Of a stretch of 64,000 nt of DNA, positions 1 to 64,000 are shown one piece after another. A program made the translations under genes and the position numbers. This DNA comes from Acidobacteriota bacterium (GTDB taxonomy: Bacteria > Acidobacteriota > Vicinamibacteria > Vicinamibacterales > UBA2999), in the NCBI GenBank assembly GCA_947482665.1, contig CANKJK010000007.1:1-64000 (forward strand), given 5' to 3'. Position 1 is the first letter of the stretch; every line of letters starts with the position of its first letter. Under the pieces are notes generated by a model. It searched no databases and was not told the DNA's origin. It was given only the letters and a program-made list of their open reading frames with translations.

Positions 1-2843
1 CTGACCAGATGGCGACCGTCTTCAGTGGGCATGAAGACGCCCTCAAGAACACGCTGCTCATCGCCGAGCGCTGCAACGTTTCGATCCCCAAGGGCATCAA
101 CCATGTGCCGACCTTCGGGGTGCCGGACGGCCTGACGCTCGAGGCGTACTTCGAGCGCGTCGCACGCGAGGGCTTCGCGCAGCGGCTCACGCGCCTGCGC
201 CAGCTCCAGAATGCCGGGCAACTCCGCCACACGATCGACGAGTACGAGACGCGCCTCGACTACGAGATCGCGATGATCAAGAAGATGGGCTATACCGGCT
301 ACTTCCTGATCGTGTGGGATTTCATCCGGTACGGCCGTGAGCAGGGTATTCCCGTGGGGCCCGGGCGCGGGTCCGCCGCCGGGTCGCTGGTGGCCTGGTG
401 CCTCCGCATCACGGACGTGGACCCGATCGACTACGACCTGCTGTTTGAACGCTTCCTCAATCCGGAACGCGTGTCCATGCCCGACATCGACGTGGACTTC
501 TGCGAGCGGCGCCGTGGAGAAGTGATCGACTACGTCACGCGGAAGTACGGCCGCGAGAACGTGGCGCAGATCATCACGTTCGGCACGATGAAGGCCAAGG
601 CCGTGATTCGCGACGTCGGCCGCGCGCTCGACATGCCGTACGCGGACGTGGATCGGATCGCGAAGCAGATTCCGCCGGCGCTCGATATGACGCTGGAGAA
701 GGCGCTCGCCGAGAATCCTGTCCTGAAGGAGATGGCAGCCAAGGATCCGAAGGTCAAGGAAGTCATCGCCATTGGACAGCGGCTGGAAGGGATGTCGCGG
801 CATGCCTCGGTGCACGCCGCAGGCGTGGTGATCGCGCCCGGTCCCATCACGGACTACGCGCCCCTCTACAAGGGGTCACGCGACGAAATCGTCACCCAGT
901 GGAACATGAAGGAGGTCGAGCGGGTCGGCCTCCTGAAGATGGACTTTCTGGGCCTGAGCACGCTCACGCTCATCGACGACGCGCTGAAGGAGATCAAGCG
1001 GACCGAAGGAGTCACTCTCGATATCGACAACATTCCGCTCGACGACGCCAAGACCTACAAGGTGTTCCAGGAAGGCGCCGCGTACGGCATCTTCCAGTTC
1101 GAGAGCTCGGGCATGCGCGAGCTCCTGCGGAAGGCGAAGCCCGAACGCCTCGACGACCTGATCGCCCTGAACGCGCTCTACCGGCCGGGCCCGCTGAAGT
1201 CGGGCATGGTGGACGACTACATCGCGCGCAAACAGGGCACCAAGGAGGTCAAGTACGACCTGCCGCAGCTGGCGCCGATCCTCCAGGACACCTACGGCGT
1301 CATCGCCTACCAGGAACAGGTGATGCTCATCGCGCAGGCGCTGGCGGGCTTCTCCCTCGCCCAGGCCGACATGCTGCGCAAGGCCATGGGCAAGAAGGAC
1401 CCGAAGGTCATGGCGAAGATGCGGGCCGACTTCATGGCCGGCGCCTCCGCCAAGGACATCAACGAGAAGAAGGCCACCAAGATTTTCGACCTGATGGAGT
1501 ACTTCGCGGGGTACGGCTTCAACAAGTCGCACTCGACGGCCTACGCCTATCTGGCGTACCAGACCGCGTACCTCAAGGCGAACTACCCGTGGCACTTCGC
1601 GGCGGCGCTCCTGACCATCGAGGCCCAGAACGCCGACAAGCTCTCGACCTATCTCGGGGAGTGCCGGGACCGCGGCATCCCCGTTCTGCAGCCGGACATC
1701 AACCAGAGCACGCTGCGTTTCTCGGTCGAGCCCGGCCGGGGCGTGCGCTTCGGACTGACGGCCATCAAGGGGCTCGGCGAGGGTGCCATTCAGTCGATTC
1801 TCGAGGCACGGTCAGCCCTTGGTGGGCGCATCCCCAGCCTGCAGGCGCTGTGCGAGATCCTGGACATGCGTCTCGCGAACAAACGCGTCTTCGAAGCGCT
1901 CGTCAAGGCGGGCGCCTGTGACTCTCTGCTCCCCGAAGGGCACGCGGATGGCGTGGCGACCGACCGCATCACGACGCTGGCCCGCGGACGCGCGCGCCTG
2001 TTCGCCGCCATCGAGTCCGCCACCGAACACGGCGCCCGCACGCAGCGCGACCGCGCGCTCGGACAGTCGGACCTGTTTGGTGGTGACACGCCGGAGGCCT
2101 CGCCGACGCAGACGCTTCCGGACGCGCCCTCGTGGTCCGAGGTGGACCTGCTGAATTTCGAGCGCGATACGCTGGGCCTCTTCCTCACGGGCCATCCGAT
2201 TGATCGCTGGGCCGATGACCTTCGGGACTACGGCGCGCGTTCAATCGCGGACCTGGGGATCAAGCGCGGCGGCGATGCGGAGGCTGAGGCGGCCGACGAC
2301 GCCGGCACGTCTGGGCCACCTCCGGTCATGGAGCGTGTGGCCGAAGACGTCGCGGTGGGCGGGATCGTGTCGGGGCTTCGGCCGCTCAAGACCCGCAAGG
2401 GCGATCGCATGTGCGTGTTCATGCTGGACGACCGCGACGGCGGCGTCGAGGTCGTGGTGTTCCCCGAGACGTTCCGCAACACGGGTCACCTGGCCGAGAA
2501 TGGCGCCATGCTGCTGGTAAAGGGCAAGTTCGAGCGGGACTCCGAGTCCGCCCGGATCGTGGCGAGCGAACTGCAGTCGATCGAGCGTGTCCGCGACAAG
2601 CTGAGTACGGCGGTGTCCATTACACTCTCGACGCCGAAGCATGGCCGGCAGACGTTTGAGCGGCTGTGGGACATCCTGGCCCAGCACAAGGGTGATCGGC
2701 GCGTGGCCTTCTTTCTCCGTGATGAGGAGCGGGGCCTGCGCGTCAACGTGAAGGTGAATGCCCAGATCCGTGTGCGGCCGTCCGACCGGCTCGTCGCGGA
2801 TGTGGAGCAAATCTGCGGTGCCGGTTCAGTCCGGCTGCGCTGA
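1..2843 (+). CDS. dnaE: DNA polymerase III alpha subunit (5' partial)
   Basis: This is the replicative polymerase catalytic subunit, which extends DNA in the Pol III holoenzyme. The reading frame is open from base 3, so the start and the N-terminal PHP domain lie outside the window; about 946 residues are visible against a usual length near 1150. Counting from the first internal ATG at base 9, the palm begins with VGPGRGSAAGSLV (residues 116-128). The catalytic aspartates sit in PDIDVDF (158-164), and a further acidic stretch, KMDFLGLSTL, lies near 315. A helix-hairpin-helix/fingers region with YQEQVM follows, then a C-terminal OB-fold near 780-820 (GGIVSGLRPLKTRKG). The stop is 11 bases before accA, which suggests cotranscription. 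The identification is secure; only the beginning is missing. Confidence 0.97.
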   Translation, partial: DQMATVFSGHEDALKNTLLIAERCNVSIPKGINHVPTFGVPDGLTLEAYFERVAREGFAQRLTRLRQLQNAGQLRHTIDEYETRLDYEIAMIKKMGYTGYFLIVWDFIRYGREQGIPVGPGRGSAAGSLVAWCLRITDVDPIDYDLLFERFLNPERVSMPDIDVDFCERRRGEVIDYVTRKYGRENVAQIITFGTMKAKAVIRDVGRALDMPYADVDRIAKQIPPALDMTLEKALAENPVLKEMAAKDPKVKEVIAIGQRLEGMSRHASVHAAGVVIAPGPITDYAPLYKGSRDEIVTQWNMKEVERVGLLKMDFLGLSTLTLIDDALKEIKRTEGVTLDIDNIPLDDAKTYKVFQEGAAYGIFQFESSGMRELLRKAKPERLDDLIALNALYRPGPLKSGMVDDYIARKQGTKEVKYDLPQLAPILQDTYGVIAYQEQVMLIAQALAGFSLAQADMLRKAMGKKDPKVMAKMRADFMAGASAKDINEKKATKIFDLMEYFAGYGFNKSHSTAYAYLAYQTAYLKANYPWHFAAALLTIEAQNADKLSTYLGECRDRGIPVLQPDINQSTLRFSVEPGRGVRFGLTAIKGLGEGAIQSILEARSALGGRIPSLQALCEILDMRLANKRVFEALVKAGACDSLLPEGHADGVATDRITTLARGRARLFAAIESATEHGARTQRDRALGQSDLFGGDTPEASPTQTLPDAPSWSEVDLLNFERDTLGLFLTGHPIDRWADDLRDYGARSIADLGIKRGGDAEAEAADDAGTSGPPPVMERVAEDVAVGGIVSGLRPLKTRKGDRMCVFMLDDRDGGVEVVVFPETFRNTGHLAENGAMLLVKGKFERDSESARIVASELQSIERVRDKLSTAVSITLSTPKHGRQTFERLWDILAQHKGDRRVAFFLRDEERGLRVNVKVNAQIRVRPSDRLVADVEQICGAGSVRLR

Positions 2844-2854
2844 GAGGAGTCCTG

Positions 2855-3811
2855 ATGGCGGCTGACACGCTGGAATTCGAGGAACCGATCACCCTGCTGC
2901 AGAAGGAAATGGCGGCCGTGGCCAGCCTGCCGTCAACGCCCGAACGGCTACGGTCGATTGCGAGCCTGGAGGCCAGAATCCAGGAACTGCGCGCCGACAT
3001 CTACAAGCATCTGACACCGTGGCAGCGGGTCTCCGTGGCGCGGCATCCGAACCGTCCGACGGTGCTCGACTATGTCGACCGACTGTTCACGGAATTCGTG
3101 GAGATCCACGGGGATCGTCGGTTTGCCGATGACCATGCCATGGTCACGGGGTTCGCGCGCTATCACGGTGAACCGGTGCTCATCGTTGGACATCACAAGG
3201 GCGGGGGAGACACCAAACAGAAGATCTTCCGGAATTTTGGCTACGCGAAGCCGGAGGGGTACCGGAAGGCGATGCGCGCCATGGAACTCGCCCAGAAGTT
3301 CGGCCGGGCGATTCTGGCGTTTGTTGATACGCCCGCGGCGTTTCCCGGCATCGAGTCCGAAGAGCGCGGCATCGCGGAGGCCATCGCCGTGAACCTGCGG
3401 GACATGGCGGCACTGACGGTTCCGGTCATCGTCATCGTGCACGGCGAAGGCGGCAGTGGGGGTGCGCTGGGTATCGCTGTCGGCGACCGGATTCTGATGC
3501 ACGAAAACGCCGTCTACAGCGTGATCCCACCTGAAGGGTGCGCCGCCATCCTGTGGCGAAGCTCCGAACGGAAGGTGGAGGCCGCCGATGCACTCAAGCT
3601 CACCGCGCCGGATCTCCTGAAGCTGGGCGTCGTGGATGAAATCGTGCCCGAGCCGATCGGGGGCGCGCACATCGATCACGCCGCCGCCGCGGCGCTGCTC
3701 GACGGCCCCCTGCGCGCGGCGCTGTCGGCGTCGTCCGCGCACGACGCCGACACCCGGCTCGAACTCCGGTACCGGAAGTTCCGGCAAATGGGCAGCGTGG
3801 GGATCGCCTGA
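2855..3811 (+). CDS. accA: Acetyl-CoA carboxylase carboxyltransferase subunit alpha
   Basis: AccA is half of the carboxyltransferase that moves CO2 from biotin-BCCP to acetyl-CoA to make malonyl-CoA, the first step of fatty acid synthesis. At 318 residues it has normal length. The N-terminus is the usual helical arm (LEFEEPITLLQKEM), followed by the crotonase-fold core with DTPAAFPGIESEERG and the oxyanion/glycine-rich segment GEGGSGGALGIAVGD. The ATG at 2855 follows a strong Shine-Dalgarno sequence, GAGGAGT, at 2844-2850. No accD is in the window, so the partner subunit must be encoded elsewhere. The gene lies between dnaE and recJ with short gaps and is probably in the same transcript. Confidence 0.97.
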   Translation: MAADTLEFEEPITLLQKEMAAVASLPSTPERLRSIASLEARIQELRADIYKHLTPWQRVSVARHPNRPTVLDYVDRLFTEFVEIHGDRRFADDHAMVTGFARYHGEPVLIVGHHKGGGDTKQKIFRNFGYAKPEGYRKAMRAMELAQKFGRAILAFVDTPAAFPGIESEERGIAEAIAVNLRDMAALTVPVIVIVHGEGGSGGALGIAVGDRILMHENAVYSVIPPEGCAAILWRSSERKVEAADALKLTAPDLLKLGVVDEIVPEPIGGAHIDHAAAAALLDGPLRAALSASSAHDADTRLELRYRKFRQMGSVGIA

Positions 3812-3827
3812 CGTTGCCACACCGCCC

Positions 3828-5591
3828 ATGATCCCGCGTATCTGGCAGGCGCGGTCCGTCGACACCGGTACGGTGGAGACCCTGGCCCGTGCGCTGGGCG
3901 TCTCGCGTGTGACCGCACGTCTGCTTGTTCTGAGAGGTCTCTCGGACCCGGACGACGCGCGTCGATTCCTCTCGCCTTCGCTGGACCAGCTTCACGACCC
4001 CATGCGGATGGCCGGGATGGCCGCTGCGGTCACGCGCCTCGAGGCCGCCATTGCCTCCGGAGAGCGCATCGCCATCCACGGCGACTACGACGTGGACGGC
4101 GTCACGTCCACGGTGATTCTGCGGCGGGCCCTGGAATTGCTCGGCGGCAATGTGACCCACTTCATCCCGGAACGGCTCCGCGATGGGTACGGTCTTCAGC
4201 CGGCGTCCTTCGAGCGCCTGGCCGCTGAAGGGGTCACACTCGTGGTCTCGGTGGACTGCGGAATCCGGGCCGCCGAGGCGGCCATGCGGGCGCGGGAACT
4301 CGGCGTGGACCTCATCATCACGGACCACCACGAACCGGACACTGAACTCCCGGACGCCTGCGCGGTCGTCAACCCAAAGCGCCCTGACTGTACATATCCG
4401 GACAAGCAGCTCGCAGGCGTGGGCGTGGCGCTGAAAGTCGTCCAGGCGCTCTGCGGTCGGGCCGGCCACGCGGCCTGGCTCCCCGCGTTCGTGAAGATCG
4501 CCGCCATCGGCACGCTGGCGGATGTGGTGCCGCTCGTCGGAGAGAACCGCATCATCGCCAAGGTTGGCCTGGCGCTGCTGTCAAAGGGTCCACATAAGGT
4601 GGGCCTGCGGGCCCTGCTCGACTCCGCAGGCCTCACCGGTAAACCCATCGATGGCTATCACGTCGGGTTCGTCATCGCGCCGCGCATCAATGCCGCCGGC
4701 CGCATGAGCACCCCGGACATCGCCGCCCGGCTTCTGCTGGCCAGCGACGAGGCGTTGGAGCCCGAGGCCCGCCAGCTGGCCGAGCAGCTGAACACCGAGA
4801 ATCTGCGACGTCGCGAGGAGGAGGCCGCCATCGTGCAACAGGCGCGCGCCCTGGTCGAACGGGATCCCGCGATTGGCGCGCGGACGGTGCTGGTCGTGGC
4901 CGGCGACCACTGGCACCGGGGCGTCATCGGCATCGTGGCCTCCAAGCTGGTCGATGCCTTTCATCGCCCGGCCATCGTGCTCTCCCTCGATGAGGGCGTC
5001 GCACACGGATCATGCCGCAGCATCGCCGGGTTCGACATGCTGGGTGCGTTGGAGTCGTGCGCGGATCTCATGACGCGGTTCGGGGGACACCGCCAGGCCG
5101 CGGGACTGACCATGGATGCCTCCCATGTCTCGGACCTGCGCCACCGCGTGAACGTCTTCGCCGACGAGAGGCTGGAACCTGACGACCTTCGGCCCCGCCT
5201 GACCGTGGATGCCGAGCTCTCGCTGTCCGAGATCACACCGGCCCTGCTCGGGGAACTGGAGACGCTGGCGCCATTTGGGCCCGGCAACCCGCGGCCGCTG
5301 TTTTATTCATCGTCAGTGGCCATCGCCGATGGCCCGCGCGTCATCAAGGATCGCCACCTGAAGATGGCATTCCGCCAGGACGGCCGCGTCGTACGGGGCA
5401 TGGCGTGGCGGGCCGCGGGCCGCGAGGACACGGTCTCGGAGAACAAGGGCGGCCTCGACATCGCCTATGCAGTCGGAGAGGACGCCTGGAACGGTGAGCG
5501 GTACGTGCAGCTCACGATTGAGGACTTCCGCGCACCGGGGCAGTCGATCGTTGAACTCGCCGGCGCCTTCCCGCAGGCGGACCCGTCATGA
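3828..5591 (+). CDS. recJ: Single-stranded-DNA-specific exonuclease RecJ
   Basis: RecJ is a 5'-3' single-strand exonuclease used in RecFOR recombination, mismatch repair and base-excision repair. The 587-residue protein has the DHH-family motifs in order: DYDVDG (86-91), DHHEPD starting at 166, and the DHHA1 motif GGHRQAAG near 419-426, followed by a C-terminal OB-like region. These residues bind the two catalytic Mn/Mg ions in the family. The frame is open upstream into accA, but the homology begins at the ATG at 3828 (MIPRIWQARS), 16 bases after the accA stop. The stop overlaps the next start as ATGA, which indicates translational coupling to the LPS transport gene. Confidence 0.95.
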   Translation: MIPRIWQARSVDTGTVETLARALGVSRVTARLLVLRGLSDPDDARRFLSPSLDQLHDPMRMAGMAAAVTRLEAAIASGERIAIHGDYDVDGVTSTVILRRALELLGGNVTHFIPERLRDGYGLQPASFERLAAEGVTLVVSVDCGIRAAEAAMRARELGVDLIITDHHEPDTELPDACAVVNPKRPDCTYPDKQLAGVGVALKVVQALCGRAGHAAWLPAFVKIAAIGTLADVVPLVGENRIIAKVGLALLSKGPHKVGLRALLDSAGLTGKPIDGYHVGFVIAPRINAAGRMSTPDIAARLLLASDEALEPEARQLAEQLNTENLRRREEEAAIVQQARALVERDPAIGARTVLVVAGDHWHRGVIGIVASKLVDAFHRPAIVLSLDEGVAHGSCRSIAGFDMLGALESCADLMTRFGGHRQAAGLTMDASHVSDLRHRVNVFADERLEPDDLRPRLTVDAELSLSEITPALLGELETLAPFGPGNPRPLFYSSSVAIADGPRVIKDRHLKMAFRQDGRVVRGMAWRAAGREDTVSENKGGLDIAYAVGEDAWNGERYVQLTIEDFRAPGQSIVELAGAFPQADPS

Positions 5592-7672
5592 GATGGCCCA
5601 CGGTCGCACGCGCGGTCGCGGCTCTGGCGGCTGTGGGAGCCGTCGCCCTGATTGCGCTCAATATCGGATCGCGTCCAGCACGCGTGGTACAGCCCGCACC
5701 GACCAGGATTGATCCCGAGGCCCGGGTCGAGACGACTGGCGCCATCACGACGGAAATCCGGGGTGTGAAGGAGGACTACCAGGTCAAGGCCGAGCACCAG
5801 TTTGTTTATGCCGATGGCACGTCGGTGTCACGCGCGGTGGAGATCACCGTCAAGGACCGCGGCGGCCGTGACTTTCAGATGTCTGGCCTCGAGGCACGTG
5901 CCGGGAAGAACAACAGCTCGCTGGACCTCACTGGCAAGGTCCATCTGAAGGCCAGTGACGGCTTCGAGATCGACACAGAAGAGGCGCACTATACCGAGTC
6001 CGACGGGCTCGTCCGCGCACCCGGCGCCTTCTCGTTCCGGCGAGGCCACATGGAGGGCTCCGGGGTGGGAATGATCTACGACAAGGCCGCCGACCTGCTG
6101 ACGATGACCGCGGAGGCGCACGTGGTCTTCCACGACGATGCCGGCGCCGTCACGACGGATGTGGCGGGTGGCAACGCCGCCCTCGACCGCGTGGGCCATA
6201 CATTGATCATCGACGGCCGCGCCCATGCCCTGCGGGGCGAGCAGACCATCGATGCCGACCGCCTCCTCGCCCGCCTCACCGATGACAACGATCGCATCAC
6301 CTTCATGGAGTTGCGCGGCGACGCCAGAGTGGCCGGTGGTTCCGCAGCCTTCGACTCGATGTCGGCCGCGAGCATGGACCTGGCCTATGCCGATGATGGG
6401 GCAGCGCTGGAGCGCGTCGTCCTCGACGGCAAGGCCGCGGTGGCGCTGGCGGGGGCGGAGAAGGGCGCACCCGGCCGTCAGTTCTTCGGCGACCATCTGG
6501 CCTTCACATTGACGGATGGCGCGTCCGTCACGGGTCTGTCCGGTCAGGGCGCCGTTCGGCTCGACCTTCCCGGCGCGCCTGGCGCTCCACGCAGGAGTGT
6601 CACCGCCAGGCAGGTCGCAGCCACGGGTAAGCCCGGAGCCGGACTGAACGCCGCAGCCTTCTCGGGCGGGGTGACCTTTCAGGAGGCGCTGGCCGGGTCG
6701 GGTGCCGGGACACGCACGGCCCGGTCCGCCTCGCTCCGGCTCGCGCTCGAGCAGGACGCCATCTCGCGCGCCGCCTTCGGCGGCGGGGTGACTTTCGAGG
6801 AGCAGGGGCTCAAGGCCGCAGCGGCCACAGCTGACTACGACCCGCGCGGTGGCACGCTGGCGCTTGACGGCCGGGATGGCCAGGGGTTGCCCCGCGTCGA
6901 GGACGCCAAGGTGCAGGTCAGCAGCGACCACATCGCCCTGACGCTGGACTCGCACCAGATGACGGCCAAAGGGCACGTGCAGACGGTGCTGCGCGAGGGA
7001 CAGGGAGCCACGGGCGGGGCACTGCCCGGCCTGCTGGACCGAGGGCAAGCCGCCCGCGTCAACGGCGACAACTTCACCTACGCAGGTGATGACGGGGGAC
7101 AGGCCGTCTACGTCGGAGGCGTCCAGCTCTGGCAGGGCGAGACCACCGTCAGGGCCTCGCGGCTCGTGCTGGACCGCGACTCCGGCGACCTCGACGCCAC
7201 CGGGGCCGCCCGCGCCACGCTCACGCTCGACAACGGCGCACTCATCGGCAGGGCCGACCGCATTCACTACACGGACACGGGGCGGACGCTCGAATATGCA
7301 GGTCCCAAGGGCACCGCCGGTGCCCAGTTGAGCGGACCGCAAGGCGACCTCCGGGCGGAGCGGATTGTGCTCGTGCTCGCGAAGGACTCGCAGTCGCTGG
7401 AGCGGATGCAGGCGACGGGCCGTGTCGGACTCAAGGTGGATGCGCGCACGATTGCCGGCACCCACCTCCGCTATACCGTCCGTGACGAGCGCTACGATGT
7501 CGAGGGCACGCCGGCTTCGCCGGTCTCGGTCACGCAGGGGTGCGACCTGACGACCGGGCGGGCGTTGACCTGGTTCCGAGGCACCGATAGGATGCTCATC
7601 GACGGTCGCGCCGACGCACGCACCCAGACAAAGAGCCGCGGTGGCCCGTGTCCAGACCCCAGCAAGCCCTGA
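5588..7672 (+). CDS. LptC-LptA (OstA-like) fusion, LPS transport periplasmic bridge
   Basis: This 694-residue protein begins with one membrane anchor (about residues 7-27) followed by a long beta-rich periplasmic part. The first section resembles LptC ([19 protein letters not shown]). After it come several OstA/LptA-like repeats of the type [20 protein letters not shown] and [16 protein letters not shown]. LptC and LptA are normally separate proteins of about 190 residues that pass lipopolysaccharide from the LptBFG transporter to LptD along a continuous beta-jellyroll groove. Here the two appear joined and expanded into one membrane-tethered bridge. The start overlaps the recJ stop (ATGA) and the stop overlaps lptB (TGATG), which supports the Lpt assignment. 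The exact number of jellyroll units is not resolved by eye. Confidence 0.82.
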
Positions 7673-8397
7673 TGCCCACGCTCCAGACGATCAATCTCAC
7701 GAAGTCCTACGGTGGCCGTACCGTGGTACGTGGCGTCAGCCTGAGCGTCGCCGCCGGCGAGGTCGTCGGCCTGCTCGGACCAAACGGTGCCGGCAAGACC
7801 ACCACCTTCCATATGACGGTGGGCCTCACCTTGCCAGACTCCGGCCGGGTCCTCCTGGATGACGAGGACGTGACCGCCGCGCCGATGTATATCCGCGCCC
7901 GCAAGGGCATCGGCTATCTCCCGCAGGAGCCCTCGATCTTCCGCGGCCTCACCGTCGAGCAGAACATCCTCGCCATCCTCGAATCGCTTCCGCTCTCCAG
8001 GGCCCAGCGCCGGACGCGTCTGGAGGAACTGCTCGAGGAACTCCATCTGACACCGCTGGCCAAGTCGCCGGCCCACACGTTGTCCGGGGGTGAACGCCGG
8101 CGTACCGAGATCACCAGGGCGCTGGTCATGTCTCCGCGCTTCATCCTGCTGGACGAGCCGTTCGCCGGCATCGACCCTATCGCGATCACCGAAATCCAGG
8201 GCATCATCGCGCAGTTGAAGGCACGCGGAATTGGCGTACTGGTGACCGATCACAACGTGCGAGAAACGCTCCGCATCACGGACCGGGCCTATATCGTCAG
8301 CGATGGCGTGCTCTTCCGCGGCGGGAGCCCGGCATCACTCGCCTCTGACGAAGACGTGCGCCGGATTTACCTCGGGGCCGACTTCCGGTTGGACTAG
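7672..8397 (+). CDS. lptB: LPS export ABC transporter ATP-binding protein LptB
   Basis: LptB is the cytoplasmic ATPase that powers extraction of lipopolysaccharide by LptFG. The 241-residue protein has Walker [10 protein letters not shown] (36-44), the Q-loop region [14 protein letters not shown], the signature LSGGERRR near 138 and Walker [11 protein letters not shown] near 159. FAGIDP and [15 protein letters not shown] are typical of LptB rather than of other ABC ATPases. I chose the ATG at 7672, which overlaps the preceding stop as TGATG and gives the standard LptB length. A GTG at 7648 in the same frame would add eight residues. Its membrane partner LptFG is not next door but 14 kb downstream. 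Confidence 0.96.
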
Positions 8398-8435
8398 AAT
8401 CGAAGACGCAGTGGTCCCTTAGCGGGCACCCTCGG

Positions 8436-9869
8436 ATGGCGATTCACCAGAAACTCCACACACGCCTCGTTCAGAAGCTCATTCTGACGCCCTCGCTGCA
8501 GCAGGCCATCAAGCTGCTGCCGATGTCGACGCTTGAGCTCTCCGAGCTCCTGAATCAGGAGATGGTGGAGAACCCGATGCTGGAGGAGGTTCCCACCGAG
8601 GATCTGCAGACGCCCGAGGCGCAGGCCGAGACCGAGAAGGCGGACGAAGTCGCCAAGAAGCAGGACGAGAAGGGCGACACCTGGGACGATCAGGACTTCG
8701 AGTACTTCTTCGGGGATTACCTGGACGACGGCTATCGCCCGCGGACGCCGACCGAGGTCAAGGAACTTCCGCCCATCGAGAATACGCTCTCGACCTCAGA
8801 CTCCCTGGCCGACCATCTCCTCTGGCAGCTCTCGATGCAGACCGACGAGCCCCTGATCCGGAGCATCGGCGAGGCCATCATCGGCAATCTGAACGACGAC
8901 GGACAACTGGTGGCGACCATCGACGAGATCGCGTCGATGGGCACCTGGTCCACCGAGGACGTGGAGCGGGCGCTCAGTCTCGTCCAGACCTTCGACCCCG
9001 TGGGCGTCGCAGCACGGGACCTGCAGGAATGCCTCGCGATCCAGATTCGCCATCACGGACTCGCCGGCTCGTCTGCGGAGAAGATCGTCACGGAGCATCT
9101 GCGCCTCCTGCAGAACCATCAGATTCAAGAGCTGTCCCGCAAGATGGGGATGTCAATCGAGGAGCTGAAGGAGCCGATCGAAATCATCCGTCACCTGGAC
9201 CCGAAGCCCGGCGCCAGACACAATCCTTCCCAGTCGCAGTACGTCATCCCGGACGTCTACGTGATGAAGGTGGAGGAGGAATACGTCGCGGTCCTGAACG
9301 AAGAGGGCTTGCCCCAGTTGCGGATCAGTCCCGTCTACCGCCGACTGCTCGACAAGGGTGGCGAGAACAGTGACGAGACCCGGAACTATGTGAAGGACAA
9401 GTTCCGGTCAGCGCTCTGGCTCATCAAGTCCGTCGAACAGCGTCAACGGACGATCCATAAGGTCGCGACCAGCATCATCAACTTCCAGCGCGAGTTTCTC
9501 GATCACGGCATCGAACACCTCCGCCCGCTGGTGCTTCGCGATGTCGCCAACGACATCGGGATGCATGAGTCCACGGTGAGTCGCGTGGTCACGAACAAGT
9601 ACATGCACACGCCCCAGGGCGTGTTCGAGATGAAGTACTTCTTCCACAGCGGGATTGCCAGTCAGTATGGCGATGCGGTCTCCTCGGTCACGATCAAGCA
9701 GCGGATCCGGAAGATCATCGAGCAGGAAGACCCGCACAAGCCGCTCAGCGACTCCAAGATCGTCAGCATCCTGCAGCGCGAGGGCCTGGAACTGGCCAGG
9801 CGCACCATCGCGAAGTACCGGGAAGAGCTGAAGATCCCGACGTCCAATCAGCGCAAAGTCCTCTACTGA
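8436..9869 (+). CDS. rpoN: RNA polymerase sigma-54 factor
   Basis: RpoN directs polymerase to -24/-12 promoters and needs AAA+ enhancer-binding activators, none of which is in this window. The 477-residue protein has region I, which receives the activator signal (LTPSLQQAIKLLPMSTLEL, about 18-36). An acidic region II follows (about 55-115), then the core-binding domain, a helix-turn-helix around 370-390 (IGMHESTVSRVVTNKY) and the RpoN box ARRTIAKYRE near the C-terminus. The ATG at 8436 lies 38 bases after lptB, and the stop overlaps rapZ (TGATG). The lptB-rpoN linkage is the same as in proteobacteria. Confidence 0.97.
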   Translation: MAIHQKLHTRLVQKLILTPSLQQAIKLLPMSTLELSELLNQEMVENPMLEEVPTEDLQTPEAQAETEKADEVAKKQDEKGDTWDDQDFEYFFGDYLDDGYRPRTPTEVKELPPIENTLSTSDSLADHLLWQLSMQTDEPLIRSIGEAIIGNLNDDGQLVATIDEIASMGTWSTEDVERALSLVQTFDPVGVAARDLQECLAIQIRHHGLAGSSAEKIVTEHLRLLQNHQIQELSRKMGMSIEELKEPIEIIRHLDPKPGARHNPSQSQYVIPDVYVMKVEEEYVAVLNEEGLPQLRISPVYRRLLDKGGENSDETRNYVKDKFRSALWLIKSVEQRQRTIHKVATSIINFQREFLDHGIEHLRPLVLRDVANDIGMHESTVSRVVTNKYMHTPQGVFEMKYFFHSGIASQYGDAVSSVTIKQRIRKIIEQEDPHKPLSDSKIVSILQREGLELARRTIAKYREELKIPTSNQRKVLY

Positions 9870-10759
9870 TGCCGGCCCCGCGCGCCCGTTCCGCACGACA
9901 GTCCCAACGCTTCATCATCGTGACCGGGTTGTCGGGGTCCGGGAAGTCGCATGCCATCCGGGCGCTCGAAGACCTCGGGTACTTCTGCATCGATAATCTC
10001 CCGACACAGCTCATTCCAACCGTGGCGGATCTCGCCCTGCGCGAAGAGGCCGGTATTCCCCGTGTGGCTATCGTGGTGGACGTGCGGGAAGGTGGGTTTC
10101 TCACCGATTTCGCCCGCGTCTACCGAAAGCTGCGACAGAACCAGACGCTCCAGCCGTCGCTCATCTTTCTGGAGGCGAGCGATTCAGCGCTGATGCGCCG
10201 TTTCAGCGAGACCAGACGCCCGCACCCGCTCGCCAAGGATCGGTCGGTGGGGGAGGGGATCAAGGAAGAGCGCAGTAAGCTCAACGCCATCCGCACGATG
10301 GCGGATCTCATCGTCGACACGTCCAACCTGACGGTCCACGAGCTGCGTGACGCGTTCATGCGGTTGTCACACGGCCAGTCCGAGCGTGCGGCCATGGTGG
10401 TCACCGTGATGAGCTTCGGCTTCAAGCACGGCGTTCCGCTTGATGCAGACCTGGTCTTCGATGTGCGGTGTCTCCCGAATCCGCACTTCGTCCAGGCCCT
10501 GCGTCCTCTCACGGGCCGTGACAAGCCGGTGGTGGCCTATATGCGCCGCCACGCCGCCACAGGCGCCTTCCTGAAGCAGCTGACCGCGTTCCTCACCTTC
10601 GCGTTGCCGCAGTATGTGAAGGAAGGCAAAAGCTATCTCACCGTGGCCATCGGCTGCACGGGTGGGCAGCATCGCTCCGTGATGATGGCGGAAGCACTGG
10701 TCCGCGCCCTGAAGACGGTGCCCAGTATCCGGCTCAGGGTCAATCACCGGGACGGTTAA
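9869..10759 (+). CDS. rapZ: RNase adapter / nucleotide-binding protein RapZ (YvcJ family)
   Basis: RapZ-family proteins bind nucleotides through an N-terminal P-loop and a metabolite or RNA through the C-terminal domain; in enterics RapZ controls GlmZ RNA decay and hence glucosamine-6-phosphate synthesis. The 296-residue protein has Walker A GLSGSGKS (20-27), the family motif IDNLPTQLIP, and the C-terminal signature GCTGGQHRSV. The start overlaps the rpoN stop. The hpf and ptsN genes that usually lie between rpoN and rapZ are absent, and no HPr kinase is nearby, so the regulatory partners here are unknown. The stop codon TAA sits in the centre of a 24-base palindrome. Confidence 0.94.
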   Translation: MPAPRARSARQSQRFIIVTGLSGSGKSHAIRALEDLGYFCIDNLPTQLIPTVADLALREEAGIPRVAIVVDVREGGFLTDFARVYRKLRQNQTLQPSLIFLEASDSALMRRFSETRRPHPLAKDRSVGEGIKEERSKLNAIRTMADLIVDTSNLTVHELRDAFMRLSHGQSERAAMVVTVMSFGFKHGVPLDADLVFDVRCLPNPHFVQALRPLTGRDKPVVAYMRRHAATGAFLKQLTAFLTFALPQYVKEGKSYLTVAIGCTGGQHRSVMMAEALVRALKTVPSIRLRVNHRDG

Positions 10760-10769
10760 CCGTCCCGGT
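10746..10769. terminator. Perfect 24-base palindrome between convergent rapZ and cupin genes
   Basis: The sequence reads ACCGGGACGGTT then its exact reverse complement. As RNA it would form a GC-rich stem of about 10 pairs with a TTAA loop, and the rapZ stop TAA is part of the loop. It separates two convergent genes, so it could end transcription in both directions. There is no T-run after it, so an ordinary rho-independent mechanism is not certain. Confidence 0.6.
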
Positions 10770-10771
10770 GG

Positions 10772-11140
10772 CTATCGCTGGGGTGACTCCGGCGCGCGCC
10801 CGTACCGATCCTCAAGCCGCACGACGTCATCGAGTTCCGGCGTCGAGGCTTCCAGCACGTCGGTATCCTCGATGGCTGTCATCCGGTGGATGGTACCCGG
10901 CGTGACATGGAGACTGTCTCCCGGCCCCAGATCGAGCGTCGTCATGACGCCGTCCCGTTCGATCTCATAGCGGAGACGGCCACGTTCCACGTAGACCGTC
11001 TCATCCTTCTTGACGTGATACTGCAGGCTGAGCGCATGCCCAGCATTGATATGCAGGATCTTGCCGACGTAGCGTTCGGTGTGCGCCCAGTGGATCTCGT
11101 ATCCCCAGGGCTTCTCAACGCGCCTCACGGATGACGACAC
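10772..11140 (-). CDS. Cupin-domain protein, mannose-6-phosphate isomerase type II-like
   Basis: This short protein (122 residues) is a single cupin barrel resembling the C-terminal domain of type II phosphomannose isomerase/GDP-mannose pyrophosphorylase. Visible features are VEKPWGYEIHW at the start, HALSLQYHVKKDETVYV in cupin motif 1, and GPGDSLHVTPGTIHRM in motif 2, with histidines and a glutamate in the metal-binding positions. It may act as a stand-alone sugar-phosphate isomerase or epimerase-type enzyme; the substrate cannot be read from the sequence. I place the start at the GTG at 11140, ten bases after the ssb stop, because the longer open frame overlaps ssb and has no cupin character. 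It is probably the last gene of the tol-pal transcript. Confidence 0.82.
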   Translation of the reverse strand: MSSSVRRVEKPWGYEIHWAHTERYVGKILHINAGHALSLQYHVKKDETVYVERGRLRYEIERDGVMTTLDLGPGDSLHVTPGTIHRMTAIEDTDVLEASTPELDDVVRLEDRYGRAPESPQR

Positions 11141-11150
11141 GCCCGCGCTC

Positions 11151-11588
11151 CTAGAAGGGAATGTCGTCGTCGGTGATGGGCTCCATCGGGGGCTCGTCAC
11201 TGCCGCCGCCTTGCTGGCCCATACCGCGGTCCATTGACCGGCCACCACCACCGCCACCGCCGCCACCAAGCAACGTGATGCGATCGGCCTTGATTTCCGT
11301 CGTGTACCGCTTGTTGCCGTCCTTATCGTCCCACTGCCGCGTCTGCAGCCGGCCCTCGACGTAGATCTGCTTGCCCTTCGTCAGGTACTCCTGGAGGGAC
11401 TCCGCCTGCTTGCCCCACAGGACAATGCGATGCCACTCCGTCTTCTCCTGCTTCTGGCCCGACTTGTCGTTCCAGACCTCGGTCGTCGCCATGTTCAACG
11501 TCGACACGGCTGCGCCTCCCGGCGTGTACTTCAACTCCGCGTCACGGCCCAGATTGCCCACCAGAATGACCTTGTTCACACTACCCAC
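11151..11588 (-). CDS. ssb: Single-stranded DNA-binding protein
   Basis: SSB coats single-stranded DNA during replication and repair and recruits partners through its acidic tail. The 145-residue protein has an OB-fold ([19 protein letters not shown] to about residue 110), a glycine-rich linker with a nine-glycine run, and the canonical C-terminal tip DDDIPF. The start is a GTG at 11588 giving [12 protein letters not shown], which fits SSB N-termini. It lies 23 bases downstream of cpoB on the same strand, an unusual place for ssb, which more often accompanies ribosomal protein or uvrA genes. Confidence 0.96.
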
Positions 11589-11611
11589 GGTTCCTGTCCT
11601 TTCCGCCGCCC

Positions 11612-12457
11612 TCAGGGCTTGCGCGCCGCCAGGCGATCAAGGCCCTGCTTGGCCAGTCGCCCCGCGTCGGTATCCGGATATGCCTTCACGGCCAGCTGCC
11701 ACGACTCGCGGGCTCCGTCGACATTACCCATTCGTTCCATCGCCAACCCACGCTTGTAATGCGCATCGGGTGCGGCATTACCGGTGGGGTAGCGCTTGAT
11801 GACCTCGCTATACGCGGCCACCGCGTCACTGTCCTTGCGCGCGGCGAACTGGGCCTCGCCCACCATGAACTGTGCGTCATCAGCCTGGTCAGAGGCAGGG
11901 AACGTACGGAGAAACGCCTCATACCCCTGGACCGCCAACGCGTATTGCCCGGCTGTGTAGTCAGCGAACGCCTGCTCCATCATCCGGCGCGGCGACAATC
12001 CGGCAGCCGAGGGCACGGGCGCGGGTGCCTGATTATCAGGAGACGCTCCCGTCACGCGCGCATCTCCCCCGGGAGCCGCCCCCGCCACAGGCAGGGCTGC
12101 GCGCAGCGCTTCGATCTCCTGATCGAGCGAGGAGATGCGGACGTTGGTTTCATCCGACCGCTCGCGGATCACCTTCATATCGGATGCGATGGCGTCGAGG
12201 ATCAGCTTCTGGTCTGCGGCGGCCTTTCTCGCAGCCTCCGCTTGCTGCTCGAGCCGCTGGTCCAGGCGGGCCGTGGCGGCCTTGAGTGCGTCTGCGAGAG
12301 CGGCGATGGACAACGCGATCTGCTGGGTCTGCTCCTGCAGCATCCGGATGTCCGCCACGATCTGCTGATGCTCACGGTCCGCGGCCGTGGCAGGAGCCGC
12401 GACACCCACGACAACCAGGGCGGCGGCCAGCAATGCCCGATGGCGGGCCGAGATCAT
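11612..12457 (-). CDS. cpoB: Cell division coordinator CpoB (YbgF)
   Basis: CpoB is the periplasmic tetratricopeptide protein of the Tol-Pal system that links outer-membrane constriction to peptidoglycan synthesis at the septum. The 281-residue protein has a signal peptide ([19 protein letters not shown]), a heptad-rich coiled coil (about residues 27-115) that trimerises in homologues, an Ala/Pro linker, and a C-terminal TPR domain of about 120 residues ([20 protein letters not shown], then two more repeats). Its ATG overlaps the pal stop (ATGA), matching the conserved tolB-pal-cpoB order. Confidence 0.92.
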
Positions 12458-13056
12458 TTCGCCGTCACCACGAAGTGACCGCGCCGGTTCTTCGCGAAGG
12501 CCGCCTCGTCCCGCCCGGGATCGAACGGGAACTCCTTGCCGTAACTGACCACGCGAATCCGTTCGACGGAGATGCCGAGCGACACCAGATACGTCTTCAC
12601 AGACGCCGCACGCCGCTCGCCGAGGGCCAGGTTGTATTCAGCCGTCCCGCGCTCGTCGCAGTGCCCCTCCACGGTAATGACCCAGGTCTTGTTCGTGCGG
12701 AGCAGCGCCGCATTCGCCTGCGCGATCTTCTGCGCTTCTTCGCTGAGTTCTGCGCTGTCGTAGTTGAAGAACACGGGCTTCAGCGGTGAGTCCCTATTGA
12801 GATCATCCAGCGACTTCCCGGACACACGGTCGTCAGTCAACGGCTGGGCTGGAACCGGCAGCGAATCCCGGCTCGAAGCAGGCTTGGCGGCGGCAGGCGA
12901 GGATGGTGGTGCCGGAGCCGTCGACACGGCCTGAGGTTCTGGCGCCGGTTGCGGCGTCTCAGGGACGGGCTTGCCGCCACAGGCCGCAGCCATGAGAGCG
13001 GCGGCCACCGCGAGGCTACCCGCCAGTCGTCGGATCGATATCGTGAAAGTCTTCAT
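12454..13056 (-). CDS. pal: Peptidoglycan-associated lipoprotein Pal
   Basis: Pal is the outer-membrane lipoprotein that binds peptidoglycan diaminopimelate and interacts with TolB. The protein (200 residues from the ATG at 13056) has a lipoprotein signal ending in LMAAAC, a Pro/Ala-rich linker, and an OmpA-like domain with TVEGHCDERGTAEYNLALGE and the following RRAASVKTYLVSLGI. The NxxLGxxRA-type motif for peptidoglycan binding is present as NLALGERRA. An upstream in-frame ATG at 13092 would add 12 residues before the signal peptide and is less likely. The gene is in the tol-pal operon, overlapping cpoB. Confidence 0.95.
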   Translation of the reverse strand: MKTFTISIRRLAGSLAVAAALMAAACGGKPVPETPQPAPEPQAVSTAPAPPSSPAAAKPASSRDSLPVPAQPLTDDRVSGKSLDDLNRDSPLKPVFFNYDSAELSEEAQKIAQANAALLRTNKTWVITVEGHCDERGTAEYNLALGERRAASVKTYLVSLGISVERIRVVSYGKEFPFDPGRDEAAFAKNRRGHFVVTAK

Positions 13057-13121
13057 GCGCCCTTCGCACTCCTCATCGTCGCCGTGAAACACGGCTCTCT
13101 CAGTCTACGCGCTCACGGCCT

Positions 13122-14483
13122 TCAGTTCGACCAACTTGGCGTGTAGTTGTTGCCGTCCCGGGTGATTTGCCGGAGGTCCTTGCCATCGCGGGCGACGGTG
13201 AACACCTGGACCTTGCCGGCACGAGTCGAGGTGAACGCCAGGTGCCGTCCGTTGGGCGCGAACGCGGGGCTTTCATTGCTCCCCTCGCCAAAGGTGATCT
13301 GCCGCGTCTGACCCGACGCGATGTCGTAGATCTTGATGTCAAAGCCAGGGCCCGTGCGGGCCGCGAAGGCGATTTCGTTGAAGGGGGCCGCCGACCACGT
13401 GGGTCGATCCGCGTAGGATTCGTTGGTAGAGATCCGCCTGGCGCTACCGGTCCCCTCGGCGCTCGTGATGAAGATCTGCGGGGAGCCTGTGCGGTCTGAG
13501 GTAAAGGCGATTTCGGTCCCGGTCGGGGACCAGGTGGGCGTCGCATCGTTGGCGGGATGATTCGTCAGGCGCCGGACCGCCGAGCCATCGACATTCATCA
13601 CGTAGATTTCCGGATTTCCGTCTCGGCTCGACATGAAGGCCAGTCGCTTGCCGTCAGGGGAGAACGCAGGCAGGAAGTTGCTGCCCTTGCCGGCTGTGGG
13701 ATTCGTCGACGTGCCGTCGAAGGGCCGCATGATGTAGAGGTCCGGGAACCCCCGGCGGTACGACGTATAGGCAATCGCCCGCGCATCCGGTGCCCACACC
13801 GGAGTGATGTTCAACTGGCGATCAACCGTGAGCCGGCGAGGATTTGCGCCGTCGTAATCGGCGAAATACACCTCTTTCACATCCCGATTCTCGGTGGTGC
13901 CTGCGACCTTCTCGCGGTTGCGGTCGGAGGTAAAGGCCAATCGGGTCCTGGCCACGCCGCGCAGGGCCCGCTGCTGCAGATGGAGTTCATCCGCCACGGC
14001 GTGGGCGAGCCCCCGAGGATTGGCGCTCGGCCCAGAATATTCGCGAGCAAAGACCGACTGGCGCGTGCGGATATTCAAGAGCCGGACCTCAATTCGGAGG
14101 TTACCGCCCATCCGCTGCACAGTGCCGAAGATCACGCCGTCCGCACCCAGTTCGCGCCAGGCCGCGAACGGCACCTGATCGGCGGTCCGCGCGGCAGGCA
14201 CCGACGCGTAGGTGTCCCGTGGAATCAGATAGAACTCGCGCTCGAATGCCAGGTCGTCCCAGAGCACCTCGCCCAGCACCTTCGCCGCGTCCTCGACATC
14301 CGGCGCGGCGGCCACGAATGCCGGCACGGCAAATCGCGGCGGGGTGCCGCTGTCACCGCTGATGGCCAACTCGACGTCGGAGGGCTGCGACCGCTGGCCA
14401 CCGGCTGTCTGGAAGGCGGACGGGTGAGCCCAGAAGAGCGCCAGCAGAAACAGGGGAGCGCACCAGCGGGTGGTTGTCATCAT
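13122..14483 (-). CDS. tolB: Tol-Pal system beta-propeller protein TolB
   Basis: TolB is the periplasmic protein that shuttles between Pal and TolA. The 453-residue protein starts with a signal peptide (LFLLALFWAHPSAFQ), has the N-terminal TolB domain (ELGADGVIFGTVQRMGGNLR), then WD40-like/PD40 blades with repeated motifs such as FSPDGKRLAFMSSRDGNPEIY and WSPTGTEIAFTSDRTGSPQIF. It ends NNYTPSWSN. The start overlaps the preceding tolA/tonB stop (TGATG). Length and blade number agree with the family. Confidence 0.95.
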   Translation of the reverse strand: MMTTTRWCAPLFLLALFWAHPSAFQTAGGQRSQPSDVELAISGDSGTPPRFAVPAFVAAAPDVEDAAKVLGEVLWDDLAFEREFYLIPRDTYASVPAARTADQVPFAAWRELGADGVIFGTVQRMGGNLRIEVRLLNIRTRQSVFAREYSGPSANPRGLAHAVADELHLQQRALRGVARTRLAFTSDRNREKVAGTTENRDVKEVYFADYDGANPRRLTVDRQLNITPVWAPDARAIAYTSYRRGFPDLYIMRPFDGTSTNPTAGKGSNFLPAFSPDGKRLAFMSSRDGNPEIYVMNVDGSAVRRLTNHPANDATPTWSPTGTEIAFTSDRTGSPQIFITSAEGTGSARRISTNESYADRPTWSAAPFNEIAFAARTGPGFDIKIYDIASGQTRQITFGEGSNESPAFAPNGRHLAFTSTRAGKVQVFTVARDGKDLRQITRDGNNYTPSWSN

Positions 14484-15280
14484 CAGCGTTGATAGTCGAA
14501 GCGAAGATGGATGGTTAATTCCGCATTCGGAAAGGCCGCCGGAAGCGGCGGCACCCGGTCAGTCAGCAACAGTGCCCGCTGCGCAGCCATGTCCAGCACC
14601 GCGAAGCCACTCGGACGCTCGACCTGGACAGCCGTCACCTGCCCGGTTCTCATGACGGTGAACTTCATCAGGGTTTGTCCCGCGGCATTCTGCTTCGCCA
14701 CCCAGTTCCGCTGAATGACTTGCATCACGTTCTCCAGATAGTCAGGGCAACAGAAGTCTCCCACATCCAGGTACGCACCGGTGCCCGATCCGCCGCCACC
14801 GGTGAGTCCAAATCCCTGCCCCCGGGCCCCGGTCTGCGCGCGTGCGGACCCCTGCTGAACCTCTTCACCAGCCGCCAGCCGCTGTCCCACCGCATCCTGC
14901 GCCGCCCGCTCGGGCACGTCGCGTTGCTTCTTCGGGCGCTGGACCTTGCCTGGCAGCGTCATCTCGGGCGGCTTGGCCGCGGGCGGAGCCTCCGCCCTGG
15001 GTTTCGGCTGGGACGGCGTCACCGTCTGTACTTCCCGCCCACCCATTGGCGTCATCCCGCCGGATCTGGGACCGGGCGCGCCCCCGAGACTGATCGTCAT
15101 CACCGTCTTGGGGAGGTCGGATGGGTCGTGCCCCATCGGGACCACCAGCACCGCCACGATCAGAAGCCCGTGCAGGACCAGCGACACGGCCAGGACAGGC
15201 GACCACCGCTCGTCGGCGGCGCGCCGCGCCGTGAGCACTCCGGTGACGGCGTCACTGGTAGTCATGCGATGGAGTGCCAC
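14483..15280 (-). CDS. TolA/TonB-type energy transducer (TonB C-terminal domain)
   Basis: This protein has a single membrane segment near residues 28-50 (VLAVSLVLHGLLIVAVLVV) and a Pro/Lys-rich periplasmic span. The C-terminal TonB/TolA domain covers about 180-265: VIQRNWVAKQNAAGQTLMKF, then VQVERPSGFAVLDMAAQRAL. Its position between tolR and tolB argues for a TolA role, although the C-terminal domain looks TonB-like, as is common outside proteobacteria. A CC pair precedes the C-terminal domain (GDFCCPDYL). The start is uncertain: GTG at 15280 or ATG at 15265, neither with a clear ribosome-binding site. Confidence 0.85.
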   Translation of the reverse strand: MALHRMTTSDAVTGVLTARRAADERWSPVLAVSLVLHGLLIVAVLVVPMGHDPSDLPKTVMTISLGGAPGPRSGGMTPMGGREVQTVTPSQPKPRAEAPPAAKPPEMTLPGKVQRPKKQRDVPERAAQDAVGQRLAAGEEVQQGSARAQTGARGQGFGLTGGGGSGTGAYLDVGDFCCPDYLENVMQVIQRNWVAKQNAAGQTLMKFTVMRTGQVTAVQVERPSGFAVLDMAAQRALLLTDRVPPLPAAFPNAELTIHLRFDYQR

Positions 15281-15295
15281 ACGACGCGCACGGGT

Positions 15296-15751
15296 TTACC
15301 GTTCGCCGGGAAGGGCCGTCACCAGACCAACGTTCTCGACGCCGGCCCGCTTCAGAATATCGACGATCGTCATGAACTCGTCGTACCGGATGCCGCCGTC
15401 GCCACGCAGGAACACTTGCCGGTCGGACCGATTGACCAGCTTCTGGCGAACACGCTCGCCCAGCACCGCCTGGGCCACCGACTCCTGTCCGACGAAGACG
15501 CGTTTGTCCTGTTGGTAGGAGAGAGGCACCGACACGAACAGGCGTTCGCTGGCAATCTCCTGCGCTCGACTGGCCACCGGAAGCTTCACGTCAATGCCGC
15601 GCTGCAGCATCGGCGCCGCCACCATGAAGATGACAAGCAGGACGAGCATGACGTCGACAAGGGGAACGACGTTGATTTCGGCGAGTGTTGGCGACACGCG
15701 ACGTCCGCGACCCCGCCCACCGCCGGCACCACCTGCGATGACCTTTGGCAC
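15296..15751 (-). CDS. tolR: Biopolymer transport protein TolR/ExbD
   Basis: TolR/ExbD forms the proton-driven motor with TolQ/ExbB. The 151-residue protein has a short cytoplasmic Gly/Arg-rich tail and the conserved INVVPLVDVMLVLLVIFMV membrane helix, in which the aspartate of PLVDVML is the proton-carrying residue of the family. A periplasmic domain with the usual FLRGDGGIRYDEFMTIVDIL pattern follows. The GTG start at 15751 is 8 bases downstream of tolQ. The operon context favours TolR over ExbD. Confidence 0.93.
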   Translation of the reverse strand: MPKVIAGGAGGGRGRGRRVSPTLAEINVVPLVDVMLVLLVIFMVAAPMLQRGIDVKLPVASRAQEIASERLFVSVPLSYQQDKRVFVGQESVAQAVLGERVRQKLVNRSDRQVFLRGDGGIRYDEFMTIVDILKRAGVENVGLVTALPGER

Positions 15752-15759
15752 GTCTGGCC

Positions 15760-16494
15760 CTACGTGAAGTTCCGCTCCACGATGTTGAGAAACTCCATCG
15801 CGAAGTCGTCCATGGCAGCGGAGAAGTCCTTCACGCGGTGCGTGAAGTGGTTGTAGGCGAGCACCGCAGGAATGGCGGCAAACAGGCCCATCGCGGTCGC
15901 CACGAGGGCTTCGCTGATCCCAGGCCCAACGACGGCGAGATTCGTGGAGCCGGTTGAGCCGATCCGTTGGAACGCGATCATGATGCCGACAACGGTACCG
16001 AAGAGTCCGATGAACGGCGTCACGCTGGCAGTGGTCGCCAGGAAGGTGAGTCGCCGCTCAAGGCGCCCGACTTCGGCCGATGCCGCGCGCAGCAGCGCCC
16101 GATCGACTGCTTCAAGGCTCTTGAGGCGAGGCTTGGAACCGGCAACCGCAGCGCCAGTCAAACGGAACTGGGCTGACATCTCCGTGTAGCCCGCCTGGAA
16201 CAACCCGACAAGGGGAGAGGCTTTCGAGGCGTCGCACGCACCCTGCGCCTCGCTGAACCCGCCCTTCCGAAAGGTGATCAGGAACGCATCGGACTGGCGA
16301 CCGGCTGTTCGATAGGAGAGGTACTTGATGAGGATGACCGCCCAGGAGGCGACCGAAAACGCGACCAGGATCGCCAGCACGGCCTGATTGACCGGCGTGC
16401 TGCGGGTCACGATTCCGACCAGATCTGTCCCAGCCTCAGGGGCTACATCCGGCATCTGGAGTGCCAGTATGCAGCTGCCACAGGTGAACACCAC
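15760..16494 (-). CDS. tolQ: MotA/TolQ/ExbB proton channel family protein (TolQ)
   Basis: TolQ is the multi-pass stator-like subunit that passes protons with TolR to energise TolA. The 244-residue protein has a first helix near 40-60 (AVLAILVAFSVASWAVILI), the typical cytoplasmic loop (FRKGGFSEAQGACDASKASP), and two C-terminal helices with TVVGIMIAFQRIG and GLFAAIPAVLAYNHF. It opens the tol-pal operon. A GGAGG precedes two consecutive GTG codons at 16494 and 16491, which I favour. An ATG at 16455 (MPDVAPEAG) is an alternative without a good ribosome-binding site. Confidence 0.92.
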   Translation of the reverse strand: MVFTCGSCILALQMPDVAPEAGTDLVGIVTRSTPVNQAVLAILVAFSVASWAVILIKYLSYRTAGRQSDAFLITFRKGGFSEAQGACDASKASPLVGLFQAGYTEMSAQFRLTGAAVAGSKPRLKSLEAVDRALLRAASAEVGRLERRLTFLATTASVTPFIGLFGTVVGIMIAFQRIGSTGSTNLAVVGPGISEALVATAMGLFAAIPAVLAYNHFTHRVKDFSAAMDDFAMEFLNIVERNFT

Positions 16495-16575
16495 GACCTC
16501 CGCTCAGGGATAAACGGCGCCGCTGGGACAGCGCAACGTCGGTACGCTAGCACGCCGACGATACCCTGTCAAATA

Positions 16576-16581
16576 TATGAT
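16576..16581 (+). promoter_or_regulatory. Possible -10 element for recN
   Basis: TATGAT lies 20 bases upstream of the recN ATG in the 107-base gap between divergent tolQ and recN. No convincing -35 hexamer is found 16-18 bases before it, so this is only suggestive. Confidence 0.3.
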
Positions 16582-16601
16582 ACGATGGAAGTTCCGGCTA
16601 C

Positions 16602-18278
16602 ATGCTCCGTTCCATCTCCATTCGGAATCTGGCCGTGGTGGCGGCGGCTGACGTCGAACTGGGACCGGGACTCACGGTGCTCAGCGGCGAGACGGGCGTC
16701 GGCAAGTCCATCGTGCTCGACGCCGTTGAACTCGTGCTGGGCGGACGCGCCTCGGCGGACCTGGTCCGGACAGGGGAGGCAGCCGCCAGTCTCTCGGCCA
16801 CCTTTGAGCACCAGGGCCGTTCACTCACACTGAGCAGGGAACTCTCGGCCACCGGCCGGAGCAGAGGGTCTATCGACGGCGTCGCGGCCACCGGCACGAG
16901 CCTTCGCGATCTGGCCCCGAACCTGGTCGAGATCCATGGCCAGCACGCCCATCTGGCGCTGCTGGACCCCGCGTCGCATCTGGGCCTTCTCGACGCCTAT
17001 GTAAGGCCCGGCGAGGCCCTCGCGGCGGTCTCGTACACATGGCAGGTGCTCCGCCAAGCGCAATCCCGGCTGGAGCGCGCCCGCATGAACACCGTCGATC
17101 GACAGCGCCGCCTCGATCGCATCGCCGAGGAACTCCAGGAGATTGATGCCGCTCGTCCCCGGTCTGGCGAGATCGAGGAACTCAACGCCCAGCGGGGAGT
17201 GCTGATGCACGCGGACCGGATTCAGCGCCTGTGCCAGGACAGCTACGACGCCCTGTACGGACAGGACGACGCCGCAATGTCCGTACTCGCCGGGGTGTGG
17301 AAGCGGGTTGCAGAGCTCGCGGAGCTCGATCCGGCGTTCCAGACACATACCGAGGCGCGGGCGGCAATCAAGGGACAACTCGAAGACCTGGCCGAATCCC
17401 TGCGGCACACAGCCGAACAGATGGATGGAGCCGCCGCCAAACTGGACGCCGTCGAGTCACGACTGACAGCGCTGCAGCGTCTGGCGCGGAAGTTCGGTCC
17501 GACCATCGACGACATCCTGACGCTGGCGGACGCCCATCGAACCGAACAAGCGCTGCTGACCGGACCGGAAGGGGAGGAGTCGGCGCTCCAGGCCGCCCAC
17601 GACGCCGCCCGGCGGGAGTATCTGGATGTGGCCCAGCGGCTGTCTGCACAACGACGGCGTGAGGCCCCGCGCTTTGCGCGTGAGTTCGAACGCCTGCTGC
17701 AGCAACTCGCCATGGAGCACGCACGCGTTGAGGTCAGATTTGACGACCGGGCACAACGGGACGATGAGTGGACGGAACGCGGCCTCGATGGCGTTGAGCT
17801 CTACCTGTCCGCCAATCTGGGGGAGTCGCCCAGGCCGCTTGCGAAGGTCATTTCTGGCGGCGAACTCTCCCGGGCGGTACTTGCCCTCAGAACGATCTCC
17901 GCATCCGTTCACGAAGGCCGGACACTGATCTTTGATGAGGTGGACGCCGGTCTCGGTGGACGCACCGCCGACGTGGTGGGCCAGTGCCTGAGAAGCCTCT
18001 CCAGTCGGTTCCAAGTCATCGCCATCACGCACGTGCCGCAGATCGCGGCGTACGCCGACCAGCAGATCCGCGTTCGGAAGGAAACCGCGAACGGCCGCAC
18101 CGTCACCAGAATCGACCACCTGACACCGGACGGCCGACGCGACGAAATCGCCCGCATGCTGGCCGGCTCCCACATCACACCAGCCGCGCTCGACGCGGCC
18201 GACCAACTACTCGCGGCCGCACGAGCCGGGCTGGTACCGGCGAGCGAAAGCAAACACAGGGCGAAAGCGAAACCGTAA
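16602..18278 (+). CDS. recN: DNA repair protein RecN
   Basis: RecN is an SMC-like ATPase that acts in double-strand break repair. The 558-residue protein has Walker A GETGVGKS (29-36), a Q-loop region (NLVEIHGQHAHLALLD), a long central coiled-coil interrupted by a globular hinge, the ABC signature ISGGELSR near 418, and Walker B LIFDEVDAGLGG near 441. The last part, ITHVPQIAAYAD, holds the H-loop. The length matches the family. It abuts miaB with no spacing, so the two are likely cotranscribed. Confidence 0.95.
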   Translation: MLRSISIRNLAVVAAADVELGPGLTVLSGETGVGKSIVLDAVELVLGGRASADLVRTGEAAASLSATFEHQGRSLTLSRELSATGRSRGSIDGVAATGTSLRDLAPNLVEIHGQHAHLALLDPASHLGLLDAYVRPGEALAAVSYTWQVLRQAQSRLERARMNTVDRQRRLDRIAEELQEIDAARPRSGEIEELNAQRGVLMHADRIQRLCQDSYDALYGQDDAAMSVLAGVWKRVAELAELDPAFQTHTEARAAIKGQLEDLAESLRHTAEQMDGAAAKLDAVESRLTALQRLARKFGPTIDDILTLADAHRTEQALLTGPEGEESALQAAHDAARREYLDVAQRLSAQRRREAPRFAREFERLLQQLAMEHARVEVRFDDRAQRDDEWTERGLDGVELYLSANLGESPRPLAKVISGGELSRAVLALRTISASVHEGRTLIFDEVDAGLGGRTADVVGQCLRSLSSRFQVIAITHVPQIAAYADQQIRVRKETANGRTVTRIDHLTPDGRRDEIARMLAGSHITPAALDAADQLLAAARAGLVPASESKHRAKAKP

Positions 18279-19607
18279 ATGTCTCCCCGTTACTTCATCG
18301 AAACGTACGGCTGCCAGATGAACGTCCACGACTCTGAGCGGATGGCTGGCCTCCTTGAGGAAGCCGGGTATCAGCCGGCCGCAACGGACGCCGACGCGGA
18401 TCTGATCGTCGTCAACACCTGCAGCGTCCGCGAGCACGCCGAGGACAAGCTCTACACCCGCCTTGGCGAAATCAATGCGCTCGAGGAGCGGACAGGGCGA
18501 CGACCGGCGGTCGCCGTCGCCGGATGCGTCGCCCAGCAGGAGGGCCGGCGCCTGCTGACGTCTACGAACGGTCACGTGATCGATGTTGTGGTCGGCACGC
18601 AGCGCCAGCGATTCCTTCCGATGCTCCTGGAGCGCGCGCGCACCGACCCATTCGCTCTGGTCGACACGGACCCGCTTGACGACGTGTCCTTCCCGCTCGG
18701 CATCGTGCGCCGCCAGGATCCCGTCCGCGCATACATCACCATCATCGAGGGCTGCAACGATCACTGCGCCTTCTGCGTCGTGCCGACCACCCGCGGCAAG
18801 GAACGCATGCGCCGGGCAGCCGACATCGTGGATGAGGCCACGGCAGCAGTTGCGTCAGGCCGGCGGGAGATCCACCTGCTCGGCCAGATCGTCAACCACT
18901 ACCAGGACCCGGCGGACCCGAACCTGGACTTCGCCGAACTCCTGGCCCGAGTCGACGCGATTCCCGGCGTCGAACGCATTCGCTTTGCCAGCCCTCATCC
19001 GCGGCACACCAGCGAACGCATCATTGACGCCATCCGTAATCTGCCACGCGTGTGCAAGCACCTGCACCTGCCGATCCAGTCCGGCTCAACGCCCATCCTG
19101 GCGGCCATGCGTCGCCGGCACACCCGCGAGGACTACCTGCGATTGGTTGACCGCGTGCGAAGCGCCGTCCCCGACATCCAACTCTCGACGGACGTCATCG
19201 TCGGGTTCCCCGGCGAGACGGACGAGGACTTCGAAGCCACCATGAGCCTTACCCGAGAGGTCACCTTTCACGCCATCTATTCGTTCAAGTATTCGCCCCG
19301 GCCAAACACATTGGCCGCCATGCGACTACAGGACAACGTGTCTGAGACCGAAAAGACTCAACGGATAGTCGCGCTGCAGCAACAGCAGCGCGAAATTCAG
19401 GAAGGCCTGCACGGCGCCATGGTCGGGAGGACGTTCGACGTCCTCATCGACGCGACATCGCGGCGGCGGCCGGAGGAGTTGTCTGGCCGCACCTCCGGGA
19501 ACACGACCGTGAACTGTCCCGGCGAGCCTTCCTGGATTGGCCGGACGGTATCGATCACGATTGAGCGGGCCGGTCCCTACAGCGCGTGGGGCAGGCCGGC
19601 AACCTAG
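18279..19607 (+). CDS. miaB: tRNA-2-methylthio-N6-dimethylallyladenosine synthase MiaB
   Basis: MiaB is a radical-SAM methylthiotransferase that converts i6A37 to ms2i6A37 in tRNAs reading UNN codons. The 442-residue protein has the N-terminal cluster cysteines at C12 (YGCQMNVHDSE), C48 (NTCSVREHA) and C83 (AGCVAQQ). The radical-SAM motif CNDHCAFC gives C159, C163 and C166, and a C-terminal TRAM-like domain starts near residue 375. QMNVHDSERM distinguishes MiaB from MtaB and RimO. The ATG directly follows the recN TAA. Confidence 0.95.
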   Translation: MSPRYFIETYGCQMNVHDSERMAGLLEEAGYQPAATDADADLIVVNTCSVREHAEDKLYTRLGEINALEERTGRRPAVAVAGCVAQQEGRRLLTSTNGHVIDVVVGTQRQRFLPMLLERARTDPFALVDTDPLDDVSFPLGIVRRQDPVRAYITIIEGCNDHCAFCVVPTTRGKERMRRAADIVDEATAAVASGRREIHLLGQIVNHYQDPADPNLDFAELLARVDAIPGVERIRFASPHPRHTSERIIDAIRNLPRVCKHLHLPIQSGSTPILAAMRRRHTREDYLRLVDRVRSAVPDIQLSTDVIVGFPGETDEDFEATMSLTREVTFHAIYSFKYSPRPNTLAAMRLQDNVSETEKTQRIVALQQQQREIQEGLHGAMVGRTFDVLIDATSRRRPEELSGRTSGNTTVNCPGEPSWIGRTVSITIERAGPYSAWGRPAT

Positions 19608-19620
19608 AAGGGGAAGCACA

Positions 19621-20106
19621 ATGCAGGTAGAGATGACGATCAAGGGCCTCATGGTGGACCCGGTCACAAGCACTCCCATCGTCATCCTGCAGGAACGGGA
19701 CGCCAGTCGCGTCCTTCCCATCTGGGTCGGCGTCGTGGAAGCCAACGCCATCGCCCTCCAGATCGAGAACATTGCCCCCGCTCGTCCCATGACGCACGAC
19801 CTGCTCCGCAACATCATCTCCGACCTCGAGGGGACGGTCAGCCGCGTCGTCGTGACGGATCTCCGGGAGCACACCTTCTTCGCCACGATCCATATTGACC
19901 GCTGCGGCGAACGCCTCGCGATTGACGCACGCCCCAGTGACGCCATTGCCCTGGCACTGCGCACCCGAGCCCCGATCATGGTCGAGGACGCCGTCTTCGA
20001 CGCTGTCCGCACCTCCGATCTCGCGACCGAGACCGCCGACCCACACCGGCTACACGCCTGGCTGGACAACATGGACCCGTCCAGCATGGGCAAATACAAG
20101 ATGTAA
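19621..20106 (+). CDS. Bifunctional nuclease family protein (DUF151)
   Basis: The 161-residue protein belongs to the DUF151/BFN family, whose plant members have DNase and RNase activity and whose bacterial role is poorly known. The characteristic stretches are TSTPIVILQERDASRVLPIW, then EANAIALQIENI, and AIDARPSDAIALALRTRAPI. The start is the ATG at 19621, preceded by AAGGGGAAG; the longer open frame only runs back into miaB. It sits 13 bases after miaB and is followed by a palindrome and the parA promoter, so it is probably the last gene of the recN-miaB transcript. Confidence 0.85.
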   Translation: MQVEMTIKGLMVDPVTSTPIVILQERDASRVLPIWVGVVEANAIALQIENIAPARPMTHDLLRNIISDLEGTVSRVVVTDLREHTFFATIHIDRCGERLAIDARPSDAIALALRTRAPIMVEDAVFDAVRTSDLATETADPHRLHAWLDNMDPSSMGKYKM

Positions 20107-20122
20107 TGTCGGCCGGCCGACA
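20107..20122 (+). terminator. 16-base palindrome after the DUF151 gene
   Basis: TGTCGGCCGGCCGACA starts directly after the stop codon and can fold as a 6-pair GC stem with a GGCC loop or as a duplex palindrome. It is followed within five bases by a short TTTT. It probably ends the recN-miaB-DUF151 transcript just before the parA promoter. Confidence 0.5.
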
Positions 20123-20142
20123 ATTCGTTTTACCCCCATAAA

Positions 20143-20171
20143 TTGACAGGCGCCCGGGCGCTCCCTAGAAT
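20143..20171 (+). promoter_or_regulatory. Sigma-70-type promoter for parA-parB
   Basis: TTGACA at 20143-20148 matches the -35 consensus perfectly, and TAGAAT at 20166-20171 matches five of six -10 positions, with exactly 17 bases between them. Transcription would begin near 20178, giving a leader of about 29 bases before the parA ATG. This is the best promoter in the window. The spacer contains a GCGCCCGGGCGC palindrome (20150-20161) that could bind a repressor. Confidence 0.75.
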
Positions 20172-20206
20172 GGCCCCAGTCCGATCCCGTCACACACCGC
20201 GCCTCA

Positions 20207-20977
20207 ATGATTGTTGCCATAGCCAACCAGAAGGGCGGAGTGGGGAAGACCACCACCGCTATCAACCTTGCCGCCGCCCTCGCCATGCGAGGTGGCCCCA
20301 CGCTACTGATCGACCTCGACCCCCAGGCCAACAGCAGCATCTCCTTCCTGGATCTTCGAACGATTGAGGCGAGCACCTATGACGCCATCGCCGACTCGGA
20401 TCGGCCACTGCGTTCGATTATTCATCCGGCCACGCTGGCCAATCTCTGGGTCGCACCTGCCAGGATTGCGCTGGCGAAGTTGGAGTCCCGGCTCGTCGGA
20501 GAACTGGACGCCCACTTCCGCCTGAAGGACAAGATCCAGCAACTCGAGGGGGAGTTCACCAACATCGTCATTGATTGCCCCCCGGCGCTTGGACTGCTGA
20601 CTGTGAACGCCTTGGTCGCCGCCACGCATTTGCTAATACCCATCCAGTCGTCCTACTTCGCCCTGGAAGGCACGGACGATCTCCTGGAAACAGTCGAGAA
20701 GGTGCGAGCGCGGCCCAATCCCGCGCTGGCGATCCTGGGCGTCGTGATCACGATGCACGACAAGCGGACCGCGCTCGGACGGGACATTCGCAAGCAGATC
20801 CAGAAAGTATTCGGGAGCAAGGTCTTCAAGACCGTCATCAGCAAGAGCGTCCGGCTGGAAGAAAGTCCCGCATACAAGGAATCGATATTCACGTACGCAC
20901 CGGATTCGGTCGGCGCTACCGACTACTACAGCCTGTGTGAGGAGGTTATTGAGCGTGTCCAAGCGCGGACTACCTGA
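20207..20977 (+). CDS. parA: ParA/Soj chromosome-partitioning ATPase
   Basis: ParA ATPases form dynamic DNA-bound gradients that move ParB-parS complexes. The 256-residue protein has the deviant Walker A KGGVGKTT (9-16), Walker A' IDLDPQANSS, and Walker B IVIDCPPALGLLT. The size indicates a small chromosomal Soj type without an N-terminal DNA-binding domain. It has its own strong promoter and overlaps parB by 23 bases. It is not near dnaA, gidA or gidB in this window, the common place for the chromosomal pair, so it could be a second or relocated system. Confidence 0.93.
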   Translation: MIVAIANQKGGVGKTTTAINLAAALAMRGGPTLLIDLDPQANSSISFLDLRTIEASTYDAIADSDRPLRSIIHPATLANLWVAPARIALAKLESRLVGELDAHFRLKDKIQQLEGEFTNIVIDCPPALGLLTVNALVAATHLLIPIQSSYFALEGTDDLLETVEKVRARPNPALAILGVVITMHDKRTALGRDIRKQIQKVFGSKVFKTVISKSVRLEESPAYKESIFTYAPDSVGATDYYSLCEEVIERVQARTT

Positions 20978-21782
20978 TTCGGTGCAGATGCGTCACGACC
21001 AGCATTACGTGGATGCCTTGGTGGCATCCACCGGCGCGCCGATCGGTCGCATGCTGCCCCTTGATTTACTGGATCCGAACCCCAATCAGCCACGCCAGCA
21101 GATGGGGGATCTCTCCGAGCTCATCGCCTCCATCGGCGAGAAGGGCATCCTCGAGCCCCTCATCGTTCGCGCCCAGGGAGGCCGCTACCAAATCATCGCG
21201 GGGGAGCGCCGCTACCATGCCGCCGTCCAGTCCGGCCTGACCGAGGTTCCCGCCATCATCAAGGATGTCGACGACCTTGAGGTGATGGAACTCGCACTCA
21301 TCGAGAACCTTCAGCGCAAGGACCTCACGCCCTTCGAAGAAGCCGAGGCCCTGGCTCAGCTCGCAGACCGCTGCCGGTACACCCATGAAGACATGGCCCG
21401 GAAGCTTGGACGATCGCGCACGGCGGTCACCGAAATCCTGTCGCTGAACGGCATGCCCGAGGAGGTTCGGAGCCTTTGTCGGCTGGCCGACATTACCTCG
21501 AAGTCAACCTTGCTCCACATCGTCCGCCAGGGTGATCCGCAGAAGATGCTGGCACTGGTCGAGAAGCTCGCGGCTCAGGGCACGTCCACACGCGCCCAGG
21601 CCCGCGCGGCGACCGGCACCGAAGACACAAAGCCCAAGCCGCGCGCCTTCACGTTCAACTTCAAGCCCACCACCAAGTCGTTCAGTCTCAAGATGACGTT
21701 CCGCAAGAGCCGCGTCGACAAGTCCGAGATCATCGAGACCCTTGAAGGCATCCTGAAAGAGCTGAGAGCGAGCCGGCGCTAA
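20955..21782 (+). CDS. parB: ParB/Spo0J family partition protein
   Basis: ParB is the CTP-dependent clamp that loads at parS. From the GTG at 20955 (preceded by GGAGG, nine bases away) the protein has 275 residues. The CTP-binding motifs are GERRYHAA (83-90) and ENLQRKDLTPFEEA (from 117), followed by a KorB-like helix-turn-helix (DMARKLGRSRTAVTEILSL). The C-terminus differs from the usual short leucine-rich dimerisation domain: after a Lys/Pro linker it reads FNFKPTTKSFSLKMTFRKSR and then VDKSEIIETLEGILKEL. It overlaps parA, indicating one transcript. Confidence 0.9.
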   Translation: MSKRGLPDSVQMRHDQHYVDALVASTGAPIGRMLPLDLLDPNPNQPRQQMGDLSELIASIGEKGILEPLIVRAQGGRYQIIAGERRYHAAVQSGLTEVPAIIKDVDDLEVMELALIENLQRKDLTPFEEAEALAQLADRCRYTHEDMARKLGRSRTAVTEILSLNGMPEEVRSLCRLADITSKSTLLHIVRQGDPQKMLALVEKLAAQGTSTRAQARAATGTEDTKPKPRAFTFNFKPTTKSFSLKMTFRKSRVDKSEIIETLEGILKELRASRR

Positions 21783-21828
21783 GGCGCCAGCGTCCGTTTC
21801 GGCCCATTTCCAGGCTGCATCCACAAGG

Positions 21829-21870
21829 TCGCATAATAAGTGTTATGTTAACTAAAGAGTAAGGAACGGG
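21829..21870 (+). promoter_or_regulatory. AT-rich patch upstream of lptFG
   Basis: This stretch in the 119-base gap after parB is unusually AT-rich for the region and contains CATAAT, TTATGTTA and a GTTAAC palindrome. It probably holds the lptFG promoter, but I cannot assign a convincing -35/-10 pair. Confidence 0.3.
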
Positions 21871-21901
21871 CACGCGCCGCTGGTAAGCTAGGCCTCACCC
21901 G

Positions 21902-24184
21902 GTGCGTATCCTCGATCGCTACATCATCAGACAGGCCCTCTGGCCCGCCCTGCTCGGCCTGATGGTCTTTACGTTCCTACTCATCATTCCCACGGTTCTC
22001 AAATCAATGGAGGACCTGGTCGCCAAGGGCGTGCCTGCGCCGGTCATCGGCCAGTTGATGCTGACGCTGCTTCCGTCAGCGCTTGGCCTCGCAATTCCGA
22101 TGGCGCTCCTATTGGGACTCCTCGTGGGGTTCGGGCGACTTTCAGCAGATCGGGAGTGGGTCGCGCTGCAGGCCTGCGGGGTCAGCCTGGCGAGGCTTCT
22201 ATGGCCGGTCGGAATCCTCGCGACCGGGGCCGGGGCGGCCACGCTGTATGTGCTCCTGGCGGCATTGCCGCAGGCCAATCAGGCTTTTCGGGAGATCATG
22301 TTCCGCATCTTGTCGGAGCGCGCTGAGGGCGAAGTGCGGCCCCGCGTGTTCTTCGATGCCTTCCCTGGGGCAACGCTGTATGTGCGTGAGCTGCCTCCCT
22401 CCGGGGGATGGCGGGATGTGTTTCTGGCAACGGGTGGCCAGGGGCAGCCCGAGGCCGTACACGTGGCCAAGCGCGGACGTGTCCTGATCGACCGGGTCAA
22501 GCGACGGGTGGAAATCATCCTTGAGGAGGGTGTCACCCATACCGTCGGCGAGGCCAACAACTATCGCCCCAGTTCCTGGGCCCAGACGATTCTGAGCGTT
22601 GACCCTGAGACGATCTTTCCGAGGGCGGGCCCGGCCAAGGGTGAGCGCGAGATGTCGATCGCGGAGCTGCGCGGCCGCATCGCGGACCGGGCGTCGCGAG
22701 GAGAGTCGACCATCGGCGCACGTGTCGAGATCCAGAAGAAGTTCTCGATTCCGGCCGCCTGCCTGGTGTTGAGTCTCTTTGGATTGGCGCTTGGGGCGAG
22801 TCATCGGCGCGAGGGCAAGCTGTCAAGCTTCGTGATCGGCGTGGTCGTGATTTACGGCTACTACGCGCTCCTCGAGAACTCCTCGAACCTGGCGAAGGGA
22901 GGCTATTTGCCTCCCTGGATTGCGGCGTGGCTCCCCAATCTGGCCTTCGGACTAGCCGGTGTTGCACTCTTTCTTCGGCGCCGCGCCGCTATCGAACGCA
23001 CGCGGATTCGCCCCGGATGGTGGGTGGCTCTGATGAACCGATCACGGCGGTCGGCGGCGGCGTCAGCCCCCAGAAGGGCCACTTCCCTGCTTCGCGTGCC
23101 AGGTCTCAGCCTGCTCGACCGCTACGTCGTGGCGGGCTACGCGAGAGTCTTTGTGCTCTGCGTGGCTGCGCTGGTCGGCCTGTTTCACGTGTCCACCTTC
23201 ATTGACCTTTCGGATGAAGTGCTCCGTGGAGACGCCACGTGGACGCAGTTGTTCTGGCACCTCTGGTTCGCAACGCCCCAGGCGCTCTATTACGTGCTGC
23301 CGATGTCGGTGCTACTGGCGACACTGGTGACCATCGGCCTGCTGACACGGAACTCCGAACTGGTGGTGATGAAGGCATGCGGCATCAGCCTGTACCGGGT
23401 GTCTCTCCCCCTCTTCCTTGCGGCCGGCCTCGTGGCCGGCGCGGAGGGGTGGATGCAGGAGACTCTGCTGGGGCCTGCCAACTACCGCGCCGAGGCGATC
23501 CGACACGTCATCCGCGGAGGGTCACCTGAGACCTTCGACGTTCTGCGGCGGAGGTGGGTGGCCGCTCGCAATGGCGAGATCTACCACTTCGGGTACTTCG
23601 ATCCCCGCTCGCAGACCCTCGTGGATCTCGACACGTACCAGATGGACTATGCCAAGGGCACGCTCGCCAGTCGTTCCCACGCGACCCGCGCCTCGTTCCG
23701 CGTGGATCGAGGCGCGTGGATTGCTGGCGACGGCTGGAAGCGGAGTTTCTCCGCACAGTCGGTCACACTCAGCCCTCTGAAGGACGAGCTCATCAACATC
23801 GAAGCGCCGGCGTATTTCTCGGCTCAGGCCCCGGACCCGGACTTCATGAACTATCGGGAACTGTCGGAACATATCGCCCGCCTTGAGCGCGGCGGCTTCG
23901 ACATGATCCGCCAGCGTGTGGCACTTGAGCGCAAACTCGCCTTCCCCCTCGCGACGCTCATCATGGCGCTCATCGGTATTCCCTTTGCCACCACGACCGG
24001 AAATCGGGGCGCGATGTACGGGATCGGCGTCGGGCTCGTACTGGCCTTCGGCTACTGGGGTGCGCTGTCGGTCTTCGGTGCCATGGGGGCGGCCACGCTC
24101 ATGACTCCAGTCTTCGCGGCGTGGGCGCCCAACCTGCTGTTCTCATCCGCCGCCGCCTATCTGCTTCTGACTGTTCGAACCTAG
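21902..24184 (+). CDS. LptF-LptG fusion, LPS export permease
   Basis: This 760-residue protein contains two complete YjgP/YjgQ permeases in one chain. The first half (about 1-365) starts RILDRYIIRQALWPALLGLM and has three helices, a periplasmic jellyroll region, and three more helices ending near FGLAGVALFLRRR. The second half (from about 402) restarts with LSLLDRYVVAGYARVFVLCV and repeats the layout, ending in AYLLLTVRT. LptF and LptG normally form a heterodimer that extracts LPS from the inner membrane with two LptB subunits, so a single-chain version would fix their pairing. The GTG start at 21902 is supported by the conserved N-terminus. The ATPase gene lptB is 14 kb upstream. Confidence 0.92.
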   Translation: MRILDRYIIRQALWPALLGLMVFTFLLIIPTVLKSMEDLVAKGVPAPVIGQLMLTLLPSALGLAIPMALLLGLLVGFGRLSADREWVALQACGVSLARLLWPVGILATGAGAATLYVLLAALPQANQAFREIMFRILSERAEGEVRPRVFFDAFPGATLYVRELPPSGGWRDVFLATGGQGQPEAVHVAKRGRVLIDRVKRRVEIILEEGVTHTVGEANNYRPSSWAQTILSVDPETIFPRAGPAKGEREMSIAELRGRIADRASRGESTIGARVEIQKKFSIPAACLVLSLFGLALGASHRREGKLSSFVIGVVVIYGYYALLENSSNLAKGGYLPPWIAAWLPNLAFGLAGVALFLRRRAAIERTRIRPGWWVALMNRSRRSAAASAPRRATSLLRVPGLSLLDRYVVAGYARVFVLCVAALVGLFHVSTFIDLSDEVLRGDATWTQLFWHLWFATPQALYYVLPMSVLLATLVTIGLLTRNSELVVMKACGISLYRVSLPLFLAAGLVAGAEGWMQETLLGPANYRAEAIRHVIRGGSPETFDVLRRRWVAARNGEIYHFGYFDPRSQTLVDLDTYQMDYAKGTLASRSHATRASFRVDRGAWIAGDGWKRSFSAQSVTLSPLKDELINIEAPAYFSAQAPDPDFMNYRELSEHIARLERGGFDMIRQRVALERKLAFPLATLIMALIGIPFATTTGNRGAMYGIGVGLVLAFGYWGALSVFGAMGAATLMTPVFAAWAPNLLFSSAAAYLLLTVRT

Positions 24185-24197
24185 GCTGCCCGCCTAG
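24181..24197. terminator. Inverted repeat spanning convergent stop codons
   Basis: CTAGGC and GCCTAG flank a five-base loop, and the stop codons of lptFG (TAG at 24182) and of the opposing PHP gene lie in the two arms. A weak bidirectional terminator is possible; there is no T-run. Confidence 0.4.
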
Positions 24198-25894
24198 TCC
24201 AATCGGACGAGTGATGCCGCCTCGATCCAGATCTGCCCGTTTCTTCCGGACGGCGTGTTGACGCCATCGACCACCACGAGGAGTGACCGGACGTGTGCGG
24301 AATCCAGCTCGACAGGTCCGTCATCTCCGACCCGGATCAGCGACTGTGTCGGAACCTGAATCTCTGTCGATGTGGCATCGAGATAGATTGAACGCCGCCA
24401 TCGCTCTTCAGTCTCGCCGTTCATCAGACGCAACTCCACCGACACCCGCATGGGCCGATCTGCCCGGCACCGGAGGCTGATCGCGTCTGCCCCTCCCATC
24501 CCACGCAGGGGCAGCGCCGCCGCCGCGAACGGGCCGGTTGATTCCGGTCCCGCGAGCGCGTACCGGAGCAGTACAGCCTCCACGCCGTTCTGCCTCACCA
24601 CATCCACGGCAACGGCTGAACGCTCACTATGCTCAGCAGTCCAGTCGGCTCCCTTCGCCGCGACGACCACTCGCCCGGAACGTGCCGCCTCTAACGCCGG
24701 TTGACCTCCCCACTTCTCGTCTCTGCCTACCCAGATGGGGTTGGATAGCAGCCAGGGCACCGGCGGCATGCCTGGCGCACCTGGCCGCGTGACCTCGACA
24801 CGATAGGTCGCGGCGGTCGGAGGAACCGTCACGTGCAGTTGAGGCTCCGCACCCTCACGCACCACGTGACCGTCGCGCAACAGCTGTACGACTCCACCCG
24901 CGTGGTCGGGCACCCTCACGTCGATCACGACATCGCCGACGGTCTGAATCGTGTCACCCTGCCCCACGCGCCGACCGTCCCCAGCCGCCTCAAATCGCAT
25001 CCAGCCTGTGCCGGCGAGCGCATCAATGCCGGTGTAGCTATGCCCGTGCCGGAGGGCAGCCAGCACGGCATCCGCGTCCACTCGTGGATCGCCCGTGAGC
25101 CGCACGCCCGTCGCTACGACCGAGAAGGATCGAAGGAGAGGCTCGTACCCCGGAATGGCCAGTGACAACCGACGCCACCAGCGCGGGTCATCCTCCTGGC
25201 TGCCGCCGATTCGCGCATGGGCATCGGCGGCGGCGATCGTCACGAGGCGGCGGCTGGCGCTCTGCTGGTCCCAGCGGTCCAGAGACACCACAGGCCGGTC
25301 CAGGATCCGGGACACGGCCTCAACCGGCCGGACCAGATACTGGGGCAGGAGCGTCGTCAGCGAGAGCGTGGTCTCATCGCGCCACTCACTATCCGCGTTC
25401 AGCCACTCAAACCCCGTGAGCGCCGCGTCCCAGGCACGCCACGTCAGAGACCGCTTCGGTGAGTCGACATGGGCGGCGATCGCGAAGCCCCCAAGGCGAT
25501 TGATGTCATCCACGACATCAACGCCTCTCCCCCCGAGCCGGTACGGTGCCTGTCCGATTCCGAGGGCCAGCACATGGCCGTCAAACGTGGTGACCTCGAC
25601 GCCATCAACCACGAGTACGCCGTGGCGGTAGACCGGCGGATCCGGCACCCTCGTCCCATCCCCGTGGTCGGTCACGACAACAAACCGGAGGCCGGCGCGG
25701 GACGCCGCCGCCGCAACCTCGTCCACGGTGCCACCACCATCGGAACGCACCGTGTGAATGTGCACGACTCCCCTGACGTCCCCAGGTGGCGCCTGGCTGT
25801 CATCGGGAAGGCTGAGCGCCCGCGGGGGCAGCGTGGCCCAGAACCCGGCAACTGCCAGAAGTGGGACGGCGAGCCAGATCAGTCGTCGTGTCAT
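24194..25894 (-). CDS. Secreted or membrane-anchored PHP-domain phosphoesterase
   Basis: The 566-residue protein has an N-terminal signal/anchor (LIWLAVPLLAVAGFWATLPP) followed by a PHP domain of the CehA/McbA-like type. Metal-binding motifs are visible: GVVHIHTVRSDG, VTDHGDG, HVLALG, IAAHVDSPK and AAADAHARIGG. PHP enzymes hydrolyse phosphoesters with two or three metal ions. The C-terminal 230 residues look beta-rich, with no motif I recognise. The signal suggests it acts in the periplasm. The ATG overlaps the xerD stop (ATGA), so it is cotranscribed with xerD. The substrate is not predictable. Confidence 0.8.
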   Translation of the reverse strand: MTRRLIWLAVPLLAVAGFWATLPPRALSLPDDSQAPPGDVRGVVHIHTVRSDGGGTVDEVAAAASRAGLRFVVVTDHGDGTRVPDPPVYRHGVLVVDGVEVTTFDGHVLALGIGQAPYRLGGRGVDVVDDINRLGGFAIAAHVDSPKRSLTWRAWDAALTGFEWLNADSEWRDETTLSLTTLLPQYLVRPVEAVSRILDRPVVSLDRWDQQSASRRLVTIAAADAHARIGGSQEDDPRWWRRLSLAIPGYEPLLRSFSVVATGVRLTGDPRVDADAVLAALRHGHSYTGIDALAGTGWMRFEAAGDGRRVGQGDTIQTVGDVVIDVRVPDHAGGVVQLLRDGHVVREGAEPQLHVTVPPTAATYRVEVTRPGAPGMPPVPWLLSNPIWVGRDEKWGGQPALEAARSGRVVVAAKGADWTAEHSERSAVAVDVVRQNGVEAVLLRYALAGPESTGPFAAAALPLRGMGGADAISLRCRADRPMRVSVELRLMNGETEERWRRSIYLDATSTEIQVPTQSLIRVGDDGPVELDSAHVRSLLVVVDGVNTPSGRNGQIWIEAASLVRLD

Positions 25895-26823
25895 GCGCGT
25901 GGATGGAATCGTTCGTACACCGACCGCATCCGGTGCTCGAGCACGTGGGTGTAGATCTGCGTCGTGGAGACGTCCGCGTGCCCGAGCATCAACTGAATGG
26001 CTCGCAGATCCGCACCGCGCTCCAGAAGATGGGTCGCGAACGAGTGACGCAGGACGTGCGGGCTGAGGTGGGAACGGACTCCGGCCTGACGTCCGTACGC
26101 CTTCAGCAATCCCCAGAATCCCACCCGGCTCAATGCCGCCCCGCCGCGCGCGTTGATGAAGAGTCGTGGACTCTTCCGGGACCCCAGCAGCGCCGGCCGA
26201 CCTGCCCGTGTGTAGCGCGCGACCCAGTCGGCGGCCTGGTCCCCGAACGGTACGATGCGCTGCTTGCTGCCCTTCCCCGTGCAGGTCAAATAGGAGGCGT
26301 CAAGATTCAGGTCGGCGGGCCGCAGCGACAGCAACTCTGAGACCCGCATGCCCGTGGCATACAGGAGTTCAATCAACGCCCGATCCCGCAGACCCTTCGG
26401 CGTTCGAACGTCGGGAGCCGACAGCAGCCGGTCCACATCCTCAGGAGAGAGGAAGGCAGGCAGGGCCTTCCACGCCTTCGGCGGCCGCAGGCCATCCGCG
26501 GGATTCGCGGCCACCCGCCCTTCCACCGCCATGAACCGGTAGAACCCCCGGACACACGCCACCGCCCGCGCCACCGAGTTGGGAGAGCGGCCTTCGGACA
26601 TCAGGACCCGGACGAATTCATCAAGTTCCCCCGGCGTCAGACTCGCCAACGCTCGCGCTCGAGAGGCGGCATGACGTCCGAGCAGCGTGAGATCGCGGGC
26701 GTAGCTTTCGAGCGTATTCGGAGACAGGCGCCGCTCGACGGATAGATGAGCCAGGTAGGCATCCACGGCGGCGGCCGAGGAACCGTCAGCCGGTCGGGGC
26801 TTCTCGTTGGAAGGCACGGACAA
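25891..26823 (-). CDS. xerD: Tyrosine recombinase XerD
   Basis: XerD-type recombinases resolve chromosome dimers at dif. The 310-residue protein has a SAM-like core-binding domain (about 18-105) and a catalytic domain with the full set of residues: R160 (ATGMRVSELL), K184 (GKGSKQR), H256 and R259 (HVLRHSFATHLLERGAD), H282 (MLGHADVSTTQIY) and Y291. Length and motifs fit XerC/XerD rather than a phage integrase, and no element ends are nearby. The start is TTG at 26823 or GTG at 26817; a TACAAT box directly upstream suggests a leaderless mRNA. Confidence 0.9.
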   Translation of the reverse strand: MSVPSNEKPRPADGSSAAAVDAYLAHLSVERRLSPNTLESYARDLTLLGRHAASRARALASLTPGELDEFVRVLMSEGRSPNSVARAVACVRGFYRFMAVEGRVAANPADGLRPPKAWKALPAFLSPEDVDRLLSAPDVRTPKGLRDRALIELLYATGMRVSELLSLRPADLNLDASYLTCTGKGSKQRIVPFGDQAADWVARYTRAGRPALLGSRKSPRLFINARGGAALSRVGFWGLLKAYGRQAGVRSHLSPHVLRHSFATHLLERGADLRAIQLMLGHADVSTTQIYTHVLEHRMRSVYERFHPRA

Positions 26824-26827
26824 ATTG

Positions 26828-26833
26828 ATTGTA
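26828..26833 (-). promoter_or_regulatory. -10 element of xerD, possibly leaderless
   Basis: TACAAT on the minus strand ends four bases before the TTG and ten before the GTG start of xerD, so transcription would begin close to the start codon. The -35 region is weak. Only 28 bases separate xerD from murQ, so the two promoters must overlap. Confidence 0.4.
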
Positions 26834-26851
26834 GGCTATGTGTATCGACTG

Positions 26852-27838
26852 ATGCCGACGCATCGAACCCGTTTTCAATCGCTGCCGACCGAGGCCATCA
26901 ATCGCGCCACCCTCAACCTTGACCGGCTGACGGCGGACGAGATTGTCGACGTGATGCTGGCTGAAGATCGCCGGATGCTCTCGGCCGTCCTGAAGGAGAA
27001 GGCGCGAATCGCCACCGGCGTTGAGTTCATCGTGACGGCCCTGCGGAAGGGCGGCCGGCTCTTCTTCGTCGGGGCTGGCACGAGTGGACGTCTGGGCGTG
27101 CTCGAGTCGGCCGAGATGCCGCCGACGTTCAGCACGGATCCCTCATTGGTGCAGGCCATCATGGCCGGCGGGAAGGACGCCTTCTTCTCCATGCGCGAAG
27201 GCGTCGAAGACGACTACGAGGATGGCGCCCGTGCACTGTCACGCGTCGTGCGGAAGCATGACGTCGTCATCGGCGTTTCCGCCAGCGGGATGACACCGTT
27301 CGTCCTCGGTGCGCTCACCAGCGCGCGGAAGGCGAACGCACGCGTCATCTTCGTCACCTGCGATCCAGCTACGGAACTCCAGATGTTCGTCGACCTCACG
27401 ATTGCACCGGCCGTCGGTCCTGAGGTCATCGCGGGCTCCACACGTCTGAAGGCCGCGACGGCCACCAAGCTCGTTCTGAACATGCTGACCACGGCCGCAA
27501 TGGTCCGAACCGGGAAGACCTACGGCAACCTGATGGTGGATCTCCAGCCCACCTCGGAGAAGCACAAAGAGCGTGCAGCGCGCATTGTCCACATCGCCAC
27601 GGGACTGCCGATCGAGGAAGCGGAACGCCTCTTGCGGCAAGCCGGCTGGCATGTCAAAGCCGCCATCGTCATGCAACGGACCGGGCTCTCCTATTCGAAG
27701 GCGCTTGCGCGACTGCGCAAGGCCCACGATTCGATTCGCGCGGCAGTCGGCGGTGACATCGAGGCGCGCGTGACCCGAGAACTCGATCGCACGGGCATCC
27801 GACCCCGCCGGACGCGCCGACCGACGCCCGGTCGCTGA
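26852..27838 (+). CDS. murQ: N-acetylmuramic acid 6-phosphate etherase MurQ
   Basis: MurQ cleaves the lactyl ether of MurNAc-6-phosphate to give GlcNAc-6-phosphate during peptidoglycan recycling. The 328-residue protein has a SIS fold with GAGTSGRLGVLESAEMPPTF, which contains the conserved catalytic glutamate, the TEAINRATLNLDRL N-terminus, and a C-terminal UBA-like helix bundle. I use the ATG at 26852 because homology starts at PTHRTRFQSLPTEAINRAT; the longer frame runs into the divergent xerD. A serine hydrolase follows after four bases, a pairing known from recycling operons. Confidence 0.94.
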   Translation: MPTHRTRFQSLPTEAINRATLNLDRLTADEIVDVMLAEDRRMLSAVLKEKARIATGVEFIVTALRKGGRLFFVGAGTSGRLGVLESAEMPPTFSTDPSLVQAIMAGGKDAFFSMREGVEDDYEDGARALSRVVRKHDVVIGVSASGMTPFVLGALTSARKANARVIFVTCDPATELQMFVDLTIAPAVGPEVIAGSTRLKAATATKLVLNMLTTAAMVRTGKTYGNLMVDLQPTSEKHKERAARIVHIATGLPIEEAERLLRQAGWHVKAAIVMQRTGLSYSKALARLRKAHDSIRAAVGGDIEARVTRELDRTGIRPRRTRRPTPGR

Positions 27839-27842
27839 CCCC

Positions 27843-28889
27843 ATGTTCCGATCCGCGCGCGACCTCCTGGAGCGAGCCGTCGCCGCACGGGCCTTTCCAT
27901 GCGCCGTCGCCGAGGTCGGCAACGCGACGGGCGTTACCTGGCGCGAGGCTGTCGGCGCGGTGACCTATGAGCCCGGGGCTCGGCGTGCGGACACGGCCAC
28001 GGTCTTCGACCTGGCATCTCTGACAAAGGTCCTGGCGACCAGTCTGAGTGCGATGCAGGCGGTTGACCGTGGTCTTCTCGGTCTCGGAGACCCGGCCTCG
28101 AAGCACCTCCCTGTACTGGCTGTCGGCCACCTCGCCACTGCCAGCATCGAGGACCTTCTCGCCCATACCGCGGGTCTCCCCGCCTGGCTCCCGCTCTATC
28201 GCGGCATCCGGGGCGTCGATCCCGCCATCGATCAGATCCGGCATGAGCCCCTCGCCTACCGGCCTGGTTCAACCTCGGTGTATAGCGATCTTGGCTTCAT
28301 CGTGTTGGGGCGCCTGCTGGAGGTCGCTCGTGGGCGCCGGCTCGACCTGCAGTTTGAGGACGTCGCCCAGTCACTTGGCCTTGCCGACTCGATTGGATTC
28401 CGGCCCGCGCGGGTGCGAGGCGTCACCTTTGCACCAACGGAACTGGACCTGGCCTGGCGTGGCCGCCTGCTCGAGGGCGAAGTCCACGACGAGAACGCCT
28501 GGGCCCTGGGAGGCGTCGCCGGGCACTCGGGTCTGTTCGGCACCGCGGAGGCCGTCGGCGTGCTGGCGCGCCACCTCCTCCAGGTAGTGGGAGGCCGCTC
28601 CGGGCTCGTGTCCACGGCCACCGCGCGCCGCTTCACCACACGAAGGCCCGGGATTCCTGGGAGCTCGCGCGCACTCGGCTGGGACACGATGCTGCCGACC
28701 TCGTCCTGCGGGCGGCTGATGTCACCCACCGCCGTGGGCCACACCGGATTCACCGGAACCTCACTCTGGGTTGACCCGGAGCGAGAGCGCTACGCCGTTC
28801 TCCTCACCAATCGCGTCCACCCGACCCGGCACAACGACGGGATCCAAGGTGTCCGGATGGCCTTTCATGAGGCGGTCTGGGCCAGTTAG
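27843..28889 (+). CDS. Serine hydrolase, beta-lactamase/penicillin-binding family
   Basis: The 348-residue protein is a class C beta-lactamase-like serine hydrolase. The SxxK motif is SLTK near residue 60 (FDLASLTKVLATSLS). The second motif is YSD near 142, where YxN is commoner (GSTSVYSDLGFIVLGRLLE). HTGFTG near the C-terminus replaces the K(S/T)G box. No signal peptide is seen, so it may be cytoplasmic. Its place four bases after murQ resembles the Bacillus murQ-ybbE arrangement and suggests a role on recycled muropeptides, but esterase activity is equally possible. Confidence 0.85.
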   Translation: MFRSARDLLERAVAARAFPCAVAEVGNATGVTWREAVGAVTYEPGARRADTATVFDLASLTKVLATSLSAMQAVDRGLLGLGDPASKHLPVLAVGHLATASIEDLLAHTAGLPAWLPLYRGIRGVDPAIDQIRHEPLAYRPGSTSVYSDLGFIVLGRLLEVARGRRLDLQFEDVAQSLGLADSIGFRPARVRGVTFAPTELDLAWRGRLLEGEVHDENAWALGGVAGHSGLFGTAEAVGVLARHLLQVVGGRSGLVSTATARRFTTRRPGIPGSSRALGWDTMLPTSSCGRLMSPTAVGHTGFTGTSLWVDPERERYAVLLTNRVHPTRHNDGIQGVRMAFHEAVWAS

Positions 28890-28950
28890 GCGGCCTTGGC
28901 CTGCGTTACGGCTTGGGCAACCGGGGGGTTCGGTTTACCATGGACACAGC

Positions 28951-30282
28951 ATGTTGCGCTCTGTCCACCTCGCGGGTCTCGTCTTGTTGGCGGTTCTTAC
29001 CGCGGCGTGCGACAAAGTTCCACTGTTCGCCCCCTCCCAGTCGACGATCACCGTCACAGCGGGACAGCGCATTCTCCCGCTGAACGCGAGCGTCGAGGTC
29101 ACGGCGGTCGTGATTGAGTCCGGCGGCACTCCGGTGCAGAACGGCACGACGGTCCGGTTCACCACGTCGCTCGGCCGTGTAGACCCGGTGGAGGTGGAGA
29201 CCAGGAACGGCGTGGCCACCACGACGTTCTATGCCGGCGATGCATCAGGCGTCGCCGACGTGCGAGCGTTCTCAGGAGCCGCCGGGAACAGTTCCACAAG
29301 CGCCGCCGGAAACGGGAATGGAAACGCTCCGGCCACCAGTTCCGCCACGAACGTGATCACCTTCACCATCGGGTCGGCGGCTACCGACACGGTGACCATC
29401 AGTTCAAAGCCCTCGAGCGTCCCCGCCACCGGCGGCACCGTTGAACTCAACGCGGTGGTCCGTGGCACCAATGGTCAGGGACTCGCCGGGGTTCCCGTGA
29501 CGTTCTCTGCCAACCACGGCACACTTACCAGCACCGTGGCTGTCACCGACGGCAACGGCGTGGCCACCGTTGGCCTCTCAACCAATGTCGAAACGAGCGT
29601 GTCGGCTGTCTCTGGTAGCAAGTCCACGACCGCTCCTGCGGTCATTGCCATCCTTGCCACTCCCTCCGTCACACTCACCTGCCAGGGTAGCGGCGCCTCC
29701 GGCCTCACATCCTGCTCACAGGCCGTTGGCCTGGCCTTTACGTTCACGGCCACAAGAGTGTCGACCAGCAGCGTCCTCTCGGCAGCCCACTTGGACTTCG
29801 ACGACGGCAACCGGATGGACCTCGGCACGCTGACGTCCGCCGTGACTGTCACGCATACCTACTTCTCGGTGAACCCGTACACCGTGGCGCTCGTGGCCAC
29901 CGACATCAACGGGCAGACAACCCGGTCGGCCGTCGCAGTCAATGTCACGGCGGCGACGATCAAGGCCCCGCTCACGGCGACGTTCTCAACGCAGACAATC
30001 AGCACCGCCACGACGACCGGCCAGTTGGCCAGCTTCGCCGTCACGGTGACCGCAGCTGGTGAGTCCAATATCCCTATCGAGTCTGTTTCCTGGAACTTCG
30101 GTGACGGGATTTCTGCGACGACGTCTGGACTCTCTACCGCCCACGTCTATGATGCGGCCACCAGCGTGCCTGCGGCGAGCTCAGCCACGACGCGCGCTTA
30201 TACCGTGACAGCCACGGTCCGCACCCAGGATGGTCGAACGGGGACGGCACGCACCGAGATCCAGATCAAGCTGCTTCCGTAG
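28951..30282 (+). CDS. Lipoprotein with Ig-like (Big1/PKD) repeats
   Basis: From the ATG at 28951 this is a 443-residue protein with a lipoprotein signal (VLLAVLTAAC). Bacterial Ig-like domains follow: a first at about 25-110 (STITVTAGQRILPLNASVEV), a second at about 150-235 with the typical NGQGLAGVPVTFSANHGTL, and PKD-like domains further on (SVSWNFGDG). It lacks enzyme motifs and resembles invasin or adhesin stalks, rich in Ser/Thr/Ala. The longer open frame overlaps the preceding gene and is not supported. It is convergent with the pilus/secretion operon, so its link to that system is only positional. It is probably surface- or periplasm-exposed. Confidence 0.75.
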   Translation: MLRSVHLAGLVLLAVLTAACDKVPLFAPSQSTITVTAGQRILPLNASVEVTAVVIESGGTPVQNGTTVRFTTSLGRVDPVEVETRNGVATTTFYAGDASGVADVRAFSGAAGNSSTSAAGNGNGNAPATSSATNVITFTIGSAATDTVTISSKPSSVPATGGTVELNAVVRGTNGQGLAGVPVTFSANHGTLTSTVAVTDGNGVATVGLSTNVETSVSAVSGSKSTTAPAVIAILATPSVTLTCQGSGASGLTSCSQAVGLAFTFTATRVSTSSVLSAAHLDFDDGNRMDLGTLTSAVTVTHTYFSVNPYTVALVATDINGQTTRSAVAVNVTAATIKAPLTATFSTQTISTATTTGQLASFAVTVTAAGESNIPIESVSWNFGDGISATTSGLSTAHVYDAATSVPAASSATTRAYTVTATVRTQDGRTGTARTEIQIKLLP

Positions 30283-30454
30283 ACCGCAGCCAACCTCTCT
30301 CGTAAAAGGAGAACCGGACGGCCTACGCCGACGAGCCTCCACAGCACGCCTAGTAGCTGGAGAGCATGGCGAGTAGCGGCAGAGGCAGAACCGGGCCGAC
30401 CGGGCCAGGCGGGAGCCAGTCTCGCTTACGACGCCAGTTCTGAGGCGTTCCCCT
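30283..30454. other. Convergent intergenic gap with no assigned feature
   Basis: The 172 bases between the Ig-like lipoprotein and the pseudopilin gene contain no ORF, tRNA or strong hairpin that I can support. A short tandem CCGGGCCGACCGGGCC near 30400 is the only visible repeat. Confidence 0.5.
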
Positions 30455-30865
30455 CTACCACTCCGCGTATTTCGTGCCGTCGATCGAGGCGCCCTGGGCG
30501 CCGCTTTTCACATTGGACACGCCTGGGCTGTCCGCGGGGTTTGAAGCATCCGGCTCGGACATCTCAGTCTGCCAGCTGTCCGACGACTGCGTAAAGGGAT
30601 CGACGGGCAGGGCCCGCAGGTACTTCTCTTGTACCAGTTCATCCAGGCCGGACGGATACTTCCCCTTATCCGCGTGGAACTGATCGAGAGCGTCCCTCAG
30701 GCGGAAGAGATCTTCCTTCAGGACCGCTTCCTTGGACCGGGTAATGCTGTTCGTGTAGGTGGCCAGACCGATACCGGCCAAGATGACGATGATGGCCATG
30801 ACCACCATCAACTCGATCAGCGTAAAGCCGTCATGCCGACGCCACGTGGCCGCAGTGCGTTCCAT
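30455..30865 (-). CDS. Type II secretion/type IV pilus pseudopilin (GspG-like)
   Basis: The 136-residue protein begins with a short basic leader and the class III cleavage site G|FTLIELMVVMAIIVILAGIG, in which the +5 glutamate is conserved. The C-terminal part, with KGKYPSGLDELVQEKYLRAL and PVDPFTQ, matches the major pseudopilin GspG, which forms the shaft of the secretion pseudopilus. I use the ATG at 30865 (overlapping the upstream stop as TGATG); a GTG at 30868 is possible. It is the last gene of the operon. No prepilin peptidase is in the window. Confidence 0.88.
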   Translation of the reverse strand: MERTAATWRRHDGFTLIELMVVMAIIVILAGIGLATYTNSITRSKEAVLKEDLFRLRDALDQFHADKGKYPSGLDELVQEKYLRALPVDPFTQSSDSWQTEMSEPDASNPADSPGVSNVKSGAQGASIDGTKYAEW

Positions 30866-31365
30866 CACCAATCCCGATACCTCGTACCATCGAGCGCTGT
30901 GGCGTCGCTCTTGGAGTAGACGTCAAAGACGCTCTTCCCACCCCATGTCGTCGCGTCCGGCTTGTCGGAGTAGGCGCGCAACCCCCACTCGTCGCTGTTG
31001 GTCATCGGATCAATGGGAATCCGCCGCAGGAACTTGAGCTTCCGGCCCGACGCATCATTCGCCATCCCGATACCTTCCACGAGTACATCGAGGCTCTTCG
31101 GGTAGCCCTCGCTCCCAGGCTCTACCTCGGTCGTGGCGATCCGTCCCAGATCTACCGCATCCTTGAACTTGTCGATCGCCACCCGCATTTCACGGAGGTC
31201 CCGCCGAAGCTCCTGCTCCCGCTGACGCCGTGCTGCGACCTGGGCCAGTGGCATCACGGCGGATGCCAGGACCAGCACGATCGTCGTGACGACGAGCAGT
31301 TCGATGAACGTAAAGCCGCGAACGTCAGCGGCGCCCGTCCAGCGGCACAGCACGCGTCGCGCCAT
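30865..31365 (-). CDS. Pseudopilin, GspG-like
   Basis: The 166-residue protein has a prepilin N-terminus, G|FTFIELLVVTTIVLVLASAV, a helical spine rich in Arg (RRQREQELRRDLREMRVAID), and a globular end with PKSLDVLVEGI and LRRIPIDPMTNSDEWG. This resembles GspG, with an insertion that lengthens the end. Two GspG-like proteins in a row suggest that one is a major and the other a minor subunit. It lies 18 bases after the secretin gene and overlaps the next pseudopilin gene. Confidence 0.86.
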   Translation of the reverse strand: MARRVLCRWTGAADVRGFTFIELLVVTTIVLVLASAVMPLAQVAARRQREQELRRDLREMRVAIDKFKDAVDLGRIATTEVEPGSEGYPKSLDVLVEGIGMANDASGRKLKFLRRIPIDPMTNSDEWGLRAYSDKPDATTWGGKSVFDVYSKSDATALDGTRYRDW

Positions 31366-31383
31366 GTGTGTCGTCCGCAGGCC

Positions 31384-33810
31384 TCAGCGAGCCGACACCG
31401 AGGCAGGCGCGAACGAGAGACCCGACGCGCCGCCACCTGGCACCGTCGCCGAACCGGTCATCGCGAAATTCGCGGCACCAGGCGCCACGACATCAAACAG
31501 CACGGCCGCCAAGAGCCCGGCACCTGACGCCCCTGTCTGGTCTTGTGTCCGGGTCACAGCCAGGTCAATTCGACCCGCAGGCGCATCCACCTGCTGCGTG
31601 AACTGGGCGGCGTTTCCGCCTTGCCGCATGAAACTTCCTTCCTGCACGGTACGGACCCGCAGGACGGCCGGGTTGAAGGTCAACGTCAAGGAGAGAGTCG
31701 ATAACCGGGCCGCGTTCGACACTGAAATCGGCACGGTGTACGGGCCGCCTCCTACACGCAATTCCGGAGAGGGTGATGTCAACAGCACCTGCGTGGCTGG
31801 CGGCGCGGCCACCTGCTGGACCACCGACGGCGGCGGCTGCGGCAGCCGCTGCCCCTGGGCACCGGCCTGCGGCGTCGTCGTCCCCGGCACGGTCGAGCTG
31901 CCAGGAGGAATGACCGGAGCGGGAGGCGCCGTGTCAGCGGGCACTACGGGCGTGGAAACCGGGACCGGAGCCGGAGCCGCATCAACCGGCGCGATGAGCG
32001 GCGGCGGTCCACCCAGCCCCAGGTTCTGTTGGGTTCCAATAAAGATGGGGCTGAGATCCTGCTGCGTCAGTTCGTGTGTGCGAACCAAGCGCGGCGTCAG
32101 CAGCATGACAATGTCCGTCTGCTTCACTTCCCGGTCATTCGATGACAGCAGCTGCTTCAGAATCGGCAGCCGCAGCAGGCTCGGGAATCCCTTCAAGGAC
32201 TTCCGCTCGTCCTCTCTCAGCAATCCCGCCAGCAGATTCGACTCGCCGTCCCGGAGCCGGAGCTTCGTCTGTACCTTGCGCGTGCCGAATGAGGGCAGCG
32301 ACTGCCCCCCGATGGTAATGCTGGGCCCGAGGGAGCTGCTCTCGACGGTGAGCTCGAGAATGATGTCGTCCTCGAAGGTGACGCGTGGCGTCATCTCAAC
32401 GACCACGCCGACCGTCTTGTAGTTGAACGACGTTAACGGGTTGATGTTGGCGCCACCCTGGGCGAAGGGCGTGAACACTGTCGAGGGCACCGGAATGTCG
32501 TCGCCAAGGTTCAGCGTGATCTTCTGTCCTTCGGCCCCGCGAAGCTGCGGCTTGGCGATGAGCTTCGTCTCAGTATCGTTCTCAAGGAACCGCACGACCG
32601 CCGACGGTACGGACAGATAGAAATCGCCGGTATTGATACCTCGCGAGATCGAATTGAGATTAAAGGACCCCGCGGACGATGAGCTGCTGGCCGCCGCCGC
32701 GCCTGCCGCAGCCCCCGCCGCGCCTGCGGCGGCGGTGGCGCGGGGGTCCGACTCTGGCGAGAACGAACCGCCGATGGCATACGTCGACAGGTCCAGCCCG
32801 AACTGCTTCGCACGACTGCGGTTGATCTCGAGGATCTGGACATCGACGACCACTTCCGCGCGTGGGTTGTCGTTGGCTTCGATGACCTTCTCAATGATCG
32901 CGGCGACGTTGGCGGTCGCGCCCACCGTAATCGTGTTGGCCGCCTTGTTCGCGACGATCCGCGGCTGCACGGCCATATTGGGCAGCCGGATCATCGTCGT
33001 CAACAGCTGCGCAAGCTCGGTTGCGTCAGCATGGGACACATAGAACGTCCGAATGACCTGCTCCTCGTACTGCGCCCGCTTCTGCGGCGTGTCAGGCACG
33101 ATCGAGATCGTGTGGTCGTTCACGACCTTGTAGAAGTACTGGTTCGCCGACAGGATCTGCGTCAGCGCGTCCTCAAGCGTGATGTTGTCCAGTTGCACCG
33201 TGTACGAGCGGTCCTGAAAATCCCGGTCGTAGAGGACGTTGAGGCTGGTCGACGTGCCGATGAAGTTCAGGATGTCCCGGACACTGGAGTTCGTGAACTT
33301 GAGCGCAGGCAGCTTGGTCGTCAGATTGAGCAGGGGTGGCGGCCCCTCTCGCCGGGCCTTCTCCCGCATCTGCTGGATGGACGACTTCGGCTGTGACGCC
33401 TCCAGTTGCTCCCGGACGCGCCGCTCAAGCTCCTGCACCTTGGAGGCAATGCTCCGGCTGGTCGGATTGAACTCGTTGGCCCTCCGGTACTCTCGGAGGG
33501 ATTCCTCAAACTGGAGCCTGGCCTCGAAGACCCGCGCCTGGTCCATGTGGACGCTGGACGCATTGATCATTGCCCGCTCCAGCGCGATCCGGTAGTCGCT
33601 GCGGGTCGGACTGGTTTGAACAGCGCTCCGGTAGAAGTTGACCGCCGAGTCCCAGTCTCCAGCCCTGGAGGCGCGGTCACCGTGCCCGTAGGCCCGGCCA
33701 CCTCCGCACGCGGTCATCATCACGGCCGTCAGCAGGACAGCCAGCATCACCACCGGGCGGAAGACGCCACTGGCGCGGGCGACCCTTTCGAACATACTGC
33801 CCTGTTTCAT
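31384..33810 (-). CDS. Secretin (PilQ/GspD) with N-terminal TPR and C-terminal cohesin-like domain
   Basis: The 808-residue outer-membrane channel has a lipoprotein signal (LLTAVMMTAC), a TPR-like region (about 40-105), and an N0/STN domain (VQLDNITLEDALTQILSANQ). An N1 ring domain follows, then an Ala/Ser-rich loop and the secretin core with VPVPSTVFTPFAQGG and VGVVVEMTPRV. The core ends with KQTDIVMLLTPRLVRT near 600. After a Pro-rich linker (about 615-690) there is an extra domain that looks like a type of cohesin (YTVPISVSNAARLSTLSLTL, then FNPAVLRVRTVQEGSF). Cohesins bind dockerins or act as surface adhesion modules. The ATG overlaps the pilP stop (ATGA). Confidence 0.9.
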   Translation of the reverse strand: MKQGSMFERVARASGVFRPVVMLAVLLTAVMMTACGGGRAYGHGDRASRAGDWDSAVNFYRSAVQTSPTRSDYRIALERAMINASSVHMDQARVFEARLQFEESLREYRRANEFNPTSRSIASKVQELERRVREQLEASQPKSSIQQMREKARREGPPPLLNLTTKLPALKFTNSSVRDILNFIGTSTSLNVLYDRDFQDRSYTVQLDNITLEDALTQILSANQYFYKVVNDHTISIVPDTPQKRAQYEEQVIRTFYVSHADATELAQLLTTMIRLPNMAVQPRIVANKAANTITVGATANVAAIIEKVIEANDNPRAEVVVDVQILEINRSRAKQFGLDLSTYAIGGSFSPESDPRATAAAGAAGAAAGAAAASSSSSAGSFNLNSISRGINTGDFYLSVPSAVVRFLENDTETKLIAKPQLRGAEGQKITLNLGDDIPVPSTVFTPFAQGGANINPLTSFNYKTVGVVVEMTPRVTFEDDIILELTVESSSLGPSITIGGQSLPSFGTRKVQTKLRLRDGESNLLAGLLREDERKSLKGFPSLLRLPILKQLLSSNDREVKQTDIVMLLTPRLVRTHELTQQDLSPIFIGTQQNLGLGGPPPLIAPVDAAPAPVPVSTPVVPADTAPPAPVIPPGSSTVPGTTTPQAGAQGQRLPQPPPSVVQQVAAPPATQVLLTSPSPELRVGGGPYTVPISVSNAARLSTLSLTLTFNPAVLRVRTVQEGSFMRQGGNAAQFTQQVDAPAGRIDLAVTRTQDQTGASGAGLLAAVLFDVVAPGAANFAMTGSATVPGGGASGLSFAPASVSAR

Positions 33811-34370
33811 TGTCCAGACAACCTCAACACCTGCCGCCCACGCCCATCGGTATAGGCGAGTTCCGCCTGGTCGGCCGCGACGCGCAGGAGCCGATACCGT
33901 CCGTCGATGATATCGCCTTCCCTTCCGTAGAAGACGCCGCCCTTTGAGTCACTCAAGACGGCCACCTTGCCGGCCTGGCCGGCCATCTCCACCAAACCCA
34001 CGAACTTCAGCGGAATGGGTGGGGGCGGCGGGACCGGTGCGGGTGGGGGCGGCGGCAGGGGGACCGGAGGCCCCAGCATGATCGGTGGCGGCGGCACGAC
34101 AACCTTCGGCACTGGAGGGGCCTGCCTGAAGCGAAAAGGGTCCCGACCGTTCTCAGCAAACTCGGGACTCCCATGGCCCAGGCGCTCAAGCCGCAGGTCC
34201 GCCACCTCACCCGGGCGCACGACCGGCACGCCTGGCTTTGGAGTGACCCGCCCAGGAACCGCCGCGACACCGGCCTCAGGTGCCATCAGGCGCTGGCCGA
34301 TCACGACCGCGGCAATGGCTACCACGACCGCTGCCAGTCCGATGGCAGCCAGCCGGCGCCGATCGCTCAT
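33807..34370 (-). CDS. pilP: PilP/GspC-like pilus assembly protein
   Basis: The 187-residue protein has an N-terminal membrane anchor (LAAIGLAAVVVAIAAVVIG), a proline-rich linker (about 95-120) and a C-terminal beta domain (KFVGLVEMAGQAGKVAVLSD, then VFYGREGDIIDGRYRLLRV) typical of PilP/GspC HR domains. These connect the inner-membrane PilMNO complex to the N0 domain of the secretin. It overlaps pilO upstream and the secretin gene downstream by four bases each. The single helix makes it formally closer to GspC than to lipoprotein PilP. Confidence 0.85.
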   Translation of the reverse strand: MSDRRRLAAIGLAAVVVAIAAVVIGQRLMAPEAGVAAVPGRVTPKPGVPVVRPGEVADLRLERLGHGSPEFAENGRDPFRFRQAPPVPKVVVPPPPIMLGPPVPLPPPPPAPVPPPPPIPLKFVGLVEMAGQAGKVAVLSDSKGGVFYGREGDIIDGRYRLLRVAADQAELAYTDGRGRQVLRLSGQ

Positions 34371-34939
34371 GACGCCACAGTCCGGAAATAGGTCGACAGC
34401 TTCAACGTCACGACCAACTCGCCCCCCGAAGCCGCTCCCTCAGCCAGGCCCAGGTCGTCCAACACCACGAAGTCCTTTGACATCTCGACCTGATGGACGA
34501 ACTTCCTGACTTCGGCGTACGTGCCGGTGAGCACCAGTTCCCCTTTGACCCGCGTCAGCGAACTGCCCTTCACCGGCTCAGGCTCGAAGCTGAAGCGCTC
34601 AAAGGTGAGTCCGGAGTCCCGGGCTATCTGCGCCAATCGGAGATGGGTCACGCGCCGCGCACCGGCAAGGTCGGCCGGCAGGACGTCGCTGTAGAAGACG
34701 GCAAGTTCCTTGACCGCCCGCTCCTTGCCCGTCAGGGCACCCGTGGCGCCCTTCTGCTCGGCGGTGGCCTGACCGAGCGCCAGATCCGCACGCCGGTCCC
34801 GGTCCTCGATGGTCGCCACCTTCAGCGCCAGAGGACGGACCACCGCCACGTAGGCCAGCACGTTGATCACCGCCAGCGCCGCCAGCACCGCGGCCGGGCG
34901 CTGGTGCTGGCCCACGACACGCTGCCACGCGGCGTTCAT
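34367..34939 (-). CDS. pilO: Type IV pilus inner-membrane protein PilO
   Basis: The 190-residue protein has one membrane helix (AVLAALAVINVLAYVAVV), a coiled-coil segment, and a ferredoxin-like periplasmic domain with LTFERFSFEPEP and KGELVLTGTYAEVRKFVHQV, the typical PilO/GspM pattern. PilO pairs with PilN to form the alignment complex. Four-base overlaps on both sides show translational coupling with pilN and pilP. Confidence 0.88.
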   Translation of the reverse strand: MNAAWQRVVGQHQRPAAVLAALAVINVLAYVAVVRPLALKVATIEDRDRRADLALGQATAEQKGATGALTGKERAVKELAVFYSDVLPADLAGARRVTHLRLAQIARDSGLTFERFSFEPEPVKGSSLTRVKGELVLTGTYAEVRKFVHQVEMSKDFVVLDDLGLAEGAASGGELVVTLKLSTYFRTVAS

Positions 34940-35508
34940 CGAGTGCCTCCGGCCGGCACGGGCACCTTGTAGAACCCCTCCACCACGGCATCGATGACAC
35001 CGGCGTCGCCGCTGGATTCCTCCACCGGGCTGACGCCGGAGAAGTTCCCCGTGCGTTCCAGATTCTCGATGAAGGTTTCGATATCCTCCACGCGTTTGGC
35101 CTGCGCGGAAATCACCACCCGGAACTGGCCCTTCTCGACACGCGGCTGCACGGCCCGGACACGCACGTCCGCCGGCAGCGTGGCCTCCAACTGTGCGAAC
35201 AGGCCAGTCCAGGAGAACGTCCGTTGATCGATCAGCGTGTTCGCCTCACGGGCCGCGCTGGCGACCGACTCCAGTTCTTTGGGATCGATTCGCGTTCGGA
35301 TCCGCGTGGCGTCGGCGCGGAGCCGCTCCGCCTCGCGCTCGGTCTCCACCGCGTGCGTGCTCAGGCGGGACTGGCTGAGCGACAGCCGCACCAGCATCAC
35401 GCCGTTGTACAGCGTCAACACACCGAGCACGACAGCCGAGACCAGCGCGACCGCGCGCAGCACGCGGTCGTCATAAAAGGGGCGGCTGGCGAGGTTCGTC
35501 TTCAGCAT
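34936..35508 (-). CDS. pilN: Type IV pilus inner-membrane protein PilN
   Basis: The 190-residue protein starts with the signature MLKTNLASRPFYDDR; the NLxxxP motif in PilN docks into PilM. A membrane helix (LVSAVVLGVLTLYNGVMLV), a coiled coil and a periplasmic domain (LFAQLEATLPADVRVRAVQP) follow. I chose the ATG at 35508, which overlaps the pilM stop as TGATG; a GTG at 35511 would add one residue. Confidence 0.9.
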   Translation of the reverse strand: MLKTNLASRPFYDDRVLRAVALVSAVVLGVLTLYNGVMLVRLSLSQSRLSTHAVETEREAERLRADATRIRTRIDPKELESVASAAREANTLIDQRTFSWTGLFAQLEATLPADVRVRAVQPRVEKGQFRVVISAQAKRVEDIETFIENLERTGNFSGVSPVEESSGDAGVIDAVVEGFYKVPVPAGGTR

Positions 35509-36455
35509 CACGCGACCGCCAGTTCCAGAGCCCGGAGCGCCATCCCGGTGAGCGGAATCAGCACATCGCGCGATGCCACCGGCGACACCGCGCCTGGCAG
35601 GGCCACAAAGCCGCCAGGATCGAGCAGCAACGCGGTGGCACCAATCCGCGCCTCAATGTTCTGGCGCACGACGTCGACGGGCCACTCGGCGCTCCCGCCG
35701 CCGGCCACATAGACCGCCTGGAATCCCTTCCCCTCCAGGCGATCCTGGTAATACATCACCGCCTGATGCACGAAATCGCCGACGTCGACCCGGTCCTCAT
35801 CGGTCCGCGTCCGATAGAACAGGACGCGATCCCCTCGAAGCACGACGACCGCGCACGCATCTTCCCGGACATGTACCAGCAGCCAGTCCCCCGACGGTGC
35901 AGACCCGGACAGCCGCAGGTTCACCGCCGCTGTCGTCGCGATATCGACGAGGCCTGCCTGCAACCCGGCATCCGCGCACACTTTTTCGTATTCGGCCAGT
36001 ACACCCGCCCGCACCACCGTCGCCAGGAATTCGTGGCCGGCCGCTGTGCTCGTACCCGGGACAAAACTGACGCGCGCCTCTTCCGGCGCAAACGGCACGC
36101 CCTTTCGCACCTGCCACTGGACCAGTTGCGCCAGGTCCTCGCGTCGCGCCGGCAGGTGTTCGAGCCGCACCAGGGAGACGCGTGCCATGGCATCGGGTAC
36201 CACCAGAGCAATCCGGCGCACCCGCGCGCCCAGGCGCCCTACCACGTCACCGATCGCCGCCGTCACGGCGGCGGCATCGTGGATATTGGACGCCACGAAG
36301 CCGGGCGTCACCGCTCCGGCACGCACCACACTTGTCGCGACGGCAGTTACCGTGGGCCTCCCGCTACGGACATCGATGACCAGCGCAGACACACGGTCCG
36401 CGGTGATCTCAACGGTGGCGTCAGGGACAGGACGAGCGAACCAGGCTGGACTCAT
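35508..36455 (-). CDS. pilM: Type IV pilus assembly protein PilM
   Basis: PilM is the actin-like cytoplasmic protein that binds the N-terminus of PilN and couples the assembly ATPase. The protein (315 residues) has the divided actin fold with VDIATTAAVNLRLSGSAPSG and the nucleotide-binding VYVAGGGSAEWPVDVVRQN. Its regions are diverged but colinear with PilM. I use the ATG at 36455; a TTG at 36473 in the same frame would overlap the pilB stop. Confidence 0.85.
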   Translation of the reverse strand: MSPAWFARPVPDATVEITADRVSALVIDVRSGRPTVTAVATSVVRAGAVTPGFVASNIHDAAAVTAAIGDVVGRLGARVRRIALVVPDAMARVSLVRLEHLPARREDLAQLVQWQVRKGVPFAPEEARVSFVPGTSTAAGHEFLATVVRAGVLAEYEKVCADAGLQAGLVDIATTAAVNLRLSGSAPSGDWLLVHVREDACAVVVLRGDRVLFYRTRTDEDRVDVGDFVHQAVMYYQDRLEGKGFQAVYVAGGGSAEWPVDVVRQNIEARIGATALLLDPGGFVALPGAVSPVASRDVLIPLTGMALRALELAVA

Positions 36456-36462
36456 CGCGGGC

Positions 36463-38091
36463 TCACTCGACAAAGGTGACTTTATTAATCTCGCGCAGCG
36501 TCGTCATGCCGAGCATGACCTTCTCGACGGCCGACTCACGAAGGAAACGCATCCCTTCGTCGTGCGCGGCGCGCTTGATCTCGGAGTTGGGCCGCCGCGC
36601 CAGGATCATCTCACGGATGGGATCGGAGAGATTCAGCAGCTCACAGATCGCCGTCCGCCCCTTGAAACCAGTGCCCCCGCAGTCAATACACCCGGCACCT
36701 TCGTAGAAGGTGTGCGTGCGGGCCAGGTCGGGATCCATGCCGGACGCCACCAGCAGCTCCGGCAACACCGTCGTCGCCCGGCGGCAATGGCTGCAGATCA
36801 ATCGGACGAGGCGCTGCGCCATCACGCAATTCAGCGCGGAGACAAACTGGTACGGCTCCACGCCCATGTTCAGGAAGCGACCCAGTACATCGACCACGTT
36901 GTTGGCGTGAACCGTCGTGAAGACCAGATGACCTGTCAGTGCCGACTGAATCGCAATCTGCGCGGTCTCCGAATCGCGGATTTCACCGACCATGATCTTG
37001 TCCGGGTCATGGCGCAGAATCGACCGCAGCCCGCGGGCGAACGTCAGTCCCTTCTTCTCGTTGATCGGGATCTGCGTGATGCCCTGCAGCTGATACTCAA
37101 CGGGGTCTTCAATCGTGATGATCTTGTCCTCGACGGACTTGATCTCCGATAGACCCGCGTAGAGCGTCGTCGTCTTGCCGCTACCCGTCGGACCGGTCAC
37201 CAGCACCATGCCGTACGGCTCGCGGATGTACTTTCGAAAACGACGCAGCTCCAATTCAGGAAAACCCAGAATATCGAGTGTGAGCTCCGTAAACTGCTCG
37301 CTGATCGACTCCTTGTCCAGGATACGGATGACCGCATCCTCTCCATGCACGCTGGGCATGATGGAGACACGAAAGTCGATGGTCTTCCCCGGCGTCCGCA
37401 CCTTGAACCGGCCATCCTGCGGAATGCGCTTTTCCGCGATGTCGAGCTCCGCCATGACCTTGATACGCGAAATGATCGGACTGTGGAACTGCTTCGCGAT
37501 CGGTCGCATCGCGGGCTGCAGCACACCGTCGATGCGGTACTTGACGTGCACGGAGTCGTCGCCGGTCTCGATATGGATGTCGCTGGCCCTGCGCTGGATG
37601 GCGGTAAAGATCGTCGAGTCCACGAGGCGGATCACCGGGCTGACGTCGCTGGTCAGCTTGTCGACGGTGAGGTGTTCCTCCCCGTTGTCGTCCTCCTGCA
37701 GCACCTGAAGCTGAAACCCCTCCGTCGCCTCTTCGAGGACCCGCTGCGAGCTCTCGCTCTTCTTGAGAATGGACTGGATCGCAGAGGGCGCACCGACCAT
37801 GACGGTGACCGCCGTGCTCAGCACCGTCCCCAGCTCATCGATCATCGGGAGGTCGGTCGGATCCGACACCACAATCACCAGCGACCGTCCATCCCGGCGC
37901 AACGGCACGAACCCGTAGCGCAGCATGAGGTCGGCCGGAATCGTGCGGAACAACTCCTGGTCGATGCGGAATGTATCCATATCGACAAAGCCGACGCGGT
38001 ACCGCTCGGCGAGGGCTCGCGCGCGCGCGACCTCCGCGGCATAGTCCTCGACGGGTTGCACAAGTGTCTGGCTGATCGGGTCTTCGGACAT
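36463..38091 (-). CDS. Type II secretion/type IV pilus assembly ATPase (PilB/GspE)
   Basis: This hexameric AAA+-like motor powers pilin or pseudopilin assembly. The 542-residue protein has an N-terminal MshEN-type domain (about 20-110), Walker A GPTGSGKTTTLY (from 300), an Asp box (TIEDPVEYQL), Walker B (IMVGEIRDSETA) and a His box (GHLVFTTVHAN). A zinc-binding cysteine tetrad (CSHC, CIDC) near 430-465 is typical of GspE and PilB. No PilT-type retraction ATPase is seen in the window, which favours secretion or non-retracting pili. It is four bases after the PilC gene. Confidence 0.92.
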   Translation of the reverse strand: MSEDPISQTLVQPVEDYAAEVARARALAERYRVGFVDMDTFRIDQELFRTIPADLMLRYGFVPLRRDGRSLVIVVSDPTDLPMIDELGTVLSTAVTVMVGAPSAIQSILKKSESSQRVLEEATEGFQLQVLQEDDNGEEHLTVDKLTSDVSPVIRLVDSTIFTAIQRRASDIHIETGDDSVHVKYRIDGVLQPAMRPIAKQFHSPIISRIKVMAELDIAEKRIPQDGRFKVRTPGKTIDFRVSIMPSVHGEDAVIRILDKESISEQFTELTLDILGFPELELRRFRKYIREPYGMVLVTGPTGSGKTTTLYAGLSEIKSVEDKIITIEDPVEYQLQGITQIPINEKKGLTFARGLRSILRHDPDKIMVGEIRDSETAQIAIQSALTGHLVFTTVHANNVVDVLGRFLNMGVEPYQFVSALNCVMAQRLVRLICSHCRRATTVLPELLVASGMDPDLARTHTFYEGAGCIDCGGTGFKGRTAICELLNLSDPIREMILARRPNSEIKRAAHDEGMRFLRESAVEKVMLGMTTLREINKVTFVE

Positions 38092-38095
38092 CCGC

Positions 38096-39301
38096 TTATT
38101 TCATCACCGAGCTGAGCTCGAAGAGTGGAAGATAGAGGGCCAATACGACGCCCGCGATGACGACGCCCATCACGACAAGCAGGACCGGCTCCACGAGCGC
38201 GATCGCGCGAGAGACCTCGGTTTCGATTTCCTCATCGTAGAAGTCCGCCAGGCTCTGCAGCATCTCTTGCAGGGCGCCTGTGGACTCTCCGACTTCAATC
38301 ATCTTGATCGCCACGTCCGGCAACACCCGGCGGTCGCGAAGCGCGGCCGCGAACGACTGCCCCTCCCGGACCCGGCCGGTAGCCGAACGGACTTCCCTCG
38401 CCATATACCGGTTCGTGAGCGAGTCCGCGCCAGTATCGAGCGCGTTGACCAGCGGAATACCTCCGCCAAGCAGCGTTGCCAATGTCCGCGCGAACTGCGT
38501 GGTTGCGAACTTTCGCAGCGTCGGCCCCACGCCGGGCATTTCCAGAAGAATCCGGTCCAGGCGCTCACCCTGGCCCGGCCGCCGATACCAGTGCAGTGCC
38601 AACGCGCCCAGCGCCACCAGCCCGCCAAGAATGAACCAGAAGTAGTTCACCAGGACATGGGAGACCGCCACGATCATGCGCGTCGCCAGCGGAAGTTCGG
38701 CATTGAAACCGGCATAAAAGTCGCCGAAGGCCGGCACGACCTTCAGCACGATGATGCCGACCAACCCAAACATCATCAACACCAGCAACGCCGGGTACAT
38801 CAACGCCGACAGGGCCTTGCGGCGCACCGTCCCCACGATCTTTTCGTAGCTGACGTAGCGTCGGATCACGCCATCCAGATCGCCGGCTCGTTCACCGGCC
38901 ATCAACGTGGCGGCATAGATCGGAGGAAACTGCGCCGCATAGCTGGCGAAGGCCTCCGACAGTGCAGAACCGGCCCGCACCTTCGCGTGGACGTCGTCGA
39001 GAATCGCTTTGAGGGTGGCGTCCTCGACGCGCTGGCGAAGGATGTCCAGCGACTGGACCAGCGGCATGCCGGCCTTGAGCAGCGTCGCCAATTCCTGATT
39101 GAACACGAGGAACTCCCGGGCATTGACGCGTCCCCCGCCCGACTGCGTGGAGAACCGAAAGGCCCCGCCCTTGCGCTCCACCGACAAGACGAGGAGCCCG
39201 CGCTCCTCCATCAACTGCCGGAGCCGGGCCTCGCTCTCCGCCACATAGACGCCGTCCTGGATCTCCCCGGTGGTTGTCGCCAGCCGGCAGCGGAACTCCA
39301 C
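38096..39301 (-). CDS. Type II secretion/type IV pilus inner-membrane platform protein (PilC/GspF)
   Basis: The 401-residue protein has two tandem T2SSF domains, each with a helical bundle and membrane segments. The first contains FNQELATLLKAGMPLVQSLD and LMYPALLVLMMFGLVGIIVL, and the second FARTLATLLGGGIPLVNALD and VEPVLLVVMGVVIAGVVLAL. It is the platform on which the ATPase works. The GTG start at 39301 gives MEFRCRLATTTGEIQDGVY, typical for the family. The unknown lipoprotein gene ends 17 bases upstream. Confidence 0.92.
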   Translation of the reverse strand: MEFRCRLATTTGEIQDGVYVAESEARLRQLMEERGLLVLSVERKGGAFRFSTQSGGGRVNAREFLVFNQELATLLKAGMPLVQSLDILRQRVEDATLKAILDDVHAKVRAGSALSEAFASYAAQFPPIYAATLMAGERAGDLDGVIRRYVSYEKIVGTVRRKALSALMYPALLVLMMFGLVGIIVLKVVPAFGDFYAGFNAELPLATRMIVAVSHVLVNYFWFILGGLVALGALALHWYRRPGQGERLDRILLEMPGVGPTLRKFATTQFARTLATLLGGGIPLVNALDTGADSLTNRYMAREVRSATGRVREGQSFAAALRDRRVLPDVAIKMIEVGESTGALQEMLQSLADFYDEEIETEVSRAIALVEPVLLVVMGVVIAGVVLALYLPLFELSSVMK

Positions 39302-39318
39302 GAGTTGCCTGCGCGCGC

Positions 39319-40203
39319 CTAGCGCGCCTCCACGAACGCCCTGAACACGCGCACGCCGAGTTCCCGGGTATCGCGGCTCGCCGCCCCTGGCACAGATGCG
39401 GGCACGAAGGTGCGATCGACGGCGACCTGCACCTCGGTTGCGTCGCCATCCCCGAGTTGGGCCGGACTCAGCGCCACGCGCCGCAACAGTGCCTCACCGG
39501 AATGCAACGGAAAGGTATCGACAACCGTGTCGCCGATCCGAACCGTGACCGTTTGCGCTTCGGCAAATCCCCCGGGACGGTCCACCTCCAGATAGAGCAG
39601 CGCATTGCGCTTCGGATTCCTGAAGGCCAGCGTCCCGACCCCCTTGGACCACTGCCACTCTCGGGCGCTGCCCTCGGCCTGCTCCGTCGCGTGCCAGCCG
39701 TCCTTGAACACCACCAGCAACGACTCCCCCTGGAGCTGCAGGCTCAGGCGGCCCGCCTCATAGGAGCGCTGCCCCTTCGTGGTTCCCGCAAGCGGGAGGC
39801 GCTGTCCACTACCTCGCGCGAACGCACCCATCTCAATCCGCAGCTCCCCCACGTACGGGAGCTTGGGAGCAAACGTCGTCCGTGTGTACTCAATGGTCTG
39901 CCCGGGCTTCCACCCAGCCATCGACCCCGGAGGCTGGTGGTCATCCGTCCACAGGAGCTCACCGTCCGCATCCAGGAAATGCACAAACACCCAGCCATCC
40001 TGCGGAAAGGCCGGCGCATCAGACGCCACGGTCCACTTGTAGGACATTTCAATCGGCCCACCCACCACCGCGTCCGGGCGCACCAAGGTCACCGTCGGCG
40101 TCGCCACGGGTGGCACGGTGTCGGCCTTGCGTGCGCAGGCCGCCCCCATCGTCAGGGCCAGCAGGCCCACCCACACCGATAATCTGCTCATGTGCTCTGG
40201 CAT
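39319..40203 (-). CDS. Lipoprotein of unknown function at the head of the pilus/secretion operon
   Basis: The protein has 294 residues from the ATG at 40203 (preceded by GGAG) or 290 from the ATG at 40191. It has a lipoprotein signal ending LTMGAAC and a C-terminal Ig- or CBM-like beta-rich body. In that body, [20 protein letters not shown] and [19 protein letters not shown] suggest a sandwich fold. No catalytic motif is visible, and I do not recognise a named family. The position just before PilC, with a 17-base gap, makes it a candidate accessory protein of that system, such as a pilotin or a surface factor. Confidence 0.65.
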
Positions 40204-40221
40204 GTTACTCCGCAATTCTGG

Positions 40222-40227
40222 TACAGT
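40222..40227 (+). promoter_or_regulatory. Possible -10 element of the BMC gene
   Basis: TACAGT lies 11 bases before the BMC ATG. Its predicted start site is near 40234, so the mRNA would have almost no leader, consistent with the missing ribosome-binding site. The 35-base gap also contains the upstream region of the divergent lipoprotein. Confidence 0.35.
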
Positions 40228-40238
40228 CCTCCTCGCCA

Positions 40239-40511
40239 ATGACTGGAGACGCACTCGGCCTGGTCGAGACCAAGGGACTTATCGGCTCCATTGAGGCCGC
40301 CGATGCCATGGTGAAGACGGCGCTGGTGCGCCTGGTCCGCACCGAGCAGATCGGTGCCGGATACGTCACGGTCATGGTCCGCGGCGACGTCGGCGCCGTC
40401 AAGGCCGCGACAGACGCGGGAGCCGCCGCCGCCCGCCGGGTGGGCGAACTGGTCAGCGTCCACGTCATCCCCCGCCCTCACGCCGACGTCGAGCGTATCC
40501 TGGCTCTGTAG
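40239..40511 (+). CDS. Bacterial microcompartment shell protein, BMC-H (EutM/PduA type)
   Basis: The 90-residue protein is a single BMC domain: [20 protein letters not shown], then [20 protein letters not shown] and [20 protein letters not shown] proteins form hexameric tiles of the polyhedral shells that enclose aldehyde-generating pathways. The ATG at 40239 is the only sensible start, because the longer frame upstream is antisense to the lipoprotein gene. It lies two bases before an aldehyde dehydrogenase gene. No pentamer (BMC-P), trimer or signature enzyme is found in the window, so this looks like a satellite of a larger locus elsewhere. Confidence 0.93.
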
Positions 40512-40513
40512 CC

Positions 40514-42268
40514 ATGGCCGCGGACGCAGCCATCCCCCTCCAGCCGACGGACCGGGACCTGGCCTCCATGCACGAGGCTCGGACCCTGGCGAAGGCCGCA
40601 CGCCGCGCTCAGGACCAGCTCGCCGAACTCAGCCAGGCCCAGATTGACGCCATTGTCGAGGCCATGGCCGAGGCCGTCACGCCCCACGCCGAGGCCCTCG
40701 CACGGATGGCTGTCGAGGAAACCGGGTATGGGGTCCTCGCCGACAAGGTCCAGAAGAACCTGTTTGCTGCCACGAGGGTTCGCGACTTCATCCGGCCGAT
40801 GAAGACGGTGGGTGTGATTGCCCGTCACGATGACCGCCGGGTCGTGGAGATCGCCGAGCCGTTTGGCGTCGTGGCCGCGATTGTCCCGTCCACCAATCCC
40901 ACGTCCACGGCCATCTACAAAGCCCTCATTGCCGTGAAGGCCCGCTGTGCGGTCGTGGTCAGTCCCCACCCCTCGGCCGCCAAGTGCATCACTCGGACGA
41001 TGGAGATCCTGAACGAGGCGGCTCTCAAGGCTGGGGCTCCCGAGTCCACACTCGGCTGGATGCGCACGGTCACCCTCGAAGGCACCCAGGAGCTCATGCG
41101 CCAGCGCGAGGTCTCCGTCATCCTCGCAACGGGAGGCATGGGGCTGGTGCGCGCCGCGTACAGCGCCGGCAAGCCCGCCTATGGCGTCGGTCCCGGCAAT
41201 GCCCCCTGTTACATCGAACGGACCGCGGACGTGCCAAAGGCCGTGGCGGACATCATCCTGGGTAAGACGTTCGACAATGGGGTCCTCTGCTCGTCGCCCA
41301 ACTCCGTCGTGGTCGATGAGTCCATCTCGGAAGAGGTGCGCCGGACGTTTGTGGCCCAGGGTGCCGTGTTCCTGGACGACCGGGCCGCCGCGACACTCGC
41401 CGCCGCCCTGGTGACGGCCCAGCGTCTCCCCAATCCCAAACTGGTGGGCAAGTCCGCCGTTCATATCGCGCGGGAGGTCGGCCTGACCGTCCCCGAGGGT
41501 ACCCGGGTGCTCATTGCGCCCCTGACGGGCGTCGGCCGGGACTATCCGCTGTCCATCGAGAAGCTCTGCCCGGTCCTCTCCTTCTACGTGGTCAAGGACT
41601 GGCACGAGGGCTGCGAACGCTGCAAGCAGATCCTCCGGTATGGGGGCATGGGTCACACGATGTCGATCCATTCCCGGACGGATGCCGTCATCATGGAGTT
41701 CGGCCTCAAGAAGCCCGCGGGCCGGATCTGCGTGAACACGCCGACCACGCATGGCTCAATCGGGCTGACGACCGGCCTTGCCCCAGCCTTGACGCTTGGC
41801 TGCGGGGGTTGGGGCGGCAACAGCACCTCCGACAACATCACGCCGCTCCATCTGCTGAATATCAAGCGCCTGGCCTACGAGCTCAGGCCCGCCGTTGGAG
41901 CCGCCCCCATCCGGGAATCCAGGGTCCCAGAGGCCCAACTCCCATCACTGCCCGCCCGACAAGGACAGAGCGGCGTTTCCGCCGCTGCGCTCTCGACGCG
42001 GATCGATCAGTTCCTCGCATCGCGCGGTCTGCGTAGCGGCGAGGCGCGCACGGCACCACCCGCAACAGCCTCACCTGAGCCCCCGCGTCCTCAGACGGCA
42101 GCCGCCGTCGCCTTCGTCTGTGAAGAGGATGTGCGCGCCGCGCTGAAGGCCGGCACCACCATCAGCATCTCGGATCGCACGATCGTGACGCCATCCGCTC
42201 GCGAACTCGGCGACGCGCACCGTCTGCTCGTTCATACGTCCGGCCCTGCGGCCACCCGCGCGTCCTGA
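40514..42268 (+). CDS. CoA-acylating aldehyde dehydrogenase with BMC-type C-terminal extension
   Basis: The 584-residue protein is an acetaldehyde/propionaldehyde dehydrogenase (EutE/PduP-like) that turns a toxic aldehyde into acyl-CoA inside a microcompartment. The active-site cysteine is C259 in NGVLCSSPNSVVV, and the nucleotide-binding part includes AIVPSTNPTSTAIYKAL and LATGGMGLVRAAYSAG. The core ends near 465. An extra tail of about 115 residues then has a hinge, an amphipathic stretch (STRIDQFLASRGL) that could be an encapsulation peptide, and a small domain FVCEEDVRAALKAGTTISIS with TPSARELG. The last motif resembles sequences at the N-termini of EutQ and EutT. The stop overlaps the lytic transglycosylase gene (TGATG). 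Confidence 0.9.
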   Translation: MAADAAIPLQPTDRDLASMHEARTLAKAARRAQDQLAELSQAQIDAIVEAMAEAVTPHAEALARMAVEETGYGVLADKVQKNLFAATRVRDFIRPMKTVGVIARHDDRRVVEIAEPFGVVAAIVPSTNPTSTAIYKALIAVKARCAVVVSPHPSAAKCITRTMEILNEAALKAGAPESTLGWMRTVTLEGTQELMRQREVSVILATGGMGLVRAAYSAGKPAYGVGPGNAPCYIERTADVPKAVADIILGKTFDNGVLCSSPNSVVVDESISEEVRRTFVAQGAVFLDDRAAATLAAALVTAQRLPNPKLVGKSAVHIAREVGLTVPEGTRVLIAPLTGVGRDYPLSIEKLCPVLSFYVVKDWHEGCERCKQILRYGGMGHTMSIHSRTDAVIMEFGLKKPAGRICVNTPTTHGSIGLTTGLAPALTLGCGGWGGNSTSDNITPLHLLNIKRLAYELRPAVGAAPIRESRVPEAQLPSLPARQGQSGVSAAALSTRIDQFLASRGLRSGEARTAPPATASPEPPRPQTAAAVAFVCEEDVRAALKAGTTISISDRTIVTPSARELGDAHRLLVHTSGPAATRAS

Positions 42269-43974
42269 TGGTGGGCTGCCCGGTGCGTCTGGCGCTGCTC
42301 TGTGCGGCGTTGGCCTCCGCCGCCTGCGCGACGACCAGCGCACGGCCCACGGCCGTGCCCCCGCAGCCTGGCCCCTCCTCTGGACGCAGCCTTCCATCCA
42401 CGCCGAGCCCCGTTCCCGTGGCCAGCGCGCCGGACCCGGTCTCGGACCTCGTCGCGGCCAGCGTGGCGGCGGAAGCGCGAGCCCAGCGCGAGTTGCAGGA
42501 CGGACACCAGCGCGAAGCCGGGCACGCCTTCGATGATGCGCTCGACATGCTGCTGACGGCACCAGCTGAGATCCGCCGTGCGCCGGCGGTAGCCGATCGG
42601 ATCGAACGCCTCGTGACCCGGGTGTCGGCGTTGGAACTGGACACGCTCGAGCGCCAGCCCAGGCCTGCGCCCAACCCTGACGGCAGCCCGCTGGACTCCG
42701 TGCTGGCCGCCCCGACCTTTGCGCCTCCAGACCCCGTCACCACATCGCGGGTCACCGAGGACCTGACGCACACACCGCATGACATCGACATTCCGCTCAA
42801 CGCCCGGGTCCTGAGCTTCGTCGAGCTGTTCACCGGCAAACTCAAAGGCTTCCTCGAGGAGGCGCTGGGGCGCAGCGTCCGCTACCTGCCGATGATCCAG
42901 CGCGCCCTGACGGCCGAGGGCCTACCCACGGACCTCGCCTTCATCCCGCTTGTCGAGAGCGCCTTCAATCCCAATGCGCTCTCACGGGCCAACGCTCGAG
43001 GATTGTGGCAGTTCATGCGGGGCACGGCCGTGGAGAACGGCCTGCGGCACAACTGGTACGTGGACGAACGGGCTGAGCCTGAACGCGCAACACTGGCTGC
43101 GGCGCGCTATCTGAAGACGCTGCATGAGATGTTCGGCGATTGGCACCTGGCGATTGCGTCCTACAACGGCGGACCGGGACGCGTGCAACGGGCGTTGAAG
43201 CAATCGGGAAAGACAGACTTCTGGATGCTCTCCGCGAACAGCCGGTATCTGCCCAGGGAAACACGCGACTACGTCCCCCTCATCCTCGCCGCGGCTATCG
43301 TGGCCCGAAACCCAGGCCAGTACGGACTCACCGTGCCTTCGGTGGAAGCCCTCCCGGACGCAGAGCTCGTCCAGCTGCAGAGCCCCGTCGACCTCCGCCG
43401 GCTCGCCGAGGCCCTTGAACGCCCCGTGACCGAGTTGCAGACCCTCAACCCGGCCTTGCGACGGTGGGTCACTCCACCAGGGCCGGAAGGCTATCAACTG
43501 CGTGTGCCTGCTGGCAGCGCGCACCAGGTCTCGGCATTTCTCGCCTCAGCCGATGCCACTGAAGATGCGGCGTTCTTGTTTCACACCGCGCGGAAGGGCG
43601 ACACGCTCGCCAGTCTCGCCAACCGGCTCAAGGTCCGCCGGCAGGATCTGGCCGACGCGAACTTCCTGCCTCTTCGAGCGGTGCTGCGCCCTGGCCAGCG
43701 CCTCATCATTCCGCGCGCACCCGGCGGACTCGCCACCGCCGTGCAGGCCCCAGCGGACGACGCTCGGCCGGTGTCCCGGCCAAGAGTGTCGGCCACCCGG
43801 CCCGGAGCCGCGGCCCCTGTGACCCACACCGTCAGGAAGGGCGACACCCTCGCGACCATCGCCCGTCGCTATCGGACGACGGTTGCGGAACTCCGCCGCT
43901 GGAACAGGAACGCCGGAGGCCGCCTCACGCCAGGCGACCGCCTCACCATCAGGCCGCCTGCAAATCGGCGCTGA
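42268..43974 (+). CDS. Membrane-bound lytic murein transglycosylase (MltD-like) with two LysM domains
   Basis: The 568-residue protein has a lipoprotein signal (LALLCAALASAAC), a Pro-rich linker and an N-terminal helical region. An SLT catalytic domain follows, with its glutamate in FIPLVESAFNPNA near 230, then ARGLWQFM and ASYNGGPGRV. Two LysM motifs lie at about 432-480 (HTARKGDTLASLANRLKVRR) and 514-562 (HTVRKGDTLATIARRYRTTV). It cleaves peptidoglycan with 1,6-anhydro product formation. The start overlaps the aldehyde dehydrogenase stop, an unexpected coupling to a metabolic gene. Its stop abuts the next gene's stop on the opposite strand as TGATCA. Confidence 0.92.
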   Translation: MVGCPVRLALLCAALASAACATTSARPTAVPPQPGPSSGRSLPSTPSPVPVASAPDPVSDLVAASVAAEARAQRELQDGHQREAGHAFDDALDMLLTAPAEIRRAPAVADRIERLVTRVSALELDTLERQPRPAPNPDGSPLDSVLAAPTFAPPDPVTTSRVTEDLTHTPHDIDIPLNARVLSFVELFTGKLKGFLEEALGRSVRYLPMIQRALTAEGLPTDLAFIPLVESAFNPNALSRANARGLWQFMRGTAVENGLRHNWYVDERAEPERATLAAARYLKTLHEMFGDWHLAIASYNGGPGRVQRALKQSGKTDFWMLSANSRYLPRETRDYVPLILAAAIVARNPGQYGLTVPSVEALPDAELVQLQSPVDLRRLAEALERPVTELQTLNPALRRWVTPPGPEGYQLRVPAGSAHQVSAFLASADATEDAAFLFHTARKGDTLASLANRLKVRRQDLADANFLPLRAVLRPGQRLIIPRAPGGLATAVQAPADDARPVSRPRVSATRPGAAAPVTHTVRKGDTLATIARRYRTTVAELRRWNRNAGGRLTPGDRLTIRPPANRR

Positions 43975-46701
43975 TCAGGCCACGCCAGAGCCCTGTCGTC
44001 CGGGCTCGTCTCCCTGCAGGGACCTGGCCCGCAACTGCTGCAGGCTGGCGGCAATGCGCTGCGCCAGTTCCCGCTCCTGCTGAAGCGCGCGCAGCACGCC
44101 GGTGGCCTCCTGGCTGGCGAACTGAATCCCCGCCACCTGCTCGGCCACGTGCTCGACGACGGCCTTCTGCTCCGTCAGGGCATCCAGATTGATACGCACG
44201 TCAGACAGCAAGTTCGCGATCATGCCGGACTTGGCCTGCACTTCATCCACGCTTCGGCGCCGGGCATCGATCATGGCAATCTTGCTCTCAGTGGACGCGG
44301 CGGTCTCCAGCAACTGCTGCACCTGCTTGCGCAGCCGCACGACATCATCGCGCTGCGACGCAAGGTAGTCGAGGTCCTGTCGGCTCTGCGCGCTCACCTC
44401 GTGCACGGCCTCCACCTCGCGCTTGACGGCCGCGACGAGGGTTTCGCGCTCCCCGATGGCCTTGAGGCGCTGTTCGACATCCGCGGACAACTGATCCAGC
44501 TCGGCCAGGCGGGCCTCCACGCCCTCGACCTTCCGTTCCGAGAACGCGATCTGGCTCCGGCGCTGCTCCAACTGCCGGAAGATCACCTCGGCACGCTTGA
44601 GCTGATCTTCGGTGGCCGACACCTGTGACACGGCTTCCCGCTGTCGTCCCTGGGTCCGCGTCAGCTCCTCGACCAGCTCGTCCTTGAGAGCCGTCGAACG
44701 TGCGAGCTCGGCTGCCAGAGCGGCCAATTCCCGTGACCGCACCTCGGTCTCCGTTGCGATGCGTCGTCCATCCTCGACCAGCGTCGCCAACGCGCGGCCC
44801 TGCGCCTGCACATCGGCGTCCTCCCGCTTGAGACTTCCGATCTGCACGCCCGCGTGCGCGAGCTGCGACTCGAGCGCCGTGAGCCGATCGACCACCGGCG
44901 CCAGCCTCGTCTGGGCCTGCGCCACGGCCTCGGCACGCTGGTGCACATCCAGCATCTGGAGCGCCACCGCCTCGGCCTGCGTCTTGACTCCGTCCAGCTC
45001 GGTCCTGCGCTGGAGCTGATCCGCCATGCGGCGGTCGACCTCGGCGGACAGCGCCTGAAGCTCACCGACCCGGCCTTCCACCCGGGAGACGAACTCCGAC
45101 CGCGCACTCACCCGCGCCACCTGCGCCTCCAGGTCCCGCACGAGCTCTCCCAGGCGGTCGGCCTGCCTCAGCCCTTCCTCAACCAGGCCCAGCCGCGCCT
45201 GCACGCCGGTCACACTCGCCTCAATCTGTGGCGCTCGCGTCAGGAAGTCACCCATCCGGGTCGCAAAACCCTCCAGGGCCACACGGTCCGCGCCCAGCCG
45301 ATCCCGCAGCTGCGCCGCATCGGCGTGAGCCTTATGGAACTCCGCAATCTCGCCGCCGAGTGCCGCGAGATCCTGACGGGTCAGCGCGAGTGCCTCCGCC
45401 TGCACGGCGGTCTTGCGACTCAGTTCGTCCACGTCAGCCAGGCGACCACGCAGGCCATCCAGATCCGCCTGTTTCCGCGCAAGGTCGTCGGCGTTGACGT
45501 GGAGGTCCTGGACGCCCTGGCTCATTTCATCCAGCCGCTGGTGCAGCACGGCAAGGCCGCGCTCCTTTGCGAGGAGCGTCTCCATCCGGCCTTCCGCCTC
45601 GCCCACACCGGTCTGCAGCGTCCGCAGCCGCTCGTCGAACGCCTCGAATTCACGCTTCTCGAGATTCAGCCGATCAACGGTCAGACCCAGGGCGTCTATC
45701 AACGTCCGGCCGTCGTGGTCGAGCCGGCTCACCTCCCGGGCCACGTCGTCCCTGGCACGCATGGCCTGGTCCACCTTGGCCGCGGCCTCCCCCACCAGGG
45801 ACTCCACCCGGGCGATGGTCTCTTCCGTCTGCGCGACCTTCTGCAGGCCCTCGTTCAACGACTTGACCTGGATGTCCATGCTCCAGACCATCTCGTTGAG
45901 GCGCCCAGCCTCCACCAGCGCACGGTCCACGGCGTGCTTCTGACTCTCGAGCGCCTTGACCTTCTGCTGGACGTAGGTAGAGAGCGAATTTAGCTGGGCG
46001 AGCCGCTCTTCCGTGCTCCGCACCAGATCCTGGAGCTGCAGCAGCGGCTCCAGGCGCCGCTCCATCTCCCGTGTCACCTCGTTCGCGGTCGTCGCGTCCT
46101 CGCGCGCCTCTCGCGATGTCTCCCGCAGCTTCGTGATTTCCTGGGTGAGCTGACCGGCGGTCGTCCGGACCACATCCAATTCGCCCCGTGCAGACCGTGC
46201 GTCCGCCACCACGGCCATGATTTCGTCCCGGGTGCGCCGGAGTTCGCCACGCATCTCCTCGACGTCGCGACGCTCCTCCTTGAGGGCGTCGAGGCTGGCA
46301 CGGGTCTCCAGGGCCTGCGAGGACAGATGCTGGAGGGCCTTCCGATGCTGCGGCAGTTCCCCGTCGGGTCCCGTCATCGACCGGACAGTCGCTTCGGCCT
46401 CCGCGATGGTCGCGAGCAGTCCCTGTACCCGGTGCTCGGCTTCGGCAATGGCGGTGGCGCGCTCTTCCAGCGCATCAATCCGGGAGACGATGCCTCCAAG
46501 GCGTCCGGCCGTATCCGCGGCCTTCTGGTCAACCTGCTCGAGGGATTTGCCGACCTGGGACAGCTTGGATCCCCGGACGGACAACTGCGTGAGCATGGCG
46601 CTCAGCGCGCCGTACTCCTCTTTGGCCGATGCGATCAGGCTCTGCAGTTCATCGCTCTGCTTCTGCGCCTTCCCGCCAATTCCCTTCAGTCCGTCGAGCA
46701 T
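43975..46701 (-). CDS. Large coiled-coil protein of unknown function
   Basis: The 908-residue protein is almost entirely heptad-patterned coiled coil rich in Ala, Glu, Arg, Leu and Gln, with no P-loop, signal peptide or membrane segment. Representative stretches are LEERATAIAEAEHRVQGLLA and LEQRRSQIAFSERKVEGVEA. It has no ATPase heads, so it is not an SMC or RecN protein; a filament or scaffold such as the crescentin class is one possibility. It has no cysteine or tryptophan-rich patches. I do not recognise a family. The stop abuts the stop of the convergent lytic transglycosylase gene. A GC-rich palindrome precedes the start. Confidence 0.8.
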   Translation of the reverse strand: MLDGLKGIGGKAQKQSDELQSLIASAKEEYGALSAMLTQLSVRGSKLSQVGKSLEQVDQKAADTAGRLGGIVSRIDALEERATAIAEAEHRVQGLLATIAEAEATVRSMTGPDGELPQHRKALQHLSSQALETRASLDALKEERRDVEEMRGELRRTRDEIMAVVADARSARGELDVVRTTAGQLTQEITKLRETSREAREDATTANEVTREMERRLEPLLQLQDLVRSTEERLAQLNSLSTYVQQKVKALESQKHAVDRALVEAGRLNEMVWSMDIQVKSLNEGLQKVAQTEETIARVESLVGEAAAKVDQAMRARDDVAREVSRLDHDGRTLIDALGLTVDRLNLEKREFEAFDERLRTLQTGVGEAEGRMETLLAKERGLAVLHQRLDEMSQGVQDLHVNADDLARKQADLDGLRGRLADVDELSRKTAVQAEALALTRQDLAALGGEIAEFHKAHADAAQLRDRLGADRVALEGFATRMGDFLTRAPQIEASVTGVQARLGLVEEGLRQADRLGELVRDLEAQVARVSARSEFVSRVEGRVGELQALSAEVDRRMADQLQRRTELDGVKTQAEAVALQMLDVHQRAEAVAQAQTRLAPVVDRLTALESQLAHAGVQIGSLKREDADVQAQGRALATLVEDGRRIATETEVRSRELAALAAELARSTALKDELVEELTRTQGRQREAVSQVSATEDQLKRAEVIFRQLEQRRSQIAFSERKVEGVEARLAELDQLSADVEQRLKAIGERETLVAAVKREVEAVHEVSAQSRQDLDYLASQRDDVVRLRKQVQQLLETAASTESKIAMIDARRRSVDEVQAKSGMIANLLSDVRINLDALTEQKAVVEHVAEQVAGIQFASQEATGVLRALQQERELAQRIAASLQQLRARSLQGDEPGRQGSGVA

Positions 46702-46713
46702 CGGTAATCTCCA

Positions 46714-46731
46714 GCGGCTGGCACCAGCCGC
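46714..46731 (-). promoter_or_regulatory. 18-base palindrome upstream of the coiled-coil gene
   Basis: GCGGCTGG and CCAGCCGC are separated by only CA. It lies 12 bases before the coiled-coil gene start, so it could be an operator or a small leader hairpin overlapping the ribosome-binding region. It is in the 194-base divergent gap shared with comM. Confidence 0.4.
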
Positions 46732-46895
46732 ACCCGCACAGGATACAACGGTGGCGCACGGTAACCCGTTGCCAATTCAGCGGATGGCGTGGCCAACCCG
46801 TGCGCGGTTCCTGCCACCTCTGGGACGTGCGGCCCCTCCACCCGGGCAGACCATGGGCGCCAGACACCGGCCCGGACCTTGCCAAGGCCATCCCC

Positions 46896-48398
46896 ATGCT
46901 TGCCACCATCCACAGCACAGTCCTGGTCGGGATCGAGGCGCTGCCCGTGCAGATTGAAGTTGATGTCTCGCATGGGCTGCCGCAGTTCGCCATGGTCGGT
47001 CTGCCGGACATCGCGATTCGTGAGAGCCGCGACAGAGTCCGGGCCGCGATCCGCAATTCAGGATTCGAGTTCCCGCCCCATCGCATCACGGTCAACCTCT
47101 CGCCGGCCGACGTGCCCAAGGCGGGAACGTCCTTCGACCTCGCCATCGCGATGGGCCTACTGGCCACCAGTGCCCAACTCGACCCCGCGAATCTGCCCGA
47201 TACGCTGGTCCTCGGGGAACTGTCGCTCGACGGCGGCATCAACCCCGTGCGCGGCGTACTGGCGACGGCGCTGGCGGCGCGCAAACGGGGCATCACCCGT
47301 GTCCTGGTTCCCGCGGCGAACGCGGCTGAGGCCGCCGCGGTCCATGGCGTGCGCGTGCTGCCCGTGACGTCCTTGCCACAGGCCGTCCAGGCCGTCACGA
47401 ATCCCGAGACGGCCCTGGTGTCCCTCCCAGAACCACCTCGCCAGGCGGCACGAACGGCCGAGGTCGACCTGGCGGAGGTCAGCGGACAGCTGCTGGCGCG
47501 CCGCGCATTGGAGATCGCTGCCGCCGGCAGCCATAACCTGCTGTTGGTCGGGCCGCCCGGAACGGGCAAGACCATGCTGGCCAGGCGGCTCGGGACCATC
47601 CTGCCGCCCCTTGTCGTCGACGAGCAGCTTGAGGCCAGCGCGGTGCACTCCGTGGCCGGCACGCTCCGCGCGGGCTCAGGACTTCTGGAGGAACGGCCGT
47701 TCAGAGCCCCGCACCACACCGCCTCCCACATCGCGCTCATCGGAGGAGGCCTGATTCCGCATCCGGGAGAGGTCACACTCGCGCACCACGGCGTCCTGTT
47801 CCTGGACGAATGCCCCGAGTTCGGGCGCCGAGCCCTCGAGGCCCTCCGTCAGCCTCTCGAAGAGCACTCCGTCACCATCGCCAGGGCGGCAAGAGTGGTG
47901 ACATTTCCGGCCAGATTCCTGCTGATCGCTGCGATGAACCCGTGCCCGTGCGGCTACCGGGGCCATCCCACGCATCCGTGCGCATGCAGCCCCGTGCAGG
48001 TGACCCGGTACGGGATGCGCCTGTCGGGGCCGCTCCTGGACCGCATTGACCTGACCGTCCGCCTCGGCCCGATTCCGCCAGACGCCCTCTCGGCTGAGCC
48101 AGGGGAATCCTCCTCGACGGTCCGCCAGCGCGTCATCGAGGCGCGGCACAGGCAGAGAGCCCGCCAGCACGATCTCGGTGTGGCGGTGAACGGCGACCTC
48201 CGCGGAGGCACCGTCATGAAGGCGGCCCAGGCGACGTCGCCCGCCATCGCCCTCCTACGCCGTGCATCCGAGAGGCTCGACCTGAGTGCCCGCAGCCACC
48301 ACCGCGTGCTGGCCGTGGCCCGCACGGTCGCCGACCTGGAAGGCCACCCCAGGGTGGATACCCAGCATCTTGCCGAAGCGCTGCAGTTCCGGAGTTGA
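46896..48398 (+). CDS. comM: Magnesium chelatase-like ATPase ComM/YifB
   Basis: ComM is a helicase-type AAA+ protein that promotes branch migration during natural transformation. The 500-residue protein starts MLATIHSTVLVGIEALPVQI, with the N-terminal LonC-like domain (GLPQFAMVGLPDIAIRESRD). Walker A is GPPGTGKTMLARR, Walker B is GVLFLDECPEFGRRALEALR, and the C-terminus is Mg-chelatase-like, with a cysteine cluster (NPCPCGYRGHPTHPC). The open frame continues upstream, but the ATG at 46896 fits the family start. The MerR-like gene is convergent with a two-base gap. Confidence 0.92.
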   Translation: MLATIHSTVLVGIEALPVQIEVDVSHGLPQFAMVGLPDIAIRESRDRVRAAIRNSGFEFPPHRITVNLSPADVPKAGTSFDLAIAMGLLATSAQLDPANLPDTLVLGELSLDGGINPVRGVLATALAARKRGITRVLVPAANAAEAAAVHGVRVLPVTSLPQAVQAVTNPETALVSLPEPPRQAARTAEVDLAEVSGQLLARRALEIAAAGSHNLLLVGPPGTGKTMLARRLGTILPPLVVDEQLEASAVHSVAGTLRAGSGLLEERPFRAPHHTASHIALIGGGLIPHPGEVTLAHHGVLFLDECPEFGRRALEALRQPLEEHSVTIARAARVVTFPARFLLIAAMNPCPCGYRGHPTHPCACSPVQVTRYGMRLSGPLLDRIDLTVRLGPIPPDALSAEPGESSSTVRQRVIEARHRQRARQHDLGVAVNGDLRGGTVMKAAQATSPAIALLRRASERLDLSARSHHRVLAVARTVADLEGHPRVDTQHLAEALQFRS

Positions 48399-48400
48399 GC

Positions 48401-48895
48401 CTAGAGGGTGTTCCGGGGAACCGCCGAAACCCGGACCCGGCGATACATCCACACGTCATCCCGGCTATCGGCAACCTCCTGGATACGAGCCTCCAGCCCC
48501 TGCCAGAGCGATCGCAGCGGCACCCAGGCAGATACCCTACTCGGCCGACCCTTGGCCACGGGTTCAAGGCTCCCCTGCACCCCGGTAATCGCCAGCGCCA
48601 AGGGCGCGGCAGAGCGCCACGCCCGTACCAGATCGTCACGCAGGTACGTGATCACCACGCGGGTCAACTGGGGCGAAACCCCCTCTGCCCGGAGGCCCAG
48701 CGCGGCCCTCGCCAGCGCCACGTCCAGCGACCCATAGAGCCGCGTGCGGCCATGCACTCGGTAGGCCGCGTCAGCGCCCACTCCGCCCGTGATCAACAGG
48801 TAGCTCACCTGCCGCTCGCTCACCGTCAGACCGCTCAGATCCGTGAGTAGGCGGGTGACCTCCCGCAACGTCAACGCGCGAACGTTTCTGCCCAT
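48401..48895 (-). CDS. MerR-like DNA-binding protein, function unknown
   Basis: The 164-residue protein from the ATG at 48895 has an N-terminal winged-helix pattern: LTLREVTRLLTDLSGLTVSE, RQVSYLLITGGV, HGRTRLYGSLDVALARAALG. This resembles the MerR-type helix-turn-helix and wing. The C-terminal 80 residues are not the usual coiled-coil effector part and have no known motif. A longer open frame upstream is GC-driven and lacks support. It overlaps no other gene and has no clear ribosome-binding site. It could regulate comM or its own gene, but the target is unknown. Confidence 0.65.
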   Translation of the reverse strand: MGRNVRALTLREVTRLLTDLSGLTVSERQVSYLLITGGVGADAAYRVHGRTRLYGSLDVALARAALGLRAEGVSPQLTRVVITYLRDDLVRAWRSAAPLALAITGVQGSLEPVAKGRPSRVSAWVPLRSLWQGLEARIQEVADSRDDVWMYRRVRVSAVPRNTL

Positions 48896-49173
48896 GGCTA
48901 CATGAAGGTTTACGACTGCCAGAGTTTTGTCAATCGATATCTTGGGGACCGACGCAGGCCCGCCCACAAGCACGCTCGATTCGTCGCGACTGGAATTCCC
49001 CTCGGCCGCCAGCCACCGAATGCCTGCCGATCGGTCGCAGCAGCCGCGGCCACCGACCCACGCAGAGCGGCCCGCGTCACCACCGCTGCTCCGACCATTC
49101 ATCGCGATCGAAACAGCGGCGCCGACCACGCGCGGGCGCCGCTCAGACTTTCGCTTTTGGCATTCGACCCGCG
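48896..49173. other. Intergenic gap with a weak minus-strand promoter
   Basis: The 278 bases between the MerR-like gene and the LppP/LprE-like gene contain open frames only as a result of high GC. A perfect -35 TTGACA lies on the minus strand at 48928-48933, with TAAACC 15 bases later (48907-48912), a short spacer but plausible for a gene starting at 48895. No RNA gene or long repeat is visible. Confidence 0.4.
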
Positions 49174-49725
49174 CTACTCGCGCAGGACCTTCACGTCGAC
49201 CGGAACCGCTCTCGGGCCTGGGCTCCCGCGCTCGATGCGGTAGGTCACGCGCACGCGACCAGACGGACAACACTCGCTGTCGCCGGACCGGTATCGCGCA
49301 AACTCCGCGGTCACGACATCGTCCGATACAAGCCGGATGGTGCCCACCACACCGTCCTGTGCCGTCGTCATCTCAACCGGCGACAGGGTGCCGGCAAAGC
49401 GGCCGCCGACAAAGACGAACGCCTGAAAGTCGGCGGGAGCACAGTCTCCAGTCAGGTCCCGCAAGCCGCCCAGGACCAGGAGTGCGCCCCGCGCAATGGG
49501 CCGGTCGAACAACTGGAATGGGCGCCAGCCGGCCGTTCGGAGCTGGTCGGCTTCCGTGGAAGCAGGCGAATCGACCAGGCAGGCTCTTCCGGACGAGGCA
49601 CTCCTGGCGGCGGCCGCGGGCACCGATGGCCCGGATGCCCATGGCGCCAGCGGCTGATCGAGCCAGGAGGCGGCGGGGGCCGTGGCTGGCAGTGCGGCCA
49701 CGAGTATCAGCGCCAGCAGGAACAT
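49174..49725 (-). CDS. Secreted LppP/LprE-like protein
   Basis: The 183-residue protein has a signal peptide (LLALILVAALPATAPAA). Its mature part matches the pattern of the LppP/LprE family known mainly from actinobacterial lipoproteins: SWLDQPLAPWASG, AFVFVGGRFAGTLSPVEMTT, then FARYRSGDSECCPSGRVRVT. No lipobox cysteine is seen, so it is probably soluble in the periplasm. The function of the family is unknown. The gene is 36 bases upstream-side from the VOC protein gene on the same strand and may be cotranscribed after it. Confidence 0.68.
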   Translation of the reverse strand: MFLLALILVAALPATAPAASWLDQPLAPWASGPSVPAAAARSASSGRACLVDSPASTEADQLRTAGWRPFQLFDRPIARGALLVLGGLRDLTGDCAPADFQAFVFVGGRFAGTLSPVEMTTAQDGVVGTIRLVSDDVVTAEFARYRSGDSECCPSGRVRVTYRIERGSPGPRAVPVDVKVLRE

Positions 49726-49761
49726 GACCAGGCCTCTCTCCCGCCAGGGCCGAAGGTGGCC

Positions 49762-50727
49762 CTACCGGGGACGTTCGATGAGTTCAATGACCATCCGATC
49801 GGGGCCTTCGATAAAGGCCGCCATCGTGTGTGAGGTCCCGAAACGGTGGGGCCCCTCAAGAACCGTGACGCCCTGTGTTTTCAGGCGCGACAGCGTGCCC
49901 TGGAGGTCGCGCACGCTCAGGCCCACATGATCCAGTACGCGCCCCTTGGGCGACACCAGCGGTCCTTCCGAGTCCACGGCCACCTGGCTCAGGGCTGTGA
50001 GCCGCTGGTGGGGGTAGATCGACACCAGGATGGACCCGGCCAGCAGCCTGACGTTCGGTTCATGAATCTGGTTGGCGGGGTCATGGCGTGGCCGGAAGGG
50101 CACGTGGCAGTCACTGCCGCCGTCGGGATTGGTGATACCCACAAGGCCCAGCCCCAGCACCTTCTGATACCAGTCCGAGGCACACACCGGAGCCTCGCTC
50201 ATCAGGTGGACGTGATTGAACGAGCTGGAGGTGAGCCCTCCGCTTGTCCCACCTTTCCCGGGCGCGATTTCGATGTCGTTGCCGTCCGGTCCGACCATGT
50301 GGCCGGAGGGCGGAGGCACCCGGAAGAACTTCACGCCCAGGGAGGACAGGCGGTCGTAGTCCGCCTTCGCGTCGGCCGTGTTCCAACCGAAGTGCCAGAA
50401 GGGGGTATCCCACTCTGCGGACGCCTTGGTGGCGACCTTATTGAACAGGATGAGCACATTCTCGGAGCGCACCCCGGACATGCCGGCCTCGACGTGCCGG
50501 GTCGCCTTCCAGAAGGATGTGACATAGAACGCCGTCGACGCTTCCGGGTCGACGACGTTCATGTGGACGTGATGGAAGTCGATGTCCCCGGCTGACCCTG
50601 GGACTGGCGCTGATCCGGAGACCGGCGCCGCCCCGGACGCCGGTGGAGTCTGGGTGCGGACGGGACTCGCCCCGAGCATCAGGACCGCCACGACGGGCAG
50701 CCAGAGGGTGGAACGCATCGGTGTCAC
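49762..50727 (-). CDS. Secreted VOC-superfamily (glyoxalase/dioxygenase-like) protein
   Basis: This protein has a signal peptide (RSTLWLPVVAVLMLGASPVRTQ) and about 320 residues with two VOC-fold modules, starting at HHVHMNVVDPEASTAFYVTS and FNHVHLMSEAPVCASDWYQK, with a later LDHVGLSVRDLQGTLSRLKT. VOC proteins use paired beta-alpha-beta-beta-beta units to bind metals for isomerase, lyase or dioxygenase chemistry. Histidines and glutamates in metal-like positions are present, but the reaction cannot be told. The GTG at 50727 is preceded by GAGGAG five bases away; an ATG at 50718 is an alternative. It is directly downstream of the PQQ dehydrogenase gene. Confidence 0.82.
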   Translation of the reverse strand: MTPMRSTLWLPVVAVLMLGASPVRTQTPPASGAAPVSGSAPVPGSAGDIDFHHVHMNVVDPEASTAFYVTSFWKATRHVEAGMSGVRSENVLILFNKVATKASAEWDTPFWHFGWNTADAKADYDRLSSLGVKFFRVPPPSGHMVGPDGNDIEIAPGKGGTSGGLTSSSFNHVHLMSEAPVCASDWYQKVLGLGLVGITNPDGGSDCHVPFRPRHDPANQIHEPNVRLLAGSILVSIYPHQRLTALSQVAVDSEGPLVSPKGRVLDHVGLSVRDLQGTLSRLKTQGVTVLEGPHRFGTSHTMAAFIEGPDRMVIELIERPR

Positions 50728-50763
50728 GGTTGCTCCTCTGCCGGCCACGCCGCCGTGTGCCGC

Positions 50764-52761
50764 CTACTTCGCTGCCTTGCCTCCGACCGCCAGGGCGACC
50801 ATCTCGGTCGTCTCGCCTGCGCCAATGGCCGTCACGATGTACTGCCGGCCCTGGTGGAGATACGTCATCGGAGGGGCCGCCGACTCGCCGTCGAGCCGGA
50901 TCTCCCGCAGGAGTGTACCGCTGGTCTTGTCATAGACGAACAGCAGCTTCTTCATCATGTCCGGGTCGCCGTACTTGACCCAGGGCGGCGGAATCGACTG
51001 ACCGGCTGATTCCAGGCGCTGCGCGTTGATGAACAGCAGCGACTTGGTCAGCAGCACACCGAGCCGTGGGATCTCGTCACCCATCGGGCCAACATTCAAC
51101 CCCTTGAGCAACGGGTGATTGATCGGGCCATTCCCCACGGGCGTTTGCCACCGGATCTCGCCCTTGTTCATGTCGATGGCCGACACGCGCGAGTACGGCG
51201 GCTTGAAGATCAGGAGTCCGTCAATCCGTTGCAGCGCGTTGAGATTCGGGCCTCCCGGAGCACCACCGGACCGGAAGAAGAAGTTCGTCTGCTTCGGATC
51301 CCCGGGACCTACGCGATAGACCGTCGGCAGCATCCGAGACGGCACGTAGAACATCTGCGTCTCGGGGTCGAACGCACCGCCGCCCCAGTTCGCCCCACCG
51401 AACGTGCCAGGCAGGTACAGGGTGCCCTTCTCCGAGGGCGGTGTGTAGACCGGTCCGTGCTCGAAGAACTGCAGGTTCTCCAGTGCCTGCTTCCGCAACG
51501 CCGGCGTGAAGTCAATCAGGTTGTCTTCCGTCGTGCCCTGCATGTCAAAGGCCGGCGGCTTCGTCGGATGCGGTTGGGTCGGTGACGTCCGCTCCCGGGG
51601 CACCTTGGACTGGGGTACGGCCTTCTCGGGAATCGGCCACACGGGCTTCCCGGTCTTCCGGTCGAACACATAGGCAAACGCCTGCTTGGTCACCTGGATG
51701 ACGGCCTTGATCTTCTTGCCGTCCACGGTGATGTCCGCCAGCACCGGCTGCGCGGGCAAGTCGTAATCCCAGAGACCGTGATGCACCACCTGGAAGTGCC
51801 AGACGCGCTTTCCGGTCTTCGCATCCAGGCACACCAGCGTTTCCGTGAAGAGCGTGTTCCCAGGCCGATGGCCCCCGTACGAATCGTTCGTTCCGCCGGA
51901 CACCGGCAGATAGATGTAGTTCAGCTCGGGGTCATAGCTAATTCCGGCCCACACGTTCGTGTTCCCGGAGTACTCCGCGGCCCCTTCGAGCCACGTCTCA
52001 TAGCCGAACTCCCCCTTATGGGGCACGGTGTGGAACGTCCACAGAAGCTTGCCCGTCCGGACGTCGAAAGCCTTGACGTCACCTGGCGGCATTTCCTTTG
52101 TCGAGGTCGGGTCCATGATCGAGTTGCCGATCACGATGACATTGCCGGCAATGAGAGGCCGGCGGCCCATGAAGTTCTTGGTGCGGACAGCGTCGCGAAT
52201 GCCGAGTGTGAGGTCGATCCGGCCACTCTCACCGAAGGCCGGATCGGGCTTGCCCGTCTTTGCGTCGATCGAGATCAGATAGGCGTCGTTGGTGCCTTCG
52301 AAGATGCGCTCGACCTTGCCATCCGTCCAATAGGCCAGGCCCCGGTGGATGAACCCTGAATTGGCAGGCTTCCCGCTCTTGTACACCTCAGGGTCATAGA
52401 CCCATCTGGTCGTCCCGGTCGCGGGATCAATCGCACCCACCATGCCAAGCGGCGTGATGCTGTAGAGCGTGCCGTTCGCGTAGAGCGGGGTGTCTTCGTT
52501 TCTGGTCGACTTCATCAACGGGTCGGAGGTCTGCACACCCCGGTCCGGTGACGGCCACCGCCACGCGATGTCCAGCTTGTCCAGATTCTCCGCATTGACC
52601 TGCGTGAGGGGTGAGTACTTGGTCCCGCCGAGGTCGCCGCCGTACTCACGCCACTCCCCGTTGCCGGGGGCGCCCTTCTGGGCGCCCACCGGCAGCGAGA
52701 ACATGACGCACGAGGCGACCGCGACCGAGGCCGCGAGGAACACCGTGCGTGTCTTCGTCAT
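50764..52761 (-). CDS. PQQ-dependent dehydrogenase (quinoprotein), secreted
   Basis: The 665-residue protein from the ATG at 52761 has a signal peptide (FLAASVAVASCVMFSLPVGA) and an eight-bladed quinoprotein beta-propeller with typical blade motifs: SPLTQVNAENLDKLDIAWRW, GAIDPATGTTRWVYDPE, and LDAKTGKRVWHFQVVHHGLW. The family oxidises alcohols, aldose sugars or aldehydes in the periplasm with PQQ and calcium. The sequence resembles the membrane-type glucose/quinate dehydrogenase propeller without membrane helices or a fused cytochrome domain. Electrons may go to the cytochrome c encoded at 58 kb. It begins two bases after the Oar stop. Confidence 0.88.
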   Translation of the reverse strand: MTKTRTVFLAASVAVASCVMFSLPVGAQKGAPGNGEWREYGGDLGGTKYSPLTQVNAENLDKLDIAWRWPSPDRGVQTSDPLMKSTRNEDTPLYANGTLYSITPLGMVGAIDPATGTTRWVYDPEVYKSGKPANSGFIHRGLAYWTDGKVERIFEGTNDAYLISIDAKTGKPDPAFGESGRIDLTLGIRDAVRTKNFMGRRPLIAGNVIVIGNSIMDPTSTKEMPPGDVKAFDVRTGKLLWTFHTVPHKGEFGYETWLEGAAEYSGNTNVWAGISYDPELNYIYLPVSGGTNDSYGGHRPGNTLFTETLVCLDAKTGKRVWHFQVVHHGLWDYDLPAQPVLADITVDGKKIKAVIQVTKQAFAYVFDRKTGKPVWPIPEKAVPQSKVPRERTSPTQPHPTKPPAFDMQGTTEDNLIDFTPALRKQALENLQFFEHGPVYTPPSEKGTLYLPGTFGGANWGGGAFDPETQMFYVPSRMLPTVYRVGPGDPKQTNFFFRSGGAPGGPNLNALQRIDGLLIFKPPYSRVSAIDMNKGEIRWQTPVGNGPINHPLLKGLNVGPMGDEIPRLGVLLTKSLLFINAQRLESAGQSIPPPWVKYGDPDMMKKLLFVYDKTSGTLLREIRLDGESAAPPMTYLHQGRQYIVTAIGAGETTEMVALAVGGKAAK

Positions 52762-52763
52762 GA

Positions 52764-55700
52764 CTAGAAGTCGATCCGCGCGTTGAACTTGTAGAGACGC
52801 GCCGCCAGAATCGAACTCGGCCGCCACAGACCCGTGGCCGTCGAGTTGGCGTAGGTGTTATTCAGCACGAGTACGTCGTTCTTGTTCATCAGGTTGTAGA
52901 TATCAAACCCGACGCGGAACTTCGCGGACTTGGTGAGGTCAAACGCCTTCGTGAAGCGCACGTCCAGCTGGCTGGCCCGCGCTTCCCGATTCGTGAAGGG
53001 CTCAAGCAGCCCAATGGTCCGCGTCAGCGTGCACGTGCCGGTCGCAGGGCACCCGGACAGGTTGCGGCCGAGCGACGGCGCGATCGCGGCATTACCGACG
53101 GCAAACGTGGCCGACCGCTCGCTGCCCGGCAGGTTCTGATAGATCACCGAGGCACCGATGCCCCAGATGATGGGATAGGTGGCGTTGAGCTTCACCTGAT
53201 GCTGGGCGTTCGCCGTCTTGCAGAACCGATCGTTCACGTTCGGCGCCGCCGTCTCCAGATAGAAGTCCGGCCGATCGACCACCGTGCAGTTGTTGATGTC
53301 GGACACGCCAAGGCTCACGCCGCCGTTCAGCATGCCCTTGCCGCCCTTGCCGAACTTCGATCGGAAGGCGATGTCCATTCCGTTGAACACCTCGGTCCGA
53401 CCATCTTCGGTCCGCACCAGGCGATTCACCTGACCGAACTTCGCGGGGTTGAGATCGTAGAGACCGCAGATCTGCGACCCGCTCGTCGAGCCCAACCGCG
53501 TGTCGGTCGGCGCCGTGATGCAGAACTGGTCGTAGTCGGCCGAGGTCACCGACAGGTTGTCCGTCACGGTGACGTTGCCGTACCAGGTACGGAAGTACCC
53601 GACCGACAGGCCCATGCCCTTGCCGAGTTCCTGCTGCACGATGGCATTCGCCTGATAGTTGAACGGACGCACGCCGAAGCCCTTCAGGAAGTCCGGGTCA
53701 TAGCGCAGGTTGAACACCGAGGTCCCGAAGGTCGCGGAGCTGACCGCGCCGCACTCACCGTTGGCCGCATTGCTCGTGAGCGCGCAATCCGGCACGAAGT
53801 CACCGTTCGCATCCGCCCACGACCGCGTCACGCTCGCAGCCAGCGCAGCAGCCGGGCTGGTCGCCGTCGCGATGTTGAGCGACTCGGAAATCACGTACCG
53901 GCCGAACGCCGCCTTGATGGCCGTCTTGCCGTTGCCGAATACGTCGTAGGCCGCACCGAGACGCGGGTTGATGTCCTGCCAGTCGGGCACGCCCTTCACC
54001 GCGGCAAACTTCAGCTCGCCGAGGAATGGACCGGCCGGACGCACCGTGGCCGGATTGGTCACGTGCAGCTTGTCGTAGCGCACACCCAGGTTCAACGTGA
54101 GACGCTTCAGCGTCCACTGGTCCTGGATGAAGAGACCCATATTGAGGTCGACGTTGCTCCAGAACCCGCCTTCAGGGCCGGCGATCTGGGTAATCTGCGA
54201 GGGCGTCAGCGAGCCATCCGCGTTCTGCCGGAACTCGTACCGGACAGGCGGATTGTTCGCCTGGCCGAACGCCGGATTGCGGCCGGAAAGGGTCTGCCAC
54301 CCCATCTTCATGGCGTGCGAACCGGTGATGTAGCTCATCGCACCCGCGGTGTTGTACTGATCCGACCGACCGAAGTTGCCGAAGCCGCCGGTGCCCGGCA
54401 CGCTGATGAACGCGTTGTACTGGAGACCGGTCGTCAGGTTCAGCATCGCGATCGTCGCGGGCGTCACTTCCTTCTGACGCTGATTGATCACGGGCGCATT
54501 GCGTGACGCGAAGCCCAGCTCAAAGAGCAGCTTGTTGGTCTGCGGGCGGTTCCAGTTGATCTGGGTCAGGAAGGACGGCCCGATGATGAAGTCGATGGTC
54601 GTCTCGGGTGCGCGCGTCGCGCTGATACCGTTAAAGCAGGAGCACGACTTCTGCACCGTGAACACACCGGAAATCTTGTTCTTGGGTGACGCCTGGAACG
54701 TCAGGCGCGAGGTCGTGTCCTTGACCCAGGCCTGCGTCTCGCCAGGGCGATTGGCGTCCGCCCGGAACGTCGAGGTGCCACGGAACGCTTCCTGGTTGTA
54801 GAAGACTCCGCCGAGTTGTTCCCGATTGCCCCAGAGACGCAGGGACGTGTTGAACCAGAACTTGTCCTTCTTGATCGGACCGCCGATCCCAACGCCGACC
54901 GCGTAGATTTCCTGGATCGCGTTGGACAGCGTCAGGCCGCGGCCGCGCAGTGCGTCACTGAGATTGGTGCCCTGCAGAGAGTCGTTGGTGTACTCAAAGT
55001 CGCCAAGGCCCTTCACGGCGTTGCCACCCTCCCGCAGAATCAGGTTGGTGGAGACGCCACCGGTCTCGGTCTCAGCGGTCTGGCTACCCGTCTCCAGCAC
55101 GGATTCCTGAATGGCCGCCTGGTTGGGATGGAAGCGGCGCGACGCGCCCGTCGCGGAGAGGGAGTTGGTCTTCATGCCCTCGATGTTCAACGCACCGTCG
55201 GTCCGGCTGCCGTGAATCTGCGGCGCCGTCACACCCTCGCCGTTGTTGCCGCCCACGTCCCGGTTACCCGACGGACCGGTAAACCCACCGCCGCCGCTGG
55301 CGCCCAGCGTCAGCGCGGTCATACCGATGAAGTTGCGCGCGGTCGGCACATCGTTCAGCACCTGCGCCGAAATCACGTTTTGCGCGCGGACGTTCTGGAC
55401 GTCCACGATCGGACTCGCGCCCGTCACCGTGACCGTCTCCTCCATCCCGCCGACCCGCATCTCGGGGCTCACGTTCGCCGTGAAGCCGCCTGTCAATTCA
55501 ATCCCCTCACGCTTGAAGGTATTGAAGCCTGGCAGCGTGAATGTCACCGTGTAGGTGCCGGGGCGCAGGTCAACAATCTTGTAGTTGCCCGACTCGTCGG
55601 TCACAACCGAACGAACCTTTTCAATCAGCGCCGGACTGGCCGCCTCAACCGTCACACCGGGCAACACGGCCCCGGTCGTATCCTTCACCACGCCGGCAAC

Positions 55701-55793
55701 GACACCCGTCGCTGACGACTGGGCGAACGAAGGCATCGGGGCAAATGAGATCACCGCCGCGAGCACTGCTCCACACAGTCCAAAAGTACGCAT
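52764..55793 (-). CDS. TonB-dependent receptor, Oar-like, with N-terminal carboxypeptidase-regulatory domain
   Basis: The 1009-residue outer-membrane protein has a signal peptide (LAAVISFAPMPSFAQ), a CarboxypepD_reg-like domain (about 28-110: VAGVVKDTTGAVLPGVTVEA and DLRPGTYTVTFTLPGFNTF), a plug domain and a long barrel that ends in the aromatic residue of NARIDF. Oar proteins are abundant in Acidobacteria and Myxococcus and are thought to import or attach large ligands. Ribosome-binding signal GGGAGAGG precedes the ATG at 55793. It is the first gene of the receptor, PQQ dehydrogenase and VOC operon. Confidence 0.9.
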   Translation of the reverse strand: MRTFGLCGAVLAAVISFAPMPSFAQSSATGVVAGVVKDTTGAVLPGVTVEAASPALIEKVRSVVTDESGNYKIVDLRPGTYTVTFTLPGFNTFKREGIELTGGFTANVSPEMRVGGMEETVTVTGASPIVDVQNVRAQNVISAQVLNDVPTARNFIGMTALTLGASGGGGFTGPSGNRDVGGNNGEGVTAPQIHGSRTDGALNIEGMKTNSLSATGASRRFHPNQAAIQESVLETGSQTAETETGGVSTNLILREGGNAVKGLGDFEYTNDSLQGTNLSDALRGRGLTLSNAIQEIYAVGVGIGGPIKKDKFWFNTSLRLWGNREQLGGVFYNQEAFRGTSTFRADANRPGETQAWVKDTTSRLTFQASPKNKISGVFTVQKSCSCFNGISATRAPETTIDFIIGPSFLTQINWNRPQTNKLLFELGFASRNAPVINQRQKEVTPATIAMLNLTTGLQYNAFISVPGTGGFGNFGRSDQYNTAGAMSYITGSHAMKMGWQTLSGRNPAFGQANNPPVRYEFRQNADGSLTPSQITQIAGPEGGFWSNVDLNMGLFIQDQWTLKRLTLNLGVRYDKLHVTNPATVRPAGPFLGELKFAAVKGVPDWQDINPRLGAAYDVFGNGKTAIKAAFGRYVISESLNIATATSPAAALAASVTRSWADANGDFVPDCALTSNAANGECGAVSSATFGTSVFNLRYDPDFLKGFGVRPFNYQANAIVQQELGKGMGLSVGYFRTWYGNVTVTDNLSVTSADYDQFCITAPTDTRLGSTSGSQICGLYDLNPAKFGQVNRLVRTEDGRTEVFNGMDIAFRSKFGKGGKGMLNGGVSLGVSDINNCTVVDRPDFYLETAAPNVNDRFCKTANAQHQVKLNATYPIIWGIGASVIYQNLPGSERSATFAVGNAAIAPSLGRNLSGCPATGTCTLTRTIGLLEPFTNREARASQLDVRFTKAFDLTKSAKFRVGFDIYNLMNKNDVLVLNNTYANSTATGLWRPSSILAARLYKFNARIDF

Positions 55794-55826
55794 TCTGGCC
55801 CTCTCCCTTTCCAGTCAAGACGCGAA

Positions 55827-55836
55827 GTACCCGTAC
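55827..55836. promoter_or_regulatory. GTAC repeats in the divergent control region
   Basis: GTACCCGTAC lies in the gap between the Oar gene and the regulator gene, and a further GTAC lies at 55786-55789. GTAC half-sites are common in HxlR operators, so this is a candidate binding site for the adjacent regulator. Evidence is limited to the pattern and position. Confidence 0.35.
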
Positions 55837-55927
55837 AACCGCCACACCCCGTCCAGGACCGGGCGGAAAGCCCAGCGATTCTGGGCGGACTGAGCCGTTC
55901 GATCAAGTGGTATGCACAAGGAAACCG

Positions 55928-55956
55928 TTGTATCCGCCCGCAGCCCTCGCTAGGAT
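55928..55956 (+). promoter_or_regulatory. Possible leaderless promoter of the HxlR-VOC gene
   Basis: TTGTAT (55928-55933) and TAGGAT (55951-55956) are separated by 17 bases, and the -10 ends five bases before the ATG. The mRNA would begin at or near the start codon. Each hexamer has two or three mismatches. Confidence 0.4.
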
Positions 55957-55961
55957 TCAGC

Positions 55962-57251
55962 ATGCCCGAGGCCCACGCAGACGACGCCAGACTCCTGTTC
56001 CAGCGTCTCGGCGAGAAATGGACCATCCCGCTGCTGGGCGCCCTCTCCGAGCACGCCCACCGGTACTCGGAGATCAAGCGACGTTTCCCACTGACCTCCA
56101 AGGTGCTGAGCCGCACCCTGTCGGCCCTGCAGCAGGACCACCTGGTCACCCGGGTGGAGTCGCCGTCCGTGCGCCGCTCAGTCACCTACGAACTCACGCC
56201 GGCCGGCCGGCGGCTCATCGAATTTGTCCGCGGTTTTGCCCAGGACCTGCCCGCCGCATCGTCAGCCGTGGCACCCGCCCTGCGGCGAGGCGGCGCCACC
56301 CGCGAGACGCCCGTGCATTCCGCCGGGCCCAGGAACCACTCGCTCAACCAACTCGATACTGACCTGAACTTCCGGATGATCACGATCGCCACGCGTGACC
56401 TCGTGCCCCACGCCCACCGCCTCGGAACCATCCTGGGTGTCACGCCGCTCGCCGGCACTGACCTTCCGATTGAACTCCCGTCTGGGGGGAGCGCCCAACT
56501 TCGGCTCTCCGGCCTGCCACTCGGCGCGTTTTCCATCACACTCGCGCAGCCGCTCGACGACCGGCTGCCCCACGCCGCCTTTCTGTCCACCCACGGCACA
56601 GGCATCCACCATCTCGGTTTCGATACCACGGCCAACCTCGATCAGGTGGTCCCGGAACTGCGCGGCATGGGGGGCACCTGGACTGTCGGAGGTCGCGGCG
56701 CGGCCTATGCCCAGTTGGACTTCCGCGATCAACTGGGAGCCGCCATCGGCATCCTCAGCAGTTGGGGGCGGGAGGCCACGCCCGTCTCGGCGCCCTCGAC
56801 CCAGGTCCCCGGAGGGATGGAACTCCCCTCGCGCCACCGCGTGACCAACGTGGGGGTGATTGTCCGCAGTATTGAGGAGACGGCGCGCGCCTATGCGGAG
56901 ATCTTCGGACTGGGGGTCTCGCCAATCCGGGCCGTGGATCTGGCGTTACCTGGTGTCTCCATCGTGAGCCATGGGTCCGCACGGGTCGCCTACCTCCGCC
57001 TCAGAGGCGTCGCGGTCAAGCTGATCGAACCGCTCTCCGAGGGGCCCCTGTCGACCGTGCTCGACCAACACGGAAACCGCGCCCACCATCTGGGCTTCGA
57101 TGTCGGCCGCTCCTTCACCGCCGTGCTGGAACGGCTGGAGTCGCTCGGTGGATTCATCCTGTTGGGCCGGCGGGATCTGGGCTATGTCCTCGTCGACTTC
57201 AGGGAATCGATCGGCCTCGTGCTGGAGCTCACGGGCTCTCCGGTCCACTGA
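55962..57251 (+). CDS. HxlR-type regulator fused to two VOC domains
   Basis: The 429-residue protein has an N-terminal HxlR winged-helix (1-95: LLFQRLGEKWTIPLLGALSE, HRYSEIKRRFPLTSKVLSRT, YELTPAGRRLIEFVRG), a linker rich in Ala and Arg, then two VOC modules, about 138-268 and 295-428. Each VOC module contains the motif HHLGFD (216-221 and a second copy near 377). There is no cysteine anywhere in the protein, so thiol redox sensing, common in HxlR proteins, is excluded. It probably senses a small molecule through the VOC part. It is divergent from the Oar/PQQ/VOC operon and followed after one base by a small secreted-protein gene. Confidence 0.88.
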   Translation: MPEAHADDARLLFQRLGEKWTIPLLGALSEHAHRYSEIKRRFPLTSKVLSRTLSALQQDHLVTRVESPSVRRSVTYELTPAGRRLIEFVRGFAQDLPAASSAVAPALRRGGATRETPVHSAGPRNHSLNQLDTDLNFRMITIATRDLVPHAHRLGTILGVTPLAGTDLPIELPSGGSAQLRLSGLPLGAFSITLAQPLDDRLPHAAFLSTHGTGIHHLGFDTTANLDQVVPELRGMGGTWTVGGRGAAYAQLDFRDQLGAAIGILSSWGREATPVSAPSTQVPGGMELPSRHRVTNVGVIVRSIEETARAYAEIFGLGVSPIRAVDLALPGVSIVSHGSARVAYLRLRGVAVKLIEPLSEGPLSTVLDQHGNRAHHLGFDVGRSFTAVLERLESLGGFILLGRRDLGYVLVDFRESIGLVLELTGSPVH

Positions 57252-57252
57252 T

Positions 57253-57951
57253 ATGCGGCGGACACTGCTCCTGGCGTCGCTGGCCGCCCTCCTGAGCGTG
57301 GTCACCCCACTCTCCGCCGAGGATGCCCTCGACGGCCTGCGCAATGCCGTGTTCCAGGCCCGCTCCGCCATCGCGTCTCTCCGCACGGGAGACTTCCGCC
57401 TGCGGGGCGAACTGACGCTGGACCTTGATGCCGCGCAACAGGCCCTCGATGCGCTGGCCGCTCGTGCTGCCACAGGTGCGATGCCCGCCCCGGCCGAGGT
57501 GGCGGCGATCCGGCAGCGGATTGAAGAGGCGCGGCGGCGGGCCAGGAGCACTGAAACTGTCACCGGCCAGGGACTTGGACCATCTGCCGTCGCGGGGCCA
57601 GCCCCCACGACGCTCCAGCCCCTCGACCTCCCCGCAGGTACTCCAGCGCGCATCCAACTGTTGCAGCGCGTGGACCCGGCTACCTCACAACCCGGGGACA
57701 TCGTGGAAGCGGTAGTGGTGGACGCGGTGACCGTCCAGGGCAGGATCGTGGCGCCCGTGGGCGCCCTGCTGAGGGGAGCGGTGGCCGACGTGGCGGGTCA
57801 CACGCGCCTGGCGCTCAACCAGATTCAGATCGGCTATGCGTCGTTTCTGGTGGGCGGAGGCACCGCCCTGCCATCCGAAGCGGTGCTGTCTGCGGGCTCC
57901 ATCCTTCGGGTGGAGCTGTCACCGCCCGCACGCGCCACGGACCGCCGGTAG
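57253..57951 (+). CDS. Small secreted protein of unknown function (TrbI/VirB10-like C-terminus)
   Basis: The 232-residue protein has a signal peptide (LLLASLAALLSVVTPLSA), an N-terminal helical part (about 25-95) and a C-terminal beta-rich domain with PAGTPARIQLLQRVDPATSQ and GRIVAPVGALLRGAVADVAG. The second part resembles the TrbI/VirB10-like cap found in many acidobacterial secreted proteins. No enzyme motif is visible. It begins one base after the regulator stop, so it is likely cotranscribed with it. A cytochrome c gene is convergent, with a six-base gap. Confidence 0.6.
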   Translation: MRRTLLLASLAALLSVVTPLSAEDALDGLRNAVFQARSAIASLRTGDFRLRGELTLDLDAAQQALDALAARAATGAMPAPAEVAAIRQRIEEARRRARSTETVTGQGLGPSAVAGPAPTTLQPLDLPAGTPARIQLLQRVDPATSQPGDIVEAVVVDAVTVQGRIVAPVGALLRGAVADVAGHTRLALNQIQIGYASFLVGGGTALPSEAVLSAGSILRVELSPPARATDRR

Positions 57952-57957
57952 CCGCGG

Positions 57958-58389
57958 CTACTTCTTGCCGAACAGGATCTGGGCGGAATCCGCCGGATTC
58001 TCACTGAGGGCCTGCCCCGGCTGGTATCCGTTGGCCTTCAGCAGGAACGCCACGATATCCGCGTACTGCTGCGGCGTCAGGGACCCGGGGTTGTCGGCAG
58101 GCATCGTCGCCTTGATGATCTTGTGCAGGTCGCCGAGCTTGCCGTTCTCCCAGCGAAGCCCGAACGCATCGCCGTTCAGCGCGGGCGCAAAACTCTCGCC
58201 CCGCAGGTCGGACATGTGGCAGGAGGCGCAGGCCTTTTCGTAGGCCTCGGCCCCGCGGGTGGCTTGTTCTGCCGTAAAGACGCCGTCGCCGACCTTCCTG
58301 CCCTGCGCGTGAGCAACCAGCCCGGTCGCGGCGAGGGTGGTGCCCAGCACCAGATAGCGAAACGACTTCGTCCGTATGTGCAGGTTCAT
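57958..58389 (-). CDS. Periplasmic c-type cytochrome
   Basis: The 143-residue protein has a signal peptide (SFRYLVLGTTLAATGLVAHA) and a single heme-binding motif CASCH, with a downstream methionine in TMPADNPGS that can act as axial ligand. It is a class I monoheme cytochrome. I chose the ATG at 58389 because GGAG lies nine bases upstream; an ATG at 58398 would add three residues but places the GGAG directly on the start. It may accept electrons from the PQQ dehydrogenase encoded 5 kb away, as such pairs do in other bacteria, but that link is inference. Confidence 0.88.
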   Translation of the reverse strand: MNLHIRTKSFRYLVLGTTLAATGLVAHAQGRKVGDGVFTAEQATRGAEAYEKACASCHMSDLRGESFAPALNGDAFGLRWENGKLGDLHKIIKATMPADNPGSLTPQQYADIVAFLLKANGYQPGQALSENPADSAQILFGKK

Positions 58390-58455
58390 GGGTTTCATCT
58401 CCGCGGTCCGGCGGGCCATCACCAGTGTCGTGCGCTCACCGCCCCGGCCGCCCGC

Positions 58456-58461
58456 ATTGTA
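58456..58461 (-). promoter_or_regulatory. Possible -10 element of the cytochrome gene
   Basis: TACAAT on the minus strand sits directly after the hairpin that ends the upstream gene and about 67 bases before the cytochrome ATG. No good -35 is visible, and the hairpin overlaps the spacer. Confidence 0.35.
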
Positions 58462-58496
58462 GCCGGAGGGCGCGGGCAGCGCCCTCTCCCTCCGGC
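58462..58496 (-). terminator. GC-rich hairpin after the first CBM9/DUF5916 gene
   Basis: GCCGGAGGG and CCCTCCGGC form a perfect nine-pair stem around a 17-base loop that can itself pair. It lies 15 bases beyond the stop codon of the minus-strand gene at 58512 and before the cytochrome gene. There is no U-run. Confidence 0.55.
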
Positions 58497-58511
58497 ACGG
58501 ATCGCACAGGT

Positions 58512-60731
58512 CTAGTACCGGAGGAGCTTGGTCAGTTTCACGACGAACGTGCGGTTCTGCAGTTCCGCGAAGCGATCCGGAATGGCGGTCGTCCGGCCTT
58601 CGGTGTAGACCACATACAGATCGCTGCCAGGGATGTACTCCCAGCGCAGCCGGGTATTGGTCGAGAACGCGTGTGTGGCCTGGTTGAACTGGAGCAGCGT
58701 GCCGAGCGTGGCACGCGGGCTGAGCGTGTAGCTGACCCGGCTCTGCCACAGGTGGGTCCTGAAGGTGCCGGCCGGCAGATTGACCCAGTTCAGCGAGACC
58801 GTCGGCTCGACGATGAACTGCTTGGTCACCTCGATCCGCCCGGCGTAGGACACGGTCCGCTTCGTCCCGTTGTAGAACTGCCCGAGGTCCGTCCGGATGG
58901 TGCCGCGGATCCGAAACGACGGCGGCAGGGTCAGCGACGCCTGGGCATGCGTGAAGCCATAGCCCCCGACAGGAATACGCACGCCGCTGGCGACCTGGAA
59001 CGGCTGCAGCAGGCCTTCGTACTCCTTGTCGACCGAGGACGTGAATGAGCCGCCGCTCACCAGGTCGGAGTTGAAGCCCGCGGCAAGGCCACGCGACTGC
59101 AGATTCCCTTGGTCGTCGGTCGTGTAGTCCCCGTTGAACGTGTAATAGAACTTCCTGAACGGCCTGAAGTGCGTGCCGCCTCGCTTCGGCCTTGGGCTGA
59201 ACCGAGCCGTCAGTGCCGAGGTCCGGAAGTTGGTCCGGCGCAGGAAGCCCATCTCGGGATTGAAGTTCCGGTCCACGACCAGGCGCTGAACGTTCACCCC
59301 GTAGCGGTCCGCGTTGTAGTCATAGCGGGCCATGTACGACAGGTCGTTGCCGTCCCGCCCCGGAGTATCGGTTCGGGCCAGATAGGCATTGACCGTCGTG
59401 AGTCCGATGGCGATGTTCGCGTCAGCCCCCATCAGCACGTTCTCGCGTCCGCTGGACGGCGCCCGGCGCGTTGCCATGACGCCCACGTAGCTCTTCCGAA
59501 GGATGTCCCGCCGCAGGCGAACGACGCCGAAGTTCGTGGACGGCTCCTTGATGGCCCCGGCCGCCTCCGACTGAATGTCGAGCGCGCCGACGAGATAGGA
59601 GCCGGCCTTCCCCGTCACGCGGCCGCCGCCGACGATGGGCACCGGTGTGCCGCGCGCGAGGCCAATCTGCCGGCTGAAAAACATCGTCGGAATGTCGCCG
59701 CCGCCGGCCGTGCTGCTGCCGCCACCGAAGTCGAAAATCGCCTGGCCTTCCAGGAAGAACGTGCGTTTCTCCGGGAAGAACACACCAAAGCGCGTCAGGT
59801 TCACCTGCTGGAGGTCGTCCTCCACCTGGGCAAAGTCCGTGTTGTAGGTGAAGTCAGCGGTAACACCCTTCGTGACACCGACTTTGAGGTCTCCACCGAC
59901 ATCAGCCGCGCCCTTGTTGTTCACCGCTGGCCTGACGACACGGTCGGTGGTGGTGCGGGCTGTCACATACGGAATCACATCGAGCGTTCGGCCTGCGGCG
60001 GGCACCTTCAGCCCTGTCAGGGTGGCCTCATCCTGCAGCCGGTACACGCCACTGGCCCCAATCGAGGTGGGGATCTTCGTCAGGTAGGTGGACTCGTTCT
60101 TCCATCGGATGATGCGACGGAGGTTGAAGCCCCAGGTCTGGTCGGTGCCGGCCGGATACCGGATCGACTTGAACGGAATCGCCACTTCCGACGTCCACCC
60201 GCCCTCGAACCGCGCACCCTTGGGATTCCAGACCGGGTTCCACTCGCCGTTGGCCTGCGTCTCGCTCTGAAACTGCACGTCCCTGCGGGCACCGAGCGGG
60301 TTCGTCATGAAGTAGTACCCGCTGCGGTGGTCGTGGAACGTATCGATGACGATGGAGATGTTCTCGTTCTGAACGATGTCCTGGGACGCGTCGTGACGCA
60401 TCTCGTTGATGATCATCCGTTCCGGATGGCTGTCCCACATCCGGAAACAGAAGTAGATGTTCTTGTCGTCGTAGAACACCCAGAACTCGGTCCGCTCGGT
60501 GGAGGGCTTCCCGGCGTCGGGCTCCTGCTGAATGAATTCAAACGGCGCGGGCGCGATGGTCTTGTAGATCTCCTCGTCCAGGCGGCCGTCGATTCTGAGG
60601 CCGCCCGGCGGCACCGGGTGCGCCTGCACCACGGGCCGCACCTCGCTTGTCGGCGCAGGCTGGGCGTGTGCGGCCGCTCCGGCGGCGAGGAGAAGAAGCA
60701 GAACGGGGTACGGCGCGACGATGCGTGGCAT
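58512..60731 (-). CDS. CBM9-like/DUF5916 outer-membrane protein, paralogue 1
   Basis: The 739-residue protein from the ATG at 60731 has a signal peptide (APYPVLLLLLAAGAAAHA) and an N-terminal carbohydrate-binding module 9-like domain (about 35-225: GGLRIDGRLDEEIYKT, MWDSHPERMIINEMRHDASQ). The DUF5916 part follows, with a predicted beta-barrel. The signature NTDFAQVEDDLQQVNLTR is identical to that of the neighbour. Such proteins are common in Acidobacteria and Bacteroidetes, and their function is unknown; binding or passage of a polysaccharide or related ligand is plausible. The longer frame upstream lacks support. It is 52 bases from its paralogue, in tandem. Confidence 0.84.
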   Translation of the reverse strand: MPRIVAPYPVLLLLLAAGAAAHAQPAPTSEVRPVVQAHPVPPGGLRIDGRLDEEIYKTIAPAPFEFIQQEPDAGKPSTERTEFWVFYDDKNIYFCFRMWDSHPERMIINEMRHDASQDIVQNENISIVIDTFHDHRSGYYFMTNPLGARRDVQFQSETQANGEWNPVWNPKGARFEGGWTSEVAIPFKSIRYPAGTDQTWGFNLRRIIRWKNESTYLTKIPTSIGASGVYRLQDEATLTGLKVPAAGRTLDVIPYVTARTTTDRVVRPAVNNKGAADVGGDLKVGVTKGVTADFTYNTDFAQVEDDLQQVNLTRFGVFFPEKRTFFLEGQAIFDFGGGSSTAGGGDIPTMFFSRQIGLARGTPVPIVGGGRVTGKAGSYLVGALDIQSEAAGAIKEPSTNFGVVRLRRDILRKSYVGVMATRRAPSSGRENVLMGADANIAIGLTTVNAYLARTDTPGRDGNDLSYMARYDYNADRYGVNVQRLVVDRNFNPEMGFLRRTNFRTSALTARFSPRPKRGGTHFRPFRKFYYTFNGDYTTDDQGNLQSRGLAAGFNSDLVSGGSFTSSVDKEYEGLLQPFQVASGVRIPVGGYGFTHAQASLTLPPSFRIRGTIRTDLGQFYNGTKRTVSYAGRIEVTKQFIVEPTVSLNWVNLPAGTFRTHLWQSRVSYTLSPRATLGTLLQFNQATHAFSTNTRLRWEYIPGSDLYVVYTEGRTTAIPDRFAELQNRTFVVKLTKLLRY

Positions 60732-60783
60732 ATACCCGCCCATTCTCCCACGCGGAGGACGCCCGGAGGCACCCGGGCCCGGC

Positions 60784-63015
60784 TCAGTATCGGAAGAGCC
60801 GTGTGGCCTTGACGACGAACGTGCGGTTCTGAAGGTCGGCGAATCGATCCGGGATCGCCGTCGTGCGGCCCTCGTTGTAGACCACGTACAGGTCGCTGCC
60901 CGGGATGTACTCCCAGCGGAAACGTACGTTGGTGGAGAGGGTCCTGGCGGATGAGCTGTACTGGACGAGCGCTCCAAACGAACTGCGCGGCGTCAGAGTG
61001 TAGGTGACGCGGCTCTGCACCAGGTTGTTCTTGAAGGACCCCGCCGGCAGGTCGACGAAATTGAGCGACAGCGTCGGCTCGACCGTCAACTGCTTGGAGA
61101 GCTCGATGCGCCCCGCGTAGCTCACCGTCTGTTTCGTGCCGTTGTAGAACTGTCCCAGGTCCGCACGCACCGTGCCGCGCACCTTGTAGTTGGCCGGGAA
61201 CTGATACGAGGCCTGCACATGCGTGAAGCCGTAGGCGCCGATCGGGATACGGACGCCAGGCGCAATCTGGAAGGGCGCCTCGAGGCCTTCGTGCTCCCGA
61301 TCGATCGAGGATGTGAAGATGCCACCGCTGTTCAGATCGAAGTTGAAGGCGCCGGTGACGGACCGCGACTGGAGGAAGCCGGCGTTGTTGGTGGTGCGAT
61401 CCGACTGTGCCAGGTAGTAAAACTTCCGGAACGGCTTGAAGCGGGTGCCGCCCCTGGCCGGCCTCGGGCTGTAACGGAACGACCCAGACACCGTCCGGAA
61501 GTCCTGCCTCCGCATGAACCCCATCTGGGGGTTAAAGTTCTTTTCCACCACCAGGCCCTGACCCGTCGCCCCATACCGGTCGGCGTTGTAGTCGTACTGC
61601 CCCATGTAGGAGCCGTCGTGCCCAGAGCGTCCCGGCGTGTCGGTTTTGGCGTAGTACGCATTGATTGTGGTCAGGCCAATCCCGATGTTCGTGTCGGCAC
61701 CCACCATCAGATTGTCCGCGCCTCCTGAGGGGTTGCGTTGCGTGGCGAGCACACCGATGTAGCTCTTCTTCAGAATGTCCCGCCGCAACCGGACCACACC
61801 GAAATTCGTCGACGCTTCCCGAATCGCATCGGCCTTCTCCGTCTGAATGTCGACCAGGCCGATCGTGTAGTTACCGGCCTTGCCCGTCAGGCGGCCCCCG
61901 CCGATGATCGGCACGGCCGTGCCGCGCGCAAGACCAATCTGGCGGCTGAAGAACATCGTCGGAATATCTCCAGCGCCGGCATTGTTTCCGCCGCCTGACT
62001 GGCCACCGAAGTCAAAAATGCCCTGCCCTTCCAGAAAGAAGGTGCGCTTCTCCGGGAAGAAGACACCGAAGCGCGTCAGGTTGACCTGCTGGAGGTCGTC
62101 CTCGACCTGCGCAAAGTCCGTGTTGTAGGTCAGGTCCGCGGACAGCCCCTTCGTCACGCCGTACTTCAGGTCGGCGCCGACGTCTCCCGCGCCCTTGTTT
62201 GTGATGGGTGGCCGGGCCACCTTGTCCGTCGTCGTCCGCGCCGTCACGAACGGGATGATGTCCAGGTTCTTCCCGGCCGCGGGCACCTTCAACCCCACCA
62301 GCGTCGCCTCATCCTGGAGGCGATAGATGCCCCCCGCGCCCGTCGACGCCGGCACCTTGGTGATGAACGTGATCTCGTTCTTCCACCGGACGGCCCGGCG
62401 GAAGTTGATACCCCAGGCCTGGTTCGTCCCGGCCGGATAGCGGATCGACTTGAACGGGATCGCGACCTCCAAGGTCCAACCGCCCTCGAACTTCTGCGCC
62501 TTGGGATTCCAGACCGGGTTCCACTCCCCGTTGTTCTGCTTTTCGCTCTGGAACTGGACGTCCCGGAGGGCGCCCAGCATGTTCGTCATGAAGAAGTAGC
62601 CGCTGCGGCTGTCGTGGAACGTGTCGAGGACAAACGACATGTTCTCGTTGTTGTAGATGTCCAGGGCCTGATCCCGCCGCATCTCGTTTGCGATCATCCG
62701 TTCCGGATGGCTGTCCCACATCCGAAAGCTCAGGTACAGGTTCTTACTGTCAAAGAGCACCCAGAGCTCGGTCTTCTCCGTCGCCGGTTGACCTTCGAAG
62801 GGCTCCTGCTGAACGAATTCGATGGCGCCGGACACGGTCGTGTAGACCGCCTCATCCAGTTTTCCATCCACTTTGATGCCGTCCGGCACCTCAATCGCCC
62901 GGATCACGGGTTTCGCCCCGGGGGCTGCCGGGGGCTGAACCTGGGCTCGTGCCGCAGCAGACAGCAGGAGCAGGACGGAGAAGGCAGTGGCGGTCCGGGC
63001 GAGGCTCGGTGTCAT
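60784..63015 (-). CDS. CBM9-like/DUF5916 outer-membrane protein, paralogue 2
   Basis: The 743-residue protein from the ATG at 63015 has the same layout: signal peptide (AFSVLLLLSAAARAQ), CBM9-like domain (GIKVDGKLDEAVYTT, MWDSHPERMIANEMRRDQAL) and a DUF5916 beta-barrel that ends LQNRTFVVKATRLFRY, compared with LQNRTFVVKLTKLLRY in paralogue 1. Long stretches are identical to paralogue 1, so the pair arose by tandem duplication and then diverged mostly in the N-terminal half and in surface loops. Transcription runs into paralogue 1. A -10-like TATACT lies about 60 bases upstream on the same strand. The upstream in-frame extension to 63531 is antisense to the peptidase gene and not supported. 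Confidence 0.84.
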   Translation of the reverse strand: MTPSLARTATAFSVLLLLSAAARAQVQPPAAPGAKPVIRAIEVPDGIKVDGKLDEAVYTTVSGAIEFVQQEPFEGQPATEKTELWVLFDSKNLYLSFRMWDSHPERMIANEMRRDQALDIYNNENMSFVLDTFHDSRSGYFFMTNMLGALRDVQFQSEKQNNGEWNPVWNPKAQKFEGGWTLEVAIPFKSIRYPAGTNQAWGINFRRAVRWKNEITFITKVPASTGAGGIYRLQDEATLVGLKVPAAGKNLDIIPFVTARTTTDKVARPPITNKGAGDVGADLKYGVTKGLSADLTYNTDFAQVEDDLQQVNLTRFGVFFPEKRTFFLEGQGIFDFGGQSGGGNNAGAGDIPTMFFSRQIGLARGTAVPIIGGGRLTGKAGNYTIGLVDIQTEKADAIREASTNFGVVRLRRDILKKSYIGVLATQRNPSGGADNLMVGADTNIGIGLTTINAYYAKTDTPGRSGHDGSYMGQYDYNADRYGATGQGLVVEKNFNPQMGFMRRQDFRTVSGSFRYSPRPARGGTRFKPFRKFYYLAQSDRTTNNAGFLQSRSVTGAFNFDLNSGGIFTSSIDREHEGLEAPFQIAPGVRIPIGAYGFTHVQASYQFPANYKVRGTVRADLGQFYNGTKQTVSYAGRIELSKQLTVEPTLSLNFVDLPAGSFKNNLVQSRVTYTLTPRSSFGALVQYSSSARTLSTNVRFRWEYIPGSDLYVVYNEGRTTAIPDRFADLQNRTFVVKATRLFRY

Positions 63016-63073
63016 GGCAGGGGGCTGCGGTCGGCAGAAAAAGGGGGTTTCCGGGGACGAAAAATCCCGGCAA

Positions 63074-63079
63074 GTATAG
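63074..63079 (-). promoter_or_regulatory. Possible -10 element of the DUF5916 pair
   Basis: TATACT on the minus strand matches five of six consensus bases and lies about 60 bases before the start at 63015, in the 141-base gap shared with the divergent peptidase gene. No matching -35 hexamer was found. Confidence 0.35.
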
Positions 63080-63156
63080 CTCCGTCCAGCACTTCCCCGC
63101 CCGGTCCCCGGTGTGATACCGTCAACAGATTCCGGGCCGTCTGGCCCCAACCTCAC

Positions 63157-64000
63157 ATGGCAGCACGCCGATACACCATTCTGATCGCTGATCGCACCAC
63201 CGGCACGGTCCGTCGGATGACGCTTGCGCGCCGGTCGACGCTCTCCGTGGCGGCCGTGATTCTGGCGCTGCCCGTTCTGATTGGTCTTGGGGCCGCCTGG
63301 AAGGCCAAGGCCGACGTCGCAGATCTGGCCGAGAGCCACGCCGCCCTGCAGATGGAGAACGCCAACTACCGCGCGGCCACCGAGGCCCTGGCCGAACAGA
63401 TCGCCTCGCTGCAATCTGCGGTGTCTGACATCAACTCGAACACCTCGCTCGACCCGAGCGTCGCCAAGTCGCTCGACAAGCTGCCCGCGATCGTGAAATC
63501 CCGTGCCATCGGCGGTGGAACCGAGGTGCAACGGACGGCACAGAACGCCGCCTTCGCGTCGATGGTCAATACCGAAGACACCTTTGGGCTGATGCGGACG
63601 TTGCTGGAGTCGATCGAATCTCGTCTCTCGTTGGTCCGAACGGCCGTCGACCGGCGGAACGCACTCGCGGCGGCCACGCCCTCAATGTGGCCGGCGCATG
63701 GCTGGCTGACGTCAGCCTGGGGTCCGCGCACCGACCCGGTCAAGGGCGGCGCGGACTTCCACCCCGGTCTGGATATCGCCGGTGAACGCGGCCAGGCCGT
63801 TTTTGCGACGGCCAGTGGCAAGGTGACCTTCTCCGGCTCCAACGGGGATTACGGCAACATGATCGTGCTCGACCACGGCTTCGGTCTGCAGACCCGTTAT
63901 GGTCACCTGCTCGCCTCAAAGGTCAAAGTCGGGGACCCAGTCAAGAAGGGCGACCAGATTGGCCAGGTTGGCGCCACGGGTAAGGCCACCGGGTACCACC
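63157..64000 (+). CDS. M23-family metallopeptidase (3' partial)
   Basis: The gene runs off the window end after 281 codons. The N-terminus has a short cytoplasmic stretch, a membrane helix (LSVAAVILALPVLIGLGAAW) and a coiled coil. A LytM/M23 domain starts near residue 180 with the zinc motif FHPGLDIAG (HxxxD), then YGHLLASKVKVGDPVKKGDQ and GKATGYH, where the last histidine of the HxH pair is cut off. These are endopeptidases of peptidoglycan or their inactive scaffolds. The intact HxxxD suggests an active enzyme. The ATG at 63157 lies in the gap divergent from the DUF5916 gene. Confidence 0.93.
   Translation, partial: MAARRYTILIADRTTGTVRRMTLARRSTLSVAAVILALPVLIGLGAAWKAKADVADLAESHAALQMENANYRAATEALAEQIASLQSAVSDINSNTSLDPSVAKSLDKLPAIVKSRAIGGGTEVQRTAQNAAFASMVNTEDTFGLMRTLLESIESRLSLVRTAVDRRNALAAATPSMWPAHGWLTSAWGPRTDPVKGGADFHPGLDIAGERGQAVFATASGKVTFSGSNGDYGNMIVLDHGFGLQTRYGHLLASKVKVGDPVKKGDQIGQVGATGKATGYH

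What the first reader, a model, noticed from the sequence alone, without database searches (positions are those of the whole stretch)
55794..57251. Cysteine-free HxlR-VOC-VOC fusion regulator with a divergent receptor/oxidase operon
The regulator joins a winged-helix of the HxlR type to two VOC modules. No cysteine is present, so the usual redox sensing of this family cannot apply, and the two VOC units, each with HHLGFD, may form the ligand site of a one-component sensor. The divergent operon encodes an Oar receptor, a PQQ dehydrogenase and a secreted VOC enzyme, so the sensor may recognise a substrate or product of that secreted VOC protein. I know of no described regulator with this layout, but I cannot search for one. 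The start appears leaderless.
Basis: partly seen in the sequence, partly recalled or inferred. Interest (0 to 1): 0.8.

Follow-up and report, generated by a model that had tools for sequence, protein, structure and literature searches.

The report
HxlR–double-VOC fusion regulator beside Oar
An Acidobacteriota genome encodes a rare gene-control protein in which a common DNA-binding domain is joined to two copies of an enzyme-type domain that has lost most of its metal-binding residues, so it probably senses a small molecule and controls the nutrient-receptor genes beside it.

Summary
ORF 55962-57251 (+), 429 aa, joins an HxlR winged helix (residues 16-90) to two VOC domains and has no cysteine. 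It stands divergently, 168 bp from an Oar-type receptor–PQQ dehydrogenase–secreted VOC gene set. The start is not leaderless: AGGA lies 6 nt before the ATG.

The fusion is rare. One other member turned up in 43 family, 193 class and 396 phylum genomes (overlapping samples) and a limited scan of 84,980 species: ND5_Bin_3_1, 33% identity over its full length. It too lies about 0.1 kb divergent from an Oar receptor, but that receptor is not orthologous to the window's. None of 19 other Oar genes examined had a recognised DNA-binding regulator as nearest upstream neighbour.

The VOC half is related to secreted tandem-VOC proteins abundant in these genomes, not closely to the operon's own VOC protein. 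Both window domains have lost metal ligands (M/T/H/G and N/K/H/E).

Best reading: a one-component sensor whose effector module derives from a secreted VOC family, controlling the divergent Oar operon. Its ligand is unknown. A link to the secreted VOC's substrate is not supported: in the second genome the PQQ-dehydrogenase orthologue has a TetR-type neighbour instead. No experiment supports any regulatory role.

The parts
55962..57251 (+). HxlR-VOC-VOC fusion regulator, 429 aa
   Evidence: homologue L009/L070
56007..56231 (+). HxlR winged-helix domain, residues 16-90
   Evidence: PF01638 54.8 bits; PDB sequence relatives include 1yyv, 5hs7 YodB and 7bze HxlR
56367..56780 (+). VOC domain 1, about residues 136-273; ligand positions M139/T193/H217/G263 (metal set lost)
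   Evidence: PF13669; alignment with secreted tandem-VOC paralogues
56820..57248 (+). VOC domain 2, about residues 287-429; ligand positions N296/K353/H376/E422 (incomplete)
   Evidence: PF13669; AF2 model pLDDT 84; best PDB match 3gm5, a putative methylmalonyl-CoA epimerase, Z 11.9, rmsd 3.4 over 132 residues
55952..55955 (+). Shine-Dalgarno-like AGGA, 6 nt before the ATG
   Evidence: Sequence
55794..55961 (.). 168-bp divergent intergenic region, presumed operator/promoter; no significant palindrome found
   Evidence: 78 of 200 shuffles reach the best palindrome score
52764..55793 (-). Oar-type outer-membrane receptor with CarboxypepD_reg domain, divergent from the regulator
   Evidence: PF13620 63.6 bits; closest relative is paralogue G000:C10:56134, 65%
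50764..52827 (-). PQQ-type quinoprotein dehydrogenase (PF01011)
   Evidence: 617 bits; G029 orthologue 77%
49762..50748 (-). VOC protein with signal-peptide-like N-terminus; H/H/E present in both domains
   Evidence: close orthologue only in G029 among 43 family genomes
57253..57951 (+). Protein of unknown family with signal-peptide-like N-terminus, 1 nt after the regulator's stop; possibly co-transcribed
   Evidence: No Pfam or NCBIfam match; spacing from sequence
57958..58749 (-). c-type cytochrome (PF13442); true start probably internal
   Evidence: orthologue beside the VOC gene in G029

Best explanation
The ORF encodes a cytoplasmic one-component transcription regulator. Its HxlR winged helix binds DNA, probably as a dimer, in the 168-bp divergent region. 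Its two VOC domains act as a binding module for a small ligand and no longer as a complete metal enzyme. Ligand binding would alter DNA binding and so switch the divergent Oar receptor and the genes behind it (quinoprotein dehydrogenase, secreted VOC protein), and probably the regulator itself. The effector module came from a family of secreted tandem-VOC proteins, by loss of the signal peptide and fusion to an HxlR DNA-binding domain. Shown: architecture, kinship, loss of metal ligands, recurrence next to Oar genes. Inferred: DNA binding, ligand sensing, the target operon, the direction of the evolutionary fusion, and whether it represses or activates. The ligand is unknown.
For: Both domain types score above Pfam cut-offs, in the window protein and in the homologue. 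VOC fold for domain 2: AF2 pLDDT 84; Foldseek E 8e-8 and VIA-align Z 11.9 to 3gm5. No signal peptide, unlike the secreted tandem-VOC relatives. The two regulators' VOC halves group together (95/95) within that relative set, and the G029 HTH is the window HTH's nearest relative in the class sample, which fits one fusion event. Ligand quartets: window M/T/H/G and N/K/H/E; several secreted proteins H-E-H-E (or H-D-H-E). Both known regulators are divergent from an Oar gene at about 0.1-0.17 kb. None of 19 other Oar genes had a recognised HTH gene as nearest upstream neighbour. The PQQ dehydrogenase, VOC, cytochrome c and DUF5916 genes have orthologues in G029 (77, 56, 57, 59%), where a TetR gene stands between the dehydrogenase and the DUF5916 gene; in the window the Oar-regulator pair, the 57253 gene and the cytochrome c gene stand between them.
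Against: Only two members are known, so any conservation argument rests on one comparison. The two Oar partners are not orthologous: G029's is 91% identical to G000:C2:68973, which has no neighbouring regulator. The dehydrogenase/VOC set is not linked to the regulator in G029 as far as contigs show. No operator-like palindrome was found in the window intergenic region. The G029 homologue keeps H/E/H/E in its first VOC domain, so it may bind metal or even be catalytic there. The full-length single-sequence model was unusable (pLDDT 34), so the pocket was not examined.
Confidence: 0.6

Rival explanations
1. The regulator controls only the Oar receptor, or only itself, and the dehydrogenase and secreted VOC behind the Oar are an older cluster into which the Oar-regulator pair was inserted.
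For: In G029 the dehydrogenase orthologue has its own TetR neighbour, the fusion regulator sits with an unrelated Oar on another contig, and the divergent partner is an Oar gene in both genomes.
Against: In the window the Oar, dehydrogenase and VOC genes are on one strand and packed closely enough to form one transcript.
Confidence: 0.25
2. A trigger enzyme: the VOC domains still catalyse a reaction and DNA binding is tied to turnover, as in PutA-like enzyme-regulators.
For: The VOC parts derive from a probable metalloenzyme family, and the G029 homologue keeps H/E/H/E in domain 1.
Against: Neither domain of the window protein has a complete ligand quartet (M/T/H/G; N/K/H/E).
Confidence: 0.08
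3. A chance or decaying fusion without regulatory function: the HxlR part is a relic and the neighbourhood is coincidental.
For: Very rare, two members only, and strongly diverged, 33% identity.
Against: Intact open frames of matching length in two genera; conserved HTH residues (LQQD, TR.ESP); coding-type codon composition; the same divergent Oar arrangement twice.
Confidence: 0.07

Closest known systems
HxlR-type regulators (B. subtilis HxlR and YodB, S. aureus QsrR)
   Same: Winged-helix domain, PF01638; PDB sequence matches 1yyv, 5hs7, 7bze, 4hqe
   Different: Those solved chains are about 107-131 aa with no effector domain, and the redox or aldehyde sensors among them use cysteines (own knowledge). 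This one is 429 aa with two VOC domains and no cysteine
Methylmalonyl-CoA epimerase / glyoxalase I group of the VOC superfamily (3gm5, 3rmu, 3hdp)
   Same: VOC fold and HH motif
   Different: Metal-ligand set incomplete in both domains; fused to a DNA-binding domain
Secreted tandem-VOC proteins of the same bacterial family (e.g. L010 1246-2238; G000:C26; G029:C309)
   Same: Two VOC domains in the same order, about 30% identity
   Different: They carry signal-peptide-like N-termini and no HTH; several keep full ligand sets in both domains
Metal-free VOC drug-binding proteins such as the mitomycin-resistance protein MRD (1kmz)
   Same: VOC fold (Z 8.8); a metal-free VOC pocket that binds a ligand (own knowledge)
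   Different: Stand-alone and not DNA-binding

Membership tests
HxlR regulator family | HxlR winged-helix domain above the curated cut-off | tested here: met
   PF01638 54.8 bits against 20.8
HxlR regulator family | Sequence-specific DNA binding as a dimer | not testable with these tools
   No experiment; no palindrome in the window intergenic region above chance
HxlR regulator family, redox/electrophile subgroup | Cysteine-based sensing | tested here: not met
   No cysteine codon in the ORF
VOC superfamily | VOC domain match and fold | tested here: met
   PF13669, two stretches, 65.7 bits; domain 2 model pLDDT 84, Z 11.9 to 3gm5; domain 1 fold not modelled separately
VOC superfamily, metal-dependent enzymes | Complete metal-ligand set per domain (MMCE scheme H, Q/E, H, E; positions from own knowledge of MMCE) | tested here: not met
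   M/T/H/G and N/K/H/E by alignment; the G029 homologue has H/E/H/E in domain 1
Methylmalonyl-CoA epimerase | NCBIfam TIGR03081 above cut-off | tested here: not met
   38 bits against 114.95
One-component transcription regulator | DNA-binding and ligand-binding domain in one chain | tested here: inconclusive
   Both domain types present; ligand binding untested

The most novel reading that the evidence does not exclude
A new one-component sensor class in which a tandem VOC module, taken from a secreted metal-dependent protein family and stripped of its metal site, serves as ligand sensor for Oar-receptor loci and pairs with different Oar genes in different genomes.
Probability: 0.4. Interest if true: 0.6.

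Novelty: new variant of a known kind. Interest (0 to 1): 0.42.

Why it matters
Oar-type receptors are present in about twenty or more copies per genome in these bacteria, and their substrates and control are largely unknown. A dedicated regulator with its own binding module beside one of them would give a direct way to find a ligand. It would also show an enzyme fold from a secreted protein family reused as an intracellular sensor. Broader weight is limited by the two known members.

Tried and rejected
Single-sequence AF2 of the whole protein was uninformative (pLDDT 34).

A long HxlR open frame in G059 (L077) is not a VOC fusion, and neither is the HxlR gene of G000:C8.

Phage and plasmid collections gave HTH-only matches. 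The first scan of genome contigs with the single protein found nothing; the second, with two HTH patterns, found the G029 record and an HTH-only actinomycete match.

Sigma-70 and terminator scans of the intergenic region found nothing. The G029 palindrome (GTTACCA-GG-TGGTAAC, 9 of 200 shuffles) has no counterpart in the window.

The idea that the two Oar partners are orthologous was tested and rejected. Eight paper searches found no description of this architecture; the library holds only open-licence papers.

Full report
Observation. The ORF at 55962-57251 on the + strand encodes 429 residues with no cysteine. Pfam places an HxlR winged helix at 16-90 and two Glyoxalase_4 (VOC) stretches C-terminal to it, both families above their curated cut-offs. 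Codon-position GC (0.71/0.50/0.82) is that of a coding frame. There is no in-frame ATG, GTG or TTG in the 71 open codons upstream. An AGGA lies 6 nt before the ATG, so the start is not evidently leaderless. On the other strand, 168 bp away, are a CarboxypepD_reg-bearing Oar-type receptor, a PF01011 quinoprotein and a two-domain VOC protein with a signal-peptide-like N-terminus.

Fold. The full-length protein alone gave no usable model. VOC domain 2, modelled with six VOC rows, reached pLDDT 84. It matches methylmalonyl-CoA epimerases and glyoxalases: 3gm5 at Foldseek E 8e-8 and Z 11.9, rmsd 3.4 over 132 residues. The N-terminal part matches solved HxlR-family chains by sequence.

Distribution. 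In the window's family (43 genomes) one other genome, G029, carries a full-length homologue (E 2.9e-59). No further fusion was found in the class sample of 193 or the phylum sample of 396. Fewer candidates per genome were scored in those larger samples, and the samples overlap. A two-pattern scan of 84,980 species found the same record, JAKFYA010000444.1, Acidobacteria bacterium isolate ND5_Bin_3_1. The homologue has the same architecture, is 33% identical over its length and has three cysteines, none in the HTH.

Origin of the VOC half. The window genome, G029 and G037 hold many two-domain VOC proteins with signal-peptide-like N-termini. The regulator's VOC half is about 30% identical to these. 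The two regulators group together with 95/95 support among 16 sequences. The VOC protein of the divergent operon is a much more distant relative (24 bits). Using the methylmalonyl-CoA epimerase ligand scheme (H12, Q65, H91, E141, from own knowledge), the window regulator reads M/T/H/G and N/K/H/E and the G029 regulator H/E/H/E and H/V/H/G. Several secreted proteins read H-E-H-E or H-D-H-E, some in both domains. The window protein is therefore unlikely to be a standard metal-dependent VOC enzyme.

Neighbourhood. In G029 the regulator is also divergent, by 105 bp, from a CarboxypepD_reg Oar gene. A tree of 41 Oar proteins shows that this Oar is the orthologue of G000:C2:68973-71909 (91% identity), not of the window Oar, whose nearest relative is the in-genome paralogue G000:C10:56134 (65%). 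G000:C2:68973 has a phosphate-transporter-like gene upstream on the same strand and no regulator. So the pairing of this regulator type with an Oar gene occurs with two different Oar lineages. As a control, the nearest upstream genes of 16 other Oar genes of the window genome and three of G029 were read. None was recognised as an HTH regulator: six were scanned against Pfam and the rest judged from sequence. With 22-27 Oar matches per genome in G000 and G029 among roughly 3,000 genes (estimated from genome size), an Oar neighbour by chance is well under 1 in 50. This is one independent observation only.

The other genes of the divergent set have orthologues in G029: quinoprotein 77%, VOC 56%; and of the genes beyond the regulator, cytochrome c 57% and DUF5916 outer-membrane protein 59%. 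Among 43 family genomes, close VOC orthologues occur only in G000 and G029, the same two that hold the fusion. In G029, however, the quinoprotein gene has a TetR-type gene beside it, then the DUF5916 gene, on a contig other than the regulator's. In the window the Oar, the regulator, the 57253 gene and the cytochrome c gene lie between the quinoprotein and DUF5916 genes. This may be a swap of local regulator, which would support control of the set in the window genome; it is inference. Contig ends cut the G029 Oar, quinoprotein and VOC genes, so their full order is unknown.

Mechanism. The most likely function is a one-component regulator in which the tandem VOC module binds a small ligand and modulates DNA binding at the divergent promoter. 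DNA binding, ligand, sign of regulation and target range are all untested.

Known or new. No paper with this architecture was found in the open-licence library. Both domain families are well known. The combination is a rare new variant of the one-component regulator kind.

Noticed in passing
G000 C4, C6, C7:125001, C11, C12, C13, C14, C26; G029 C56, C309; G037 C14, C18, C69, C174 (loci L027-L037, L039, L057, L061): Expanded family of two-domain VOC proteins with signal-peptide-like N-termini; several keep H/E/H/E in both domains, others have lost ligands. Function unknown.
   Followed up: partly
L066 990-9731 (G000:C2); L121 (G029:C193): Paralogous cluster of PQQ dehydrogenase, Oar, a VOC protein and cytochrome c without an HxlR gene; the Oar has an orthologue in G029:C193, also followed by a VOC-like gene.
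   Followed up: partly
L009 1415-1430: Palindrome GTTACCA-GG-TGGTAAC in the G029 intergenic region (9 of 200 shuffles as good), a possible operator. An 8-mer CAAGTGGT lies 58 bp (window 55904-55911) and 56 bp (L009 1409-1416) before the two regulator starts; weak.
   Followed up: partly
57253-57951: Protein of unknown family with signal-peptide-like N-terminus starting 1 nt after the regulator's stop codon; no Pfam or NCBIfam match.
   Followed up: no
58512-63531: Two adjacent outer-membrane proteins of the same kind, both 59% identical to a G029 protein that carries DUF5916/CBM9-like domains and lies near the quinoprotein orthologue.
   Followed up: partly
L070 3816-7795: DUF1552 and DUF1592/1588/1585/1587/1595 gene pair next to the G029 fusion regulator; a similar-looking pair lies beside a tandem-VOC gene in G000:C26 (L028).
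   Followed up: no
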